Source: an uncultured Curvibacter sp. (GTDB lineage: Bacteria > Pseudomonadota > Gammaproteobacteria > Burkholderiales > Burkholderiaceae_C). From it: a DNA stretch of 64,000 nucleotides. Location: the NCBI GenBank assembly GCA_903828535.1, contig CAIKMN010000010.1, positions 124,001 through 188,000 on the forward strand. The letters are read 5' to 3'. Shown here piece after piece: positions 1 through 64,000 of the stretch. The position numbers and the translations under genes are program-made. The notes under the pieces were generated by a model that saw only the letters and a program-made list of their open reading frames with translations, ran no database searches and was not told the DNA's origin. The first letter of the stretch is position 1. Each line of letters begins with the position of its first letter.

Positions 1-530
1 AAGTGGTGGTGGGCTCCACCGTCAAGATGGCCTTTGTGGACCAAACGCGTGACGATTTGTCGAACGAAAAAACCGTTTGGGAAGATGTGTCTGGCGGCTT
101 GGATATCTTGACGGTTGGTAAATTTCAAATGGCCAGCCGAGCCTACTGCGGTCGATTCAACTTCAACGGGGGCGACCAGCAAAAGAAGGTTGGCTTGTTA
201 TCGGGCGGTGAGCGTGGCCGTTTGCACTTGGCCAAGACCCTGATTGCGGGCGGCAATGTCTTGCTGCTGGACGAGCCTTCCAACGACTTGGACGTGGAAA
301 CCTTGCGGGCCCTCGAGGACGCCTTGCTGGAATTCGCAGGCACGATTTTGGTGATCAGTCACGATCGCTGGTTTTTGGATCGCATCGCCACGCACATCTT
401 GGCGGCCGAAGGCGATAGCCAATGGACCTTCTTTGACGGCAACTACCAAGAGTATGAAGCCGACAAGAAAAAGCGTCTGGGTGAAGAAGGCGCCAAGCCA
501 AAGCGCGTGCGCTTCAAGGCTTTGAAGTAA
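1..530 (+). CDS. ettA: EttA-type ABC-F translation factor, C-terminal part (5' end outside window)
   Basis: This is the last ~175 residues of an ABC-F ATPase. The second nucleotide-binding domain is visible: signature LLSGGERGR (about residue 66 of the visible part), Walker B LLLDEPSNDLD, and the H-loop ISHDRWFLDRIA. A short basic tail ends in RVRFKALK. EttA proteins are soluble, have two ABC domains and no membrane segments, bind the ribosomal E site and tune the first elongation steps to the ATP/ADP ratio; that is family knowledge. The reading frame is open at the left edge, so the GTG listed by the ORF track at base 3 is internal, not a start. The close match of the C-terminal region favours EttA over Uup or the Rsa/Vga resistance branches. 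Confidence 0.93.
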   Translation, partial: VVVGSTVKMAFVDQTRDDLSNEKTVWEDVSGGLDILTVGKFQMASRAYCGRFNFNGGDQQKKVGLLSGGERGRLHLAKTLIAGGNVLLLDEPSNDLDVETLRALEDALLEFAGTILVISHDRWFLDRIATHILAAEGDSQWTFFDGNYQEYEADKKKRLGEEGAKPKRVRFKALK

Positions 531-561
531 ACCCAAAGGATTTTTTTACCGAAGCCTTCAA

Positions 562-840
562 TTAAGCCTTGACTAAATCCTCAACCGACGCGGGGCGTCG
601 GGTCAGAACCGCGTAGATTTGGTCTTTGAAGCTAAGGCGCTCTTTTTTTAGCGACTCCATGTGCTCGTCACTCAAGGCGGGCACCGCTTCTAATTCGACC
701 CGACGGATGTGCTTGTTCACGTCGCCGTAGCCCGTGACCAATTTGGCAAAGTGGGCGTCTTGTTGACAGAGCGTGTAGATGCGTTCTCTGAATTCAGGGA
801 ATTCCACGTGGATATCGTGGTCTTGTAATGGCAGGTTCAT
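562..840 (-). CDS. YdcH-like DUF465 small coiled-coil protein
   Basis: This 92-residue protein has the DUF465/YdcH pattern: a FPEFRERI-like opening, QDAHFAKL, and a C-terminal helix LKKERLSFKDQIYAVL. The family consists of short, charged helical hairpins of unknown function found throughout Proteobacteria. It is slightly longer than the typical 70-80 residues because of an N-terminal segment (MNLPLQDHDIHV). It is convergent with ettA (31 bases apart) and lies 97 bases downstream of the aminotransferase on the same strand. No clear Shine-Dalgarno sequence precedes the ATG. The family call is firm; no molecular function can be assigned. Confidence 0.85.
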   Translation of the reverse strand: MNLPLQDHDIHVEFPEFRERIYTLCQQDAHFAKLVTGYGDVNKHIRRVELEAVPALSDEHMESLKKERLSFKDQIYAVLTRRPASVEDLVKA

Positions 841-937
841 GGTGCTTGTGGACTGAATGAAAACTGCAGCCTACTCCGATGGTGCCACCGGACATTGACC
901 TATCTCAAACGCTGCCATCGCCAAAGCGACGTGGTGA

Positions 938-2104
938 TTAAAGACTTGCCAATCGTTCCAAGGCCTTGTGCAAGGTGTCGTCTTTTTTGGCAAAACAAAA
1001 TCGCACGATGTGCTGGTCAAAGCCATTGCTGTAAAAGGCCGACATCGGAATGGCAGCGACGCCGATTTCACGGGTCAACCAACGGCAAAAGTCCGCTTCA
1101 GATAAGTCGCTGACCGCTGAGATGTCCACCGACTGAAAGTAGCTGCCCTCGCAGGGCAAAAGCTTTAAGCGGGTGTTTTTTAAGCCGGCACGAAACAGGT
1201 CGCGCTTGCGTTGGTAAAAAGCATGTAACTCCAAATAAGGATGGGGGTCGGCCATGAAGCGGGCCAGCCCGTGCTGCATCGGCGTGTTGACGGTAAACAC
1301 ATTGAACTGGTGCACCTTGCGGAACTCGGCGCTCAGGGCGGCAGGGGCCGCCACAAACCCGACTTTCCAACCCGTGACATGGTAGGTTTTGCCAAAGCTG
1401 GAAATGATGAAACTGCGGGCGGCCAAGTCAGGGAAACGGGCCACGCTTTGATGGGTTTGACCTTCAAACACCATGTGCTCGTAGACCTCGTCGGAAATCA
1501 AGAAAGCGTTGGTTTTATTTAACAACGCCTGCAACTGCAGCATCTCGGCGGGGGTCCAAATGGTGGCGCTGGGATTGTGCGGCGAGTTGATGAGGAGGGC
1601 GCGGGTTTTGGGGGACAGCGCTTTGGCAATGGCGTCAAAATCGGGCCTAAAACTGCCGGGGGTCAAAGGCACCCGCACAGCGACGCCACCCGCCAGTTCG
1701 ATATTGGGCACATAGCTGTCGTAGCAGGGTTCCAACACCATGACTTCATCGCCAGGGCGCACAATGGCGAGAATGGCCGTCAAGATGCCTTGCGTGGCCC
1801 CGGCGGTGACCGTGATTTCATCCGCAGCGCTGTAGTGCCGGCCGTGCAAGGTTTGAATTTTGGCTGAAATGGCTTCGCGCAGTGGCCCTATGCCCGCCAT
1901 CGGTGGGTATTGATTCAGCCCTTCTTGCATGGCGGCCGTGACGTGCTCGATTAAGCGGGGATCGCAGGCAAAGTCAGGGAAACCTTGGCCTAAATTGACA
2001 GCGCCCGTTTCCGCGGCCAGCGCCGACATGACCGTAAAAATGGTCGTTCCCATGTGGGGGAATTTGCTGCCCAGTTCGGGCGTTTGATGCGTTTCGGGAG
2101 CCAT
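938..2104 (-). CDS. Class I/II PLP aminotransferase, methionine aminotransferase (YbdL)-like
   Basis: This fold-type I PLP aminotransferase has about 388 residues. Visible motifs are NLGQGFPDF near the N terminus, NSPHNPSA (the Asn contacting PLP), LISDEVYEH (Asp/Tyr pair), the Schiff-base lysine in SSFGKTYHVTGWK, and the substrate-carboxylate arginine in IVRFCFAK. The YbdL/kynurenine aminotransferase subgroup transaminates methionine or aromatic amino acids with 2-oxo acids. I chose the ATG at 2104 (MAPETHQ) because it begins just after the cysB stop. The ORF-track GTG at 2152 would run 44 bases into cysB. Its position directly behind cysB suggests a role in sulfur amino-acid metabolism; that is inference. 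Substrate specificity cannot be read from the sequence. Confidence 0.87.
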   Translation of the reverse strand: MAPETHQTPELGSKFPHMGTTIFTVMSALAAETGAVNLGQGFPDFACDPRLIEHVTAAMQEGLNQYPPMAGIGPLREAISAKIQTLHGRHYSAADEITVTAGATQGILTAILAIVRPGDEVMVLEPCYDSYVPNIELAGGVAVRVPLTPGSFRPDFDAIAKALSPKTRALLINSPHNPSATIWTPAEMLQLQALLNKTNAFLISDEVYEHMVFEGQTHQSVARFPDLAARSFIISSFGKTYHVTGWKVGFVAAPAALSAEFRKVHQFNVFTVNTPMQHGLARFMADPHPYLELHAFYQRKRDLFRAGLKNTRLKLLPCEGSYFQSVDISAVSDLSEADFCRWLTREIGVAAIPMSAFYSNGFDQHIVRFCFAKKDDTLHKALERLASL

Positions 2105-2108
2105 GTTT

Positions 2109-3065
2109 TTATTCAAAGTTGGCGTCATCGTTCGTGGCGTTTGCTTTGCCACTCAGGGCTTGGGTAATCAGACTGCGGCTCAATCGGGGGCTCAGCAATT
2201 GTGCAAATTCAAAAACAAAGTTGCGCAAATACGCCCCGCGCTTGAAGGCAACCCGGGTCATGTTGTGACCAAATAAGTGACCCAAGGGACGCACCACCAA
2301 ATCGGTGTCGGAAACATCGCGGACCGCCATCTCGGCGACCAAGCCAATGCCCAGACCCAAACGCACATAAGTTTTAATCACGTCGGAGTCAATTGCTTCC
2401 AGCGCAATGCGCGGCGTCAAATGGTGTTTGCTAAAGGCCGTGTCGATGCGGGTACGGCCAGTGAATGAGGGGTGGTAGGTGATGAGCGGTTGTTGCGCCA
2501 AGTCCTCTAAGGTCAGGTGCGCTTTGCTCACCAAAGCATGGTCTTTGGGCAACACCAACATGTGTTGCCACTCGTAACAAGGCAGCGTGACCAATTCTGG
2601 GTAGTTTTGCAACGATTCAGTGGCCATGCCAATTTCGGCCACTTCATCGAGGAGCATCCGGGCCACTTGGTCGGGGGCCCCTTGGTGCAAGCTGATGTTG
2701 ACCTTGAGGTAGGTTTCGCGCAACTTGGCCACCGGCACCGGCAGCACATAACGGGCTTGGGTGTGGGTGGTCGCAATCGACAAGGTCCCAGAATCTTGCG
2801 CGCTGTATTGCTCACCGATGCGTTTCAAATTACCCAGCTCCCGCATGATGACCTCAATGCTGTGCAACACATGCTCGCCGGGTTCGGTCACCCGCTTCAA
2901 GCGCTTGCCATGGCGGGCGAAGATTTCAATGCCCAACTCTTCTTCCAACTCAATGATGGCTTTGGAAACACCCGGTTGCGAGGTGTGCAAGGCCTTGGCC
3001 GCTTCGGTGAGGTTGAGATTGCGACGAACGGCCTCTTGAACGAAGCGGAATTGATGAAGGTTCAT
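2109..3065 (-). CDS. cysB: CysB-family LysR-type transcriptional regulator
   Basis: This 318-residue LysR-type regulator has an N-terminal winged HTH (AAKALHTSQPGVSKAI, residues ~22-37) and a periplasmic-binding-like effector domain. The opening MNLHQFRFVQEAVRRN, the segment TTHTQARYVLP and the effector-pocket region TYHPSFTGRTRID are characteristic of CysB/Cbl, which activate sulfate assimilation with N-acetylserine as inducer. The aminotransferase follows 4 bases later and is probably co-transcribed. Upstream, a CATAAT -10-like hexamer (3092-3097, minus strand) overlaps a perfect 12-bp palindrome AATGAATTCATT (3083-3094), which may be an autoregulatory site. Cbl is an alternative, but the location beside a sirohydrochlorin chelatase fits CysB. 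Confidence 0.9.
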   Translation of the reverse strand: MNLHQFRFVQEAVRRNLNLTEAAKALHTSQPGVSKAIIELEEELGIEIFARHGKRLKRVTEPGEHVLHSIEVIMRELGNLKRIGEQYSAQDSGTLSIATTHTQARYVLPVPVAKLRETYLKVNISLHQGAPDQVARMLLDEVAEIGMATESLQNYPELVTLPCYEWQHMLVLPKDHALVSKAHLTLEDLAQQPLITYHPSFTGRTRIDTAFSKHHLTPRIALEAIDSDVIKTYVRLGLGIGLVAEMAVRDVSDTDLVVRPLGHLFGHNMTRVAFKRGAYLRNFVFEFAQLLSPRLSRSLITQALSGKANATNDDANFE

Positions 3066-3160
3066 GCTTTATGGGTCTAAAGAATGAATTCATTATGCCC
3101 AATTGAAGCAAAGGGGGTGACTCAAAAGAGACGATGCCAGCGAGACCGCTCAAGCGCTGC

Positions 3161-3559
3161 TTAGAAGGTTAAATTCCTCAAAGAAGCTTGCGCCAAGGCT
3201 TGAATGACTTCGGGGTTTTCGCCCACCGACGGCAGCATGTCAAAGTGAATGTGCGGGTACTGGGCGATCATCTTGTTCATGAGCTGGGGCAAGTCTTCTC
3301 GCGCATGGCGGCCCATCCCTAAAAACATGGGCAACACGCGCACTTGGATGACACCACCGGCGCTCAGTTCGGCCACCACCTCGGGCAGGCTTGGTGTGGT
3401 TAACTCCAAGTAAGCGCAGCGCACCAAAGCCTGGTTACCCAATTCCAAATGCATGGCTTGGGCCACCGCTTCAATCGGTTTGGCCCACAAAGGGTCGCGC
3501 GAGCCGTGGGCGAATAAGACCAAGGCTTGTTCACAGGCGTTGGGTGTTTGGGCGTTCAT
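3161..3559 (-). CDS. cbiX: CbiX/SirB-type sirohydrochlorin chelatase
   Basis: This 132-residue single-domain class II chelatase is of the short CbiX kind. The catalytic/metal histidine lies in LVLFAHGSRDPLW (residue ~19) and a second conserved histidine in FLGMGRHAREDLP. These enzymes insert Fe2+ or Co2+ into sirohydrochlorin. Next to cysB the likely product is siroheme for assimilatory sulfite/nitrite reductase, though cobalt insertion for B12 cannot be excluded; the window also holds a B12-dependent mutase. It is 40 bases downstream of lptG and 95 bases upstream of cysB. The start lacks a Shine-Dalgarno sequence but has GACAAT exactly 6 nt before the ATG. Confidence 0.87.
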   Translation of the reverse strand: MNAQTPNACEQALVLFAHGSRDPLWAKPIEAVAQAMHLELGNQALVRCAYLELTTPSLPEVVAELSAGGVIQVRVLPMFLGMGRHAREDLPQLMNKMIAQYPHIHFDMLPSVGENPEVIQALAQASLRNLTF

Positions 3560-3565
3560 GGCGTC

Positions 3566-3571
3566 ATTGTC
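3566..3571 (-). promoter_or_regulatory. -10-like hexamer GACAAT 6 nt before cbiX ATG
   Basis: The minus strand reads GACAAT-GACGCC-ATG. A six-base discriminator would put the transcription start on the A of the start codon, giving a leaderless mRNA. No ribosome binding site is present. A TTGAAC lies 14 bases upstream, too close for a standard -35. This is one of six exact-spacing cases in the window. Confidence 0.35.
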
Positions 3572-3599
3572 ACATTCATTTTGGCGTTCAAGGTCTAAT

Positions 3600-4754
3600 T
3601 CAACGACGCAGAATCAGCCAGCCCAGAGCGGCCAATGAAATCACCGAATAAACCATCGCCGGCGCGGCGGCGACAAACCAAGGTGTCCAATTTTGAAGGT
3701 TGCCGACATAGCCAAACACGTTGTTCAAAAAGAAGAAACTGATGCCCGCCATCAGTCCCGCAAACACATAGCTGGCAATGTTGCCGCCACGGAAGTGAAG
3801 GTAAGCAAAAGGCAAAGCGAGCACCACCATGACCAGGCAACTCAAGGGATAAAACACCTTGCGCCAAAACTCTATTTCGTATTGCTGGGCCGACTGTCCG
3901 TTGCTGCGAAGGTGTTGGATGTATTGAAATAAATCCAAGGTTTTCATGCGGTCGGGTTTCAAAACCAAGGCCGCGGCCATTTCGGAGGTGATGTGCGTAG
4001 GCCAATTGAATTCGTCAAAGTGTTGGCGTTTTAGCAGGGAGCTGCCCTTGGAGGCCCCATCCCTTGTGGCCCTCTTTTCGCTGTTTGCGTTCATGGGGCT
4101 TGATTCAAGGCGGGGCAGTTCAAGGCGGTTGACGTCGTGAAGTCGCCAGACGTCTTCCAAAATGTCGGCCGACTTTCCCTGCGTGATGCTGACCAATTTC
4201 CCTTGGTCATCAAATTCGTACAACGCCACTGCGCTCAACAGGCCGTCCGTGCTCATGCTGCCCAGGTTCACATTGAAGCTGCTGGTGTTTTGACGCTCTT
4301 TCATCCAAGTGCCGATGGGCCCATTGGTGATGCGCCCATGAAATCGCACTTGCATGAGTTGAACTTTGAGGTCGGTGACCGGCGCGACATAGTCCCCAAG
4401 CACAAAAGTCGCCACGACAAAAGTCAGCCCCACACTCAACAAAATACCCAAGGCCCGGCCAGGTCCCAAACCACTGGTTCTCAAAATAGTGAACTCAGAG
4501 CTCAAGGCCAAACGGGCCATCACGTAGATCGTGCCAATGAGTACCGTTATCGGCAGGAGTTCATAGAGGTGACTGGGCACTTGCAGCACGACATAGAGCA
4601 TGCCCAAGCCCAAGTTATAGCCCGCTTTGGCTTGGCCGATCCAGCGCAACTCGTCGACCAAGTCGAAGAAGAAGAACAGGCCCAAGAATCCCAGCGTGAC
4701 AAAAGCCACGGCCAAGCTGATTTCTTTGAACAAGTAGCGGCGGATGATTTTCAT
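3600..4754 (-). CDS. lptG: LPS export system permease LptG
   Basis: LptG is a 384-residue inner-membrane permease of the YjgP/YjgQ family. With LptF and the ATPase LptB it extracts lipopolysaccharide from the inner membrane and passes it to LptC. The sequence starts MKIIRRYLFKEI, a typical LptG opening, followed by TM segments at about residues 12-32 and 60-100, a soluble beta-jellyroll domain in the middle, and C-terminal TM helices. The ATG at 4754 overlaps the lptF stop by four bases (ATGA), indicating translational coupling. The 494-residue track ORF is a read-through into lptF in another frame. Confidence 0.94.
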   Translation of the reverse strand: MKIIRRYLFKEISLAVAFVTLGFLGLFFFFDLVDELRWIGQAKAGYNLGLGMLYVVLQVPSHLYELLPITVLIGTIYVMARLALSSEFTILRTSGLGPGRALGILLSVGLTFVVATFVLGDYVAPVTDLKVQLMQVRFHGRITNGPIGTWMKERQNTSSFNVNLGSMSTDGLLSAVALYEFDDQGKLVSITQGKSADILEDVWRLHDVNRLELPRLESSPMNANSEKRATRDGASKGSSLLKRQHFDEFNWPTHITSEMAAALVLKPDRMKTLDLFQYIQHLRSNGQSAQQYEIEFWRKVFYPLSCLVMVVLALPFAYLHFRGGNIASYVFAGLMAGISFFFLNNVFGYVGNLQNWTPWFVAAAPAMVYSVISLAALGWLILRR

Positions 4755-5845
4755 GGGGCTTTGCGCTTCCGGTTGAACTTCGATTTCCAGCCCCCGACCT
4801 GAGCTGCCACCAGCAAACAGCCCAACAAGAAAATGCCACCATGCAAGCTCAACAACAAAGGAACCGCGCGAATCAGGCCCGCGCTGATCCAGGATTGCGA
4901 AATATTCACCAAATTGAAATAGACGATGAAGGTGAACAAAGCCAACATCAAGTTGCTGTTGCGACCGGCCCTTGGCTTGACGGCCGACAAACCCAAGCCG
5001 AGCAAGAGTAAATTGAAGCCACTCAAAACCACGCTGACCCGCCAGGCGAACTCGCCTTGGGCAATCGGGTTCGGGTCCAGCCACAAAGCCCCCGTTTCTT
5101 GAGACTTGGTGGGCACACTCACCTCATCGGGCAATACGGCTTCTGCCAAGGTCAGGGTGTAATCTGAGAAGTGCACGATGCGTGAATTTTCAGTGGGTGA
5201 TTTGGGCAATTCAACGCGCTCCCCATTTTTGAGGTGCAGTGTTTTTTCGCCTTTCAGCGTCATGACTTCCGCACTCTCTGCCATCGTCAAGGTTTCATAC
5301 GTGGCGTCTCGGTTGGCGATGAAAACTCGGCGGGCACTGAGGCTGTCAAGTCGGTCTTTGTCGATGAAAAACACCCTGGCGCCATCGGCCGATTCCTGAA
5401 AACGGCCAGGCGCCACCCGCTCAATATCACCGCGTTGCTCGAATTGGGTGCGCAGGCGTTGAATCTGTTGGTTAGACCAAGGAATGCCCGCCAAAGTCAA
5501 AGCACTGATGACCAATAAAATCGGCCAAGCGAAGCGCAACAGGGGCCGAATAAAGCGGTCTAAGCTCAGGCCGCTGCCGAGCCAGATCACCATCTCGCTG
5601 TCCAGATACCAGCGTGACAAAGTCGACACCACCGCCGCAAACAAACTCAAAACCAGGATGATGGGCAGTTGGCCAATCAGGGTGTAGGCCATCACCATCA
5701 TCACATCAGAGGGATTCACGGCCCCTTTGTAGGCCATGCCCAAGGTGCGGACCAACATCAATGTCATGACGATGGTGGCCAAGACCACCAAGGTCGCACT
5801 GAAACTGCGGCCCAGCTCCTTTCTGAGTGAGGAATCGAATAACAT
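4751..5845 (-). CDS. lptF: LPS export system permease LptF
   Basis: LptF is a 364-residue partner of LptG. It starts MLFDSSLRKELGRSF, and the first TM helix follows at about residues 15-38 (ATLVVLATIVMTLMLV). A periplasmic beta domain lies in the centre and further TM helices at the C terminus. I chose the ATG at 5845 because the upstream part of the track ORF lies inside divergent pepA and does not resemble LptF. It is the first gene of an lptF-lptG unit that may continue into cbiX and cysB. Only 25 bases separate it from pepA, so the two promoters must overlap each other or the opposite coding start. Confidence 0.94.
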   Translation of the reverse strand: MLFDSSLRKELGRSFSATLVVLATIVMTLMLVRTLGMAYKGAVNPSDVMMVMAYTLIGQLPIILVLSLFAAVVSTLSRWYLDSEMVIWLGSGLSLDRFIRPLLRFAWPILLVISALTLAGIPWSNQQIQRLRTQFEQRGDIERVAPGRFQESADGARVFFIDKDRLDSLSARRVFIANRDATYETLTMAESAEVMTLKGEKTLHLKNGERVELPKSPTENSRIVHFSDYTLTLAEAVLPDEVSVPTKSQETGALWLDPNPIAQGEFAWRVSVVLSGFNLLLLGLGLSAVKPRAGRNSNLMLALFTFIVYFNLVNISQSWISAGLIRAVPLLLSLHGGIFLLGCLLVAAQVGGWKSKFNRKRKAP

Positions 5846-5870
5846 CACAAAAAATTGAAAAGAGGTGATT

Positions 5871-7367
5871 ATGGACTTTGAATACCAAGTGTTGGACTTG
5901 TCGGCCGCTGCCAAATTGAAAACCGATGCCTTGCTGGTTTTGGTGCCAGAGGGCGTCAAAGTCGGCTCTGATGCCGTCTCTTTTCTGTTGGGTCATGCTT
6001 TGAAGTCGGGTGACTTCAGCGCCAAGCCAGGTCGCCTTTTGCCCGCATATCGTGTGGCCGGCGTCAGCGCCGATCGTCTGATTTTTGTGGGCATCGGCGA
6101 GGGCTTGGTGCGCAACGTGCGCAGTGGCTTGCAAGCCGCTTTGGCTCAATTGAAGGGCGACAAGGTCAAAAAGCTTGGCGTGGTTTTGGCAACGCCCAGT
6201 GTCTCTGCAGGGGTAGTTCGCACCGTGGTGCAAACCGTGGCCGAAGCGACGTACGTGTTCACCACCAGCAAGCCCAAGGCGGAAGCCCGCACTTTGAAAT
6301 CGCTCATCCTGGGCTTGCCCGAAACACCGGACGCCCAAACGCAGCAGGCCTTTGAGCGTGCCGTGGCGGTCGTGGCCGGGGTTGAACTGGCCAAAGAATG
6401 GGGCAACCGCCCCGGCAACATGGCCACGCCGGCCTTGTTGGGCAAAGCCGCAGAAGCCTTGGCCGAGGGTTCGAAAAAGATCAGCTGTGAAGTCCTGACG
6501 CCTCGCGAAGTCGCCAAACTGGGCATGGGCTCCTTCATGGCCGTGGCCCAAGGCGCCGAAGAGCCCCTGCGCTTCATCGTTTTGAATTACCAAGGGGCCG
6601 CCAAATCGGAGGCGCCCATTGTGTTGGTCGGCAAGGGCATCACCTTCGACACCGGCGGCATTTCCCTCAAACCCGGTGCTGAAATGGACGAGATGAAGTT
6701 TGACATGTGTGGCGCTGCCAGCGTGCTTGGTACTTTTAAAGCCTTGTCCGCCTTGCAACCCACTTTGAATGTGGTGGGTTTGATCCCCGCCGCTGAAAAC
6801 ATGCCCGACGGCAAGGCCATCAAACCCGGCGATGTGGTCATCAGCATGAGTGGCCAGAGCATCGAAATCTTGAACACCGATGCCGAAGGGCGTTTGGTCC
6901 TTTGCGATGCCTTGACCTATGCCGAGCGCTTCAAACCCCGCGCTGTGGTCGACATTGCCACCTTAACCGGCGCCTGTGTGATTGCCTTGGGGGGCGTTCG
7001 CTCCGGCTTGTTTTCGACCAGTGATTCATTGGCCCAGGCACTGTTGGCCGCCGGTGAAACTTCGCACGACTTGGCTTGGCGCATGCCATTGGACGAGGAT
7101 TACGCAGAAGGCCTCAAGTCGAACTTTGCCGACGTTGCCAATGTGGCCGGGCGCGCGGGAGGCGCCATCACCGCTGCTAAGTTTTTGCAGCGCTTTGCTG
7201 CGGCTTTCCCTTGGGCGCACTTGGACATCGCTGGCACCGCATGGAAAAGTGGCGCAGCCAAAGGGGCCACCGGGCGACCTGTGCCTTTATTGATCGACTA
7301 TTTGTTGGCAGAAGCCGCCGCAACGCCCGCTTCCAACAAAGCAAAAAAGGCCAAAAAGAAGGCCTGA
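5871..7367 (+). CDS. pepA: Leucyl aminopeptidase (M17)
   Basis: This cytosolic M17 aminopeptidase of 498 residues removes N-terminal residues from peptides; E. coli PepA also binds DNA in Xer recombination. The catalytic domain shows the metal-binding motif GKGITFDTGGISLKP, the signature NTDAEGRLVLCDALTYAE, and VDIATLTGACV. I chose the ATG at 5871 because it has an AGAGG ribosome site five bases upstream; the track GTG at 5865 overlaps that site. The C terminus carries a lysine-rich tail (NKAKKAKKKA) beyond the usual domain end, which may add non-specific nucleic-acid affinity. It is divergent from lptF and followed after 34 bases by holC. Confidence 0.96.
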   Translation: MDFEYQVLDLSAAAKLKTDALLVLVPEGVKVGSDAVSFLLGHALKSGDFSAKPGRLLPAYRVAGVSADRLIFVGIGEGLVRNVRSGLQAALAQLKGDKVKKLGVVLATPSVSAGVVRTVVQTVAEATYVFTTSKPKAEARTLKSLILGLPETPDAQTQQAFERAVAVVAGVELAKEWGNRPGNMATPALLGKAAEALAEGSKKISCEVLTPREVAKLGMGSFMAVAQGAEEPLRFIVLNYQGAAKSEAPIVLVGKGITFDTGGISLKPGAEMDEMKFDMCGAASVLGTFKALSALQPTLNVVGLIPAAENMPDGKAIKPGDVVISMSGQSIEILNTDAEGRLVLCDALTYAERFKPRAVVDIATLTGACVIALGGVRSGLFSTSDSLAQALLAAGETSHDLAWRMPLDEDYAEGLKSNFADVANVAGRAGGAITAAKFLQRFAAAFPWAHLDIAGTAWKSGAAKGATGRPVPLLIDYLLAEAAATPASNKAKKAKKKA

Positions 7368-7401
7368 GAAAGTCTGATTTTCCTTGGACAATCGACGGCC
7401 C

Positions 7402-7839
7402 ATGACCCAAATTGCCTTCCACTTCAACATGCCGGCCAAGTTGCCTTATGCCGTGCGCCTCTTGCGCAAAGCGGCCCTGTCCGGTGCCAAAGTGACCGTG
7501 GTCGGCAGTCCGGCTGACTTGGCCTATTTGGATGAGCAACTTTGGGCCACCAGCCCCACCGACTTTATTGCCCATGTGGGGCCACAGGCGGACCCTGCTT
7601 TGCGAGACTTATCGCCAATTTTGTTGACCCCTCAGGTGCCCGAGCAAGGGCGCCATCAGGTCTTGGTGAACGTCGGGCCTTGGGTTGCGCCGGGATTTGA
7701 GCGCTTTGAACGTGTCATCGAAATGGTGTCACTGGCCGACGAAGACCGAACCGCCGGACGCGAGCGTTGGCGTTATTACACCGAGCAGGGCTACACGATT
7801 CAAAGGCATGATTTGAACTTGGCCACCGCCTCCCTTTAA
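7402..7839 (+). CDS. holC: DNA polymerase III chi subunit
   Basis: HolC is a 145-residue clamp-loader accessory subunit that links the psi subunit to SSB. The sequence starts MTQIAFHFNMP and has the family core LPYAVRLLRKAALSGAKVTV followed by LDEQLWATSPTDFIAHV and the RWRYYTEQGY-like C terminus. The ATG at 7402 matches the family start; the track TTG at 7384 adds six non-conserved residues. A GACAAT hexamer lies 9 bases before the ATG. The pepA-holC order is common in Proteobacteria. Confidence 0.93.
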   Translation: MTQIAFHFNMPAKLPYAVRLLRKAALSGAKVTVVGSPADLAYLDEQLWATSPTDFIAHVGPQADPALRDLSPILLTPQVPEQGRHQVLVNVGPWVAPGFERFERVIEMVSLADEDRTAGRERWRYYTEQGYTIQRHDLNLATASL

Positions 7840-7886
7840 TCCAAGCTCCTTAAAACCGTTTTTACTCACCCTTCACAGAGGTTTTT

Positions 7887-9059
7887 ATGCGTCATCAACC
7901 CAGCACATCCACTTGGAGCCTTGGGCTCATCGCCCTCACCAGTTTGACAGGATGGAGCACCCCCTCGCTGGCCCAGGCTCAAACCCAAACTCAGGCGGTG
8001 CAAATCGTCAAAATTGGCCACGTCGGTCCGATGTCAGGTTCCCAAGCGCATTTTGGTCGTGACAATGAAAACGGTGCCCGCCTAGCGATTGACGAACTCA
8101 ATGCACAAGGTGTGGTGATCGGCGGCAAAAAAATCAAATTCGAACTTCAAGCGGAAGACGACGCCGCAGACCCTAAACAGGGCACCGCGGTGGCTCAAAA
8201 GCTGTGTGACAGCCAGGTGGCCGGCGTGGTGGGGCACCTCAATTCAGGCACCAGCATCCCCGCTTCCAAAATTTACAGCGACTGCGGCATCCCCCACATC
8301 ACGGGCTCCTCGACCAACCCGGACCTGACCAAGCCCGGTTACAAAACCACTTTTCGCTTGATCGCCAACGACAATGAACTGGGTGCAGCCCTTGCCAATT
8401 ACGCCGCTGACACGCTGAAACTAAAGAAGGTCGCCATCATTGACGACCGCACGGCCTACGGGCAGGGCGTTGCCAAGGTTTTCAAACGCGTGGCCCTTGA
8501 AAAAGGCATGACGGTCGTGGATCAACAATTCACCACCGACAAGGCCACCGACTTCATGGCGGTCTTGACCGCCATCAAGTCGAAAAACCCCGATTCGGTT
8601 TTCTTCGGTGGTATGGACCCCCAAGCAGGCCCCATGTTGCGTCAAATGGCTCAATTGGGCATGACCCAAGTCAAGTACTTTGGCGGCGATGGCCTTTGCA
8701 CGGCCCAATTACCGAGCTTGGCAGACCAGGCCAAGACCCTGGACAACGTGGTCTGCGCTGAAGGCGGTTCAGCGCCGGCCAAAATGTCGGGTTTTGAGGC
8801 TTGGCGAAAACGCTACGATACCAAGTACCCGAATCAGTTCCAGATCTACAGCCCTTACACTTACGACGCCACCTTTGTTTTGGTCGACGCCATGAAGCGA
8901 GCCAATTCGGTCGACCCCAAGGTCTACATCCCTTTCATCGGAAAAACCCAATACAAAGGTTTGACCGCCAACATCGCTTTTGAACCCAACGGCGAACTCA
9001 AAAACCCTGCCACGACCTTGTCCGTTTACCGCGACGGCCAGAAAAAAACGGTCAATTGA
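7887..9059 (+). CDS. Branched-chain amino-acid-type ABC transporter substrate-binding protein (LivK family)
   Basis: This 390-residue periplasmic type I binding protein has a signal peptide (residues ~1-30, ending around SLAQA). It then shows KIGHVGPMSGSQAHFGRDNENGARLAIDEL, the usual opening of LivK/LivJ-type proteins, and two alpha/beta lobes. Motifs such as GHLNSGTSIPASKIY and the DDRTAYGQG region fit the fold. It would deliver leucine, isoleucine, valine or a related ligand to a LivHMGF permease, but no permease gene is adjacent, so it is an orphan receptor in this window. A GAGG site precedes the ATG by about eight bases. Ligand identity is unknown. Confidence 0.9.
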   Translation: MRHQPSTSTWSLGLIALTSLTGWSTPSLAQAQTQTQAVQIVKIGHVGPMSGSQAHFGRDNENGARLAIDELNAQGVVIGGKKIKFELQAEDDAADPKQGTAVAQKLCDSQVAGVVGHLNSGTSIPASKIYSDCGIPHITGSSTNPDLTKPGYKTTFRLIANDNELGAALANYAADTLKLKKVAIIDDRTAYGQGVAKVFKRVALEKGMTVVDQQFTTDKATDFMAVLTAIKSKNPDSVFFGGMDPQAGPMLRQMAQLGMTQVKYFGGDGLCTAQLPSLADQAKTLDNVVCAEGGSAPAKMSGFEAWRKRYDTKYPNQFQIYSPYTYDATFVLVDAMKRANSVDPKVYIPFIGKTQYKGLTANIAFEPNGELKNPATTLSVYRDGQKKTVN

Positions 9060-9122
9060 GGCCGTCCTTTGAAGCCGTAGAAATCCTGCCCAATATAGAG
9101 ATCGTTCTCAAGAAATGCAGTT

Positions 9123-9154
9123 ACTAGTCGATTGCTGATACAGTCGTCACTAGT
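9123..9154. repeat. Pair of ACTAGT palindromes upstream of the 9173 gene
   Basis: ACTAGT occurs at 9123-9128 and again at 9149-9154, 26 bases centre to centre, about 2.5 helical turns, in the 113-base gap before the small secreted protein. It may be an operator pair. No regulator can be named. Confidence 0.3.
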
Positions 9155-9172
9155 TGTTAGAGGTTAGTTGTC

Positions 9173-9688
9173 ATGAAGACATTGATTATCTTGGGTTGGA
9201 TCACTGCCGCATCATTAAGCTTCATCACCCCGTCTTGGGCCCAGGGATCTGCCAGCGCAGGCCATGCCGAACACGGTGGCCATGAGCCGACTTTGGAGTT
9301 GGGCTTCGAAGGCGGGGTTGATTCCGGCGCTCATCAAAACTTTTTTGCCATTTCGGTTGCCAAGCCGATCCAGCACACGGGTGCCAAGGTGGTTTTGGAG
9401 TATGCCAACGGCCGTCACGGCGATCTGGGGAGCAACGTGACCTCGGTGAAATTGGTGAAAGAACTTTTCGCCATCGGCCATTTAGAAGTTGGGGGTGTGG
9501 CTGGTTTCGCCCACGCCGTTGAAGCCGACAAAAACGGCAATGGCTGGGTCTTGGGCGCAGAAGCTGCTTATCCCTTGACCGCTTGGGCCGATGCCAAGAT
9601 TGAAGCCACCCGCTTCACGGGTGTGGGTAAATTGCGCGATGAGAAAGCCAATGTGGTTCAAGGCGGCGTGGTCTTGAAGTTTGATTGA
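9173..9688 (+). CDS. Unrecognised small exported protein with His-rich N terminus
   Basis: I do not recognise this 171-residue protein. A signal peptide is clear (MKTLIILGWITAASLSFITPSWAQ, cleavage after WA/Q). The mature N terminus is histidine-rich (GHAEHGGHEP). The rest alternates short glycine-rich and amphipathic stretches such as LELGFEGGVDSGAH, KVVLEYANGR and GWVLGAEAAYPL, and ends VVLKFD. This pattern is compatible with a small outer-membrane beta-barrel or a periplasmic beta protein. The histidines could bind a metal. An AGAGG site lies 9 bases before the ATG. The gene stands alone between livK-like and the 9734 gene and has its own upstream region with two ACTAGT palindromes. Confidence 0.75.
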   Translation: MKTLIILGWITAASLSFITPSWAQGSASAGHAEHGGHEPTLELGFEGGVDSGAHQNFFAISVAKPIQHTGAKVVLEYANGRHGDLGSNVTSVKLVKELFAIGHLEVGGVAGFAHAVEADKNGNGWVLGAEAAYPLTAWADAKIEATRFTGVGKLRDEKANVVQGGVVLKFD

Positions 9689-9733
9689 TGTTGTTGACCC
9701 CTTCCTAAGGTGTCATGATTCGAAAGTAGATAA

Positions 9734-10165
9734 ATGAGCGACTTGCAAGCACGGTTGGACAAATTACGCGCCAGCAACCAAGCCTTAAAAGCCATTACGG
9801 ACAGAATTGATTCTTCAAAAGTGCTGGCCGCTAACGTGGTGGCTGAACTGGATGAGGTGATTGTTAGCCTGCCGGAAGCGGTTTCGTTCAAACCGACTGC
9901 AGCACCAGCACCAGCGCCAGCCCCAGCCCCAGCATCTGTGCCAGCCCCCGTTTTATCGGTTGAAGTGCCAGAGGTGGTTGAGGTGGTTGAGGTTTCGGCA
10001 GAAGCGGAGTCTGAACCTGTTTTCGTGAGAGACGAAGCGCCTCAAGTGGCTGGTGTAACGCCTGTCAAGGTCGAAGTGCCAGAAGAAGAGGCTTCTCCTG
10101 GTCACGCCGAGGAAAGCCTGCAAGTCGAGCCGCCGTCAAAGGTGCGTCGAGAGGGCGGCGCTTGA
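9734..10165 (+). CDS. Unrecognised protein: N-terminal helix plus Pro/Ala/Val/Glu-rich low-complexity tail
   Basis: This 143-residue protein is not recognised. Residues 1-48 look like a regular amphipathic helix region (SDLQARLDKLRASNQALKAI). Residues ~55-67 form a Pro-Ala repeat encoded by a 6-base microsatellite (around 9901-9934). The remainder is acidic and Val/Pro/Glu-rich. It has no signal peptide, no membrane segment and no catalytic motif. A linker or scaffold role is conceivable, but nothing in the sequence supports a specific one. The ribosome site is weak. It is convergent with gabD, six bases apart. Confidence 0.6.
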   Translation: MSDLQARLDKLRASNQALKAITDRIDSSKVLAANVVAELDEVIVSLPEAVSFKPTAAPAPAPAPAPASVPAPVLSVEVPEVVEVVEVSAEAESEPVFVRDEAPQVAGVTPVKVEVPEEEASPGHAEESLQVEPPSKVRREGGA

Positions 10166-10171
10166 AGGCCA

Positions 10172-11713
10172 TTAGGCTTTCAAAATATCCCCTAGGCAAA
10201 GGTACTTGAGCTCGACGTAATCGTCGATGCCGTGGTGGGAACCTTCCCGTCCCAAACCCGATTGTTTAACGCCCCCAAACGGCACGTGCTCTGTGGCAAT
10301 GACACCGGCGTTGATGCCGACCATACCGTATTCCAAGGCCTCGGCAACCCGGAAAATGCGCCCCACATCGCGGCTGTAAAAATAGGACGCCAAACCGAAC
10401 TCGGTGTTGTTGGCTGCGTCGATGGCCTCTTGTTCGGTGTTGAACTTGAAAATGGGCGCCAGAGGGCCGAAGGTTTCTTCGCGAGCGCACAGCATGTCGG
10501 CGGTGGCGTCGGCCAGCACCGTGGGGGCGATGAATAGGCCGCTTTGCTGGGTTTGCGCTTGATTGCCACCCACCACCACCCGAGCGCCTTTGGCCACCGC
10601 ATCGGCGATGTGTCGCTCCACTTTTTGCACAGCAGCAGGTTCGATCAAAGGGCCTTGGGTCACGCCCGCTTCAAAGCCATTGCCGACCTTCAAGGTGCGC
10701 ACCTTCGCTGCAAATTTTTCAACAAAGGCGTCGTAAACCCCCGCTTGAACATAGAGCCGGTTGGCACACACGCAGGTTTGGCCAGCGTTGCGGTATTTGC
10801 TGGCGAGGGCCCCTTCGACGGCGCTGTCGAGGTCCGCGTCATCGAACACAATGAACGGCGCGTTGCCCCCGAGTTCTAACGACATTTTTTTCACCGTCGG
10901 CGCGCTTTGGGCCATCAAAATGCGGCCCACTTCCGTGCTCCCCGTGAAGCTGATGTGGCGCACGGTGTCGCTGGCGCACAGTGCTTTGCCAATGGCAATG
11001 CTGTTGTCGCTGTCGGCGCTGAGGAGGTTCAAAACGCCCGCGGGCAGACCTGCGCGCAGCGCCAGTTCTGCCGCGGCCAGCGCCGTCAGCGGCGTGTGTT
11101 CCGCGGGCTTGATGATGACCGGGCAACCGGCCGCCAAGGCGGGCGCTACTTTGCGGGTAATCATGGCGAGCGGGAAGTTCCACGGCGTGATGGCGGCGCA
11201 AACGCCAATCGGCTGCTTCAAGACCATCAAGCGGCGGTTGTTGTCGAATGGGGGCAAGGTTTCACCGTTCACGCGTTTGGCTTCTTCGGCAAACCATTCA
11301 ACAAAACTGGCCGCGTAGGCGACTTCGCCCTTGGCTTCTGCAAAGGGCTTGCCTTGCTCGGCGGTCATGATGCGGGCCAGGTCCGCTTGGTGCTGCATCA
11401 GCAGTTGGAACCATTTCAACAAAATCGCGTGGCGTTGCTTGGCGGTCATCGTGCGCCAAGCGGGCCAGGCCGCGTTGGCCGCTGAAATGGCTTGCTCGGC
11501 TTCGGCGGGGCCTAAATTGGCCACATCGGCGAGTTTTTGGCCGGTGGCGGGGTCGAACACGTCAAAGCGGCGGGTGCCAGTCACCCACACGCCGTTGATC
11601 AGGGCATCGGTTTTGAGCAGGCTGGGGTCGTTCAGAGCGGCCAGAGGAGAAGAGGCCACCTGAGTGGCATTCGCGGGGGCAATCCCAGGATCATTTGCGG
11701 TGGCAATCGACAT
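10172..11713 (-). CDS. gabD: NAD(P)-dependent succinate-semialdehyde dehydrogenase
   Basis: This aldehyde dehydrogenase of 513 residues oxidises succinate semialdehyde to succinate, feeding GABA and related compounds into the TCA cycle. The NAD(P)-binding segment ITPWNFPLAMITRK, FTGSTEVGR, the general-base glutamate in SLELGGNAPF and the catalytic cysteine in NAGQTCVCANR are all present. The overall register and the C-terminal HHGIDDYVELKYLC match GabD rather than other ALDHs. The N terminus is about 25 residues longer than E. coli GabD. An AAGGA site lies five bases before the ATG. It stands alone, with alaS divergent. Confidence 0.93.
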   Translation of the reverse strand: MSIATANDPGIAPANATQVASSPLAALNDPSLLKTDALINGVWVTGTRRFDVFDPATGQKLADVANLGPAEAEQAISAANAAWPAWRTMTAKQRHAILLKWFQLLMQHQADLARIMTAEQGKPFAEAKGEVAYAASFVEWFAEEAKRVNGETLPPFDNNRRLMVLKQPIGVCAAITPWNFPLAMITRKVAPALAAGCPVIIKPAEHTPLTALAAAELALRAGLPAGVLNLLSADSDNSIAIGKALCASDTVRHISFTGSTEVGRILMAQSAPTVKKMSLELGGNAPFIVFDDADLDSAVEGALASKYRNAGQTCVCANRLYVQAGVYDAFVEKFAAKVRTLKVGNGFEAGVTQGPLIEPAAVQKVERHIADAVAKGARVVVGGNQAQTQQSGLFIAPTVLADATADMLCAREETFGPLAPIFKFNTEQEAIDAANNTEFGLASYFYSRDVGRIFRVAEALEYGMVGINAGVIATEHVPFGGVKQSGLGREGSHHGIDDYVELKYLCLGDILKA

Positions 11714-11782
11714 GGCGGTCCTTGAAGCAGGAATAGGGGGGAATAACGGTTAGAAGACGGCTTGGATGAAGCTTAGGAAGCG

Positions 11783-11820
11783 AAGGAGGCGGAGGAGGCG
11801 GAGGAGGCGGAGGAGGCGGT
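11783..11820 (+). repeat. GGAGGCGGA 9-nt tandem repeat (about 4 copies) in the gabD/alaS gap
   Basis: Four near-perfect copies of the purine-only-except-C 9-mer GGAGGCGGA lie immediately upstream of the alaS -10 element, where a -35 box would be expected. The closely spaced GG pairs could form a two-tetrad G-quadruplex on this strand. Copy number is likely to be polymorphic. Confidence 0.8.
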
Positions 11821-11833
11821 GAGAGCGAAAAAC

Positions 11834-11839
11834 TATAAT
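11834..11839 (+). promoter_or_regulatory. Consensus -10 TATAAT 6 nt before alaS ATG
   Basis: The sequence reads TATAAT-TGAAGT-ATG. The hexamer is a perfect sigma70 -10 element and the spacing places +1 on the A of the start codon. No Shine-Dalgarno sequence and no TTGACA-like -35 are visible; the -35 zone is occupied by the GGAGGCGGA repeat. Confidence 0.5.
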
Positions 11840-11845
11840 TGAAGT

Positions 11846-14485
11846 ATGACTCAAACGCCAAAACCTGTCACGTCCGTTGCCGACATTCGCCAAACCTTTT
11901 TGAACTTCTTTGCCGACAAGGGACACACCATCGTCCCTTCAAGCTCTCTGGTGCCGGTGAACGACCCCACCTTGATGTTCACCAACTCCGGCATGGTCCA
12001 GTTCAAGGACGTGTTTTTGGGCACTGACAAGCGCCCTTACGTGCGCGCCACCTCTGTCCAAGCTTGCCTGAGAGCGGGCGGCAAACACAACGATTTGGAA
12101 AACGTCGGCTACACCGCCCGTCACCACACTTTTTTTGAAATGCTGGGCAACTGGAGCTTTGGCGACTATTTCAAGCGCGACTCGTTAAAGTGGGCTTGGG
12201 AACTGCTGACCCAAGTTTACCAATTGCCCGCCGAAAAATTGTGGGCCACGGTCTACATCGATGACGACGAGGCTTACGACATCTGGACGAAAGAAATCGG
12301 CTTGCCGCCCGAACGCGTGGTGCGAATTGGCGACAACAAGGGCGCGAAATACGCTTCGGACAACTTCTGGATGATGGCCGACACGGGGCCCTGTGGCCCT
12401 TGTTCTGAAATCTTCTTTGACCATGGACCCGAAGTCGCTGGCGGCCCACCCGGCAGCCCCGACGCCGACGGCGACCGCTACATTGAAATCTGGAACAACG
12501 TCTTCATGCAGTTCGACATGCAAACCGATGGCTCCGTCAAACCGCTGCCAGCGCCTTGCGTTGACACCGGCATGGGCTTGGAGCGGTTGGCGGCGATATT
12601 GCAGCACGTTCACAGCAACTATGAAATTGACCTGTTCGACAACCTCATCCAAGCGGCTGCCCGCGAAACCGGTGAGAAAGACCTGGGTCACAAAAGCCTG
12701 CGTGTGATTGCCGACCACATCCGCGCGACGGCCTTTTTGGTGAGTGACGGCGTCATTCCTTCCAACGAAGGTCGAGGTTATGTGCAGCGTCGCATCGTGC
12801 GTCGCGCCATTCGGCACGGTTATAAGTTGGGCCAAAAAACCCCGTTTTTCCACAAACTGGTGAAAGACCTCGTGGCCTTGATGGGCGATGCCTACCCCAA
12901 GTTGCGCGAAGACGAAAAGCGCATCACCGATGTTTTGAAGGCAGAAGAAGAGCGCTTCTTTGAGACCTTGGCGAATGGCATGGAAATCTTGGATGCGGCC
13001 TTGGCCGAGGGGGCCAAGACACTGCCAGGCGAAGTCGCCTTCAAGCTGCACGACACCTATGGTTTTCCGCTGGATTTGTCAGCCGACGTCTGCCGCGAGC
13101 GCGACGTTGAAGTGGATGAAGACGGCTTCAAGCTGGCCATGGACAAGCAAAAAGCCCAGGCCCGCGCCGCTGGCAAGTTCAAGATGGACCGCGCACTGGA
13201 TTACACCGGCGCTGGCAACACCTTTGTCGGTTACGAACAACTCGAAGCCCCTGCCAAGGTCGTTGCGCTTTACCTTGACGGAACGCCCGTCACGGAAATG
13301 CGCACGGGACAAACCGGCATCGTCGTCTTGGACACCACGCCTTTCTATGCCGAGAGCGGCGGGCAAGTGGGGGACGAGGGCGTGATTCGGTCTGGGACAG
13401 CGGCCTTTGAGGTGGGCGACACCTTGAAGATCAAAGCCGATGTCTTTGGCCACCACGGCACGTTGGAGAAGGGTTCGCTCAAGCTGGGCGACGCCGTGAC
13501 CGCTGTGGTCAACACCCCCGTTCGTGCTGCCACGATGCGCAACCATTCGGCAACCCACCTTTTGCACAAGGCCTTGCGCGAAGTGCTCGGCGACCATGTT
13601 CAACAAAAAGGCTCCTTGGTGAATGCCGAGCGAACCCGCTTTGACTTCGCCCACAACGCCCCGGTGACCGACGCGCAAATTCGCGAGATTGAAGCCCGTG
13701 TCAATGCTGAAATTTTGGCCAACCCGGCGACTCAAGCCCGAGTGATGGACATTGAATCGGCGCAAAAAACGGGCGCCATGATGCTGTTTGGTGAAAAGTA
13801 CGGCGAAACGGTTCGCGTGCTCGACATCGGCAGCAGCCGAGAGTTGTGTGGGGGCACCCATGTCCAACGCACCGGCGACATTGGTCTGTTTAAAGTGGTG
13901 GGCGAAGGCGGTGTTGCCGCCGGCGTGCGCCGCATTGAAGCCGTCACGGGCGTCAATGCGCTTGCCTATTTGCAGAGCTTGGAAACCACCGTCCAACAAG
14001 CGGCAGGTACTTTGAAATCCCCTCCAGCCGAATTGCAAAGCCGTTTGACCCAGGTGTTGGAGCAGGTTAAGTCACTTGAAAAAGAAGTGACCGCTTTGAA
14101 GGGCAAGCTGGCTTCTTCCCAAGGGGACGAGTTGATGGGACAAGCGGTGGAACTTCACGGCGTGAAGGTTTTGGCCGCCTTGCTCGAAGGGGCCGACGCC
14201 AAAACCCTGCGCGACACCATGGACAAGCTGAAAGACAAGCTCAAAACCGCCGCCATTGTGCTGGCCGCGGTGGACGGCGGCAAAGTGCAGTTGGCCGCTG
14301 GCGTCACCGCCGACACGATTGGCAAGTTGAAAGCCGGCGAGTTGGTGAACTTCGTCGCCAGCCAAGTGGGCGGCAAAGGCGGCGGCAAACCCGACTTGGC
14401 CATGGCGGGTGGCACCGATTCCACGGGCCTGAACCGGGCCTTGGCCTCGGTGCCTGGCTGGGTACAAGCCCAGCTTGGCGGCTAA
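11846..14485 (+). CDS. alaS: Alanyl-tRNA synthetase
   Basis: AlaRS, 879 residues, charges tRNA-Ala. The class II catalytic core is at the N terminus ([34 protein letters not shown]). The editing domain contains [11 protein letters not shown] (about residue 566) and CGGTH (about 668), which form the zinc site that hydrolyses mischarged Ser/Gly. The C-Ala domain ends at [15 protein letters not shown]. Length and domain order are normal. The protein start aligns with the family. The gene appears to lack an untranslated leader (see the -10 element). It is convergent with the class II aldolase gene, one base apart. Confidence 0.97.
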
Positions 14486-14486
14486 T

Positions 14487-15260
14487 TTAGTCTTTGTAAG
14501 ACGGGTCCAAACGGTCGGCCTTGCGAAGCAAGGCCGGCCAAGCGAACAGGCCCCCTTGGCCGTTGGACTGCACTTTCATGGCGTGGGCCACACCATCGAT
14601 GATGCGCGGGTCAACTGTCGTCAAGTCTTGGCCACCGGCGAGTGCATCCACTTGAATTTTGCAGGCGCTCTCGAAAATATACATGGCCAAGAAAGCATCG
14701 GCCACCGTTTTGCCGACGGTCAGTAAGCCATGGTTGCGCAGCATCAAGAAGTTGGCATGGCCCAAGTTGGCTTGTAAACGGGCTTTCTCGTCGTCACGGA
14801 TCGCGATGCCTTCGTAATTGTGATAAGCCAAAGAGCCCAACACCAAGGTGGATTGCTGGCTAATGGGCAAAAGGCCGTTCTTTTGGGCACTGACGCCGAC
14901 ACCCGCCCGGGTGTGGGTGTGGAGTACACAGGTGGCGTCGTGACGCACTTCATGCACGGCGCTGTGGATCACGAATCCAGCGGGGTTGACGGGGTAGGGG
15001 CTGTCGATGACCTTGTTGCACTGCATGTCGATCTTGACCAAGCTGGAAGCGGTGATTTCATCAAACATCAGGCCGTAAGGGTTGATCAGGAACTGGGGCT
15101 CAGGGCCACTGACCGACTCGGGCAGCTTGGCGCTGATGTGCGTGTAGATCAGGTCGCTCCAACCGTAGGCGGCCACCAATCGGTAGCAAGCGGCCAGGTC
15201 AACGCGGAGTTGCCATTCTTCTGGGGTGACTTTGTCCTTGAGGCTGCTGAGGTTGTGCAT
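14487..15260 (-). CDS. Class II aldolase/adducin family protein
   Basis: This 257-residue protein belongs to the zinc-dependent class II aldolase/adducin superfamily. Likely metal ligands are in LHTHTRAG (two His) and LRNHGLLTVG (third His). HSAVHEVR lies just before the first pair. Relatives include fuculose- and ribulose-phosphate aldolases and many uncharacterised enzymes; the sequence resembles the broad 'class II aldolase' group common in Burkholderiales, whose substrate is unknown. A good AGGAG site precedes the ATG by seven bases. No sugar-pathway genes are nearby. Confidence 0.85.
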   Translation of the reverse strand: MHNLSSLKDKVTPEEWQLRVDLAACYRLVAAYGWSDLIYTHISAKLPESVSGPEPQFLINPYGLMFDEITASSLVKIDMQCNKVIDSPYPVNPAGFVIHSAVHEVRHDATCVLHTHTRAGVGVSAQKNGLLPISQQSTLVLGSLAYHNYEGIAIRDDEKARLQANLGHANFLMLRNHGLLTVGKTVADAFLAMYIFESACKIQVDALAGGQDLTTVDPRIIDGVAHAMKVQSNGQGGLFAWPALLRKADRLDPSYKD

Positions 15261-15319
15261 GGGGTGTCTCCTGCGTTTGTATTTGAATTAAATCATCTTG
15301 CCTCAAAAAAGCCGGTTTG

Positions 15320-16120
15320 TTAAGTTCGGATGAACACCAAGTCCCACACCCCATGGCCCAAACGCAGGCCGCGTTTTTCGAACTTGGTCAAAGGGCGGTA
15401 ATCGGGTTTGGGGGCAAAGCCGCCCAGACCCACAACCGACTCGGGCGTCTCGCATTGGCTGTTTTTGAGCCTGGGTTCTGCACTCAAGACCTGCAAAATT
15501 TGCTGGGCATAAGGCGCCCAGTCAGTGGCGCAATGCAGATAGCCGCCCGGCTTCAAGCGAGCCGCTAACTTGGACACCAAGGGCGACTGGATCAGTCGGC
15601 GTTTGTTGTGGCGTGTTTTGTGCCAAGGGTCTGGGAAAAAGATGTGAACGCCGTCCAAACTGTTTTCGGGCAACATGTGGTCAATCACTTCCACGGCGTC
15701 GTGCTGAAAGATGCGCAAGTTGCTCAGTGAGCGCTCACCGATCAACTTCAGCAACGCCCCGACGCCCGGCTCATGCACTTCGCAGCCAATGAAATCGGTG
15801 TCCGGCAACAGCCCTGCAATGTGGGCCGTGGCGTCGCCCATGCCAAAGCCAATTTCCAAGACCAGCGGGGCTGAGCGGCCAAATGTGGCTTGAAAGTCGA
15901 GCGGCTGTGTTTGGTAAGGCAATACAAACTGCTGGCCATAGAGCTCGAAAGCCTTGGCTTGACCGAGGGTGGTGCGCCCCGCGCGTTTGACAAAGCTTTT
16001 GATGGTGCGGCGAAAGGGAATATCAGGCAGCGAGGTCGGCTCTGCGGCTTCTGAGGATTCTGGGGTTTCGGGAGACTCGGGAGACTCGGTAGTCTCGGTA
16101 GTTGAGGGCGCTTCATTCAT
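15320..16120 (-). CDS. trmB: tRNA (guanine-N7-)-methyltransferase
   Basis: TrmB, 266 residues, uses SAM to make m7G46 in tRNA. The SAM-binding loop is [16 protein letters not shown], followed by [13 protein letters not shown] and the family signature [16 protein letters not shown]. The first ~35 residues are Thr/Ser/Pro/Glu-rich and are encoded partly by a 9-nt tandem repeat; they precede the conserved core and are probably disordered. TAAAAT sits exactly 6 nt before the ATG with no ribosome site. It is downstream of gluQ on the same strand, separated by a 97-base gap with a 14-bp duplication. Confidence 0.95.
16072..16107 (-). repeat. 9-nt in-frame tandem repeat in trmB N terminus
   Basis: Four 9-base units on the plus strand (gagactcgg, gagactcgg, tagtctcgg, tagttgagg) encode the Ser/Thr/Glu/Pro-rich N terminus of TrmB. 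The repeat stays in frame and lies outside the conserved methyltransferase fold. Confidence 0.8.
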
Positions 16121-16126
16121 GACGCG

Positions 16127-16132
16127 ATTTTA
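16127..16132 (-). promoter_or_regulatory. -10-like TAAAAT 6 nt before trmB ATG
   Basis: The minus strand reads TAAAAT-CGCGTC-ATG with no Shine-Dalgarno, consistent with a leaderless transcript. A TTGGAT lies 14 bases further upstream, closer than a normal -35. Confidence 0.4.
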
Positions 16133-16156
16133 GAAGCTGGAACCCGATCCAACTCG

Positions 16157-16184
16157 ACCCCTCCGAACCCACCCCTCCGAACCC
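16157..16184. repeat. 14-bp perfect tandem duplication between gluQ and trmB
   Basis: ACCCCTCCGAACCC occurs twice in direct succession (16157-16170, 16171-16184) in the 97-base gap between the gluQ stop and the trmB start. Apart from the trmB -10-like element and this duplication I see nothing in the gap. Confidence 0.8.
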
Positions 16185-16217
16185 ATGCCTGATGAACCTT
16201 GACTGATCAGCGCCCTG

Positions 16218-17192
16218 TTAATCGGGACCTTCCATGAGCGTCTGCCACTTCTCTTGCCATTCTTGACACCAGCCATGCAGTGCCTCGGCCAGGCTTGTGC
16301 TGTCGCCTCGACCCACGGCACGGCTCAAACCCAGTCGCGCTGCCGCTGATTGCAACGCATCAAGTGCTTGGGCGGGCGTGTCCGTCTGCACGGCCATGGC
16401 ACCATGCTGCTTCGAGAGTTTCTCGCCGCCGGCATCTCGGACAAGGGGCAAGTGCAAGTAACGCGGTGTGGGCAGCCCGAGCGCTTGCTGCAAAGCGATT
16501 TGACGGGCGGTGTTGTCGGCCAGATCTTCTCCGCGCACCACATCGGTGATGCCTTGCTCGGCGTCGTCCACCACAACCGCCAATTGGTAAGCCCAAAGGC
16601 CGTCGGCGCGTTTCAAGACAAAGTCGCCCACTTCGGTGGCGACCCGCTGTTGTTGCGACCCGAGCCGGCGGTCTTGCCAATCAAAATGGGCGTGTTGTTG
16701 CGTCTGGAAGCGCCAAGCCACAGGCCTTTCACGCTCTGCCAGTGGCGGTGTCACCGAGGCAGGGTGGACCGCGAGGGGCGATTTCGGCCTGCAAGTGCCT
16801 GGGTAAACCGCAATGTGGTGGCGAGATGGCGGCACGCCTTGCGCATTCAGCCTGTCCGTGATTTGTTTTCGGGTGCACGAGCAGGGGTAGCACGCGCCTG
16901 TTTTTTTCAGCTGTTCCAGTGCGGTCACGTAAAGCGCGCTTCTTTGCGACTGCCAGACGGGGGGGGAATCTGGGTGCAGGCCGCAGTCGGCCAGCTGTTT
17001 CAGAATCCACCCGTCGGCACCCACCGCACAACGAGGTGGGTCGATGTCCTCAATGCGAACCAGCCACTTGCCTCGTTGGGCTTTCGCATCGAGCCAACTG
17101 GCCAAGGCCGCCACCAAAGAGCCTGCATGCAAGGGGCCGGTGGGCGAAGGGGCAAATCGGCCACGGTAATTTGAACTTTGAGACTTAACCAT
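16218..17192 (-). CDS. gluQ: Glutamyl-Q tRNA(Asp) synthetase
   Basis: GluQ is a truncated GluRS paralogue (324 residues here) that attaches glutamate to the queuosine base at position 34 of tRNA-Asp; it lacks the anticodon-binding domain. Visible features are [19 protein letters not shown] (HIGH-equivalent), a zinc-binding CYPCSC, and KLSKQHGA (KMSKS-equivalent). The ATG at 17192 lies within the last codons of the upstream lysR gene (8-base overlap); the track start at 17195 is a TTG one codon earlier. [14 protein letters not shown] insertion lies between the zinc motif and the core. The overlap suggests co-transcription with lysR. Confidence 0.94.
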
Positions 17193-18132
17193 CAAAATTT
17201 TCAGCCAAGGCTTGGCGGGTCACTGGGGAGGCCAATTGGTCCAGCCACCATTGCAAAGCCCGTCCTGGGCCTTGCTGCGGATGTGAGCGCCAAGCGTAAG
17301 CCCCCCGGGCGGCTTGGATGGGGCGCTCCAAGGTTTTTTGAATCAACCGACCCGCTGCGAGGTGAGCGCGCACAGCAGGCTCGGGCACAAAACCACAACC
17401 CAATCCGCGCACTTGTGCGTCGATTTTGGCTTGAATGGTGGGCACGGTGAACACCTCTTGGCCCGACAACAAGTTGCGCGTCAACCCCTTGCCCGGCACG
17501 CCCGTGTCGGCCACAGCGATGGCCCGATGTTGACGAATGACGGGGTCGCTCAAGGCTTCCTTGATGGCAGCCAAGGGATGGCTCGGTGCCACCGCAAAGA
17601 CAAATTCGATCTGAGGCAATGGCTGCATTTGCAAATCTGAAATTGTCAGGTTTTGTGCCGAGTCCTCGAGCACGCCAATCGCCAAGTCGGCTTGTCCCGA
17701 AGCCAAGGCCTGCAAGGTGCCACTCAAAATCTCATCGCGAATTTTGAGTCGGGTGGGGGGATTGAGGGCAAAAAAAGCCTCGGCCAGTTCAAACAAAGTG
17801 GCCCGGGAAATCACGCCGTCGGCGGCAATGGTCAATTGGGCTTCCCAGCCTGTGGCAACACGCCGAACGCGGTTGGCCACGGCGTCAATCTCGCTCAACA
17901 AACGGGCGCCTTCTCGCATGAGCTCTTTGCCGGCTTCTGTCATCTTGGCTTGGCGACTGCTGCGGTCAAACAGCAAGACGTCCAAGGCGTCTTCGATTTG
18001 CCGTACCCGGTAGGTCAGGGCGCTGGGCACCAAGCCCAACTGGCGGGCTGCGGCCGCAAAACTGCCTGAGCGGGCCACTTCTTGCAGCATTGCCAAGGCA
18101 TCGGGGGTTAAAACGTCGCGTGCGGTGGTCAT
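17185..18132 (-). CDS. LysR-type regulator divergent from pirin gene
   Basis: This LysR-type regulator has about 315 residues. The HTH lies at residues ~20-40 ([25 protein letters not shown]), and an effector domain follows. The start is ambiguous: ATG at 18132 (MTTARD) or 18144 (MIQPM); neither has a Shine-Dalgarno. I prefer 18132 because TATGAT lies 7 nt upstream. The first ~67 residues of the track ORF run into the pirin leader and are not LysR-like. The divergent pirin/flavoprotein pair is the probable target. A LysR box lies 14 bases before the chosen start. The effector is unknown. Confidence 0.9.
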
Positions 18133-18139
18133 GGGCTGG

Positions 18140-18145
18140 ATCATA
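18140..18145 (-). promoter_or_regulatory. -10-like TATGAT 7 nt before lysR ATG
   Basis: The minus strand reads TATGAT-CCAGCCC-ATG. There is no ribosome site. The hexamer directly abuts the TTCAA-N5-TTGAA palindrome, so the regulator could repress its own promoter. Confidence 0.35.
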
Positions 18146-18160
18146 TTCAAAAAAGTTGAA
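18146..18160. promoter_or_regulatory. LysR-box palindrome TTCAA-N5-TTGAA (T-N11-A)
   Basis: TTCAAAAAAGTTGAA is a perfect 5-5 inverted repeat with a five-base spacer and contains the T-N11-A core typical of LysR-type binding sites. It lies in the lysR/pirin divergent region next to the lysR start. Confidence 0.6.
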
Positions 18161-18207
18161 CGATGCCGTGAAGCCTGAGTGCCATGTCCACTCAAAAGGC
18201 CGCCTAT

Positions 18208-18232
18208 AGTGAGCCCAAGATCAGCACTCACT
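18208..18232. promoter_or_regulatory. AGTGAG-N13-CTCACT inverted repeat in pirin leader
   Basis: A six-base inverted repeat (18208-18213 and 18227-18232) begins inside a TATAGT -10-like hexamer (18205-18210) and ends just before the GGGAGG ribosome site of the pirin gene. It could be a second operator half or a short leader hairpin. Confidence 0.35.
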
Positions 18233-18245
18233 GGGAGGCTTTTGT

Positions 18246-18974
18246 ATGTTGAGTTTGCGTCCTTCGCAAGAACGGGGTTATGCCGATCACGGCTGGCTGC
18301 GCTCGTTCCACAGCTTTTCATTTGCCGGATACCACGACCCCGCACACATGGGTTGGGGCAATTTGCGTGTCATCAATGAAGACCGCATCGCCCCTGGCGC
18401 CGGCTTCGGAACCCATGGGCACCGTGACATGGAGATCATCAGCTATGTGTTGTCCGGCAACTTGGCGCACCAAGACAGCATGGGCAACGTCAAAGGCATC
18501 CCGCCTGGCGACGTGCAGCGCATGAGCGCTGGGCGAGGTGTGATGCACAGCGAGTTCAACCACGCCCCCAACGACACCACGCATTTTTTGCAAATTTGGA
18601 TTGAGCCCAACGTCACGGGCATCCCCCCCAGCTACGAGCAAAAAACCGTGGCGCCGTCCGACAAACGCGGTCATTTGGCCTTGGTTGCTGCGCCCGCCGC
18701 TTTCACGGCCGGTTTGACACCAGCGCAAAGTCGCAACGCGGTGACCATTTCGGCCGACGCCCAGCTTTATGCGGGCCTTTTTGATGGCGCTGAATCAGCC
18801 CAATTGAGCTTGGCCCCCGGCCGCTTGGCCTATGTGCATTTGATACGCGGTCAATTGACCGTGAACGGTCAAAAATTGTCTGGCGGCGACGCTTTGCGTG
18901 TGGCGCAAGAGACTGAATTGCAATTCGGTCAGGGTCAAGACGCCGAAGTGCTGGTCTTTGATTTGGCCGCTTGA
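18246..18974 (+). CDS. Pirin family protein (YhhW/quercetin dioxygenase-like)
   Basis: This bicupin pirin has 242 residues. The N-terminal cupin has the metal ligands in FGTHGHRDMEI (two His) and GVMHSEFN (His and Glu), the same His/His/His/Glu set as human pirin and E. coli YhhW. Bacterial pirins are metal-dependent and some open flavonoid or quinone rings; others are redox sensors. A GGGAGG site lies seven bases before the ATG. The downstream WrbA-like flavoprotein and divergent LysR gene form a module often seen in Proteobacteria and usually interpreted as quinone/electrophile stress defence. Confidence 0.92.
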   Translation: MLSLRPSQERGYADHGWLRSFHSFSFAGYHDPAHMGWGNLRVINEDRIAPGAGFGTHGHRDMEIISYVLSGNLAHQDSMGNVKGIPPGDVQRMSAGRGVMHSEFNHAPNDTTHFLQIWIEPNVTGIPPSYEQKTVAPSDKRGHLALVAAPAAFTAGLTPAQSRNAVTISADAQLYAGLFDGAESAQLSLAPGRLAYVHLIRGQLTVNGQKLSGGDALRVAQETELQFGQGQDAEVLVFDLAA

Positions 18975-19045
18975 AACGGGCCCATTGATGCCTCTATGGA
19001 TCGCAGAAATCAGTTCCCCTTTAACAACTCAACAGGAGTATTTTC

Positions 19046-19600
19046 ATGAGCAAAATCGCAGTGGTTTATCACTCTGGCTATGGCCACACCCAACGCATGG
19101 CGCAATCCGTCGCTGAGGGGGCGGGGGGCCATTTGGTCGCCATCGATGCCGACGGCAACTTGAGCGATGCCGACTGGGCCACGCTGAACGCCGCTGACGC
19201 CATCATTTTTGGCTCACCCACTTACATGGGCATGGCCACTTGGCAATTCAAGAAATTTGCGGATGCTTCTTCTAAACCCTGGTTCACCCAAGCTTGGAAA
19301 AACAAAGTCTTCGGTGGCTTCACCAACAGCGCCACCATGAACGGTGACAAGCACTCCACCTTGCACTATTTCATGACCTTGGCCATGCAGCACGGCGGCG
19401 TTTGGGTCGGCACCGGCATGATGCCCAGCAACGCCAAATCGGCGCAGCGCAATGACATTAACTACGTGGGCTCTTCAGCAGGCGCCATGGCCACCACCCC
19501 TTCCGACGCTTCGGCCGAAGAAATGCTGCCCGGTGACTTAGAAACCGCCAAGCAATATGGCGCTCGCGTGGCCGAAGTCACAGGCCGTTTTAACAAGTAA
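19046..19600 (+). CDS. Flavodoxin-fold NAD(P)H:quinone oxidoreductase, WrbA-like
   Basis: This 184-residue FMN flavoprotein of the flavodoxin/WrbA family probably reduces quinones by two electrons. The FMN phosphate loop is VVYHSGYGHTQRMAQ at the N terminus, and the second FMN contact GSPTYMGMATWQFKKF follows at about residue 54. It lacks the ~15-residue insertion of true tetrameric WrbA and is slightly shorter than the usual 198. An AGGAG site lies well placed before the ATG. It is 71 bases downstream of the pirin gene and probably in the same unit. Confidence 0.9.
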   Translation: MSKIAVVYHSGYGHTQRMAQSVAEGAGGHLVAIDADGNLSDADWATLNAADAIIFGSPTYMGMATWQFKKFADASSKPWFTQAWKNKVFGGFTNSATMNGDKHSTLHYFMTLAMQHGGVWVGTGMMPSNAKSAQRNDINYVGSSAGAMATTPSDASAEEMLPGDLETAKQYGARVAEVTGRFNK

Positions 19601-19607
19601 GCCTCCC

Positions 19608-19613
19608 TACAAT
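19608..19613 (+). promoter_or_regulatory. -10-like TACAAT 6 nt before dnaE ATG
   Basis: The sequence reads TACAAT-GGTGGG-ATG in the 19-base gap after the flavoprotein gene. It has exact leaderless spacing. The GGTGGG directly abutting the ATG is too close to act as a Shine-Dalgarno. I see no good -35. Confidence 0.4.
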
Positions 19614-19619
19614 GGTGGG

Positions 19620-22600
19620 ATGTCCGCATCCCACTTTGTTCATCTTCGCCTGCATTCTGAGTTCTCGGTGGTGGACGGCACCAACCGCATTGACGATGTC
19701 GTCAAGCGGGCCGCCCAAGACGGTCAACCCGCCCTGGCCATCACCGACCTGAACAACTTGTTTGGGGCCGTCAAGCATTACAAAGCAGCCCGTGGCAAAG
19801 GCCTCAAGCCCCTGATTGGGGCCGATGTGCAATTTCCCAACGGACGACTTTTGCTTTTGGTTCAAAACCACCAAGGCTATCTCAACATTTGCGAATTGTT
19901 GGCGCGGGCCTGGACCCAAAGCGCTTCCAACACCCAAGCCGTTTGCCGACTGGAGTGGCTGAATGAGTTGGGCGAAGGACTCATTTGCCTCTCAGGCGCC
20001 AACACCGGCGCCATCGGTCAAGCTTTGTTGCGCGAGGACTTGGCAGGCGCTTCGAAGCTGGCTTTGACCTTGGCGGCCCTGTTTCCGCACCGCTTTTATT
20101 TGGAAGTGCAACGCGCAGGCCGACCGGACGACGAAGCGCTGGTGCGCGCCAGCGTTAAATTGGCGGCGCGTCTGAAGTTGCCGTTGGTGGCCACGCATCC
20201 TGTCCAGTTCACCGAGCCGGATGATTACGAGGCCCATGAGGCGCGCATCTGCATCTCGGAGGGTGAAATTCTCAGCAACCCCCGACGTCCTCGCAAGTTC
20301 ACCCGCGAGCAGTATTTCAAAAGCGCTGCGCAAATGCAGGCCTTATTTGCCGACCTGCCCTCGGCGGTCGATAACACGCTTGAAATTGCCCGCCGATGCA
20401 GCTTGTCTTTGACCCTCGGCAAGCCACAACTGCCTGATTTCCCCACGCCAAATGGCATGCCCATTGAGGACTACTTTCGTTTCGCCTCGCACCAAGGGCT
20501 GGACGAGCGGTTGGCCTTGCTGTATCCCGATGCCGCTGTGCGCGAGGCCCAAAAACCGCGCTACCTTGACCGCCTGGAATTTGAGTTGAACACCATCGTG
20601 AAGATGGGCTTTCCTGGCTATTTTTTGATTGTGGGTGACTTCATTCAGTGGGCTAAAACCCATGGCTGCCCGGTCGGACCCGGCCGGGGTTCTGGTGCCG
20701 GCTCGTTGGTGGCTTACGCCCTCAAAATCACAGACTTGGATCCCCTGCAATACAACTTGCTGTTCGAGCGGTTTTTGAACCCAGAGCGGGTTTCCATGCC
20801 CGACTTTGACATTGATTTTTGCCAAGGCAACCGCGACCGAGTCATCGATTACGTCAAAGAAAAATACGGCAAAAACGCGGTCAGTCAGATTGCCACCTTC
20901 GGCACCATGGCTGCGCGTGCCGCCATACGAGACGTCGGCCGTGTGCTCGATTTGAGCTACCCCTTTTGCGACGGCATCTCCAAGCTCATCCCCAATAAAC
21001 CCGGGATGTCAGTCACCTTGCAATACCCCCCCGAAGTCAAAAAAGAAGGCGACAAAAACAACTACGCCATCGCCATGGAACCGGTGCTGGCCGAGCGCAT
21101 TCAGAAAGAAGAAGACGTCAAAACCCTGATTGAGTTGGCGCAAAAACTGGAAGGCATGACCCGCAACATTGGCATGCACGCGGGCGGCGTTTTGATCGCG
21201 CCCGGCAAGTTGACCGACTTTTGCCCCCTCTACCAACAGCCCGGCAGCGAGTCGGCGGTCAGTCAATACGACAAAGACGACGTGGAAGCCATTGGCTTGG
21301 TGAAGTTCGACTTTTTGGGCTTGGCCACCTTGACTATTTTGGAGCTGGCGAGGGGCTTCATTGTTCAGCGCCATGCGGGCCAAGAAAACTTCAATTTTGA
21401 AACCCTGCCGCTCGACGACGCGCCGACCTACCGATTGTTCCAAGAAGGCAAAACCGAGGCCGTTTTCCAGTTTGAAAGCCGCGGCATGCAGGGCATGTTG
21501 AAAGACGCCAAGCCCACTCGTTTGGAAGACCTGATTGCGCTGAACGCCTTGTACCGACCCGGCCCAATGGACCTGATTCCGAGCTTTGTCGCACGCAAGC
21601 ACGGCCGCGAAGAGGTGCTCTATCCCCATCCCCTGGTGGAGTCGGTTTTGTCTGAAACCTACGGCATCATGGTCTATCAAGAGCAGGTGATGCAAACCGC
21701 GCAGGTGCTGGGTGGCTACAGCCTTGGTGGCGCTGATTTGCTGCGCCGAGCGATGGGTAAAAAGAAGGCCGAGGAAATGGCCGAGCACCGGCAAATTTTT
21801 CGGGATGGCGCGGCTAAAAATGGCCTGAATGAACAAAAGGCCGACGAAGTTTTCGACTTGATGGAGAAATTCGCCGGCTATGGATTCAACAAATCGCACG
21901 CGGCCGCCTACTCTTTATTGGCCTATCACACTGCCTGGCTCAAGGTGCACTACACGGCCGAGTTTTTTTGCGCCAACATGACGGTGGAAATGGACGACAC
22001 CGACAAGCTCAAGGTGTTGTACGAGGACGCCGTCAAGATGGGCCTGCGTTTTGAGCCGCCCGATGTGAACCGAGGGGTTTATCGGTTTGAACCGGTTTCT
22101 GACCAAGTGATCCGTTACGGCTTAGGGGCCATCAAAGGGACGGGCCAAGCGGCCATTGAAGCCGTGGTGGCCGCACGCGAGGCCGGCGGACCTTTCAAGA
22201 GTTTGTTTGACTTTTGTCTGCGCGTCGAGCGCAGCCGCATTAACAAACGCACCGTTGAAGCGCTGATCAAAGCGGGGGCTTTTGATGCCTTGCACGCCAA
22301 CCGCGCCGTGCTGGTGGCGACCCTTGACCGCGCCTTTGAATTTGCACTGGCCAGTGCCAACAACGCCGATCAGGGCGGTTTGTTCGACATGATGGGCGAC
22401 GATGCCCAAGGCGCCAGCACCCAAGAGCCCGACTGGGTCCAGGTGCCACCTTGGGGCGTTCGTGAGCAATTGGTTTTTGAGAAATCGGCGGTGGGCTTTT
22501 ATCTGACCGGCCATTTGTTCGATGAAGTGTCCCGCGAGGTGCGCCAATTTGTGCGCCGCGATTTGGCCTCCATTACCGACAGCCGCGACCCCTTGCTGCT

Positions 22601-23129
22601 CGCCGGCGTGGTCAGCGATTACCGGGTCATCAACACCCAGCGCGGCAAGTTGGCGATTTTTAAGTTGGACGACAAATCCGCCTCGATCGAAATGACCGCG
22701 GACGAGGCGTTGATCAACAGCCATAAAAATGCCTTGAAAGACGATGCGGTCCTGGTGGTCAGCGCCAAATGCCAGGTCGATCGCCGCAGCGGTGATTTGC
22801 GCTTGAGCTTGGTGCAAGCTTGGGACTTGCCCGCGGCGCGCTGCCGTTTTGGTCGGTATTTACAGGTGCAAGTGGCGATGGAGGGGCCCGACCACCGGGC
22901 GCCGCAAGTGGCCAGTTTGCTGCAGGCTTTTCCTCCCAAACTCGAAGAAACCCCTCAAGGGCCACTGTCACATGGTTTGGACGTCCGATTGGCTGTCCAC
23001 TTGAAGCAGGCCCAGGTCGCTTTGCAGCTGGGCGAAGAATTCCGGTGTTTCCCAAGCGATGCGGCCCTGGCGGCTTGGACGGCGCAGGCGCACCAAGGGC
23101 AGGCGAAAGTGGTTTATGACGGCCCTTGA
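19620..23129 (+). CDS. dnaE: DNA polymerase III alpha subunit
   Basis: The replicative polymerase subunit has 1169 residues. The PHP domain at the N terminus is of the degenerate E. coli type (HLRLHSEFSVVDG and TDLNN in place of HxH and TDHGN), so proofreading presumably depends on DnaQ. The polymerase domain shows GPGRGSGAGSLVAYALKITDLDP and the catalytic aspartates in MPDFDIDFCQGNRDRVIDYV (about residues 393-412). The fingers contain ALYRPGPMDLIPSF, and an OB fold (LLLAGVVSDYRVI) is near the C terminus. The start at 19620 (MSASHFVHLRLH) matches the family; the track TTG lies inside the upstream gene. Confidence 0.97.
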   Translation: MSASHFVHLRLHSEFSVVDGTNRIDDVVKRAAQDGQPALAITDLNNLFGAVKHYKAARGKGLKPLIGADVQFPNGRLLLLVQNHQGYLNICELLARAWTQSASNTQAVCRLEWLNELGEGLICLSGANTGAIGQALLREDLAGASKLALTLAALFPHRFYLEVQRAGRPDDEALVRASVKLAARLKLPLVATHPVQFTEPDDYEAHEARICISEGEILSNPRRPRKFTREQYFKSAAQMQALFADLPSAVDNTLEIARRCSLSLTLGKPQLPDFPTPNGMPIEDYFRFASHQGLDERLALLYPDAAVREAQKPRYLDRLEFELNTIVKMGFPGYFLIVGDFIQWAKTHGCPVGPGRGSGAGSLVAYALKITDLDPLQYNLLFERFLNPERVSMPDFDIDFCQGNRDRVIDYVKEKYGKNAVSQIATFGTMAARAAIRDVGRVLDLSYPFCDGISKLIPNKPGMSVTLQYPPEVKKEGDKNNYAIAMEPVLAERIQKEEDVKTLIELAQKLEGMTRNIGMHAGGVLIAPGKLTDFCPLYQQPGSESAVSQYDKDDVEAIGLVKFDFLGLATLTILELARGFIVQRHAGQENFNFETLPLDDAPTYRLFQEGKTEAVFQFESRGMQGMLKDAKPTRLEDLIALNALYRPGPMDLIPSFVARKHGREEVLYPHPLVESVLSETYGIMVYQEQVMQTAQVLGGYSLGGADLLRRAMGKKKAEEMAEHRQIFRDGAAKNGLNEQKADEVFDLMEKFAGYGFNKSHAAAYSLLAYHTAWLKVHYTAEFFCANMTVEMDDTDKLKVLYEDAVKMGLRFEPPDVNRGVYRFEPVSDQVIRYGLGAIKGTGQAAIEAVVAAREAGGPFKSLFDFCLRVERSRINKRTVEALIKAGAFDALHANRAVLVATLDRAFEFALASANNADQGGLFDMMGDDAQGASTQEPDWVQVPPWGVREQLVFEKSAVGFYLTGHLFDEVSREVRQFVRRDLASITDSRDPLLLAGVVSDYRVINTQRGKLAIFKLDDKSASIEMTADEALINSHKNALKDDAVLVVSAKCQVDRRSGDLRLSLVQAWDLPAARCRFGRYLQVQVAMEGPDHRAPQVASLLQAFPPKLEETPQGPLSHGLDVRLAVHLKQAQVALQLGEEFRCFPSDAALAAWTAQAHQGQAKVVYDGP

Positions 23130-23206
23130 AATTCAAGGCGTGAGCACCAAATGGGTCTTCAAGAAGGGGATTTGCCATACTGACTCTGCGACACCCGCCA
23201 AGCGCC

Positions 23207-23214
23207 TATAGAAT
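23207..23214 (+). promoter_or_regulatory. -10-like TATAGA/TAGAAT shortly before clpS ATG
   Basis: TATAGAAT offers two overlapping hexamers; TAGAAT (23209-23214) lies 7 nt before the ATG at 23222. No ribosome site is present. If used, the mRNA would start at or within two bases of that ATG, which argues against the upstream ATG at 23213. Confidence 0.35.
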
Positions 23215-23221
23215 GATTTCA

Positions 23222-23584
23222 ATGGCTACGAAACCCAAGCAACCCCCTGGCAAGTCCCCGACTTTGACCCCTGAACGTGACAATGGTGACACGGTTCTTT
23301 TGGAGCGAGTGCCCCAAAAAACCAAGCCACCTCAGATGTACCAAGTGCTGATGCTGAATGACGACTACACGCCGATGGAGTTTGTCGTTATGGTCATTCA
23401 AGAATTTTTTAGCAAGGACCGCGAAACCGCGACCCAAATCATGCTCAAAATTCACCTCGATGGCCGAGGCGTTTGCGGTGTTTATTCCCGCGATGTCGCG
23501 GCCACCAAAGTGGACCAAGTCATGGATGCGGCCAGCAAATCAGGGCATCCCCTGCAATGCGTGGCGGAGCCGATTGAATCGTGA
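23222..23584 (+). CDS. clpS: ClpA adaptor ClpS
   Basis: ClpS, 120 residues, delivers N-degron substrates to ClpAP. The core [20 protein letters not shown] contains the hydrophobic-pocket residues that bind N-terminal Leu/Phe/Trp/Tyr, followed by [15 protein letters not shown] and the C-terminal HPLQCVAEP. The N-terminal ~35 residues form the usual flexible arm. The start may be 23213 (MISMATK) or 23222 (MATK); I prefer the second because a -10-like element overlaps the first. It is followed after 45 bases by clpA, the standard arrangement. Confidence 0.95.
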
Positions 23585-23629
23585 CACACTAGCCAGAAAA
23601 TAGGCTGAAACCAGGCAGAGGAAAAAATC

Positions 23630-25972
23630 ATGATTGCCCAAGAATTAGAAGTTAGCCTACACATGGCCTTTGTCGAGGCGCGTCAACAACGCCACGAATT
23701 CATCACGGTGGAGCACTTGTTGCTCGCCTTGTTGGACAACCCCAGCGCCGCCGAAGTGCTGCGCGCTTGCTCGGCCAACATCGATGACCTGCGCAAATCT
23801 TTGACGACTTTTATCAAGGACAACACGCCGCAAGTGGCTGGCATTGACGAGGTGGATACCCAACCCACCTTGGGCTTCCAGCGCGTCATCCAGCGAGCCA
23901 TCATGCATGTGCAAAGCACGGGCAACGGCAAAAAAGAAGTGAACGGCTCGAACGTCTTGGTGGCTATTTTTGGCGAGAAAGACTCTCACGCGGTTTACTA
24001 CCTGCACCAACAAGGCGTGACCCGCTTGGATGTGGTGAACTTCATGGCCCACGGCATCAAAAAGGGCGAACCGCCTGAGCCCGCCAAACCGGAAGGCGGC
24101 CACGCCGAGCCTGAAGAAGGTGCACAAGCCAATGAAAAAGCCTCGCCGCTCGAGCAGTACACCCAAAACCTGAACCAAATGGCCAAGGAAGGCAAGATCG
24201 ACCCGCTCATTGGCCGTGAGCATGAGGTGGAGCGCGTCATCCAAATTTTGTGCCGCCGCCGCAAAAACAACCCGCTTCTGGTGGGCGAGGCCGGTGTGGG
24301 CAAAACCGCCATTGCCGAGGGCTTGGCTTGGCGCATCACCCAAAGCGATGTGCCCGAAATTTTGAGCGAAGGCATCGTTTATTCGCTCGACATGGGCGCC
24401 TTGCTGGCCGGGACCAAATACCGTGGTGACTTTGAACAACGCCTGAAGGGCGTTTTGAAGACGCTCAAAGAAAAACCCAACGCCATTTTGTTCATCGATG
24501 AAATTCATACCTTGATTGGTGCGGGTGCGGCTTCAGGCGGCACTCTGGATGCATCCAATTTGCTCAAACCCGCCTTGTCGAGTGGTCAACTCAAATGCAT
24601 TGGTGCGACAACCTTCACGGAATACCGCGGTATTTTCGAGAAAGACGCGGCCTTGTCTCGTCGCTTCCAAAAAGTTGATGTGAACGAGCCTTCGGTCGAG
24701 CAAACGATCGACATTTTGAAGGGTCTCAAATCGCGCTTTGAAGAGCACCACAGCGTCAAATATGCCGCAGCGGCGTTGCAAGCAGCCGCCGAATTGTCGG
24801 CGAAATACATCAACGACCGCCATTTACCCGACAAGGCCATCGACGTCATCGACGAGGCCGGTGCGGCGCAACGCATCTTGACGCCTTCCAAGCGCAAAAA
24901 GACGATTGGCAAAACCGAGATCGAAGAGATCGTGGCCAAAATTGCCCGCATCCCGCCCGCCAATGTGTCCAACGACGACCGCGGCAAATTGCAAACCCTG
25001 GAACGCGACTTGAAGAGTGTGGTGTTCGGCCAAGACAAAGCCCTCGAAGTCTTGGCTGCTTCTGTCAAGATGGCGCGCTCCGGCCTTGGCAAGGGCGACA
25101 AACCCATCGGCGCCTTTTTGTTCAGCGGCCCCACAGGCGTCGGCAAAACCGAAGCCGCAAAGCAACTCGCCTACATCATGGGCATTGAGTTGATGCGTTT
25201 TGACATGTCCGAGTACATGGAGCGCCACGCCGTGAGCCGCTTGATTGGCGCGCCTCCCGGTTACGTGGGCTTTGACCAAGGGGGCTTGCTGACCGAGGCC
25301 GTCACCAAAAAACCGCATGCGGTTTTGTTGCTCGACGAAATCGAAAAAGCCCACCCCGACATCTTCAATGTGCTGCTCCAGGTCATGGACCACGGCACCT
25401 TGACCGATAACAACGGGCGCAAGGCCGACTTCCGCAACGTGATCATCATCATGACCACCAACGCGGGCGCTGAGACCATGAACAAGGCCACCATTGGTTT
25501 CACGAATCCACGTGAATCGGGCGATGAAATGGCCGATATCAAACGCCTGTTCACCCCTGAATTCCGCAACCGTTTGGACGCCATCGTCAGCTTCAAAGCC
25601 TTGGATGAGCAGGTCATCATGCGGGTGGTTGACAAGTTCTTGCTCCAACTGGAAACCCAGTTGGCCGAGAAAAAAGTCGACGTCACCTTCACCGACAACC
25701 TGCGGGCCTATCTGGCCAAGAAGGGTTTCGACCCCCTGATGGGCGCGCGACCAATGCAGCGCTTGATTCAAGACACGATTCGCCGCGCCTTGGCCGACGA
25801 GTTGCTGTTCGGTCGTTTGGTGGACGGCGGGCGTTTGACCGTGGATTGGGATGAAACCAACCCCGACAAACCCGAGGTCAAACTGGACATTCAGCCCTTG
25901 ACAAAGCGTGAACGCGGCGAGCGAGGCTCTAAGGCCGAATCCAGTGAATCGAGTGAGGCCACCGCTGATTGA
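23630..25972 (+). CDS. clpA: ATP-dependent Clp protease ATP-binding subunit ClpA
   Basis: ClpA, 780 residues, is the AAA+ unfoldase that feeds ClpP. The N domain (residues ~1-145) opens IAQELEVSLHMAF. D1 has Walker A GEAGVGKT (~220) and ALLAGTKYRGDFEQR. D2 has GPTGVGKTEAAKQL (~501) and LLLDEIEKAHPDIF. The ClpP-docking loop is TIGF (about residue 622). The C-terminal tail is charged and Ser/Glu-rich (SKAESSESSEATAD), slightly longer than in E. coli. A GCAGAGGA site precedes the ATG. No middle (M) domain is present, which separates it from ClpB. Confidence 0.97.
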   Translation: MIAQELEVSLHMAFVEARQQRHEFITVEHLLLALLDNPSAAEVLRACSANIDDLRKSLTTFIKDNTPQVAGIDEVDTQPTLGFQRVIQRAIMHVQSTGNGKKEVNGSNVLVAIFGEKDSHAVYYLHQQGVTRLDVVNFMAHGIKKGEPPEPAKPEGGHAEPEEGAQANEKASPLEQYTQNLNQMAKEGKIDPLIGREHEVERVIQILCRRRKNNPLLVGEAGVGKTAIAEGLAWRITQSDVPEILSEGIVYSLDMGALLAGTKYRGDFEQRLKGVLKTLKEKPNAILFIDEIHTLIGAGAASGGTLDASNLLKPALSSGQLKCIGATTFTEYRGIFEKDAALSRRFQKVDVNEPSVEQTIDILKGLKSRFEEHHSVKYAAAALQAAAELSAKYINDRHLPDKAIDVIDEAGAAQRILTPSKRKKTIGKTEIEEIVAKIARIPPANVSNDDRGKLQTLERDLKSVVFGQDKALEVLAASVKMARSGLGKGDKPIGAFLFSGPTGVGKTEAAKQLAYIMGIELMRFDMSEYMERHAVSRLIGAPPGYVGFDQGGLLTEAVTKKPHAVLLLDEIEKAHPDIFNVLLQVMDHGTLTDNNGRKADFRNVIIIMTTNAGAETMNKATIGFTNPRESGDEMADIKRLFTPEFRNRLDAIVSFKALDEQVIMRVVDKFLLQLETQLAEKKVDVTFTDNLRAYLAKKGFDPLMGARPMQRLIQDTIRRALADELLFGRLVDGGRLTVDWDETNPDKPEVKLDIQPLTKRERGERGSKAESSESSEATAD

Positions 25973-26002
25973 GGTGTGTTGAAAGTTTCTTGAAAGCCTT
26001 GT

Positions 26003-27466
26003 TTGCACACCTTTCTTTGGCACGACTACGAAACCTTTGGCGTTGAGACGCGACGTGACCGACCGGCTCAATTCGCCGCCCTCCGCACGGATGCGGATTT
26101 GAATGAACTCGGTGAGCCGCTGATGATTTATTGTCGGCCGGCCAACGACTACTTGCCCAACCCAGAGGCTTGTCTTATCACGGGCATCACGCCTCAAGAA
26201 TGCTTGCAAAAAGGCCTGCCCGAGTTTGAGTTTGCGGCGCGCATTGAGGCGGCATTTTCAGTCCCCGGTACGGTCGGCGTGGGTTACAACACCATTCGTT
26301 TTGACGACGAGGTCACGCGCTTTTTATTCTGGCGCAACCTCATCGACCCCTATGCCCGTGAGTGGCAAAACGACTGTGGCCGTTGGGACCTGATGGACGT
26401 GGTTCGCCTGGCGTATGCCTTGCGCCCCGAGGGCATTCAGTGGCCGACCAAGGCCGATGGCTCGCCCAGCTTCAAGTTGGAGCACCTGACCCGAGCCAAT
26501 GGGTTGCAACACGACGCCGCCCACGACGCTTTGAGCGATGTACGCGCCACCATTGCCTTGGCGCGCCTCATTAAACAGCACCAACCGCGTCTCTTCGACT
26601 TTGCCTTCAGCTTGCACAAAAAAGACCGCGTGGCCCAAGAATTGGGCCTGCCCACGGCCTTGTCGGAAGCCAAGCCGTTTTTGCACATTTCAGGCACCAC
26701 GCCGGCTTCGCGCGGTTGCCTCTCCCTGTTGCAACCCTTGGCAACGCACCCATCGAATAAAAATGAAGTCATCTGTTGGGACCTGGCCCATGACCCCGCT
26801 GAATTGGCAACGCTCGACATCGAGACCGCCAAACAGCGCCTATTCACACGCAGATCTGAGTTGCCCGAGGGCATGACCCGATTGAACTTGGTCACGGTGG
26901 CCTTGAACAAGTCGCCCATGGTCGTGGGGAACCTCAAAACCTTGCGGCCTGAAATGGCCGAGCGTTGGGGCTTGAACGTGGCCCAAGGCCAGGCTTTTGC
27001 GGCCTCTGCCCAGTTGTTGCCGGATTTGAGTCACTTGTGGCGAGCCCTCTATTTAAGAGACCCCGTCAGTAGCGCGGACACCCGGGAGCTTGATGTCGAT
27101 GAAACGCTTTATGCTGGCTTTTTAGACCCCGCTGACCGGCGTCGCCTCCACCATTTGCGCAGCCTCACACCGGAAGAATTGGCGTTGGACCGCAGTGGTT
27201 TTGATGACCCGAGGTTGCCAGAAATGGTGTTTCGCTACCGTGCCCGCAATTTCCCAGACACTTTGCTGCCTGAGGAGGCCGAACGCTGGGAAGCACACCG
27301 TGCCGCCAGGTTGTTTGAAGGCGAGGGAGGCGCGCGCCAATTGGACGACTTTTTTGCCCAAATTGATCACCTGACTGAACAATTTGGCGAAGAAGGCAAC
27401 GAACGGGGGGAAGCCATTTTGGGCGCGTTGTACGATTACGCCGAAATGATTGCCCCTGAATTTTGA
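26003..27466 (+). CDS. sbcB: Exodeoxyribonuclease I
   Basis: ExoI, 487 residues, degrades single-stranded DNA 3' to 5' and acts in mismatch repair and recombination. The DEDDh nuclease motifs are visible: FLWHDYETFG (Exo I, residues ~4-13), a central VGYNTIRFDDEVTR (Exo II) and AAHDALSDVRATIALA (Exo III with the catalytic His). SH3-like and helical domains follow. The start is a TTG (MHTFLWHDYE), chosen because no ATG lies near and the family begins a few residues before the nuclease motif. It ends one base before the PLP enzyme gene. Confidence 0.94.
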   Translation: MHTFLWHDYETFGVETRRDRPAQFAALRTDADLNELGEPLMIYCRPANDYLPNPEACLITGITPQECLQKGLPEFEFAARIEAAFSVPGTVGVGYNTIRFDDEVTRFLFWRNLIDPYAREWQNDCGRWDLMDVVRLAYALRPEGIQWPTKADGSPSFKLEHLTRANGLQHDAAHDALSDVRATIALARLIKQHQPRLFDFAFSLHKKDRVAQELGLPTALSEAKPFLHISGTTPASRGCLSLLQPLATHPSNKNEVICWDLAHDPAELATLDIETAKQRLFTRRSELPEGMTRLNLVTVALNKSPMVVGNLKTLRPEMAERWGLNVAQGQAFAASAQLLPDLSHLWRALYLRDPVSSADTRELDVDETLYAGFLDPADRRRLHHLRSLTPEELALDRSGFDDPRLPEMVFRYRARNFPDTLLPEEAERWEAHRAARLFEGEGGARQLDDFFAQIDHLTEQFGEEGNERGEAILGALYDYAEMIAPEF

Positions 27467-27467
27467 T

Positions 27468-28721
27468 ATGTCTGACAGCGAAAAATCTCCCCGTCCTGAG
27501 GGTTTCAGCACCCAAATTGTCCACGCTGATCGGCGCGGGGGGGCCGAACTGGGTGCCGTTCACGCCCCCATCCACACGTCGGTACAGTATGGCTACGAGC
27601 GGGTGGAAGACCTGATCGGCGCTTTCCAAGGCACCCTCAAAGGCACCTTCAATTACGCCCGCCAAGGCACGCCGACCACGGCGGCGCTGGAGTCCAAACT
27701 CAGTCAAATGGAGCAGGGCGTCGGCTCCATCTGCTTTGCCACGGGCATGGCCGGCATTAGCGCTGTCTTTTTGACCTTACTGAAAGCCGGCGACCATCTG
27801 GTAGCCAGTCAGTTTGTGTTTGGCAATACCAACAGTTTTTTATTGACCTTGGCCGACTTAGGGGTCGAGGTCTCGATGGTGGATGTGACCAAAGCCGAGG
27901 CAGTCGCCCAAGCCATACGACCCCACACCCGCATGGTCTTTGTCGAAACCTTGGCGAATCCTGGGACTCAAATCCCCGATTTGGAAGCCATTGGTGCCTT
28001 GTGCCAAGAAAAAGGCCTTTTGTACGTGGTCGACAACACGGTGCTGTCGCCTTACGGTTTCTTGCCCGCGCAAGTGGGCGCTGGCTTGGTGGTGCATTCA
28101 TTAAGCAAAATCATCGGTGGCCATGGCGACGCTTTGGGCGGCGTGGTCACCGACACGGGCCGCTTTGATTGGTCCCAATACCCCAATATTTTTTCAGCCT
28201 ACCGCAAAGGCGACGCCAAGGGGTGGGGCTTGCAACAATTGCGCAAAAAAGGGCTTCGCGACATGGGAGGCACCTTGTCGTCGGGCGCCGCTCACCAAAT
28301 TGCGGTGGGGGCCGAAACCTTGGCTCTGCGCATGGCGCGCACCAGCGCTACCGCTCAGGCCTTGGCCGAATTTTTGCAGGAGCACCCCGCCGTGGCCAAG
28401 GTGCATTACCCCGGTTTGACCTCGCATCCTCAACACGCCATCGCCAAAAAATGGTTCAGGGGCTCTTCTTGGTTGATGTCTTTCGAGCTCAAAGACGCTC
28501 CCCAATGCCTGCCCGTTTGCAACCGACTCCAATTGCCGCTCAAAGCCACGGGCTTGGCCGACACCCGTAGCCTCATCATTCCAGTGGCCCATACCATTTT
28601 CTGGGAAGCGGGCCCCGAAACCCGCCGTGCCATGGGCATTGCCGACAGCCTGATTCGCGTCTCGGTGGGTTTGGAAGACACCGCCGACTTGATCGCCGAC
28701 TTTGACCAAGCCCTCAAGTAA
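27468..28721 (+). CDS. Cys/Met metabolism PLP-dependent enzyme (cystathionine gamma-synthase family)
   Basis: This 417-residue fold-type I PLP enzyme belongs to PF01053. Key regions are SVQYGYERVEDL, NYARQGTPTT (phosphate cup), CFATGMAGISAV, FVETLANPGTQIPD and the PLP lysine in VVHSLSKIIGGHGDALGG (about residue 211). Family members are cystathionine synthases and lyases, O-acetyl- or O-succinylhomoserine sulfhydrylases and methionine gamma-lyases; the sequence alone does not decide which. I chose the ATG at 27468, one base after sbcB, because the track start is a TTG inside sbcB. A sulfur amino-acid role is likely. Confidence 0.87.
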   Translation: MSDSEKSPRPEGFSTQIVHADRRGGAELGAVHAPIHTSVQYGYERVEDLIGAFQGTLKGTFNYARQGTPTTAALESKLSQMEQGVGSICFATGMAGISAVFLTLLKAGDHLVASQFVFGNTNSFLLTLADLGVEVSMVDVTKAEAVAQAIRPHTRMVFVETLANPGTQIPDLEAIGALCQEKGLLYVVDNTVLSPYGFLPAQVGAGLVVHSLSKIIGGHGDALGGVVTDTGRFDWSQYPNIFSAYRKGDAKGWGLQQLRKKGLRDMGGTLSSGAAHQIAVGAETLALRMARTSATAQALAEFLQEHPAVAKVHYPGLTSHPQHAIAKKWFRGSSWLMSFELKDAPQCLPVCNRLQLPLKATGLADTRSLIIPVAHTIFWEAGPETRRAMGIADSLIRVSVGLEDTADLIADFDQALK

Positions 28722-28769
28722 AATTCTGACTTTCATGGTTTGTGAATTCACAGAATAAGGAAGCAGGGC

Positions 28770-29495
28770 GTGGCCGGTCACTCAAAATGGGCAAATATTC
28801 AGCACCGCAAGGGTCGTCAAGACGAAAAACGCGGTAAGGTTTGGACACGTGTTATCCGTGAAATCATGGTCGCAGCCCGAACGGGTGGTGGTGATCTGAG
28901 TGCCAACCCGCGTTTGCGCCTAGCTGTTGAAAAAGCCAAGGCCGCCAACATGCCGGCCGACACCGTTAAGCGCAACATCGACAAAGCCACGGGCAACCTC
29001 GAAGGCGTGAGCTACGAAGAAATTCGCTACGAAGGTTATGGCATTGGCGGCGCGGCCATCATTGTCGACACCATGACCGACAACCGTGTCCGCACCGTCG
29101 CTGAGGTGCGCCACGCATTCAGCAAATACGGCGGCAATATGGGCACGGAAGGCTCGGTGGCTTTTCAATTCAAGCACTGCGGCCAGTTGATTTTTGCCCC
29201 TGGCACCGACGAAGACAAACTCATGGAAGCGGCCTTAGAAGCCGGCGCTGAAGACGTCATCACCGACGAAGACGGCGCCATCGAGGTTTTGACCAGCGAT
29301 GCCGATTTTGAAGCCGTTAAAAACACCTTGAGTGCAGCGGGCTTTAACTCCGAAGTGGCCGAAGTCACCATGCGTGCTGAAAACAACATCGAGTTGGCTG
29401 GCGACGACGCCGCCCGCATGCAGAAGTTGTTGGACGTCCTAGAAGACTTGGACGATGTCCAAGACGTCTTCCACAACGCCAATATTCAACTCTAA
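28770..29495 (+). CDS. yebC: YebC/PmpR family protein (TACO1-like)
   Basis: YebC, 241 residues, starts with the invariant [18 protein letters not shown]. Further conserved segments are [27 protein letters not shown] and [14 protein letters not shown]. Members were described as DNA-binding regulators (PmpR) and later linked to translation (mitochondrial TACO1, relief of ribosome stalling); the exact job here is open. The GTG start at 28770 is supported by the family N terminus and an AAGGAAG site about seven bases upstream. It is followed by purD. Confidence 0.95.
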
Positions 29496-29523
29496 AACGC
29501 CCTCGTTTTTCGAAAGTTATTTC

Positions 29524-30819
29524 ATGAAAGTTTTGGTCATCGGTGGCGGAGGCCGCGAGCAAGCCTTGGCGTGGAAGTTGAAATCATCACGCAAAGTCCA
29601 TCAGGTTTATGTGGCGCCGGGAAACGGCGGCACGGCCTTGGACAAAGACCTGACCAACTTGCCCATCACCGACATCAAAGCCTTGCGTGAATGGGCGCAA
29701 AGTGAACAAATCGGGCTGGCCGTCGTCGGTCCTGAAGCGCCGTTGGCGGCGGGCGTGGTTGATGAATTCCGCGCGCATGGGTTGCGCATCTTTGGCCCCA
29801 CTCAAAAAGCCGCTCAACTGGAAAGCTCGAAAGCCTTTTCCAAGGCCTTCATGAAGCGCCATGGCATCCCGACCGCTGAATACGAAAGCTTCACCGACGC
29901 GTCTTTGGCCCACGCTTATGTGGACGCCAAGGGCGCGCCCATCGTCGTCAAGGCCGATGGTTTGGCTGCAGGCAAAGGCGTGGTGGTCGCCATGAGCGCC
30001 GCTGAGGCCCATGAGGCGATTGACTTCATGTTGCTCGACAACAAATTGGGCGTGGTACACAACGCAGGGGACGACGGTCAAGCGGTTCCACGCGTGGTCA
30101 TTGAAGAATTTTTACAAGGCGAAGAAGCCAGTTTCATCGTTCTGGCCGACGGCAAAAACGTCACGGCTCTGGCCACAAGCCAAGACCACAAGCGTCTGCA
30201 AGACGGCGATGCCGGTCCCAACACCGGCGGCATGGGGGCCTACTCACCCGCCCCCGTGGTGACCGCCGATGTGCACGCCCGCGCCATGCGCGAAATCATC
30301 TTGCCGACCTTGAAGGGCATGGCCCTTGATGGCATCCCTTACACCGGCTTTTTATACGCCGGGTTGATGATCGACGCTCAAGGCAAACCCAAAACCTTGG
30401 AATTCAACTGCCGCATGGGCGACCCCGAAACCCAGCCCATCATGATGCGCCTGAAGAGCGATTTGGTCGACGTGCTGCAAGCCGCTGTCGATCAAAAGCT
30501 GGATCAAATCGAACTGGATTGGGACCGCCGTGCTGCCCTCGGCGTGGTCATGGCCGCCCACGGTTACCCCTTGACGCCGCGCAAAGGTGACCTCATCACG
30601 GGGTTGCCCAAAGACACAGAAGACGCCGTGGTGTTCCACGCAGGCACTGAAACCATTGACGGTGAAACTCGGGTCACGGGGGGGCGCGTGCTTTGTGTCA
30701 CCGCTTTGGGTGAAAGCGTCAAATTGGCGCAACAACGTGCCTACGAATTTGCCAGCAGCATCCAGTTCGATGGGGCCCAAATGCGCCACGACATTGGTTA
30801 CCGTGCCATCAAAAGCTAA
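29524..30819 (+). CDS. purD: Phosphoribosylamine-glycine ligase
   Basis: PurD (GARS), 431 residues, catalyses the second step of purine synthesis: PRA + glycine + ATP to GAR. The N domain begins MKVLVIGGGGREQALAWKL. The ATP-grasp domain shows PIVVKADGLAAGKGVVVA, the glutamate-rich IEEFLQGEEASFIVL, and FNCRMGDPETQ near the C-terminal end of the fold. The ATG at 29524 was chosen from the family N terminus; the track start is 23 residues upstream in yebC. Its last 17 bases overlap the proposed nadD start. Confidence 0.97.
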   Translation: MKVLVIGGGGREQALAWKLKSSRKVHQVYVAPGNGGTALDKDLTNLPITDIKALREWAQSEQIGLAVVGPEAPLAAGVVDEFRAHGLRIFGPTQKAAQLESSKAFSKAFMKRHGIPTAEYESFTDASLAHAYVDAKGAPIVVKADGLAAGKGVVVAMSAAEAHEAIDFMLLDNKLGVVHNAGDDGQAVPRVVIEEFLQGEEASFIVLADGKNVTALATSQDHKRLQDGDAGPNTGGMGAYSPAPVVTADVHARAMREIILPTLKGMALDGIPYTGFLYAGLMIDAQGKPKTLEFNCRMGDPETQPIMMRLKSDLVDVLQAAVDQKLDQIELDWDRRAALGVVMAAHGYPLTPRKGDLITGLPKDTEDAVVFHAGTETIDGETRVTGGRVLCVTALGESVKLAQQRAYEFASSIQFDGAQMRHDIGYRAIKS

Positions 30820-31480
30820 ACGACGCCTTGGGGTTTTTGGCGGTGCCTTCGATCCGCCGCACCGTGCCCACCTTGCCTTGGCCCATGCGGCTTTTGCTCA
30901 ACTGGGTTTGAACGAAATTTTGCTGATCCCCACTGGCCAAGCGGCCCACAGAAGCTCGACTTTGAGACCGGGAGAACACCGTTTGGCCATGCTGAAGCTG
31001 GCTTTGGTGGATGCACAAGATTCAGCGCCCCCTGGTTTTTTGGCCACCGTTGACGCGCGCGAACTCGCGCGACCCGGTGTCAGTTACATGGTGGACACCC
31101 TGCGAGACTTGCACCAAGAAAACCCAGAGGCGGATTTGTTCTTGCTGATCGGCGCCGACCAAGCCCAGGCTTTCTGCCGTTGGCACGATTGGAGGGGTAT
31201 TTTGGATTTGGCCGCGGTCGTCGTGGCACCACGTGAGACGCCAGGGTCAGTGGAAGAAGATCAAAACGGACAACCTCCCTATGAATTCCAAAGCCACCCC
31301 CCTGCGCGGGCCATCGCTTTGCAGATGCCCTTGATGCCCATCAGTGCGACCCAACTCAGGCGACAATGGGCACAATCTCAAACCGATGAAAAGCCTGAAC
31401 TCGCCACGTTGCCGCCATTGGTTGGCCCGTCCGTGGCGGGTTATATTGCCCAACACCAACTTTATAAAGCCGCTAGATGA
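30803..31480 (+). CDS. nadD: Nicotinate-nucleotide adenylyltransferase
   Basis: NadD, 225 residues, adenylates nicotinate mononucleotide in NAD synthesis. The nucleotidyl-transferase motif GVFGGAFDPPHRAHL is near the N terminus, LIGADQAQAF is central, and ISATQLRR replaces the usual ISSTxIR. I chose the GTG at 30803 (MPSKAKRRLGVFGG), which overlaps the purD end by 17 bases; the track ORF begins 72 residues earlier in another gene's frame. The stop overlaps the rsfS start (ATGA), so NAD synthesis and ribosome silencing factor are translationally coupled, as in many bacteria. Confidence 0.93.
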   Translation: MPSKAKRRLGVFGGAFDPPHRAHLALAHAAFAQLGLNEILLIPTGQAAHRSSTLRPGEHRLAMLKLALVDAQDSAPPGFLATVDARELARPGVSYMVDTLRDLHQENPEADLFLLIGADQAQAFCRWHDWRGILDLAAVVVAPRETPGSVEEDQNGQPPYEFQSHPPARAIALQMPLMPISATQLRRQWAQSQTDEKPELATLPPLVGPSVAGYIAQHQLYKAAR

Positions 31481-32196
31481 GCCCCACACCCATGACCCCT
31501 TCTGCATCTGCCACTGAATCCACCGCCAAAAAGGACGTTCAAAAACTGCAACGTGCCATCGTCGATGGGTTGGAGGATGTCAAAGGGCAAGAAATTCAGG
31601 TCTTTGATACCAGTGCCCTGTCGGCCTTGTTTGAGCGGGTCATTATTGCCTCTGGGACTTCGAACCGTCAGACCAAGGCGTTGGCTTCGAGTGTGCGCGA
31701 TGCGGTGCGTGAAGCTGGTTTTCCCAAACCCCGCATTGAAGGCGAAGAGAACGGCGAGTGGATCATCGTGGACTGTGGCGCCGCTGTGGCCCACATCATG
31801 CAACCGACCATCCGGAGTTACTACCGTTTAGAAGAAATTTGGGGCGAAACCCCGGTGCGGTTGAAATTGGGCGCGCCCAAGCCCATCTCGCCCAAAATGC
31901 TCAAGCTTGAGAAGGCGGAGAAATTACCGAAAGACAAAACAGCCAAGAAAACCGCTGCGGTTAAAACACCGGCCAAAAAAGCCGCTGTGAAAACCAAACC
32001 CACCCCGGCAAAAAAGACCACCACCAAAATTCCGGTGGTGAAAGTCGGTGCCCCCGCCAAGTCAGCCAAGTCAGCCAAGGCCACCAAGCCGGCCACTAAG
32101 CCGGCCGCCAAGACCAGCCCCAAGTCGGCTGTTAAAAAGGCCGCTGTTAAATCGGCCGCTGTTAAATCGGCCCCAGCCAAGCGCGCCAAAGTCTGA
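31477..32196 (+). CDS. rsfS: Ribosomal silencing factor RsfS with histone-H1-like basic tail
   Basis: Residues ~18-135 form a normal RsfS/DUF143 domain ([49 protein letters not shown]). RsfS binds L14 (uL14) and blocks subunit joining in stationary phase. The protein continues for ~100 residues of Lys/Ala/Pro/Thr-rich sequence ([17 protein letters not shown] and similar), giving 239 residues against the usual 105-130. The tail is encoded partly by 15-nt and 9-nt repeats. It resembles bacterial histone-H1-like C termini and would be strongly cationic and disordered. The start overlaps nadD by four bases; a second ATG lies five codons in. Confidence 0.93.
32128..32172 (+). repeat. 15-nt in-frame repeat (3 copies) in the rsfS tail
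   Basis: Three 15-base units of the form gctgttaaaNNggcc (32128-32142, 32143-32157, 32158-32172) encode the AVKxA motif of the RsfS tail. The upstream tail (about 32058-32090) also contains shorter 9-nt gccaagtca-type repeats. Confidence 0.8.
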
Positions 32197-32200
32197 CAAC

Positions 32201-32668
32201 ATGCGGCTTTGGGTGGTCGCTGTCGGCCAGAAGGTGCCCGATTGGGCGCAGACCGCTTGGGATGATTACGCCAAGCGGTTTCCTTTTGAGATCAAACTGG
32301 AATTGAAGGCGGTTAAAACCGAGCCGCGCGGCTCTAAAACCGTCGAAACCTTGTGGGCTGCTGAACGCGAACGCATTGAAAATGCCATCCCCAAAGGATT
32401 CAGAACCGTGGCCTTGGACGAAAAGGGCACCCCGGTCACCACCCAAGCCTTGGCGGGTAAGTTGCGCAACTGGCAGGAAAGCGGTGAGGATGTGGCCTTG
32501 GTCATTGGGGGCCCCGATGGTTTAGACCCGGCCTTCAAAGCCGCCGCCTCTGAGCGCATTCGTCTGTCTGACCTGACCCTGCCGCACGCCATGGTGCGCG
32601 TGTTGCTGGTGGAGCAGTTGTACCGGGCCTGGTCTGTCAACGCGGGCCATCCCTACCACCGTGAATAA
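32201..32668 (+). CDS. rlmH: 23S rRNA (pseudouridine1915-N3)-methyltransferase
   Basis: RlmH, 155 residues, is a SPOUT methyltransferase that modifies helix 69 of 23S rRNA on assembled 70S ribosomes. The sequence begins [15 protein letters not shown]; the trefoil-knot SAM site is [13 protein letters not shown], and the C-terminal end [20 protein letters not shown] is diagnostic. The ATG at 32201 follows the rsfS stop by four bases; the track ORF reads through the rsfS tail in another frame. rsfS-rlmH is a conserved pair. Confidence 0.96.
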
Positions 32669-32687
32669 CGGGCTCGCAAAGCATTCC

Positions 32688-33326
32688 ATGCCACCTTCAT
32701 TTTTATATTTGGCCTCGCAAAGTCCGCGTCGACAGCAATTGTTGACTCAATTGGGCGTTGACTTGCAGTTGTTGCTGCCCAACGTGGCGGGCGACCTCGA
32801 AGAAGACGCCGAAGCCCTCGAGACCGTGCGCACCCATGAGGCGCCTGCACGTTACGTACAGCGAGTCACCGCAGCCAAACTGGCGGCTGCCCTGGCTCGT
32901 TTGCAGCGTCGGGGTTTGCCAGCCGCGCCAGTTTTGTGCTCTGACACCACCGTGGCTTTGGGGCGGGTGATTTATGGCAAACCTGAATCCCCTGCGGAGG
33001 CGGTGAGGATGTTGTCTGAGCTGAGCGGCCACACCCACCGGGTGCTGACTGCGGTGGCCGTCGCCTCGCCAAATCCTGCCTCTTCCAAGGGCTGGGTGAT
33101 GGCTCGGGCCTTGTCGGTTTCTCAGGTTCGTTTCACGCCGATGACCCCGTCGCAAATTGAGGACTATGTCGCCAGCGGCGAGCCCATGGGCAAGGCGGGC
33201 GCCTACGCCATTCAAGGCAGGGCGGCGGCTTGGGTTTCACACATAAGGGGCAGCTACACCGGCATCATGGGGCTGCCGTTGTTTGAAGTCTCCGAATTGC
33301 TGCGTCCCTTGGGTTTTATCGTTTAA
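32688..33326 (+). CDS. maf: Maf-family nucleoside triphosphate pyrophosphatase
   Basis: This 212-residue Maf protein hydrolyses non-canonical or UTP/dTTP-type nucleotides. The active-site loop LYLASQSPRRQQLL is at the N terminus, followed by VLCSDTTVALG and YGKP. The C-terminal KAGAYAIQGRAAAWVSHIRGSYTGIMGLPL is typical of the YhdE (dTTP/UTP) branch. The ATG at 32688 matches the family; a GTG at 32661 overlapping the rlmH end would add nine residues. It sits between rlmH and rng, a common order. Confidence 0.93.
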   Translation: MPPSFLYLASQSPRRQQLLTQLGVDLQLLLPNVAGDLEEDAEALETVRTHEAPARYVQRVTAAKLAAALARLQRRGLPAAPVLCSDTTVALGRVIYGKPESPAEAVRMLSELSGHTHRVLTAVAVASPNPASSKGWVMARALSVSQVRFTPMTPSQIEDYVASGEPMGKAGAYAIQGRAAAWVSHIRGSYTGIMGLPLFEVSELLRPLGFIV

Positions 33327-33335
33327 GCTTTTGAC

Positions 33336-34814
33336 ATGCTTCAAGACATCCTCATCAACTGGTCGCCGCAAGAAACCCGTGTGGCCGTGATTGAACAGGG
33401 CGCCGTGCAGGAGCTTCATTTGGAACGCCCGATGGAGCGGGGCTTGGTCAGCAATGTTTATTTGGCCAAAGTCACGCGCGTTTTGCCGGGCATGCAATCG
33501 GCTTTTTTAGACATTGGCTTGGAGCGCGCGGCTTTTTTGCATGTGGCCGATGTCTGGCAAAAGCCGGCCGAAGGCGAACTGCCCACGGCGCGACAAAACA
33601 CCACGCCGATCGAGCGCCAAGTTTTTGAGGGCCAAACCCTGATGGTGCAGGTCATTAAAGACCCCATTGGCACCAAGGGCGCGCGCCTCTCCACCCAAAT
33701 CAGCATTGCCGGCCGCTTATTGGTTTTTTTGCCGCAAGATGACCATGTGGGCGTCTCGCAAAAGATCCCAACCGAGGAGCGCGATGCCCTGCGCCAACGC
33801 CTCCAAGGGTTGGTGGGCGACAAGTCCAACGGAGGCGGTGGCGGCTTTATTTTGCGAACCAATGGCGAGGACGCCAGCGACGCTGAATTGGCGGAAGACA
33901 TTGCTTACCTTCGCAAAACCTGGGCCCGCATCAAAGAGGCCTCGGTGCGCTTGCCTGCGGGCTCTTTATTGCACCAAGACTTGAATTTGTTGCAACGCGT
34001 CTTGCGCGACTTGGTGGGTGAATCGACCCAAAGTATTCGCTTGGACTCTCTAGAGCAATTTCAAAAATTGCTGGAATTCGGCCAAGAGTTCATGCCCTCG
34101 GCGGTGCCGAAGTTGCAGCACTACAAAGGAGAGCGACCGATTTTCGACCTGTCCAATGTGGACGATGAAATCGCCAAAGCCTTGGGCAAGCGGGTTGATT
34201 TGAAGTCCGGCGGTTATTTGATCGTCGACCAAACCGAGGCCTTGACCACCATCGACGTCAACACCGGCGGCTTTGTTGGCGCTCGTAATTTTGACGACAC
34301 CATTTTTAAGACCAATTTAGAGGCCGCGCAAGCCATCGCGAGGCAATTGAGGTTGCGCAATTTGGGCGGCATGGTGGTGGTCGACTTCATCGACATGTTG
34401 CGCCCGGATCACCGCGAAGCGGTGCTGGCCGAGTTCCGTAAACAAGTGGCTCGCGACCGCGTCAAAACCATGATTGGCGCTTTCTCGCCCCTGGGCTTGT
34501 TGGAGATGACACGCAAGCGCACCCGCGAATCGCTGGCTCATTTGTTGTGCGAACCTTGCCCCGCTTGCCATGGCTCGGGTCAAGTCAAAACCGCCCGCAG
34601 CGTGACTTACGATATCCTGCGTGAAATTTTGCGTGAAGCGCGTCAGTTCAATCCGCGAGAATTTCGGGTGGTGGCCTCGGCCAAAGTGGTTGAATTGTTT
34701 TTGGACGAGGAAAGTCACCATTTGGCGGCGCTTTCCGACTTCATTGGCAAGCCCATTTCCTTGCAGGCCGAAGGCGCTTTGGGGCCCGATGCTTACGACA
34801 TTGTGTTGTTATAA
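33336..34814 (+). CDS. rng: Ribonuclease G
   Basis: RNase G, 492 residues, is a 5'-end-dependent endoribonuclease that matures 16S rRNA and decays some mRNAs. The S1 domain is near residues 35-120 (GLVSNVYLAKVTRVLPGMQSAF). The catalytic Asp residues lie in TTIDVNTGGFVG and VVDFIDM, and the Zn-link cysteines in CEPCPACHGSG. It lacks the long C-terminal degradosome scaffold of RNase E. The gene begins ten bases after maf with no obvious ribosome site. Confidence 0.96.
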   Translation: MLQDILINWSPQETRVAVIEQGAVQELHLERPMERGLVSNVYLAKVTRVLPGMQSAFLDIGLERAAFLHVADVWQKPAEGELPTARQNTTPIERQVFEGQTLMVQVIKDPIGTKGARLSTQISIAGRLLVFLPQDDHVGVSQKIPTEERDALRQRLQGLVGDKSNGGGGGFILRTNGEDASDAELAEDIAYLRKTWARIKEASVRLPAGSLLHQDLNLLQRVLRDLVGESTQSIRLDSLEQFQKLLEFGQEFMPSAVPKLQHYKGERPIFDLSNVDDEIAKALGKRVDLKSGGYLIVDQTEALTTIDVNTGGFVGARNFDDTIFKTNLEAAQAIARQLRLRNLGGMVVVDFIDMLRPDHREAVLAEFRKQVARDRVKTMIGAFSPLGLLEMTRKRTRESLAHLLCEPCPACHGSGQVKTARSVTYDILREILREARQFNPREFRVVASAKVVELFLDEESHHLAALSDFIGKPISLQAEGALGPDAYDIVLL

Positions 34815-34825
34815 ATTGTGTTTTT

Positions 34826-35383
34826 ATGGGTTTGATCGACCAAGATTCTTCGGGCCTGATTGACTGCAGAGAAGCCGATCACGCCCCAGCCATTTTGGCC
34901 ATTTTGAACGAAGCCATTGTCAATTCGACGGCTTTGTACGACTACCACCCCCGTCCCCTCTCGGCCATGAGCACCTGGTTTGCCGCCAAAAGAGCGGGTC
35001 ATTTTCCGGTCTTGGGCTGGGTGGATGCACAAGGTGAATTGCTGGGTTTTGCCAGTTACGGGACGTTTCGGGCTTTTCCGGCTTACAAATACACGGTCGA
35101 ACATTCGGTCTACATCCGTGCCGATCAACGGGGCCGGGGCTTGGGCAAGCGCTTGTTGACGGCCTTGATGGCACGAGCGCAGTCTGAATCGGCTGGCCAA
35201 AAAGTGCACACGATGGTGGGTTGCATTGACGCCGCCAATCAGGCCAGCATCGCTTTGCATACTGCATTGGGCTTCACGCATTCCGGCACGATTGCGCAAG
35301 CGGGTTTCAAGTTTGGCCGTTGGTTGGATGCGGCTTTTTACCAACGCATTTTGCCCACACCCCATCAGCCGCTGGATGATTAG
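34826..35383 (+). CDS. GNAT acetyltransferase, phosphinothricin/MddA-like
   Basis: This GNAT-fold N-acetyltransferase has 185 residues. The acetyl-CoA loop is VYIRADQRGRGLGKRLL (about residues 92-108). The segment NEAIVNSTALYDYHPR and the C-terminal ALGFTHSGTIAQAGFKFGRWLD match the phosphinothricin acetyltransferase/methionine sulfoximine acetyltransferase group. Housekeeping relatives acetylate methionine sulfone or sulfoximine; actual herbicide resistance cannot be inferred. It follows rng by 11 bases and converges on msbA. Confidence 0.88.
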   Translation: MGLIDQDSSGLIDCREADHAPAILAILNEAIVNSTALYDYHPRPLSAMSTWFAAKRAGHFPVLGWVDAQGELLGFASYGTFRAFPAYKYTVEHSVYIRADQRGRGLGKRLLTALMARAQSESAGQKVHTMVGCIDAANQASIALHTALGFTHSGTIAQAGFKFGRWLDAAFYQRILPTPHQPLDD

Positions 35384-35390
35384 ACGGGGT

Positions 35391-35406
35391 CCAGTCAAGA
35401 GACTGG
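35391..35406. terminator. Hairpin CCAGTC-AAGA-GACTGG between convergent GNAT and msbA genes
   Basis: A perfect six-base stem with a four-base loop lies in the 25-base gap between the two stops. It has no U-run on either strand, so it is only a possible transcript-end structure. Confidence 0.35.
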
Positions 35407-35408
35407 GG

Positions 35409-37265
35409 TCAGCTGCCCATGCCCTGCGCGTGCAGACGAGCATAGAGTCCGCCCTCAGCCAGCAACTCTGCATGGCTGCCTTGCTCGACAATTTTGCCCT
35501 CGGCCATGACGACCACGCGGTCGGCGTGTTCGATGGTTGAGAGTCGGTGCGCGATCACCAAGGTGGTGCGGCCCTTCATGACCCGATCCAAGGCGTCTTG
35601 CACCAAGCGCTCGGATTCATTGTCCAAGGCCGAGGTGGCTTCGTCCAAAATCAGGTAGGGCGCATTCTTGTACAAAGCCCTAGCTATGGCCAAGCGCTGG
35701 CGTTGGCCGCCTGAGAGTTGTTGGGCGTTGTGCCCGACTTGGGCATGAATGCCCTCAGGTTGCTTGCTCAGAAAGTCGCTCAAATTCGCGGCTTCCAAGC
35801 AGGCTAAAACCCGCGCTTCGTCCAAACTGGCACCCTGCTGATGGCCCATGGCCACGTTGTGGGCCAAACTGTCGTTCAGCATCACCACGTCTTGGCTGAC
35901 CATGGCAAATTGCTCACGCAAAGCTTCTAAAGACCAGTCTTGGAGGTTCACGCCGTTTAAGCTGATGCTGCCGCCGCTCAGCGGAACAAAACGGGGCAGC
36001 AGGTTGGCCAAGGTGGTTTTGCCGGACCCCGAAGGCCCCACCAGAGCGACCACTTGACCCGTTGGGATTTGTAGACTCACATCGTTCAGGGCAGGGGGTT
36101 CATCGTCTTTGTAGCGAACGCTGACATGGTTCAGCACCAAACCTTGTGCGGTGCCAGCAGTCCCAGAAACTTCAGTCACTTCAGTAACTTCTGAAGGGGA
36201 GGACGGTGGCGTCTTTTCATGGCCCGGGGCGCCCTGATAGGCGCCGCTGGATTCTGCCGGGACGTGGTCAATTAAATTGAGCCCCCGTTCCAGAGCGGCC
36301 AAACCCCGGGTCACGGGATTGGCCAAATCAGCCAATCGGCGCATGGGGGCAACCAACATCATCATGGCGCTCAAAAAAGCAGCAAACCCGCCGACGGTGA
36401 CGCTGGCATGACCGGGGTCGCGGCTTTGCCACAGGGCCACACAAATCACCACCGACAGGGCGGCGGCTGAGAGCAGTTGGGTCAGCGGGGTCATGGCCGA
36501 GGAAGCGATGGTGCTCTTGATGGCCAAGCGGCGCAGGGTTTCACTGAGTTTTGCAAAGCGGGCTTGTTGATGGGCTTGGGCAGCGTGCAGGCGCACCATG
36601 CGGTGGGCCAGGGCGTTTTCTTCGACCACATAGGCCAGTTCATCTGTGGCTTTTTGGCTGGCTTTGGTGATGGCGTAAAGCCGCTTGGAGAGTTTGCGCA
36701 TGACCGTGGTCACCCCCGGCACAACGATGCCCACAATCAGGGTGAGTTGCCAGTTGATGTAGAACAAGTAGCCCAAAAGAGCAACCAAGGTGAAGCCATC
36801 GCGCGAGAGGCCGACCGCCGCTGAAACCAATTGGCTGCAACCGTTTTGCACCTCAAAAACAACCGTGTTTGACAAGGCGCTGGCACTCTGCTGCCGAAAC
36901 ACGCTCAAATCAGCGCGCAACAAATGCGCAAACAAATCCCGACGAAGGCGCAACATGCCGTCATTGGCAATGCGGGTCAGGGCGTACTGACTGCTGAATT
37001 GGGCAATCCCCCGCACGGTGAATACCCCCAAAATCCCCACCGGCACCCACCACAGCGGCATCGTGCCTTGTGTGAAGCCATTGTCCAAAAGGGGTTGCAG
37101 CAAAGCGGGGATGGCCGGCTCGGTGGCCGCGCCCAAGAGGGTGCCCAAAAAGGCGACGATCCAAGCCGCGGGCTGGTGACCAAAATAAGACTTAAGTCGG
37201 GCCAAGCGATGTGCCAAGCCGTTGGCTGGCGGGGCGGTCACCGAAGAAGGGCGGAGGGTCGACAT
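35409..37265 (-). CDS. msbA: Lipid A/LPS ABC exporter MsbA
   Basis: MsbA, 618 residues, flips core-lipid A across the inner membrane. The six-TM domain covers residues ~30-330. The nucleotide-binding domain has Walker A GPSGSGKTTLANLL (~411), signature LSGGQRQRLAIARAL (~516) and Walker B YLILDEATSALD (~540). Between the two domains is a Ser/Thr/Glu/Val-rich linker (PSSPSEVTEVTEVSG) partly encoded by a 9-nt repeat and absent from E. coli MsbA. I chose the ATG at 37265 (MSTLRPSS); the track start lies inside tolB. It is divergent from tolB and shares a palindromic promoter region with it. Confidence 0.93.
   Translation of the reverse strand: MSTLRPSSVTAPPANGLAHRLARLKSYFGHQPAAWIVAFLGTLLGAATEPAIPALLQPLLDNGFTQGTMPLWWVPVGILGVFTVRGIAQFSSQYALTRIANDGMLRLRRDLFAHLLRADLSVFRQQSASALSNTVVFEVQNGCSQLVSAAVGLSRDGFTLVALLGYLFYINWQLTLIVGIVVPGVTTVMRKLSKRLYAITKASQKATDELAYVVEENALAHRMVRLHAAQAHQQARFAKLSETLRRLAIKSTIASSAMTPLTQLLSAAALSVVICVALWQSRDPGHASVTVGGFAAFLSAMMMLVAPMRRLADLANPVTRGLAALERGLNLIDHVPAESSGAYQGAPGHEKTPPSSPSEVTEVTEVSGTAGTAQGLVLNHVSVRYKDDEPPALNDVSLQIPTGQVVALVGPSGSGKTTLANLLPRFVPLSGGSISLNGVNLQDWSLEALREQFAMVSQDVVMLNDSLAHNVAMGHQQGASLDEARVLACLEAANLSDFLSKQPEGIHAQVGHNAQQLSGGQRQRLAIARALYKNAPYLILDEATSALDNESERLVQDALDRVMKGRTTLVIAHRLSTIEHADRVVVMAEGKIVEQGSHAELLAEGGLYARLHAQGMGS
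36169..36195 (-). repeat. 9-nt in-frame repeat in the msbA interdomain linker
   Basis: Three 9-base units on the plus strand (acttcagtc, acttcagta, acttctgaa) encode the SEVTEVTEV linker between the membrane and ATPase domains. Confidence 0.75.
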
Positions 37266-37281
37266 AGAATAGGGGATTCTA
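37265..37281. promoter_or_regulatory. Palindrome TAGAAT-AGGGG-ATTCTA between msbA and tolB
   Basis: A perfect 6-bp inverted repeat with a 5-base spacer presents TAGAAT as a -10-like hexamer on both strands. On the plus strand transcription would start about 19 bases before tolB; on the minus strand about 4-5 bases before msbA. No -35 is convincing on either strand. Confidence 0.4.
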
Positions 37282-37295
37282 AAGGCGAGTGAGTC

Positions 37296-38606
37296 ATGGA
37301 TCGCGTTTTGCTTAGAGTTTCTCAATGTGTTTCTAAATGGTCCAAGCCCCTGTGGGTGACCGTTTTTTGGCTGATGGCTTTGCCCTCATGGGCCCAATTT
37401 CGGGTGGAAGTCACTGGCGTGGGCTTGACCCAAATCCCCATCGCCTTAACCGCCTTCAAAGGCGAAGACCCGGCCCAGCGTGTCAGCCAAATTGTGCAAG
37501 CCGATTTGGAGCGCAGCGGCCAGTTCAAAAGCGTCGACGCCAGCACCCCCGGGGTATTGGATGAAACCAGCCGCATCGACACGGCTTTGTGGCGCAGCCG
37601 CAGCGCCGACGATGTGGTGGTGGGCAGCGTCACCAAATTGGCCGATGGCCGCTTCGACGTGCGCTACCGTTTGGTGGACTCGGTCCGCGGTGACGAGTTG
37701 TTGGCCCAGTCCTTTGTCGTCCCAGCGCCTGATTTGCGGCTGGTATCGCACAAAATTGCCGACGCCATTTATGAAAAGCTCACCGGTGTGCGCGGCGTTT
37801 TCTCCACCCGCATCGCCTATGTGACCAAACAGGCAGGCAAATTCAATTTGTGGGTGGCGGACGCCGATGGCCAAAATGCCCAGTCGGCATTGACCAGCCC
37901 CGAGCCCATCATTTCACCGGCGTGGTCGCCCAACGGCCGTCAACTCGCCTATGTATCATTTGAATCGCGCAAACCCGTGGTTTATGTGCACGATGTGGCC
38001 ACCGGCAAGCGCCGCTTGGTGGCCAACTTCAAAGGCTCCAACAGCGCGCCCGCCTGGTCGCCAGACGGCAAGCAAATTGCGCTGACCCTGACCCGCGATG
38101 GGGGCTCCCAATTGTTCCTGATCGACGCCCAAAACGGCGGTGACGCCAAGCGCCTGATTCAAAGCAATGGCATTGACACCGAGCCGATTTTTTCAGCCGA
38201 TGGCCAGTTCCTTTACTTTGTCAGCGACCGGGGCGGCTCACCTCAAATTTACCGTTTGCCCTTGGCCGGCGGCGCCCCCGAGCGCGTCACCTTCAGCAGC
38301 AGTTACAGCATCTCGCCCAGTGTCAGTCCCGATGGTCGTTGGTTGGCCTACATTGCCCGCGTGAATGGCAACTTCAAGCTCTATGTCATGGATTTGGCCA
38401 ACAACGTGGCCAATGCCGTGACCGACACCAGTGCCGATGAACGCCCCAGCTTTGCCCCAAATGGCCGTTTGATCGTCTACGCCACCCAAGTCCAAGGCCG
38501 TGAAGCCCTGATGACGACCACACTCGACGGCAAGATCAAAGCCCGACTGTCTGGCCAAAGTGGCGACATCCACGAACCCAATTGGGCCCCTTTTAAAACA
38601 CCTTGA
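37296..38606 (+). CDS. tolB: Tol-Pal system protein TolB
   Basis: TolB, 436 residues, is periplasmic. A signal peptide covers residues ~1-33 (ending LPSWAQ). The N-terminal D1 domain follows, then a six-bladed beta-propeller with repeated motifs such as [28 protein letters not shown] and [13 protein letters not shown]. It binds Pal and helps constrict the outer membrane at division. It heads tolB-pal-cpoB; tolQRA are not in this window, so the Tol locus is split or lies elsewhere. Confidence 0.96.
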
Positions 38607-38628
38607 CCTTATTTATTTTGGAGTTCTC

Positions 38629-39171
38629 ATGAAACGTTTTGCACTGGTTTGTTTTTTGACTGCCTTGTTGGCCGCCTGCAGTTCGGGCGTCAAACTCGAC
38701 CCCGCTTCGGTTGAAGACCGCAACACCTCGGCACTGTCTACCAACGCCGATGCCGATGGCGGCAAGGCCAATGCGACTTCGGAAACCAATATCCGCAGTG
38801 TCGATTTGAGCGCCTCGAACAAAGACACGGCGGGCCCAGCTGGCGTCGAACGCATCGTTTTCTTTGACTACGACAGCTACAGCATCAAGCCCGAATACCA
38901 AGCTGTGATCGAAGCCCATGCGCGCTTTTTGAAGGCCAACGCCAACCGCAAAGTGAACTTGGAAGGCAACACCGACACCCGCGGCGGTCGTGAATACAAC
39001 TTGGCTTTGGGCCAAAAACGCGCCGAAGCCGTGCGCCGTGCCTTGGTGCTGTTGGGCGTTTCAGACGGTCAACTGGAAGCCATCAGTTTTGGCATGGAAA
39101 AGCCACTGGCCACCGGCAACGATGAAGCGTCGTTTGCCAAAAATCGCCGCACTGAATTCAGCTACCGTTGA
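38629..39171 (+). CDS. pal: Peptidoglycan-associated lipoprotein Pal
   Basis: Pal, 180 residues, is an outer-membrane lipoprotein. The lipobox LLAACSSG places the lipidated Cys at residue 17. A disordered linker (residues ~20-75) leads to the OmpA-like peptidoglycan-binding domain with [39 protein letters not shown] and the C-terminal [14 protein letters not shown] site lies before the ATG at 38629; the track start at 38560 lies in tolB. It links the outer membrane to the cell wall with TolB. Confidence 0.96.
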
Positions 39172-39179
39172 ACCACGCC

Positions 39180-40004
39180 ATGTTGAATCGCATGACCTTG
39201 AACCGATTGTTTTCTAACGCTTCCCTCGGCTTTTTGCGGGGCGCTTGTTTGGCGCTGACCCTGAGCCAAGCCGGGGCGCACGCGGCCTTGTTTGACGACG
39301 ACGAAGCCCGCCGTGCCATTTTGGACCTGCGCCAAAAGGTCGACAACATCGCTGCCAAACAAACTGCCGAAACCCAACGCGTGGCGAATGTCGCCAACGC
39401 CGCCACGGAAGATCAAGCGCAATTGCGTCGTAGCCTGTTTGATTTGCAATCGCAAATCGATGCGCTCAAGCAAGATGTGGCTAACTTGCGCGGTCAAAAC
39501 GAAAGTCTGACCCAACAAATCGTCAGCTTGCAGCGCAACCAAAAAGATTTGGCTCAAGGTGTGGAAAAGCGCCTCAGCGTGATGGAGCCCGTCGACGTCA
39601 GTTTGGACGGCAAAACCTTCAAGGCCGAACCGGCGGAGACCAAGGACTACGAGGCCGCTTTAAGCCAATTTCGTCAAGGCAACTTTGATGCGGCCAGCAA
39701 ACAATTCGTGGCTTTTGTCACGCGTTACCCTTACAGCGGCTATGGCCCTTCGGCCCTGTTTTGGTTGGGCAATGCCCAATACGCCACCCGAGATTACCCC
39801 GCCGCCATTGCCAATTTCAAGGCGATGATCAAAGCCGACCCGCAAAACCCACGGGCCCCCGAGGCCGCCTTGTCGATCGCCAATTGTCAAACCGACACCA
39901 AAGACCTCAAGGCAGCCAAGAAAACCTTGCAAGATTTGGTCGCCGCTTTTCCAAATTCGGAAGCCGCAGCGACCGCCAAAGAACGCCTCACCAAGCTGAA
40001 ATAA
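39180..40004 (+). CDS. cpoB: Cell division coordinator CpoB (YbgF)
   Basis: CpoB, 274 residues, is a periplasmic protein that coordinates Tol-Pal constriction with PBP1b activity. It has a signal peptide (ending around AGAHA), an N-terminal coiled coil at residues ~35-115 (RRAILDLRQKVDNIAAKQ, LRRSLFDLQSQIDALK) that trimerises, and C-terminal TPR repeats (YEAALSQFRQGNFDAASKQF, YAAIANFKAMIK-type). The ATG at 39180 gives a good signal peptide; the track TTG at 39168 overlaps the pal stop. It closes the tolB-pal-cpoB block. Confidence 0.94.
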   Translation: MLNRMTLNRLFSNASLGFLRGACLALTLSQAGAHAALFDDDEARRAILDLRQKVDNIAAKQTAETQRVANVANAATEDQAQLRRSLFDLQSQIDALKQDVANLRGQNESLTQQIVSLQRNQKDLAQGVEKRLSVMEPVDVSLDGKTFKAEPAETKDYEAALSQFRQGNFDAASKQFVAFVTRYPYSGYGPSALFWLGNAQYATRDYPAAIANFKAMIKADPQNPRAPEAALSIANCQTDTKDLKAAKKTLQDLVAAFPNSEAAATAKERLTKLK

Positions 40005-40023
40005 GCTTTCAAAACGGTACTCA

Positions 40024-40803
40024 ATGCCCCAGTCGATTCTGGACGATCGCCGCTTTGCGGGCTTGGCCCGGCTCTACGGCGTGGCGGGCGCTCACCGAAT
40101 TCGCAACGCCCACGTGGTGGTGATTGGCCTTGGCGGTGTCGGGTCTTGGACTGCGGAGGGCTTGGCCCGCAGCGGGGTTTCAGAGCTCACGCTGATTGAC
40201 CTGGACCACATCGCCGACTCCAACATCAACCGACAAATCCACGCCCTTGAATCCACCGTGGGCCAAGCCAAGGTGCAGGCCATGGCCGAGCGCATTGCGC
40301 AAATTCAACCCGAATGCCAAGTGAACCAAGTGGACGACTTTGCATCCCCAGAAAATTGGCCGGCCCTGTTGCCCCCCACCGAACGCCCCATCAGCGGCGT
40401 CATCGATGCCTGTGACCAGGTCAAAACCAAAACCGCTTTGGCGGCTTGGGCGCGTCAAACCGGCCTTCCTTTCATTTCAGTTGGAGCGGCCGGTGGCAAG
40501 CGCGCAGCGCAAGGCGTCGAAGTGGCTGATCTGAGCGAAACCACACACGACCCTTTGTTGGCTCAAGTGCGTTATCAGCTGCGCAAGTTTCATGCGGCGC
40601 CGCGTGACAAGCGACTCAAAATACCTTGTGTCTTTAGCCGTGAAGCCGTGCAAGCCCCTCATGCCTCGTGCCAAATTGAAGGCGCTGAGGACAACGCCGT
40701 GGACGGTAGCTTGAATTGCGCTGGTTACGGCTCGGTCGTCAGCGTCACAGCGACTTTCGGGATGGTCGCGGCGGGCTGGATGTTGACGGAATTGTCGATG
40801 TGA
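40024..40803 (+). CDS. tcdA: tRNA threonylcarbamoyladenosine dehydratase
   Basis: TcdA (CsdL/YgdL), 259 residues, is an E1-like enzyme that uses ATP to cyclise t6A37 to ct6A in tRNAs reading ANN codons. The adenylation Rossmann motif is VVVIGLGGVGSWTAEGLARSG, followed by DLDHIADSNINRQIHAL (the E1-type Arg/Gln region). The C terminus has GSVVSVTATFGMVAA and hydrophobic residues for membrane or dimer contact. It follows cpoB by 19 bases without a clear ribosome site. Confidence 0.94.
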   Translation: MPQSILDDRRFAGLARLYGVAGAHRIRNAHVVVIGLGGVGSWTAEGLARSGVSELTLIDLDHIADSNINRQIHALESTVGQAKVQAMAERIAQIQPECQVNQVDDFASPENWPALLPPTERPISGVIDACDQVKTKTALAAWARQTGLPFISVGAAGGKRAAQGVEVADLSETTHDPLLAQVRYQLRKFHAAPRDKRLKIPCVFSREAVQAPHASCQIEGAEDNAVDGSLNCAGYGSVVSVTATFGMVAAGWMLTELSM

Positions 40804-40806
40804 ATT

Positions 40807-40836
40807 GTGACAAACCGCCTTTTTTCTGTCTATAAT
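40807..40836 (+). promoter_or_regulatory. tRNA-Lys promoter
   Basis: A perfect TATAAT lies at 40831-40836, with GTGACA (40807-40812) as a plausible -35 at an 18-base spacing. The tRNA begins 21 bases after the -10. Confidence 0.65.
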
Positions 40837-40857
40837 CTGAGGCTGCGCTGAAAATCT

Positions 40858-40933
40858 GGGTCGGTAGCTCAGTCGGTAGAGCAGCGGACTTTTAATCCGT
40901 TGGTCGCGAGTTCGAGTCTCGCCCGACCCACCA
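40858..40933 (+). tRNA. tRNA-Lys (anticodon UUU)
   Basis: This 76-base tRNA folds as a standard cloverleaf. The acceptor is GGGTCGG/CCGACCC, the D arm is GCTC...GAGC, and the anticodon arm is GCGGA-CTTTTAA-TCCGT with UUU at positions 34-36. The T arm is GCGAG-TTCGAGT-CTCGC. CCA is encoded. It has its own promoter and a strong intrinsic terminator, so it is a monocistronic unit. Confidence 0.98.
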
Positions 40934-40950
40934 ATTATTGCCATGGCGAC

Positions 40951-40980
40951 AAGGACTTAGAGAAATCTAAGTCCTTTTTT
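40951..40980 (+). terminator. Intrinsic terminator after tRNA-Lys
   Basis: A perfect 11-bp stem AAGGACTTAGA/TCTAAGTCCTT with a GAAA tetraloop is followed by a run of T. It separates the tRNA from the cytochrome c-recCBD unit. Confidence 0.92.
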
Positions 40981-41060
40981 GTTGCCCAAAATTCACAAGA
41001 ACAACGCTCCTGCCCAGCGCAGAATGCGCTAGCATGCGCCTTTATTTTGGGAGAAACACA

Positions 41061-41378
41061 ATGAAATGCCGGGTCGTCTCTGCAGGTCTGGGATTTGTTC
41101 TGACTTGGAGTGGGGCTGCGTTCTGTGCCGACGAAACGGCTTTGGCGCAATCCAAAAATTGTTTGGCTTGCCACGCGGTCAATTCCAAGGTGGTGGGGCC
41201 TTCATTTAAAGATGTGGCCGCGAAATATGCGGGTCAAAAAGACGCCGCCCCGATGTTGGCCAGCAAGATCATGTCCGGCGGCGGCGGTGTTTGGGGGCCG
41301 ATTCCCATGCCCGCTAACTTACAGGTGGATGCCGCAGAAGCCAAGCGTTTGGCCGACTGGATTCTGACCCTCAAATGA
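41061..41378 (+). CDS. Class I cytochrome c (c551/c552-like)
   Basis: This 105-residue periplasmic cytochrome has a signal peptide (residues ~1-21, ending AAFCA). The heme-binding motif is CLACH; the distal Met is likely in GPIPMPAN. Small c551-type proteins shuttle electrons between bc1 and terminal oxidases or reductases. The ATG at 41061 has a GGGAGA site about seven bases upstream; the track start adds nine residues before the signal peptide. Its stop is three bases before the recC start, so the two genes are probably co-transcribed. Confidence 0.93.
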   Translation: MKCRVVSAGLGFVLTWSGAAFCADETALAQSKNCLACHAVNSKVVGPSFKDVAAKYAGQKDAAPMLASKIMSGGGGVWGPIPMPANLQVDAAEAKRLADWILTLK

Positions 41379-41381
41379 CCC

Positions 41382-44300
41382 ATGCCTAAGCCAGGCCTGC
41401 TGGCCCTTCACGGTAACCGCACCGAAGACTTGGCCAGCCTGTTGGCAGAGGTTTTGAGAGCGCATCCCTTGGGGCCCCTTGAAGAGGAGGTCATCCTCGT
41501 TCAAAGCAACGGCATGGCCGAGTGGTTGAAGATGACGCTGGCCCAGCAATTGGGCATTTGCTCGGCCACGCGGGTTGAATTGCCTGCGCGCTTTTTGTGG
41601 CGCACTTACCGGCAGGTGTTGGGAGAGCGCGCGGTGCCTCGCGAAGCCCCTTTGGATAAATTGCCCCTGACTTGGCGCTTGGTTCGTGTCCTCCCTGACC
41701 TGTTGGGTCAGGCTGTTTTTGCGCCATTGGCCCGCTATCTGTCTAAAAGTGTTTCTAACGACAGCGTGGCCCGGGCTCCTGGGGATTCAGCGCGGGTTTC
41801 TGAACGCTTGTTGCAACTGTGCACCCAGCTCGCCGACCTGTTTGACCAATACCAAAACTACCGCTCCGATTGGCTTGAAGATTGGGCAGCTGGTCGCGCG
41901 CAACTGCGTAATGCCCTGGGAGGCTTGACGCCGATCCCGGCGTCGCAACGTTGGCAACCGGCTTTGTGGCAAGCCTTGGTTGAGAGTTTGCAGCCCGAAC
42001 AACGCGGCAGCCACCGTGCCCATTTGCAAAGTCAAGTCGTTCAGGCCTTGCAGCGCGGCCCCGCTGGGAACGTGGATGACGTCGAAGGCGGGCGAGGGCG
42101 TTTTGCTAAAAGCCTGCCCCGTCGCGTCGTGGTGTTTGGCATCCACAACCTGCCGGCCAGCACCTTGGAATTGTTGATGGCCCTGGGGCGTTACACCCAA
42201 GTCATGCTCTTCGTGCCGAACCCTTCACAAGGATTTTGGGTCGATGTGGGGTTGGAAGAGCAACCCTTGCTCGCGGCTTGGGGAAGACAGAACGCCGACT
42301 TCATTCGGCACCTGATTCATCTCGAGCCCAGCCTGCCCCGTCAAGACGCATTTCACTTGGATGTTGACACACGCTCAGGCCCAGCGGATGTGAACGGGAC
42401 AGCGCCCACCGCGCCCCTGCTGAAGCAACTGCAACTGCAGATGCGCGACTTGCACCAGCAAGCGATGCCCTTGGCAGTGGACGATCGTTCCTTGATTTTT
42501 CACAGCGCGCACAGCGCCGTGCGGGAACTGGAGGTGTTGCACGACCACTTGCTGGCGCTGCTCGCAGACCCCAAAGCCGCTTTGAGCCCCAAAGACATCG
42601 TGGTCATGGTGCCCGATGTGAAAAGCCTCACGCCCGCCATTCAAGCCCTCTTTGGCCAATACCCGCGCCACGACAAGCGCTTCATTCCTTTTTCTATCAG
42701 CGACCTGAGTGCGGAGGCACAAAGTCCCCTCGTCAAAGCGCTGATGTCCTTGCTCAACTGGCCCAGCCAACGCTTGGGCTTGAGTGAACTGCTCGATTGG
42801 TTGCAAGTGCCAGCAATTGCGCGGCGCTTTGGCATCCACTCCGCGCAATTGCCCTTGCTGAGTGAATGGATGAAAGGCGCCGGCATCCGCTGGGGCTTGG
42901 ACGCGCAGCAACGCCAGCAATTGGGCTTGCCCGATTGCGGTGAGCAAAACACTGCCTGGTTCGGTTTGCAACGCCTGTTGATGGGTTACGCAGTCGGCGA
43001 CACCAGCAACTTGGTGTCAGGCGTGTCGGGTGTTTTTGAAACGGAACCTTATACCGAAGTGAGCGGCTTGGATGCCGAATTGGTCGGGGGTTTATCGCGT
43101 TTTGTTCAGGCTTTGAGCGATTGGCGCGATGAAACGATCCGCCCGGCCTCCCCCCAAGTTTGGCGAGAGCGCGGAATGGCCATGATGCGCGGCTTTTTTA
43201 AAGCGCAAGACGAAGCGGAAACACAAACGCTGACGGCCTTGGAAGAGGCCCTCAACGCCTGGTACAGCGCCTGCGAGTTGGCCGAGCTTCAAAGCCCGCT
43301 GCCTTTGGCCGCCTTGCGCATGGCTTGGATGTCCGCCCTGCAGACGCCCCGACTGGGTCAACCTTTTCAAGCCGGTGGGGTCACGTTCTGCACGCTCATG
43401 CCGATGCGCGCCATCCCCTTTGAAGTGGTGTGTTTGCTCGGCATGAATGAAGGTGAATTCCCGCGTCGCGACAACCGCTTGGGCTTTGATCTGATGGGCG
43501 AGGCCGGTCAGTTTCGGCCTGGCGACCGCTCGCGCCAACAAGACGATCGCCAACTCATGCTGGACGCTTTGTTGTCGGCTCGGCGTCAACTGCTCTTGAG
43601 TTGGACAGGGCGAAATGTGCGCGACAACACCCCGCAACCGCCCTCGGTTTTGGTGGCGCAGCTGCGCGACCAGGTGGCGGCGCTTTGGGGTCAAGAGGCC
43701 TTGCAAAGCCGCACCACAGAGCACCCACTGCAGCCTTTTAGCCGCCATTATTTTTCAGGCCCTATACCTTTAGTCACCTATGCCAAAGAATGGCATCCGA
43801 TGCACGTCCCGATGAATGGGGAAATCAAGGGCCGAGCAGCGTGGCCGGACGTTCAAAAAACAGTTTATTTCCAAGGTCCTTTGTCGATCAAGTTGCTGAC
43901 TGATTTTTATAAAAACCCCGCCCGCGCCTTTTTTAAAAACCGACTTAACGTTTCGTTTTGGCACCCCAACGACTTGCCGCCGGACCACGAGCTTTTTGAG
44001 CTCGACGCCTTGGCGCAGTATCAAATCATTCAAAAGCTCACAGAAACATGGAAGATTGAGGCGCAGGTCAGTGCGGAACCCTTATTGGAATTGGAGCGCC
44101 AAATTCAGCGCTTGCGGCGCTCTGGTGAGTTGCCGCTGAAAAGTTTGGGCGATGTGACCGAGCGCGAGTTGATTCAAACCCTGACGCCCATGGCCGAAGC
44201 CTGGCAAGGTTTGCAAGCCGAATTGGGGCCTGAATCCAAACCCCTGCATTTGCGCTTTGAACACGAGGGTGTCGTTTTGGAAGACACGGTAACGCTGTCT

Positions 44301-44816
44301 GGCCAAGGGTTAAGAGGCGAAGGCGTCTTGATTCAACTGGAACCCGGCCGTTTGTTGGACAAGGCCAAGGGCAAACTGAAACTCCACAAGTTGTTGACGA
44401 CTTGGTTGACGCTGATGCTGTTGGCCGAGCAAGGTCTGGGCGCACGACTTTTGGGTCAAGACGCCTTGCTTGAACTGCCGCCGATCCCACCTGAAAAAGC
44501 CCAGCAACACTTACCGATCTTGCTGGCATTTTGGCAACGAGGCCTGCACGCGCCCTTGCCGCTGCCCTTGAAAACCGCTTTGGCGTCGCTCCAAAGCAAA
44601 GACAAAAAGACCCATGCCTCTGATGTTTTAAAAAGTTATGAGGGCGGTCACGATGAGTTCAGCGAGCGATCGGCCGAAGCCGCCGACATGGCCTGGGCCC
44701 GTGTTTACCCCGCTTGGGACGACTTGAACGAGACGGACTTTGCAGCGTTGGCAGAGCAGGTTTACACGCCGCTGATGGAGTGGGCTGCCAACGCCAAAGT
44801 GCAGCCATTGGCCTGA
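41382..44816 (+). CDS. recC: Exodeoxyribonuclease V gamma chain RecC
   Basis: RecC, 1144 residues, is the Chi-scanning subunit of RecBCD, with inactive helicase- and nuclease-like folds. The opening ALHGNRTEDLASLLAEVL and VILVQSNGMAEWLKMTLAQQLGI are typical, as are the central FIPFSISDLSAEAQSPL and GMNEGEFPRRDNRLGFDLM. It is complete and normal in length. recC-recB-recD are consecutive here without the ptrA gene that interrupts the E. coli cluster. The start is an ATG directly after the cytochrome gene. Confidence 0.95.
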   Translation: MPKPGLLALHGNRTEDLASLLAEVLRAHPLGPLEEEVILVQSNGMAEWLKMTLAQQLGICSATRVELPARFLWRTYRQVLGERAVPREAPLDKLPLTWRLVRVLPDLLGQAVFAPLARYLSKSVSNDSVARAPGDSARVSERLLQLCTQLADLFDQYQNYRSDWLEDWAAGRAQLRNALGGLTPIPASQRWQPALWQALVESLQPEQRGSHRAHLQSQVVQALQRGPAGNVDDVEGGRGRFAKSLPRRVVVFGIHNLPASTLELLMALGRYTQVMLFVPNPSQGFWVDVGLEEQPLLAAWGRQNADFIRHLIHLEPSLPRQDAFHLDVDTRSGPADVNGTAPTAPLLKQLQLQMRDLHQQAMPLAVDDRSLIFHSAHSAVRELEVLHDHLLALLADPKAALSPKDIVVMVPDVKSLTPAIQALFGQYPRHDKRFIPFSISDLSAEAQSPLVKALMSLLNWPSQRLGLSELLDWLQVPAIARRFGIHSAQLPLLSEWMKGAGIRWGLDAQQRQQLGLPDCGEQNTAWFGLQRLLMGYAVGDTSNLVSGVSGVFETEPYTEVSGLDAELVGGLSRFVQALSDWRDETIRPASPQVWRERGMAMMRGFFKAQDEAETQTLTALEEALNAWYSACELAELQSPLPLAALRMAWMSALQTPRLGQPFQAGGVTFCTLMPMRAIPFEVVCLLGMNEGEFPRRDNRLGFDLMGEAGQFRPGDRSRQQDDRQLMLDALLSARRQLLLSWTGRNVRDNTPQPPSVLVAQLRDQVAALWGQEALQSRTTEHPLQPFSRHYFSGPIPLVTYAKEWHPMHVPMNGEIKGRAAWPDVQKTVYFQGPLSIKLLTDFYKNPARAFFKNRLNVSFWHPNDLPPDHELFELDALAQYQIIQKLTETWKIEAQVSAEPLLELERQIQRLRRSGELPLKSLGDVTERELIQTLTPMAEAWQGLQAELGPESKPLHLRFEHEGVVLEDTVTLSGQGLRGEGVLIQLEPGRLLDKAKGKLKLHKLLTTWLTLMLLAEQGLGARLLGQDALLELPPIPPEKAQQHLPILLAFWQRGLHAPLPLPLKTALASLQSKDKKTHASDVLKSYEGGHDEFSERSAEAADMAWARVYPAWDDLNETDFAALAEQVYTPLMEWAANAKVQPLA

Positions 44817-44829
44817 ATGGAATGAAGCC

Positions 44830-47800
44830 GTGAGCCCTCACCCGAACCAAGTCCTTGATTTCGCCAGCCTGCCAATGTGGGGCTCACGCTTGATCGAAGC
44901 CAGTGCCGGCACGGGCAAAACATGGACGATTGCCGCGCTCTACCTGCGTTGTGTTCTGGGTCAAGGCGGCTTGGAAGGGCCGTTGTCCAAGCCCTTGCAT
45001 CCCAAAGAAATCTTGGTGATGACCTTCACCCGCGCCGCAACCCGTGAACTGGGTGAACGCATTCGCACCCGTTTGGTGGAGGCGGCGGCTTTCTTGCGCC
45101 AGCCCGACCAGTCCGATCAGTCCGACCAGTCCGACCAGTCCGATCAGTCCGACTTGAGCAAAACCAAGGATCCGGTTTTGCTGCAACTGGACACTGATTT
45201 CAAAGAGCCGCAGGCCAGGGCAGAGGCGATCCGGCGTTTGAACGCGGCGGCTCAAGCCATGGATGAGGCCAGCATTTTTACCATCGACGCTTGGTGTCAA
45301 CGGGTCTTGCGGGAGCAGGCTTTTGACAGCGGAGCCGCCTTTGACGAAACCCTGTTGAGCGATGAGAAATCGTTGCTGAACGAGGCGGTGCAAGATTATT
45401 GGCGCAGCGAGTTTTATGGCTTGTCTCCACGGTCGGGACTGTTGGTTTTTTGTTTGGACACGTGGCCCACGGTAGCAGCATGCGCGAAAGATGTGGGCGA
45501 GTTGTTGCGCTTTGAAGCGCCCTCTGAAAAAGTGACCGCGGGCCTTGAACTGTCTTTGCAAGAAAGCCTAGAGGCCGCATTTCCGGCACCATTGGCCGCC
45601 CTGATGTCGCAAGCGCCGGTCCAAGTGGCCGACATGAAAAATTGGTTGACTGCCCAACTGGCTCAGCACCCGACGCATTGGAGCAAAACCAAAGTGGCGG
45701 CTCATTCGGTCAAAAAATGGTTTGAAATTCTGGCGCCTTGGTCAAACTTATCGCGGCCTTTGGCTTTGCCCAAAGACAAAGCGCTGCTGACTGGGTTAAA
45801 GCGATTGACGCCCCCAGGTTTGCTGGATGGAAGGGTGAAAGCCGCCCCTGATTTTTTGCCGCCATCTGCTTTTACTTGGTTCGAGCAGGTGCAAGCCGAG
45901 TATTCGGCCTGGGAATCAAATGCCGCTCACAGCCCCAACGCCTTGATCCGCCAGCATGCATCGCGGCGAGTGGCTCAGCGAATGGCCCAGTTGAAACAAC
46001 AAGCCGGCTTATTTGGTTTTGCCGATTTGCTGCGCCGCTTGGAGCAGGCCTTGCGCCAATCCCCCTCCTTGCGTGAGCAGTTGGTGCGGCAATTTCCGGT
46101 CGCCATGGTCGATGAATTTCAAGACACTTCGCCGCTGCAATACCGGCTGTTCGATCACATTTATCGAATCCAAGACAACGCACCCGACAGCGCCTTTTTG
46201 ATGATTGGCGACCCCAAACAATCGATTTATGGTTTTCGCGGGGCCGACATTTACAGTTACTTGCAAGCCCGTTCTGCGACCGAGGGCAGGCACTACCGAT
46301 TGGAGCGAAATTTCCGATCCACCGAAGCCATGGTGAAGGCCGTCAACCAAATCTTTGAGCGTGCCGAGCAGGCTTTGCCAGAAGGGGCTTTTGGGCTGCT
46401 GCCTTTCGTGCCCGTGGCGGCTCAGGGGCGCGATGAAGCGTGGGTGAACGAACGCGGCGTCTTGCCCGCCATGACCTGCGTTGCGGACCTGAATCTCAAA
46501 AACCAAAACGAGGTTCGGGCTTCCATGGCCGAGTTGGCCGCTGAACAAATGGTGGACTGGTTGAATGACGCCCGCAATGGGTTCTTGAAGGGTTCTCAAT
46601 GGCGTCGGCTTCGGCCCAAAGACATCGCTGTGTTGGTGCGCTCTGGCGTGGAAGCGCAAGCCGTTCGACAGGCCATGCGAAAATGCGGTTTGGCGTCGGT
46701 GTATTTGTCTGATCGTGAATCGGTTTTTGAAAGCGAAGAAGCCCGGGATTTGGTGCATTGGCTGCGTGCGGTTGCTGAGCCCCGCGACAACGCCTTGGTT
46801 CGCGCTGGCTTGGCGCTGAAATTAATCGACTTGTCCCCCGCCGAATTGTTGGCCTTGGCCGATGACGACGCGGTGTTTGACCGGGATGCCAGCAAGGTCC
46901 AGGACTTGCATTCGATTTGGCAAACGCAAGGCGTGATGGCCATGTTGCGTCAAACCCTGCATCGGTTTGAATTGCCTTCGCGTTGGACCGCACAAACGGG
47001 TTTTGAACAAGGTGGCGGGCGTGGTGGCGAGCGTCGACTGACCAATTTTTTGCACCTGGCCGAGCTGCTTCAAACGGCCAGCCAAGAGATCGAAGGCGAG
47101 CAAGCCTTGATTCGTTGGTTGGCTGAAGAAATGACCCTGGATGAGGGGCAGACCTCTTTGGAGGCTGATGCCGCGGTGCTGCGCTTGGAAAGCGACGATG
47201 ATTTGGTCAAGGTCGTGACGATTCACAAAAGCAAGGGCCTGGAGTACCCGGTTGTCTTTTTACCCTTTGCGACCAGCCTCAAACCCTTGAATAAAACCAG
47301 GGTCAAGTCGGCATTTCTGCCGAATGCGGCGGGTCATCGTGAATGCGTTTTGGACCTAGAGAACGAGCAGAACCAACAGCGTTTTGAGCAAGAACGGCTG
47401 CGCGAAGATTTGCGTCTTTTGTACGTGGCCCTGACCCGCGCACAGCATGGCCTTTGGCTGGGTTTCAGCGCCGTGAAAATGGGCCAATCTTCGGCTGATC
47501 AAACCCACCGAAGTGCCTTGGGTCATTTGTTGGCGCCCTCGCTTGACTGGGCCCAAAGTTTGAACGACTTGGCAGATGCGGCGGGCCCCGATGGCTTCGT
47601 TTGGACCCATAAAACGGCTGATCTCGAACCTGGCGCCGCTTTGCCCTTGACCCGTCTGCAAGAATCGCAGGCAGATCAAACGGGGCTTGCCCCACTGACT
47701 TCAGTCCACTCAACCCAGGCGATCGAGCCGCTCGAATACCAGGGCGATTTTGACAAAACATGGAGCGTGGCCAGCTACTCCCGCTTGACACGGGAACTGC

Positions 47801-48660
47801 ACCCCAGCGCCCGGGCGTTGCCACTGCGCCCAGCGGATGATGAATTACGCCCCTCAGCCAGTCGCGCCCCGGTGCTGCTGAGTGAATCACGAGACTTACT
47901 CGGCAACGACTCAAATCGGGCAGAGGCCATCCAGCATCGCTTTAAAAGAGGGCCTTTGAGCGGCAACTTCTTGCACGATCAGTTGGAGTGGATGGGCAGC
48001 GAAGGCTTTGGCCACTTTTCGATGCCCCTTTTAAAACAACGATGCGAACGCGCCGGACACGCCGACTCGGCCGCTGAATTGGCCACCTGGCTGCAAACCG
48101 TGGCCAACACGCCCTTACCAGGGCCGGGGGTGGCCTTGTCGTTACTTTCTGGCATTTCTGAGGCAGAGAACCGCAGCCACCCATCGACCCGCAGCATTTT
48201 GACGGAACTCGAATTTTGGTTGCCCACTGACCACATCGACACCGAAGCCGTGGATGGGTGGTGCCAGCACCATTTTTGGCCGGGTGCACCACGACCTGCT
48301 TTGCGTCGAAGTGTTTTGCACGGCATGTTGATGGGCTTTATGGATTTGGTTTTTGAACACCAAGGGCGTTTTTGGGTGCTGGATTACAAGTCGAATTTTT
48401 TGGGCAATGACGATTCCGCTTACCACCCCGAGGCCTTGCAACAAGCCATGCTTCACCACCGCTACGACGTCCAAGCGGCGGTCTACAGTTTGGCTTTGCA
48501 CCGATTGCTCAAAAGCCGGCTGGGTGCCACCTATGACCCAGCAAAGCATTGGGGCGGGGCAATCTATTACTTTATTCGCGGGGTCACCAGCCCCGATCAC
48601 GGTGTGACGTTGCTCAGTCCGCCCTCCGAGGCTTGGGCCTCGCTGGAGGCATTGGTGTGA
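44830..48660 (+). CDS. recB: Exodeoxyribonuclease V beta chain RecB
   Basis: RecB, 1276 residues, is the 3'-5' SF1A helicase and nuclease of RecBCD. Walker A is EASAGTGKTWTIAAL (~20), motif II VDEFQDTSPLQYRLF (~427), and later helicase motifs include GDPKQSIYGFRGADIYSYL and VTIHKSKGLEYPVVFLP. The C-terminal nuclease motif is VLDYKSNFLG (~1185). A Ser-Asp-Gln repeat (DQSDQSDQSDQS, residues ~94-106) interrupts the 1A/1B region and is encoded by a 9-nt tandem repeat. The start is GTG at 44830; no better in-frame start is near. It overlaps recD by four bases. Confidence 0.95.
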   Translation: MSPHPNQVLDFASLPMWGSRLIEASAGTGKTWTIAALYLRCVLGQGGLEGPLSKPLHPKEILVMTFTRAATRELGERIRTRLVEAAAFLRQPDQSDQSDQSDQSDQSDLSKTKDPVLLQLDTDFKEPQARAEAIRRLNAAAQAMDEASIFTIDAWCQRVLREQAFDSGAAFDETLLSDEKSLLNEAVQDYWRSEFYGLSPRSGLLVFCLDTWPTVAACAKDVGELLRFEAPSEKVTAGLELSLQESLEAAFPAPLAALMSQAPVQVADMKNWLTAQLAQHPTHWSKTKVAAHSVKKWFEILAPWSNLSRPLALPKDKALLTGLKRLTPPGLLDGRVKAAPDFLPPSAFTWFEQVQAEYSAWESNAAHSPNALIRQHASRRVAQRMAQLKQQAGLFGFADLLRRLEQALRQSPSLREQLVRQFPVAMVDEFQDTSPLQYRLFDHIYRIQDNAPDSAFLMIGDPKQSIYGFRGADIYSYLQARSATEGRHYRLERNFRSTEAMVKAVNQIFERAEQALPEGAFGLLPFVPVAAQGRDEAWVNERGVLPAMTCVADLNLKNQNEVRASMAELAAEQMVDWLNDARNGFLKGSQWRRLRPKDIAVLVRSGVEAQAVRQAMRKCGLASVYLSDRESVFESEEARDLVHWLRAVAEPRDNALVRAGLALKLIDLSPAELLALADDDAVFDRDASKVQDLHSIWQTQGVMAMLRQTLHRFELPSRWTAQTGFEQGGGRGGERRLTNFLHLAELLQTASQEIEGEQALIRWLAEEMTLDEGQTSLEADAAVLRLESDDDLVKVVTIHKSKGLEYPVVFLPFATSLKPLNKTRVKSAFLPNAAGHRECVLDLENEQNQQRFEQERLREDLRLLYVALTRAQHGLWLGFSAVKMGQSSADQTHRSALGHLLAPSLDWAQSLNDLADAAGPDGFVWTHKTADLEPGAALPLTRLQESQADQTGLAPLTSVHSTQAIEPLEYQGDFDKTWSVASYSRLTRELHPSARALPLRPADDELRPSASRAPVLLSESRDLLGNDSNRAEAIQHRFKRGPLSGNFLHDQLEWMGSEGFGHFSMPLLKQRCERAGHADSAAELATWLQTVANTPLPGPGVALSLLSGISEAENRSHPSTRSILTELEFWLPTDHIDTEAVDGWCQHHFWPGAPRPALRRSVLHGMLMGFMDLVFEHQGRFWVLDYKSNFLGNDDSAYHPEALQQAMLHHRYDVQAAVYSLALHRLLKSRLGATYDPAKHWGGAIYYFIRGVTSPDHGVTLLSPPSEAWASLEALV
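45106..45153 (+). repeat. 9-nt in-frame tandem repeat in recB (about 5 copies)
   Basis: Five units of gaYcagtcc in a row encode (Asp-Gln-Ser)n near residue 100 of RecB. The unit is a multiple of three, so copy-number changes preserve the frame. Confidence 0.9.
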
Positions 48661-50759
48661 CCCCTTCCACCTTATTGGCGACGCTGAACGACTGGGCCGA
48701 CCAAGGTGGGTTGCGCCAGCTCGACAGCGCCTTGCCCCGTTGGATAGCCCAGCAAGAACCATCGAGTTCTCCGGCATTGCTGTTGTTGACGGCGGTGTTG
48801 GCGCGGCTTGAAGGTTTGGGCCACACCGGATTGCCACTCCACTTAAGTGCCGCAGGCGGCCTGGATCAGACGGCCCTCGGGTCGGTTGTGGACTTACTCG
48901 ATTGGCCCTCAGTCGTCGAAGAAGCCTTCAAAACGCTGGCGCAAGACCTGTTGGGCCCAGGATTTTCTTGGGAGGCGTTGCATTCAAATCGGTTGGTGAG
49001 GTGTCTTCAGAAGACGGCTCATCATGCAGATCCGTTGGTTTTAGATGCAGAAGACCTGGGGCAGCCCTTGGTTTTACAAATGGAGGAGAAAGGGCACGCC
49101 TGGCTTTCCCTTCGCCGCTATTGGGTTTATCAAAACAAAATCAGCCAGGCCATCGCGCAAAGAACTCAAATTAGCACCCCAATCATGAACCCAATCGCGC
49201 CGGATGCCAGCCCTGAGCGTCCACAGGATTTGGAAAAAACCAGGGCCTTGCTCGACAGCTTGTTTCCTGCCTCGGTCAACACCGCGGACCCGCTGCCCAA
49301 TTGGCAAAAAATCGCTTGCGCCTTGGCATTGCGAGGCCAGCTGACCGTCATCACGGGCGGTCCGGGTACGGGCAAAACGTTCACGGCCGCGCGGGTCTTG
49401 GTGGCTGCCTTGGCAAGTGCACCGCAGCCAGACGCTTTGCGGGTGGCCCTGGCCGCACCCACGGGCAAAGCGGCGGCGAGGTTGCGTCAATCCATCGAGC
49501 AGGCGTTGCCGCCTTTGCGGGGATCTTTGCGATCAAGTTGGCAGCTCGGGCCAGCCAAAACCTTGCATGCTTTGCTGGGACGGGTGCCCGGCAGTCGCCG
49601 CTTTAAATACAACGCACAGAATCCATTGCCACTTGATATATTGATCGTCGACGAAACCTCGATGGTGCACGTGGAGATGATGGCCAGCTTGCTTGAGGCC
49701 CTTCCCCAGAGCGCCAAGTTGGTCATGCTGGGCGACAAAGACCAACTCGCCTCGGTGGAGGCTGGCTCGGTTTTGGGTGATTTGTGCGCCCAAGCCGACG
49801 GCGCTTTTTATGACCCAGCAACCTTGGCCTATCTGACCGAAACCACGGGCTGTGTTTTGCCCTCAAAGACCCCGCCTGCCGAATCGGCGTTGGCCCATTC
49901 ACTGAACCAACAAACCGTGATGCTGCGGCACAGCCACCGTTTCGGCTCCGACATTGGCCAATTGGCCGAGGCGGTCAGGCAAGGTCAGGTCGACGCGGTG
50001 GCGGCTTTTTTGAAGGCGACTCAGACGAGGGCTGGGACGCCAGACTCAACAAGTCCTAAAACAAGCCCTGTTGAATCAATGAACCCCATTCCCGCCGACG
50101 TGGTGGCGCTGGCGGTAAAAGGCCGCCGCGGCTCGACTGCTTTACCCAGCTACGCCGACTACCTTCAGGTGCTCAAGAGCGGCCGATCCGAGGCCTTGAA
50201 AAGCGAGGCCGACCACAACGCTTGGGTCCGCGACGTGCTGACCGCCTTCGATACTTTCCGAATTCTGTGTGCCGTTCACGAGGGGCCTTGGGGCGACAGG
50301 ACCCTCAACCAAGCCGTTCAACAAGGTCTGGTTCAAGCGGGGTGGCTGAGCGCCAGTGCGGCTCAAGGCGACTGGTTTGAGGGCCGTCCGGTGCTGATCA
50401 CCCGAAACGACCCGGGCGTCGGCGTGTTCAATGGCGATGTGGGTCTGGTTTTGACGTCCCTCACCGGCGGCCTGCGCTTCTACAGTTTGGACGGCGAGGC
50501 CTTGCGCTCGGTCGCCGTCAGCCGCCTTCAATCGGTTGAAACGGCCTTCGCCATGACCATCCACAAGAGCCAAGGCTCAGAGTTTGCCCACACCGCTTTG
50601 GTGCTCCCCGATCGCAGCGGCCCCTTGCTCACGCGCGAGTTGCTCTATACGGGCATGACCCGGGCACGCACGCACCTCTCGCTGTTCGAACCCACCCCGG
50701 GTTTGGTGGCACAGGCGGTGCACAATCCAACTCGGCGATTGAGCCAAGGCCTTAGCTGA
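48657..50759 (+). CDS. recD: Exodeoxyribonuclease V alpha chain RecD
   Basis: RecD, 700 residues, is the 5'-3' SF1B helicase of RecBCD. Walker A is ITGGPGTGKTFTAARVL (~234), followed by LAAPTGKAAARLRQSI, LIVDETSMVHVEMM (motif II), LVMLGDKDQLASVEAGSVLGD (motif III) and the C-terminal AFAMTIHKSQGSEFAHTALVLP and TGMTRARTHL. The GTG at 48657 overlaps the recB stop (GTGA), so translation is coupled. The track ORF starts 36 codons earlier inside recB. A loop of about 60 residues around ATQTRAGTPDSTSPK is low-complexity. Confidence 0.94.
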   Translation: MTPSTLLATLNDWADQGGLRQLDSALPRWIAQQEPSSSPALLLLTAVLARLEGLGHTGLPLHLSAAGGLDQTALGSVVDLLDWPSVVEEAFKTLAQDLLGPGFSWEALHSNRLVRCLQKTAHHADPLVLDAEDLGQPLVLQMEEKGHAWLSLRRYWVYQNKISQAIAQRTQISTPIMNPIAPDASPERPQDLEKTRALLDSLFPASVNTADPLPNWQKIACALALRGQLTVITGGPGTGKTFTAARVLVAALASAPQPDALRVALAAPTGKAAARLRQSIEQALPPLRGSLRSSWQLGPAKTLHALLGRVPGSRRFKYNAQNPLPLDILIVDETSMVHVEMMASLLEALPQSAKLVMLGDKDQLASVEAGSVLGDLCAQADGAFYDPATLAYLTETTGCVLPSKTPPAESALAHSLNQQTVMLRHSHRFGSDIGQLAEAVRQGQVDAVAAFLKATQTRAGTPDSTSPKTSPVESMNPIPADVVALAVKGRRGSTALPSYADYLQVLKSGRSEALKSEADHNAWVRDVLTAFDTFRILCAVHEGPWGDRTLNQAVQQGLVQAGWLSASAAQGDWFEGRPVLITRNDPGVGVFNGDVGLVLTSLTGGLRFYSLDGEALRSVAVSRLQSVETAFAMTIHKSQGSEFAHTALVLPDRSGPLLTRELLYTGMTRARTHLSLFEPTPGLVAQAVHNPTRRLSQGLS

Positions 50760-50770
50760 TTAAGAAAACC

Positions 50771-51157
50771 ATGTTTGAACTCACCATGATCTCAACGATT
50801 ATTCCCCTCATCTTGCTGATCGTGTTCAGCCCCTTGATCTTGGCGCTGCTCTTGATTGGGTTGCAAAAAAAGGTGAATATGTTTTACCCAGCCACAGGGA
50901 TGATTAAAACGGGCTATGTGGGTTACAGCTGGACCTATTTGGCGTTTGGTTGGCTGGTGCCGATTTTTCGGGGTGAAATAGCGATTGCCCTCATGCACCT
51001 GGTCATTTATTGTGTGACCTTTGGCTTCTCCCAACTGGTGTTGCCTTTTTTGTACAACCGCCAATACATGACGCGCATGCTCACCAGCGGTTGGCAATTG
51101 GACCGGAACGACCCGAATTATTTGCTGGCTTGCCAAAAGCTGAACATCATGCCGTGA
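50771..51157 (+). CDS. Small integral membrane protein of unknown function
   Basis: This 128-residue protein has three likely TM helices: residues ~8-33 (IIPLILLIVFSPLILALLLIGL), ~49-68 (GYSWTYLAFGWLVPIF) and ~72-96 (IALMHLVIYCVTFGFSQLVLPFLY). A short soluble tail follows (MLTSGWQLDRNDPNYLLACQKLNI). The GYSWT...FGW.VP.FRG motif recurs in small DUF2628-like membrane proteins. No function is known to me. It starts 11 bases after recD and may be the last gene of that unit. A period-7 repeat and hairpin follow. Confidence 0.75.
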   Translation: MFELTMISTIIPLILLIVFSPLILALLLIGLQKKVNMFYPATGMIKTGYVGYSWTYLAFGWLVPIFRGEIAIALMHLVIYCVTFGFSQLVLPFLYNRQYMTRMLTSGWQLDRNDPNYLLACQKLNIMP

Positions 51158-51170
51158 GTTGAATCAATTC

Positions 51171-51240
51171 AGCTTTGGCTTAATGCTTAATGCTCAAAGC
51201 TCAAAGCTCAAACCTAAAGGCTAAAGGCTAAATGCCTTTA
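51171..51240. repeat. Degenerate heptanucleotide tandem array (GCTNAAN)
   Basis: Ten heptads run in perfect 7-base phase: agctttg, gcttaat x2, gctcaaa x3, cctaaag, gctaaag, gctaaat, gccttta. The array fills the gap between the membrane protein and the leftward nucleosidase gene and reaches the latter's stop codon. Confidence 0.85.
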
Positions 51241-51241
51241 G
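51221..51241. terminator. Hairpin CTAAAGGC-TAAAT-GCCTTTAG at convergent gene ends
   Basis: A perfect 8-bp stem with a 5-base loop, built from the last heptads of the array, sits between two convergent genes. No long U-run follows, so it may be a weak bidirectional terminator. Confidence 0.45.
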
Positions 51242-51825
51242 GGGCTTTCAAGTTCAGCCAAGGTTTTTAAGAACAGGGCCTGTCCGTGGCTCACCGATTG
51301 CGACCAAGTTCGCGCTGAGGTTTCGTTGGCGTCGTCGCTGATGTATTTATAAGACCGCCAAGGCAGCCCGAATTCGTGGGCCACATGGGCGATGGCAAAC
51401 AGCTCCATGTCGACGATGTCCACGCCGTTCTCAGCCAACCATGGGTCGTGGGCGGTGACAAAGCTGTCACCGGTGCCGCAGCACACCTGGGTGTTCCGCG
51501 TGCCCAAGGGCGGTGCGGCTGAATAGCGCTGCGGCCGCTCACAAAAAGGCGTGACGCCGCGCGGCGACAAGGGCTCGGCGGACATGTCTCGTTGCAGCAC
51601 TTCTCGCACCTCGACCAAGCCACTCACACCCGGATGGGTTCGTCCTGCGGTGCCGAAATTGAGGAGGCCTTGCGGTTTAAAACGCGCAATCGCTTGCCCT
51701 GTTTGAACTGCTGCATTGAGTTTTCCCACCCCTGTGTAAACCAACTCGATGCCATGAGGCAGTTGAGACACCGAAATTTCGGCGGGCAGGGCGACCAGTA
51801 ACAACCAGCGAGGAGATTGACGCAT
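51238..51825 (-). CDS. Nucleosidase, MTA/SAH nucleosidase-like
   Basis: This 195-residue protein is a nucleoside phosphorylase/hydrolase-fold enzyme related to MTA/SAH nucleosidase (Mtn). Conserved segments are LVYTGVGKLNAA, LLNFGTAGR, VDMELFAIAHVA (substrate glutamate) and KYISDDANE (catalytic Asp). It is shorter than E. coli Mtn (232). The probable reaction releases adenine from methylthioadenosine or S-adenosylhomocysteine; futalosine hydrolase is an alternative. I chose the ATG at 51825 because the 36 residues upstream in the track ORF are encoded by the heptanucleotide array. No ribosome site is visible. Confidence 0.85.
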   Translation of the reverse strand: MRQSPRWLLLVALPAEISVSQLPHGIELVYTGVGKLNAAVQTGQAIARFKPQGLLNFGTAGRTHPGVSGLVEVREVLQRDMSAEPLSPRGVTPFCERPQRYSAAPPLGTRNTQVCCGTGDSFVTAHDPWLAENGVDIVDMELFAIAHVAHEFGLPWRSYKYISDDANETSARTWSQSVSHGQALFLKTLAELESP

Positions 51826-51832
51826 GAGGAGA

Positions 51833-51867
51833 GCGAATGGCGAATGGCGAATGGCGAATGGCCAATG
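51833..51867. repeat. Heptanucleotide tandem array GCGAATG (4 perfect copies plus 1 variant)
   Basis: Four perfect GCGAATG copies (51833-51860) and one GCCAATG lie between the nucleosidase start (8 bases away) and dbpA, followed by a further degenerate aaaaatg unit. The track ORFs that include it translate the repeat and are not credible N termini. Confidence 0.9.
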
Positions 51868-51893
51868 AAAAATGGAGGGAAGGGTTTGGCGTC

Positions 51894-51899
51894 GATAAT
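51894..51899 (+). promoter_or_regulatory. -10-like GATAAT 6 nt before dbpA ATG
   Basis: The sequence reads GATAAT-TCTCCC-ATG. It has exact leaderless spacing, no Shine-Dalgarno and no clear -35. Confidence 0.4.
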
Positions 51900-51905
51900 T
51901 CTCCC

Positions 51906-53357
51906 ATGAACACCCGCGCTCAACCTGCCTCATCTTCTGGGGCCTTCGCCCCTCATTCGCTGTCTTTCGACGCCTTGGCCTTGACCCCAGCGGCCTTGAG
52001 CAATTTGCAGCAATTGGGGCTGACCCACATGACCCCCATTCAGGCCGCCAGCTTGCCCTTGACCTTGGCGGGCCATGACCTGATCGCTCAAGCCAGCACG
52101 GGCAGCGGCAAAACCGTGGCCTTTGGTTTGCCCTTGGTTAACCGTTTGGAAGCCCCTCGTATGAATGTGCAGGCGCTGATTTTGTGTCCGACCCGCGAAC
52201 TGGCCGACCAAGTGGCGCAAGAAATCCGCCGCCTGGCACGTGCCGTGGAAAACATCAAAGTGGTTACCTTGTGTGGCGGCGTTCCACTTCGCGGCCAAAT
52301 TCTCAGCTTGGAGCATGGCGCCCATGTGGTGGTCGGCACGCCGGGGCGCATCCTGGATTTGATTGACCGCAACGCCTTGCATTTGGGCGCCGTTCAAACC
52401 TTGGTGCTGGACGAGGCCGACCGCATGTTGGACATGGGTTTCTTGGACGACATCGCCAAAGTGGTCAAGCAATGTGGCGTCAATCGGCAGACGCTCTTGT
52501 TTTCGGCCACCTACCCGGAAGGCATTGACCGCTTGGCCGCGCAGTTTTTGAAAAATCCCAAAACCGTTCAAGTGGCGGCCCAACACGACATGAGCACCTT
52601 GCAACAGGTGTTTGTTGAAGTCAAAGAAAACGAGCGCTTGTTGGCCGTCTCGCAGGTGCTTCGCCATTACCGGCCGACCTCAGCGCTGGCGTTTTGCAAT
52701 ACCAAAAACCAATGCCGCCAATTGGTGGCTCAGTTGCAGGCACAAGGCTTCAGCGCCATGGCCTTGTTTGGCGAGTTGGAACAGCGCGAGCGTGATCAAG
52801 TCATGGTGCAATTTGCCAACCGCAGTTGCAATGTGCTCGTCGCGACCGATGTGGCGGCCCGTGGTTTGGACGTGGCCGATTTGGCCGCCGTCATCAACGT
52901 CGATGTCAGCCCCGACCCCGAAGTACATGTCCACCGCATTGGCCGCACCGCCCGGGCGGGCGCTCAGGGCTTGGCGGTGACGCTCGCGAGTTTGGATGAG
53001 ATGGGCTATGTCGGCCGCATTGAGTTGCTGCAAGGGCGCGAATCCGATTGGCTGCCGTTGGCAGAATTGTCAAAGTCCAAGGACGCAGAACCGCCTTTAA
53101 AAGCCCCCATGGCCACGCTGCAAATTGTGGGCGGCCGCAAAGAAAAGATTCGCGCTGGCGACGTTTTGGGGGCCTTGACCGGCGAGGCCGGTTTTCAAAA
53201 AGAACAGGTTGGCAAGATCAATGTCAACGAATTCTCAACCTATGTTGCCGTCTCGGCAGCCATTGCCCGGGAGGCCGTGCAAAGACTGTCAGAAGGCCGC
53301 ATCAAGGGACGCATGGTCAGGGTCAGGCTGCTGGGGTTGAACAGCAGCCCGGACTGA
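51906..53357 (+). CDS. dbpA: ATP-dependent RNA helicase DbpA
   Basis: This DEAD-box helicase has 483 residues. Motifs are ASTGSGKTVAFGLPL (I), PTRELADQVA (Ia), VLDEADRMLDMGF (II, DEAD), FSATYPEG (III) and HRIGRTARAGAQG (VI). The C-terminal domain (TLQIVGGRKEKIRAGDVLGALTG...) is the DbpA RNA-binding fold that recognises hairpin 92 of 23S rRNA, which distinguishes it from RhlE or SrmB. It acts in late 50S assembly. The ATG at 51906 was chosen because upstream residues of the track ORF come from the heptad repeat. Confidence 0.95.
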   Translation: MNTRAQPASSSGAFAPHSLSFDALALTPAALSNLQQLGLTHMTPIQAASLPLTLAGHDLIAQASTGSGKTVAFGLPLVNRLEAPRMNVQALILCPTRELADQVAQEIRRLARAVENIKVVTLCGGVPLRGQILSLEHGAHVVVGTPGRILDLIDRNALHLGAVQTLVLDEADRMLDMGFLDDIAKVVKQCGVNRQTLLFSATYPEGIDRLAAQFLKNPKTVQVAAQHDMSTLQQVFVEVKENERLLAVSQVLRHYRPTSALAFCNTKNQCRQLVAQLQAQGFSAMALFGELEQRERDQVMVQFANRSCNVLVATDVAARGLDVADLAAVINVDVSPDPEVHVHRIGRTARAGAQGLAVTLASLDEMGYVGRIELLQGRESDWLPLAELSKSKDAEPPLKAPMATLQIVGGRKEKIRAGDVLGALTGEAGFQKEQVGKINVNEFSTYVAVSAAIAREAVQRLSEGRIKGRMVRVRLLGLNSSPD

Positions 53358-53375
53358 GCATTCAGGGAGCCTTTT

Positions 53376-54386
53376 TTGACTTTGAATTCTTCCAAAGCCC
53401 TGTCTTCGCACAAGGTCAGTGTGGCGCCCATGATGGATTGGACCGACCGTCATTGCCGTTTCTTCCACCGCCTCATCACCCAGCAAGCCTTGCTCTACAC
53501 CGAGATGGTGACCACCGGGGCTTTGCTCCATGGCGATGTGCCGCGCCACCTGCGTTACAACGAACAAGAGCACCCAGTGGCCTTGCAACTCGGGGGCAGC
53601 GAACCGGCCGACCTGGCCGCTTGTGCCAAGCTGGGAGAGGCTTGGGGCTATGACGAAATCAACCTGAACTGCGGTTGTCCCAGCGAGCGGGTGCAACGCG
53701 GCGCCTTTGGTGCTTGCCTCATGAACGAAGCGACCTTGGTGATGGAGGGTGTCAAGGCCATGCTGGATTCAGTGAACCGCGTGCCGGTGACGGTCAAGCA
53801 CCGCATCGGCGTGGACCAAATGGAAAGTTATGAATTTGTGCGTGACTTTGTCGGCACCGTGGCGCAAGGCGGTTGCCGCACCTTCATCGTTCATGCCCGC
53901 AACGCTTGGCTGAAGGGCCTCAGCCCCAAAGAAAACCGCGAAATTCCGCCGCTCCGCTACGACGTGGTCTATCAATTGAAGCGCGACTTTCCCGACCTGC
54001 TCATTTCTATCAACGGGGGCATCACCACCAACCCTCAAATTGAAGATCACTTAACGCAGGTTGACGGCGTGATGATTGGGCGCGAGGCCTATCACAACCC
54101 TTGGTTGATGGCCGAATGGGATGCTCGCTTTTTCGGCCAAACCGAGCGGGCTTTGAGCCGTGACGACGTCGAGCTCGCGATGTGCGATTACATGGCACAA
54201 GAGCAAGCGCAGCACGGCACGCCCTGGCACAGCATGGCGCGGCATCTTTTGGGCTTGCGACATGGCTTGCCGGGGGCAAGGCGTTGGCGGCAGGTTTGGA
54301 GCGACCCGACCCTGCGGCATTTGAGCGCCCACGAGGTCAGCGCGAGGGCGCGCGATTTGATGGATGCCAGCTTCGGTTCAGCTTAA
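53376..54386 (+). CDS. dusA: tRNA-dihydrouridine(20/20a) synthase DusA
   Basis: DusA, 336 residues, is an FMN enzyme that reduces U20/U20a in tRNA. The N-terminal VSVAPMMDWTDRHCRFF and ALLYTEMVTTGALLHGD are diagnostic of DusA rather than DusB/DusC. The catalytic cysteine lies in NLNCGCPSERVQRGAFGACLM. The FMN phosphate site ends in INGGITT and GVMIGREAYHNPW. The start is a TTG at 53376 with AGGGAG six to ten bases upstream; the first ATGs lie inside the conserved VAPMMDW motif and would truncate the fold. It follows dbpA by 18 bases. Confidence 0.94.
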   Translation: MTLNSSKALSSHKVSVAPMMDWTDRHCRFFHRLITQQALLYTEMVTTGALLHGDVPRHLRYNEQEHPVALQLGGSEPADLAACAKLGEAWGYDEINLNCGCPSERVQRGAFGACLMNEATLVMEGVKAMLDSVNRVPVTVKHRIGVDQMESYEFVRDFVGTVAQGGCRTFIVHARNAWLKGLSPKENREIPPLRYDVVYQLKRDFPDLLISINGGITTNPQIEDHLTQVDGVMIGREAYHNPWLMAEWDARFFGQTERALSRDDVELAMCDYMAQEQAQHGTPWHSMARHLLGLRHGLPGARRWRQVWSDPTLRHLSAHEVSARARDLMDASFGSA

Positions 54387-54549
54387 AGGCATGCCATTTT
54401 TCCCCGAATGAATGGCGCTTTAATTTTTATGGCTCTTTTATTGCTTTTTATGGGTCGTCAACACCAGCGGCAATTGCGGCACTATCGGCACTATCGACAG
54501 AGAATAGCAGTCTCGGAACAGCCGTTGAGGGTCCTGCTGGCAGCCTGGG

Positions 54550-55257
54550 CTAACCGGCCGCCTTCAAGCCGTTCGCAAAGTGTGCCTGCATTCGTTTGCG
54601 CGCAGCCGCGGCGTCGGCTTGATTCAATGCGTCCATGAGGGCTTGGTGCTCTTTTAAAGAGTCGGCCAAGCGGCCTTCTTTGAACAAAGAGTGGTGGCGG
54701 TTGAGCTTCATCACTTTGCGCAAGTCGGTCACCATTTGCAGGCGCCAGCGGTTGTTGGCGAGCTCCAATAACAACAGGTGAAACCGCTCGTTCAGCACAA
54801 AAAAGGCTTCTGCATCGCCCACCGAGGCTTCCAATTGAGCGTGAAGGGCGTTCAGCTGGGCCAAGGACTCGGGCAGCGCTTGTGCGGCCACTTCAGCCGC
54901 GGCGTCGCTCTCCAGCAGGCCGAGCAGGTGGTAGACATCGCGCAGGTCTTTTTCGTTGACTTCGGTGACGTAGGCGCCGCGGCGCACCTTCATGGTGATC
55001 AAGCCTTCGGCCGCTAAAACTTTGAGCGCTTCCCGCAACGGGGTGCGGCTGATGCCGAGGTCTTGTGCAATTTTGAGTTCGTCAATCCAGTCGCCCGGCG
55101 CCAGTTCACGCTGGAAAATCTGCAAGCGAAGTTGCTCGGCGACCTGTTCATACAGCGCTTGTTGGCTGAATTTGGGCGCCACTCGGGCCGCCGGGTCGAC
55201 GGATGAAGTCACCGGCGGGGTCAGGATGGGGCGGGTCGGTTGTGCCAAAGCTCGCAT
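54550..55257 (-). CDS. GntR-family (FadR/FCD) regulator divergent from the methylmalonyl-CoA mutase operon
   Basis: This 235-residue regulator has an N-terminal winged HTH (LAPGDWIDELKIAQDLGISRTPLREALKVLAAEGL, residues ~45-80) and a helical FCD ligand domain (residues ~95-230) with putative metal histidines in ERFHLLLLELA, LKEHQALMDAL and RMQAHFANG. It probably senses a propionate-pathway metabolite and controls mcm; that is inference from position. I chose the ATG at 55257 (MRALAQPT); TACAAT lies exactly 6 nt upstream and there is no ribosome site. The track start lies beyond the operator. The 163 bases after its stop hold only a 9-bp duplication (ggcactatc, 54478-54495). Confidence 0.92.
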   Translation of the reverse strand: MRALAQPTRPILTPPVTSSVDPAARVAPKFSQQALYEQVAEQLRLQIFQRELAPGDWIDELKIAQDLGISRTPLREALKVLAAEGLITMKVRRGAYVTEVNEKDLRDVYHLLGLLESDAAAEVAAQALPESLAQLNALHAQLEASVGDAEAFFVLNERFHLLLLELANNRWRLQMVTDLRKVMKLNRHHSLFKEGRLADSLKEHQALMDALNQADAAAARKRMQAHFANGLKAAG

Positions 55258-55263
55258 GCCCGG

Positions 55264-55269
55264 ATTGTA
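55264..55269 (-). promoter_or_regulatory. -10-like TACAAT 6 nt before gntR ATG
   Basis: The minus strand reads TACAAT-CCGGGC-ATG. No Shine-Dalgarno is present. The -35 zone overlaps the AT-rich palindrome. Confidence 0.4.
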
Positions 55270-55289
55270 AGCAAAACCATAGAAACTTA

Positions 55290-55305
55290 ATTCATAATTA
55301 TGAAT
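55290..55305. promoter_or_regulatory. Perfect 16-bp palindrome ATTCATAATTATGAAT, probable GntR operator
   Basis: The palindrome has no spacer. It sits about 20 bases upstream of the gntR -10 and 8 bases upstream of a TAAAAT -10-like hexamer (55313-55318) for mcm, so binding could control both directions. Confidence 0.65.
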
Positions 55306-55362
55306 GACAAGGTAAAATTCTGCGTTAATCAACCCAGAAGACCCATTCCCACAAGGCCCGAT

Positions 55363-57576
55363 ATGAGCGTTCAAGACGATTCAAAAACCAATCCAGCCCA
55401 ACCCAGCTTTGCCCCCAGCGCTTTGGCCGACTGGGCGAAATCTGCGGCCAAGTCGGCCCCCGGCGGTGACGTAAACGCGTTGAATTGGCTCACGCCCGAT
55501 GGGATCACTGTCAAACCTTTGTACACCGCGGCAGACACGGCCAACCTGCCTTACGCCAACACCTTGCCGGGCTTTGAGCCTTTTTTGCGCGGCCCACAGG
55601 CCACCATGTATGCCGTGCGTCCCTGGACCATCCGTCAATACGCGGGCTTTTCGACCGCTGAGGAATCCAACGCGTTTTACCGCAAGGCGTTGGCCGCAGG
55701 GGGCCAGGGCGTCTCGGTGGCCTTCGATTTGGCCACCCACCGCGGCTACGACAGCGACCACCCACGCGTCACCGGCGACGTCGGCAAAGCGGGCGTGGCG
55801 ATTGATTCGGTCGAGGACATGAAGATTTTGTTCGACCAAATTCCGCTCGACAAAGTCTCGGTCTCCATGACCATGAACGGCGCGGTGCTGCCTGTGTTGG
55901 CGGGCTATGTGGTGGCCGCTGAAGAGCAGGGCGTGAGCCAAGACAAACTCTCTGGAACGATTCAGAACGACATTCTGAAAGAGTTCATGGTCCGTAACAC
56001 CTACATTTATCCACCCCAACCGTCGATGAAAATCATCGGCGACATCATCGAGTACACGGCCAAAAACATGCCGAAGTTCAACTCGATCAGCATCTCGGGT
56101 TACCACATGCAAGAGGCCGGCGCCCACCAAGCGTTGGAGCTGGCTTTTACCTTGGCCGACGGCAAAGAGTACGTGAAAACCGCCATCGCCAAAGGCATGG
56201 ACGTGGACGAATTCGCCGGTCGTTTGAGTTTTTTCTGGGCCATCGGCATGAACTTCTATTTGGAAGTCGCCAAGATGCGCGCCGCGCGCTTGTTGTGGTG
56301 CCGCATCATGAAGGGCTTTGACGCCAAGAACCCCAAGAGCCTGATGCTGCGCACCCACTGCCAAACCTCGGGCTGGTCGCTGACCGAGCAAGACCCTTAT
56401 AACAACGTTGTCCGCACCACCATCGAAGCCATGGCAGCGGTGTTTGGTGGCACCCAAAGCCTGCACACCAACAGCTTTGACGAAGCCATCGCCCTGCCCA
56501 CCGAATTCAGCTCGCGCATTGCCCGCAACACGCAACTCATCATCCAAGAAGAGACCCACATTACGAATGTGATCGATCCCTGGGCCGGCAGCTACATGAT
56601 GGAAAAGCTGACCCAAGACATGGCCGACGCCGCTTGGGCCATCATTGAAGAAGTTGAGGCCATGGGGGGGATGACGAAGGCCGTGGACAGCGGTTGGGCC
56701 AAGCTCAAAATTGAAGCAGCAGCGGCTGAAAAGCAAGCGCGCATCGATTCCGGTAAAGACGTCATTGTGGGCGTGAATAAATACAAACTCAAAACCGAAG
56801 ACACCATCGACATCTTGGAAGTTGACAACGTCAAGGTGCGTGACGGCCAAATTGAACGCTTGGCCAAAATCCGCGCCACCCGTGACAGCGCTGCAGTGCA
56901 AGCCGCACTCGACGCCTTGACCGCCGCGGCTGAAGCCGGTGTGCACGCCGATGCGGCAGACGCCAGCGCAGGCAATTTGCTGGACTTGTCGATCAAGGCC
57001 ATTCGACTGCGCGCCACAGTGGGTGAGGTTTCCGATGCCCTTGAAAAAGTTTATGGACGCCACCGCGCCGATACGCAAAAGGTCACCGGCGTTTACGCCG
57101 CGGCCTATGATTCCGCCGAAGGCTGGGACAAGCTCAAGGGCGAGATCAGCGCCTTTGCCGAAGAGCAAGGCCGTCGTCCCCGGGTGATGATTGCCAAATT
57201 GGGCCAAGACGGCCACGACCGCGGGGCCAAAGTAGTGGCCACCGCTTTTGCCGATTTGGGCTTTGACGTGGACATGGGCCCCTTGTTCCAAACGCCAGAG
57301 GAATGTGCTCGCCAAGCGATTGAGAACGACGTGCACGCCGTCGGCGTTTCGACCTTGGCGGCCGGCCACAAAACCTTGGTGCCCGCGATCATCAAGAGCC
57401 TCAAGGAGCAGGGGGCCGACGACATCATTGTTTTTGTGGGCGGTGTGATCCCCAAGCAAGATTACGGCTTTCTGTACGACGCCGGCGTCAAAGGCGTTTA
57501 CGGACCCGGCACCCCGATTCCGGCCAGCGCCAAAGACGTGCTCGAACAAATCCGCTTGTCTTTGACTCCGGCATGA
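55363..57576 (+). CDS. mcm: Methylmalonyl-CoA mutase (single-chain, B12-dependent)
   Basis: The mutase has 737 residues and converts (R)-methylmalonyl-CoA to succinyl-CoA by adenosylcobalamin radical chemistry. The catalytic TIM barrel shows [21 protein letters not shown] (substrate Tyr/Arg) and [19 protein letters not shown]. The C-terminal B12 domain has the base-off motif [13 protein letters not shown] (about 612-624), with SLT/GG-loop partners further on ([18 protein letters not shown]). It is equivalent to the large catalytic subunit and needs no small chain (ScpA/MutB type). The ATG at 55363 has AAGG six bases upstream. It heads the operon. Confidence 0.97.
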
Positions 57577-57622
57577 ACCCCATCAAGCGCCTGAATCATT
57601 TGCATTGCTTTCAAGGCACCAA

Positions 57623-58678
57623 GTGACACCCGAACGCTGGGTCGAAGGCATTCTGCAGGCGCAACCTGCGGTTCAGCGCCGCGCCATGGCCAAAGCCATC
57701 ACCTTGTTGGAGTCCACCCGCGCCGATCACCGCACCCAGGGCGATGCGTTGTTGACGGCTTTGTTGCCACACAGCGGCCGCTCATTGCGCCTGGGCATCA
57801 GCGGCGTGCCGGGCGTGGGCAAGAGCACGTTCATTGAAGCGCTTGGCCTTTACTTAATTGCCCAAGGCCACCGGGTGGCGGTGTTGGCGGTTGACCCGTC
57901 CAGCACGGTGTCGGGCGGTTCAATTTTGGGCGACAAAACCCGCATGGAACATTTGTCGGTGCACCCCAGCGCCTACATTCGACCCAGCCCGAGCAGCGGC
58001 AATTTGGGGGGCGTTGCTGAAAAAACCCGCGAGGCCATTTTGGTTTGCGAGGCCGCCGACTACGACATCGTCATCGTTGAAACCGTTGGCGTGGGCCAAA
58101 GCGAAGTGGCGGTCGCCGGGATGACCGACATGTTCGTCTTGATGCAGTTGCCCAACGCGGGTGACGATTTGCAGGCCATCAAAAAAGGCGTGATGGAGTT
58201 GGCCGACTTGGTGGTCATCAACAAAGCCGACATCGATGTCCATGCCGCTACGCGGGCACAAGCTCAAATCACCTCGTCTTTGCGTTTGTTGGGGTTGCAC
58301 GGCAACCCCGAACATGCTCACCACGACGCGACCATTTGGCACCCCAAGGTGATTCAGTTGAGCGCCTTGCTGGGTCAAGGTGTGGACACTTTTTGGAAAA
58401 CGGTGCAGGATTTTCAGGCGCTGCAAACTGCAAACAGCCAGTTGAAGACACGCCGTCAAAAACAAGATTTGAATTGGATGTGGGAGCGCATTGAGGCCGG
58501 ATTGAAGCAGTCTTTTGCGAATGACCCTGCCGTTAAAAACGCCTTGCCCGATTTGCTGAATGCAGTGGCTGCCGCCCGCGTTCCTGCGACCCGTGCGGCC
58601 CGCCAATTGTTGGATTTGTGGCGCAACACCAGCGCTGACTCTGGCAAAGCAGGCACAGCCAATGCAAGCACCAATTAA
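57623..58678 (+). CDS. meaB: Methylmalonyl-CoA mutase-associated GTPase MeaB
   Basis: MeaB (ArgK/YgfD), 351 residues, is a G3E-family GTPase that gates cofactor loading and protects the mutase from inactivation. The P-loop is [33 protein letters not shown], the switch region [17 protein letters not shown], and the base-specificity motif VINKAD follow. The C-terminal helix forms the dimer arm. I chose the GTG at 57623 because an AAGG site lies six bases upstream; the track TTG at 57605 is less well placed. It follows mcm by 46 bases. Confidence 0.95.
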
Positions 58679-58722
58679 GTAACGATGAACAGTTGAATTT
58701 GAATACAGAGAAAGGTTGAACC

Positions 58723-60255
58723 ATGCAAGACATCCTCGAACAACTGGAAAGCAAGCGCGCTGCGGCGCGTTTGGGTGGCGGTGAAAAGCGCATCGCGGCT
58801 CAACACAAAAAGGGCAAATTGACCGCCCGCGAACGCCTGGAGCTTTTGCTCGATGAAGGCACTTTCGAAGAGTGGGACATGTTCGTTGAGCACCGTTGCA
58901 CCGACTTCGGCATGGCCGACACCAAGATTCCGGGGGACGGCGTTGTCACGGGCTACGGCATGATCAACGGCCGCTTGGCTTTTGTTTATAGCCAAGATTT
59001 CACCGTTTTTGGAGGGGCTTTGTCTGAGGCCCATGCCGAGAAAATTTGCAAGGTCATGGACCAAGCCATGAAGGTCGGCGCGCCCGTCATTGGGCTGAAC
59101 GACTCGGGGGGCGCCCGCATTCAAGAAGGCGTGGCCTCGCTGGGCGGTTATGCAGACGTCTTCCAAAAGAATGTGCTGGCCAGTGGCGTGGTGCCCCAGA
59201 TCAGCATGGTCATGGGCCCTTCAGCAGGCGGTGCGGTTTATTCGCCCGCCATGACCGACTTCATCTTCATGGTGAAAGACAGCTCCTATATGTTCGTGAC
59301 CGGCCCCGAAGTGGTCAAAACGGTCACGCACGAAGAAGTCACGGCCGAAGAACTCGGCGGCGCTCTGACCCACACGACCAAGAGCGGCGTGGCCGATCTG
59401 GCCTTTGAAAACGACGTCGAGGCCTTGATGATGCTACGGCGGCTCTACAACTACCTGCCCTTGAACAACCGCGAAAAAGCACCGGTTCGCCCCAGTGGAG
59501 ACCCGGCCGATCGCCGCGAGTTGAGCCTCAATACCTTGGTGCCCGACAACCCCAACAAGCCCTACGACATGAAGGAGTTGATCCTGAAAACCGTCGACGA
59601 TGGCGACTTCTTTGAACTGCAACCCGAGTACGCCAAAAATATCTTGATTGGCTTCGCCCGCATGGATCGTCAAAGCGTTGGCATCGTGGCCAATCAGCCG
59701 CTGGTTTTGGCCGGTTGCTTGGACATCAAGAGCTCCATCAAGGCGGCGCGTTTTGTGCGTTTTTGCGATGCGTTCAACATCCCGGTTGTGACCTTCGTTG
59801 ACGTGCCCGGTTTTATGCCCGGCACCTCACAAGAGTTTGGCGGCATCATCAAACACGGCGCTAAATTGCTCTATGCCTACGCCGAATGCACGGTGCCCAA
59901 GATCACCATCATCACGCGCAAAGCCTACGGCGGCGCCTATGACGTGATGGCCTCCAAACACTTGCGCGGTGATGTGAACTTGGCTTGGCCGAACGCCGAA
60001 ATTGCGGTGATGGGCGCCAAGGGCGCGGTTGAAATTATTTTCCGTGAAGACAAAGGCGACCCTGAAAAGTTGGCTGCCAAAGAAGCCGAGTACAAAGCCC
60101 GATTTGCCAACCCCTTTGTCGCCGGTGCCCGCGGTTTCATTGACGATGTCATCCTGCCCAGCGAAACCCGCAAGCGCATTTGCCGCAGCTTGGCGATGCT
60201 GAAAGACAAAAAGCTAGAGAACCCTTGGCGCAAGCACGGCAACATTCCGCTTTAA
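58723..60255 (+). CDS. pccB: Propionyl-CoA carboxylase beta (carboxyltransferase) subunit
   Basis: PccB, 510 residues, transfers CO2 from carboxybiotin to propionyl-CoA. Visible landmarks are [50 protein letters not shown] (N-half oxyanion hole), and [28 protein letters not shown] plus [17 protein letters not shown] in the C half. The sequence favours propionyl-CoA over acetyl- or methylcrotonyl-CoA, and the mcm neighbourhood supports this. An AGAAAGG site precedes the ATG. Confidence 0.96.
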
Positions 60256-60298
60256 GCCCAAAGCAAAAGTTGACACCCGTTGAACTGGAGTAAAGAAC

Positions 60299-62338
60299 AT
60301 GTTTAAGAAAATTCTCATCGCCAACCGCGGCGAAATTGCTTGCCGCGTGATGGCCACCGCCAAAAAGATGGGCATCAAAACCGTCGCTGTTTATTCAGAG
60401 GCCGACAAAGACGCCCGCCATGTGGCGATGGCCGACGAAGCCGTTTTGATTGGCCCTGCCGCCTCGCGTGAGTCGTATTTGGTGGCCGACAAAATCATCG
60501 CGGCCGCCAAGGCCACGGGGGCCGAGGCCATTCACCCTGGCTACGGTTTTTTGAGCGAAAACGAAGCCTTTGCCAAGCGCGTCGAGGAAGAGGGCATGGC
60601 TTTCATCGGCCCTCGCCATTTCAGCATTGCCGCCATGGGCGACAAGATTGCCTCTAAAAAATTGGCCAATGAAGCCAAGGTCAACACCATCCCCGGCTAC
60701 AACGACGCCATCGACTCCGCCGAGCAAGCCGTGGGCATCGCCCAAGGCATTGGCTACCCCGTCATGATCAAGGCCTCCGCAGGGGGCGGTGGCAAAGGGT
60801 TGCGCGTGGCCTTCAATGACCAGGAAGCCTTTGAGGGCTTCACCTCTTGCCGCAACGAAGCACGCAACAGCTTTGGCGACGACCGTGTTTTTATCGAAAA
60901 ATTTGTCGAAGAACCCCGTCACATTGAAATTCAAGTACTGGGCGATGGCCACGGCAATGTGATTTATTTGAACGAGCGTGAATGTTCGATTCAGCGTCGC
61001 CACCAAAAAGTGATCGAAGAAGCCCCCAGCCCCTTCATCAGCGATGCCACGCGCAAAGCCATGGGTGAGCAAGCGGTGGCCTTGGCCAAGGCCGTTAAAT
61101 ACCAAAGTGCGGGCACCGTGGAGTTTGTGGTTGGCAAAGACCAAAGCTTCTACTTTTTGGAAATGAACACCCGTTTGCAAGTGGAACACCCCGTCACCGA
61201 GTGCATCACCGGCCTGGATCTGGTCGAATGGATGATCCGTGTGGCCGCCGGCGAAAAGCTGCCCCTGACGCAAGCCGAGGTCAAGCGCGAAGGTTGGGCG
61301 ATGGAGTGCCGGATCAACGCCGAGGATCCATTCCGCAACTTCTTGCCTTCAACCGGCCGCTTGGTGAATTTCCAGCCGCCGACCGAGACGATGTTCCAAG
61401 GCAATACCCACGACTTGCAGGGCGTGCGGGTCGACACCGGCGTCACCGACGGCGGTGAAATCCCGATGTTCTATGACTCGATGATCGCCAAGCTGATCGT
61501 CCACGGCAAAGACCGTTTGGAGGCCATCGCCAAAATGCGCGAAGCTTTGAACGGCTTTGTCATCCGCGGCATCAGCTCGAACATCCCTTTCCAAGCCGCC
61601 TTGCTCGCGCACCCCAAATTTGTGGCGGGTGACTTCAACACCGGCTTTATCGCGGAAAACTACAGCAAGGGCTTTTTTGCAGAAGACGTCCCGCATGAAG
61701 ACCCGGGTTTTTTGGTGGCTTTGGCGGCTTACCAAAACCGACGTTTACGCGACCGTGCGGCCGGTATTACCGGTCAATTGCCAGGTCACGGCGTCAAGGT
61801 GAGCGACGAATACACCGTGGTCGTATTGGGCAAAGAAGGTCAAAACAAGTCTTGGAACGTGACGGTCATTGAAGGCTCAGAAGGGGCCTTGGTGACGGTC
61901 AATGGCCGTGCTTATGCCTTGCAAAGCGACGCCCGATTGGGCGCCATTCGCCTCGAGGGGTTGGTCGACGGCAAGCCCTTCACGGCCCAGCTGGAGCGGG
62001 GCATCCCCAAGAACCCCTTGGCCTTGCGCGTTTCGCACAATGGCACCCAAATCGATGCTCTGGTCTTGTCGCCCCGTGCGGCCGAGTTGCATCAGCTGAT
62101 GCCTTACAAAGCCCCACCCGACTTGAGCAAGTTCTTGCTTTCACCCATGCCGGGGCTCTTGGTCGACATCGCTGTCCAGCCAGGACAAAAAGTTCAGGCG
62201 GGTGAAAAACTCGCCGTGATCGAGGCCATGAAGATGGAAAATATATTGTTTGCGGCCCAAGACGGGGTTGTAGGCAAAATAGCGGCTTCCAAGGGCGAGT
62301 CCTTGGCGGTTGATCAGATCATTTTGGAGTTTGCATGA
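60299..62338 (+). CDS. pccA: Propionyl-CoA carboxylase alpha (biotin carboxylase/BCCP) subunit
   Basis: PccA, 679 residues, carries biotin carboxylase (residues ~1-450: [46 protein letters not shown]), the BT linker domain, and the C-terminal BCCP. The biotinyl lysine is in [12 protein letters not shown], about 35 residues from the C terminus as usual. It works with PccB. The stop overlaps the bioB start by four bases (ATGA), coupling biotin synthase translation to a biotin-carrying enzyme. Confidence 0.96.
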
Positions 62339-63408
62339 CATTAGTCACCGCCACAGAAAACGTGGCAGAAAAACCGGTTCAATTCCTCAAAAGTCGCTCA
62401 GTGCCCACTTCGGCTGGCGCCTCCGGTGCAGCGATGGGCGATGAACGTTGGCCTGCGAGCGAGGTGCAAGCTTTGCTCGACAAACCGTTTTTAGACCTGG
62501 TGTTTGAGGCCCAACAAGTGCACCGCGCTCATTGGCCCGCAGGCGACATTGAGCTGGCCACGCTGCTGTCGGTGAAGACCGGTGGTTGTCCTGAAAACTG
62601 CGGCTACTGTCCACAGTCTGCCGAGTTCGATACCGGTGTCGAGGCCCAAAAATTGATGGAAGTCGACGCCGTGGTGCAAGCGGCACAAGCGGCCAAAGAC
62701 GCCGGCGCCACCCGTTTTTGTATGGGTGCTGCTTGGCGCGCCCCGAAAGACCGTGACATTGAAAAAATGTCTGAGTTGGTCAGTGCGGTCAAAGGCTTGG
62801 GCCTTCAAACCTGCGCCACCTTGGGCATGTTGGCACCCCACCAAGCCACCGCGCTGCGCGACGCGGGTTTGGACTATTACAACCACAACCTCGACACCGC
62901 CCCCGAGTACTACACCGAGGTGGTCGACACCCGCAGCTACCAAGACCGTCTGGACACCTTGAAGAACGTTCGTGCAGCGGGCATCAGCGTGTGTTGCGGC
63001 GGCATTGTGGGCATGGGCGAAGCGCCCGTTCACCGTGCCGGTTTATTGGCGCAATTGGCCAATCTGAATCCCTATCCAGAATCGGTGCCCATCAACAGCT
63101 TGGTGCGTGTGCCCGGCACCCCTTTGGCGGACACCGATCCGATCGACCCCATGGACTTTGTGCGTGTGATTGCCGTTGCCCGCATCCTGATGCCCAAAGC
63201 CCGCGTGCGCTTGTCGGCAGGTCGCCAACAATTGGGCGACGCCGTACAAGCCCTGTGCTTCATGGCGGGCGCGAACTCGATTTTTTATGGTGACAAGCTC
63301 TTGGTCACGGGCAACCCGGATGTGCAGGCTGACACAGCGTTGTTGGCCAAGCTGGGGTTGAAGGGCAAGCAGGTGGTGGCAACTGCGGAGGAGCACGTTC
63401 ATGCCTGA
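62335..63408 (+). CDS. bioB: Biotin synthase
   Basis: BioB, 357 residues, is a radical-SAM enzyme that inserts sulfur into dethiobiotin. The SAM [4Fe-4S] motif is [16 protein letters not shown]. The sacrificial [2Fe-2S] ligands are in [16 protein letters not shown] and [13 protein letters not shown], with the Arg in [10 protein letters not shown]. About 35 N-terminal residues ([17 protein letters not shown]) precede the conserved start of the fold. The location inside the propionyl-CoA carboxylase operon, overlapping pccA and the VOC gene, is unusual; bioB is normally with bioFAD. Confidence 0.96.
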
Positions 63409-63916
63409 GGCCTTTTCAACCCAAGCGCCTGCGCCGCGGCCATTCAAGGTGCTGGGCATTCAGCAGATTGCCATTGGCGCCTTGAACAAACACAAACTCC
63501 AAACCCTGTGGGTGGATATCTTGGGTTTGGAAAAAACAGGCACATTTGTCAGCGAGCGTGAGAACGTGGACGAAGACATTTGCGCCATCGGCGCCGGCCC
63601 ATTCAAGGTCGAAGTTGATTTGATGCAACCCTTGGACCCTGAAAAAAAACCGGCCGTTCACGCCACACCGTTGAACCACATTGGTTTGTGGATTGACCAT
63701 TTGCCCCTGGCGGTCGAGTGGATGACGGCCCAAGGCGTTCGCTTTGCACCGGGTGGCATCCGGCGCGGTGCAGCGGGTTTTGACATTTGCTTTTTACACC
63801 CCAAAGGCACCGAAGAGTCGCCGATTTCGGGGGAGGGCGTCTTGATAGAACTGGTGCAAGCACCGCCCGAAGTGACTCAGGCTTTTGCTGCCTTGGCCCG
63901 CGCCAGCACCGCCTGA
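63401..63916 (+). CDS. VOC-family protein, probable methylmalonyl-CoA epimerase (glyoxalase-I-like ligands)
   Basis: This 171-residue two-module VOC protein closely resembles methylmalonyl-CoA epimerase in its C-terminal segment ([27 protein letters not shown]) and would complete the operon (PccAB product S to R for Mcm). The four expected metal positions appear as Gln (GIQQIAIG), Glu (FKVEVDLM), His (LNHIGLWID) and Glu (VLIELVQ). Known epimerases use His/Gln/His/Glu; human glyoxalase I uses Gln/Glu/His/Glu. The family call is firm; epimerase versus glyoxalase-type activity is inferred mainly from context. The start overlaps bioB by 8 bases. Confidence 0.82.
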
Positions 63917-64000
63917 AGCACAGAACTTTTGGCCTTTTGGGCCAAGTCTTCGGCCATTTTGGTGGCTTGTGCTTCAGCCGCCCGATCGATTTTTTCGAGA
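63877..64000 (-). CDS. Possible 3' end of a convergent gene (Ala/Lys-rich helical C terminus)
   Basis: On the minus strand an open frame enters from the right edge and ends at a TGA at 63877, encoding about 40 residues ([20 protein letters not shown]...) of strongly helical, Ala/Lys/Glu-rich sequence. It overlaps the VOC gene by 40 bases. The composition looks like a real protein C terminus, but the fragment is too short to identify. Confidence 0.35.

Follow-up and report, generated by a model that had tools for sequence, protein, structure and literature searches.

According to the survey of Mrazek (2007), as reported in later papers (PMC4679880, PMC4692102), long repeats in most bacterial genomes are more often heptanucleotides than any other class. 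In the account of that survey given by MacGregor (2015, PMC4679880), the ten genomes with the most repeats of 5–11 nucleotides include four from the betaproteobacterial genus Burkholderia. Individual heptad systems have also been described. In Xanthomonas, a single dispersed G-rich motif, GGGAATC, is present in ~185 copies, has G-quadruplex potential and forms 70–75 inverted pairs per genome (Rehm et al. 2015, PMC4692102). In Beggiatoaceae, a single motif, TAACTGA, occurs at 169 sites, and the function proposed for it is an inference of its author (MacGregor 2015, PMC4679880). In the neuO gene of E. coli K1, the heptamer lies within the coding sequence and its on/off effect has been demonstrated (PMC13001214). 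The initial annotation of the locus studied here knew of no description of tandem heptamers in this group; the reported place of Burkholderia among the richest genomes, as that survey is relayed in PMC4679880, shows that heptads had in fact already been noted there. A literature search for the repeat strings themselves found no relevant paper.

We analyzed the locus within its window, the whole 64,000-nucleotide stretch of DNA from the genome studied (G000), that of a freshwater betaproteobacterium. Two intergenic period-7 arrays do flank one nucleosidase gene, as first described (Table 1), and each has three or more 7-bp units joined head to tail, beyond what chance would give. When the window was simulated with a first-order Markov model, the expectation was 0.025 segments of such strength per 64 kb whereas exactly two were found, arrays A and B, indicating that neither is a chance string. 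The unit counts were in part mistaken. Array A, given as ten units, has eight, in the order GCTTAAT (two), GCTCAAA (three), CCTAAAG, GCTAAAG and GCTAAAT, of which seven fit GCTNAAN, and 4 bp separate its end from the nucleosidase stop codon (51238–51240). Array B does consist of five 7-mers, however only four of them are the GCGAATG originally listed. The protein encoded between the arrays belongs to the phosphorylase/nucleosidase superfamily (Pfam PF01048, E 1.1e-16), and its match to the NCBIfam model PRK05634 'nucleosidase' (E 1.2e-29) falls below that model's cut-off. A profile search with ORF128 gave no family match. Elsewhere in the window, at 45099–45153, six 9-bp units (CCAGTCCGA) lie within a 1276-aa helicase-like ORF and encode a DQS repeat.

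Table 1 Features at the locus, in window coordinates.
Feature	Position	Strand	Description
ORF128	50771–51157	+	128 aa; convergent with the nucleosidase gene; 99% identical in G008
Hairpin 1	51171–51208		Left part of array A plus sequence upstream; arms AGCTTTG / CAAAGCT; RNA folds on both strands
Array A	51178–51233		Convergent intergenic region; eight 7-bp units
Hairpin 2	51213–51242		Arms CCTAAAGGC / GCCTTTAGG; right arm overlaps the nucleosidase stop codon
Nucleosidase-family gene (PNP_UDP_1)	51238–51825	-	195 aa
Array B	51833–51867		Divergent intergenic region; GCGAATG x4 plus GCCAATG
Conserved block	51884–51911	+	Spans the dbpA start and the sequence just before it; identical in three species (alignment)
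dbpA	51906–53357	+	ATP-dependent RNA helicase; NCBIfam PRK11776, E 3e-212

We compared the locus with those of the nearest relative, an uncultured Curvibacter sp. (G008) whose aligned parts are about 93% identical to G000 in DNA, and of a second relative (G003). The nucleosidase proteins of the two are 91% and 75% identical to that of G000, respectively, and the order ORF128 - nucleosidase - dbpA is kept in both, however arrays A and B are absent from the matching gaps. At the site of array B, the sequence of G008 is shorter by exactly 28 bp (4 x 7), with one degenerate unit, GCAGATG; at the site of array A it reads GCCCAATGCTTAATG, about two degenerate units. Because the same gene order exists without the arrays, these must have expanded once the gene was already in place. 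This agrees with the suggestion that the arrays mark slippage hot spots, the difference in copy number being one between species. Identical copy numbers in all relatives and a lack of other heptad arrays would, for the initial annotation, have made the arrays a local accident; in fact the relatives differ and further heptad arrays are present in the genome.

The arrays had also been proposed to be traces of a gene insertion, in which case they would mark the boundaries of an inserted cassette. Indeed, the nucleosidase gene is patchy in the genus, occurring in three of nine genomes, those of 2.3–2.5 Mb. Its nearest homologues beyond the genus are only 46–57% identical and mostly from Bradyrhizobiaceae, mainly Afipia, Tardiphaga and Nitrobacter (46–54%), along with a few betaproteobacterial MAGs (47–57%). 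However, both array-free relatives carry the gene in the same place, which contradicts insertion as the origin of the arrays, and the two arrays differ in sequence and thus are not a target-site duplication. We therefore regard a role as cassette boundaries as extremely improbable. None of the 38 loci encoding relatives of the nucleosidase in named genomes, G008 included, had a period-7 array within 300 bp of that gene.

We then surveyed short tandem arrays in 1.56 of the 2.34 Mb of the genome (67%), sampled in stretches, with a crude gene caller that misses the nucleosidase gene and makes all intergenic counts approximate. Five intergenic arrays had period 7, compared to four, seven, six and eight for periods 8, 10, 11 and 13, so that period 7 is no commoner than these others. 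Arrays with periods not divisible by three were mostly intergenic (38 of 46), whereas intergenic DNA makes up 12% by the approximate gene calls. For 26 arrays with periods of 7–16, matching sites could be placed in G000 and G008 with flanks 79–99% identical, mostly above 88%, and nearly all of these arrays were absent or altered in the other species. Arrays of other periods thus behave like arrays A and B, and since other unit lengths also differ between relatives, there is nothing special about period 7. In 353 kb of aligned DNA we counted eight indels of 7 bp versus five of 8 bp and four of 5 bp, and only two indels were tandem duplications of a 7-bp unit. Neither the array counts nor the indel spectrum support a period-7 bias of this genome.

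Only three further sites in the genome have three tandem copies of GCNNAAN, and one of these sites apparently lies within a coding region. Heptad arrays of other sequence include TTCAAGG (L030:14310) and AGCCTTA, which follows a stop codon (L044:1308). The longest heptad array seen in the genome is TTTACCT x8 with degenerate flanking units (L124:17694-17773, contig C11), which takes up an intergenic gap called as divergent. GGCGAAA x3 (GCGAAAG phase; L036:7293-7314, contig C36) lies directly before a start codon, in the ribosome-binding position, and is reminiscent of the Beggiatoaceae TAACTGA repeats; the gene after it looks by eye like a LysR-type regulator. An eight-base array, CAAAATCT, with about six exact units, lies near the start of contig C10 (L025:74-143).

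The main result is the fast turnover of short intergenic tandem arrays, of which both heptad arrays are examples. We think it probable that arrays A and B are separate, recent products of tandem duplication, with replication slippage as the likely molecular step, and that they form part of a genome-wide process in which arrays of 7–16-bp units arise and are lost quickly between genes. Each array would have started from one or two heptamer-like units already present in its intergenic gap, the two gaps being neighbours, once this lineage had separated from the closest relative sequenced. Array A may have come to serve as a transcript-end structure, or to replace one, through two hairpins that it happens to form where the two convergent genes share their 3' end, and array B is probably leader filler. 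What speaks against this account is the coincidence of two heptad arrays with loosely similar units (GCTNAAN and GCGAATG) flanking one gene: from ~6–8 heptad arrays per 1.56 Mb and ~650 called intergenic gaps, roughly 0.05 such pairs are expected. The pair is unlikely but was picked after the fact, so the bracketing is weaker evidence, and arrays of other periods are so frequent that neighbouring arrays are to be expected. An ordinary arrangement is most likely, rather than a shared switch.

The initial annotation placed array B in the control region shared with dbpA and suggested that its copy number would shift promoter spacing. The conserved block, TTTGGCGTCGATAATTCTCCCATGAAC, is invariant in G000, G008 and G003, contains a -10-like GATAAT at 51894–51899 and is wholly on the dbpA side, with array B between it and the nucleosidase start codon. 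A dbpA -35 box at the normal distance would begin past the end of array B, and the array lies neither between -35 and -10 nor in a coding frame. A change in copy number would therefore leave a -35/-10 spacing of dbpA unaltered, and on the position of the array we rejected a dbpA promoter-spacing switch. Array B precedes the nucleosidase start codon (51825) by 7 bp, probably in the 5' leader of that gene, and its copy number could matter for the nucleosidase through this leader. Array B would then be a contingency locus, with copy-number changes tuning or switching nucleosidase expression. Its closeness to the start codon is in line with this, as are the Beggiatoaceae heptamers just upstream of start codons (PMC4679880) and the switching of neuO by heptamer slippage, though within coding sequence (PMC13001214). 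However, five copies, one of them degenerate, are short for a contingency locus, the nucleosidase is a housekeeping-type enzyme as opposed to a surface structure, the core block of dbpA is not affected, and the region lacks a promoter-like match, a promoter search having found no consensus promoter there. On balance we find such a locus unlikely. Array B is largely unstructured, RNA folding giving z +0.27 over the whole gap and z -2.4 for the array alone. It probably makes the nucleosidase leader longer and has no specific role.

The hairpins of array A could be a sign of selection, and this too would speak against the slippage account. The convergent gap between ORF128 and the nucleosidase gene is only 80 bp, and on both strands array A with its left flank folds as a pair of adjacent hairpins (z -3.5 on the + strand and -3.2 on the - strand). 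On the - strand, hairpin 2 gives a terminator-like match in which the stem is present and the T tract is weak. We considered that array A might be a selected bidirectional transcript-end element, in which heptad duplication would have produced a pair of hairpins for terminating or protecting both convergent transcripts. The predicted hairpins, the terminator-like match and the small gap are consistent with this, as is an unrelated hairpin, GGCCCA...TGGGCC, at the same place in G008. On the other hand, the U tract is not strong, RNA folding finds no significant structure in the corresponding gap of G003, and such structure can arise automatically where repeats lie beside a chance inverted copy. 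We consider selection for this role possible but rather doubtful. The role is compatible with a slippage origin, and both can hold; if array A truly marks the ends of transcripts, slippage would here have created a new terminator. Rfam gave no match, for array A or otherwise.

A search for GCKNAAN x4 across the family found arrays in 17 of 351 genomes, and several of these arrays turned out to be inverted pairs. A direct search for GCGTTNRGCGTT...AACGCYNAACGC gave matches in 13 of 401 family genomes, compared to none with a reversed control pattern; a sample of 229 genomes from across the class had no match. The arms of these intergenic palindromes are tandem heptads, GTTNRGC / GCYNAAC. Genomes with them include G098, G119, G227, G257, G385, G389 and G409, and loci include L184, L188, L193, L203 and L224. 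With a looser pattern, palindromes were found in all 13 genomes, with ~8 distinct sites in G227 and 10 in G385, whereas G000, G008 and G003 had none; inverted arms of the form GCGTT...AACGC also had no match in these three. The palindromes fold strongly, with z to -11, and two copies in G098 have an identical loop, which suggests dispersal. Selection for exact pairing of the arms was not supported, as own and foreign arms fold alike (-28.1 vs -28.0 kcal/mol) and arms showed no co-variation between loci at variable positions (p 0.37). We also set aside integron attC sites as an explanation for the GTTRRRY-like heptads of the relatives, as many units break the consensus and the arms are tandem, whereas attC core sites are single. 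Array A could be a diverged local case of these palindromes, which would then be an undescribed kind of intergenic element within the family, with arms of phased tandem heptads and recurrent in some genomes, that acts on transcript ends or as a multi-site protein-binding element. However, array A is like the palindromes in layout and unlike them in motif, and we do not class it with them; that it belongs there seems to us improbable.

In this small-genome freshwater lineage, short tandem repeat formation between genes thus appears as a genome-wide tendency by which intergenic DNA is rebuilt through tandem duplication, so quickly that most arrays differ between species that are ~93% identical in DNA. 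Given this turnover, a striking repeat pair does not in itself indicate function.

The known heptad systems each share some features with the arrays described here. Like the neuO heptamer (PMC13001214), in which 7-mer copy number changes by slippage, these arrays appear to vary in unit number, however they are non-coding. Array B resembles the Beggiatoaceae repeats, whose short heptad arrays mostly lie directly before start codons (PMC4679880), whereas GCGAATG arrays are not dispersed in G000; this genome does not have one heptad recurring in arrays at many sites, as in the Xanthomonas and Beggiatoa types. The Xanthomonas GGGAATC repeats (PMC4692102) are, as here, intergenic tandem heptads, frequently close to 3' ends, and their length is likewise not conserved between species. 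Arrays A and B in contrast are two unrelated local units with no G tracts, and it is the GTTNRGC / GCYNAAC palindromes of the family that resemble the inverted GGGAATC pairs (PMC4692102). In contrast to the heptad abundance of the 2007 survey, as relayed in later papers, period 7 in G000 is not in excess over 8, 10, 11 and 13. The arrays are nevertheless like the repeats of that survey, so far as these are described in PMC4679880 and PMC4692102, in being of period 7, intergenic and varied in unit, and in being put down to polymerase slippage.
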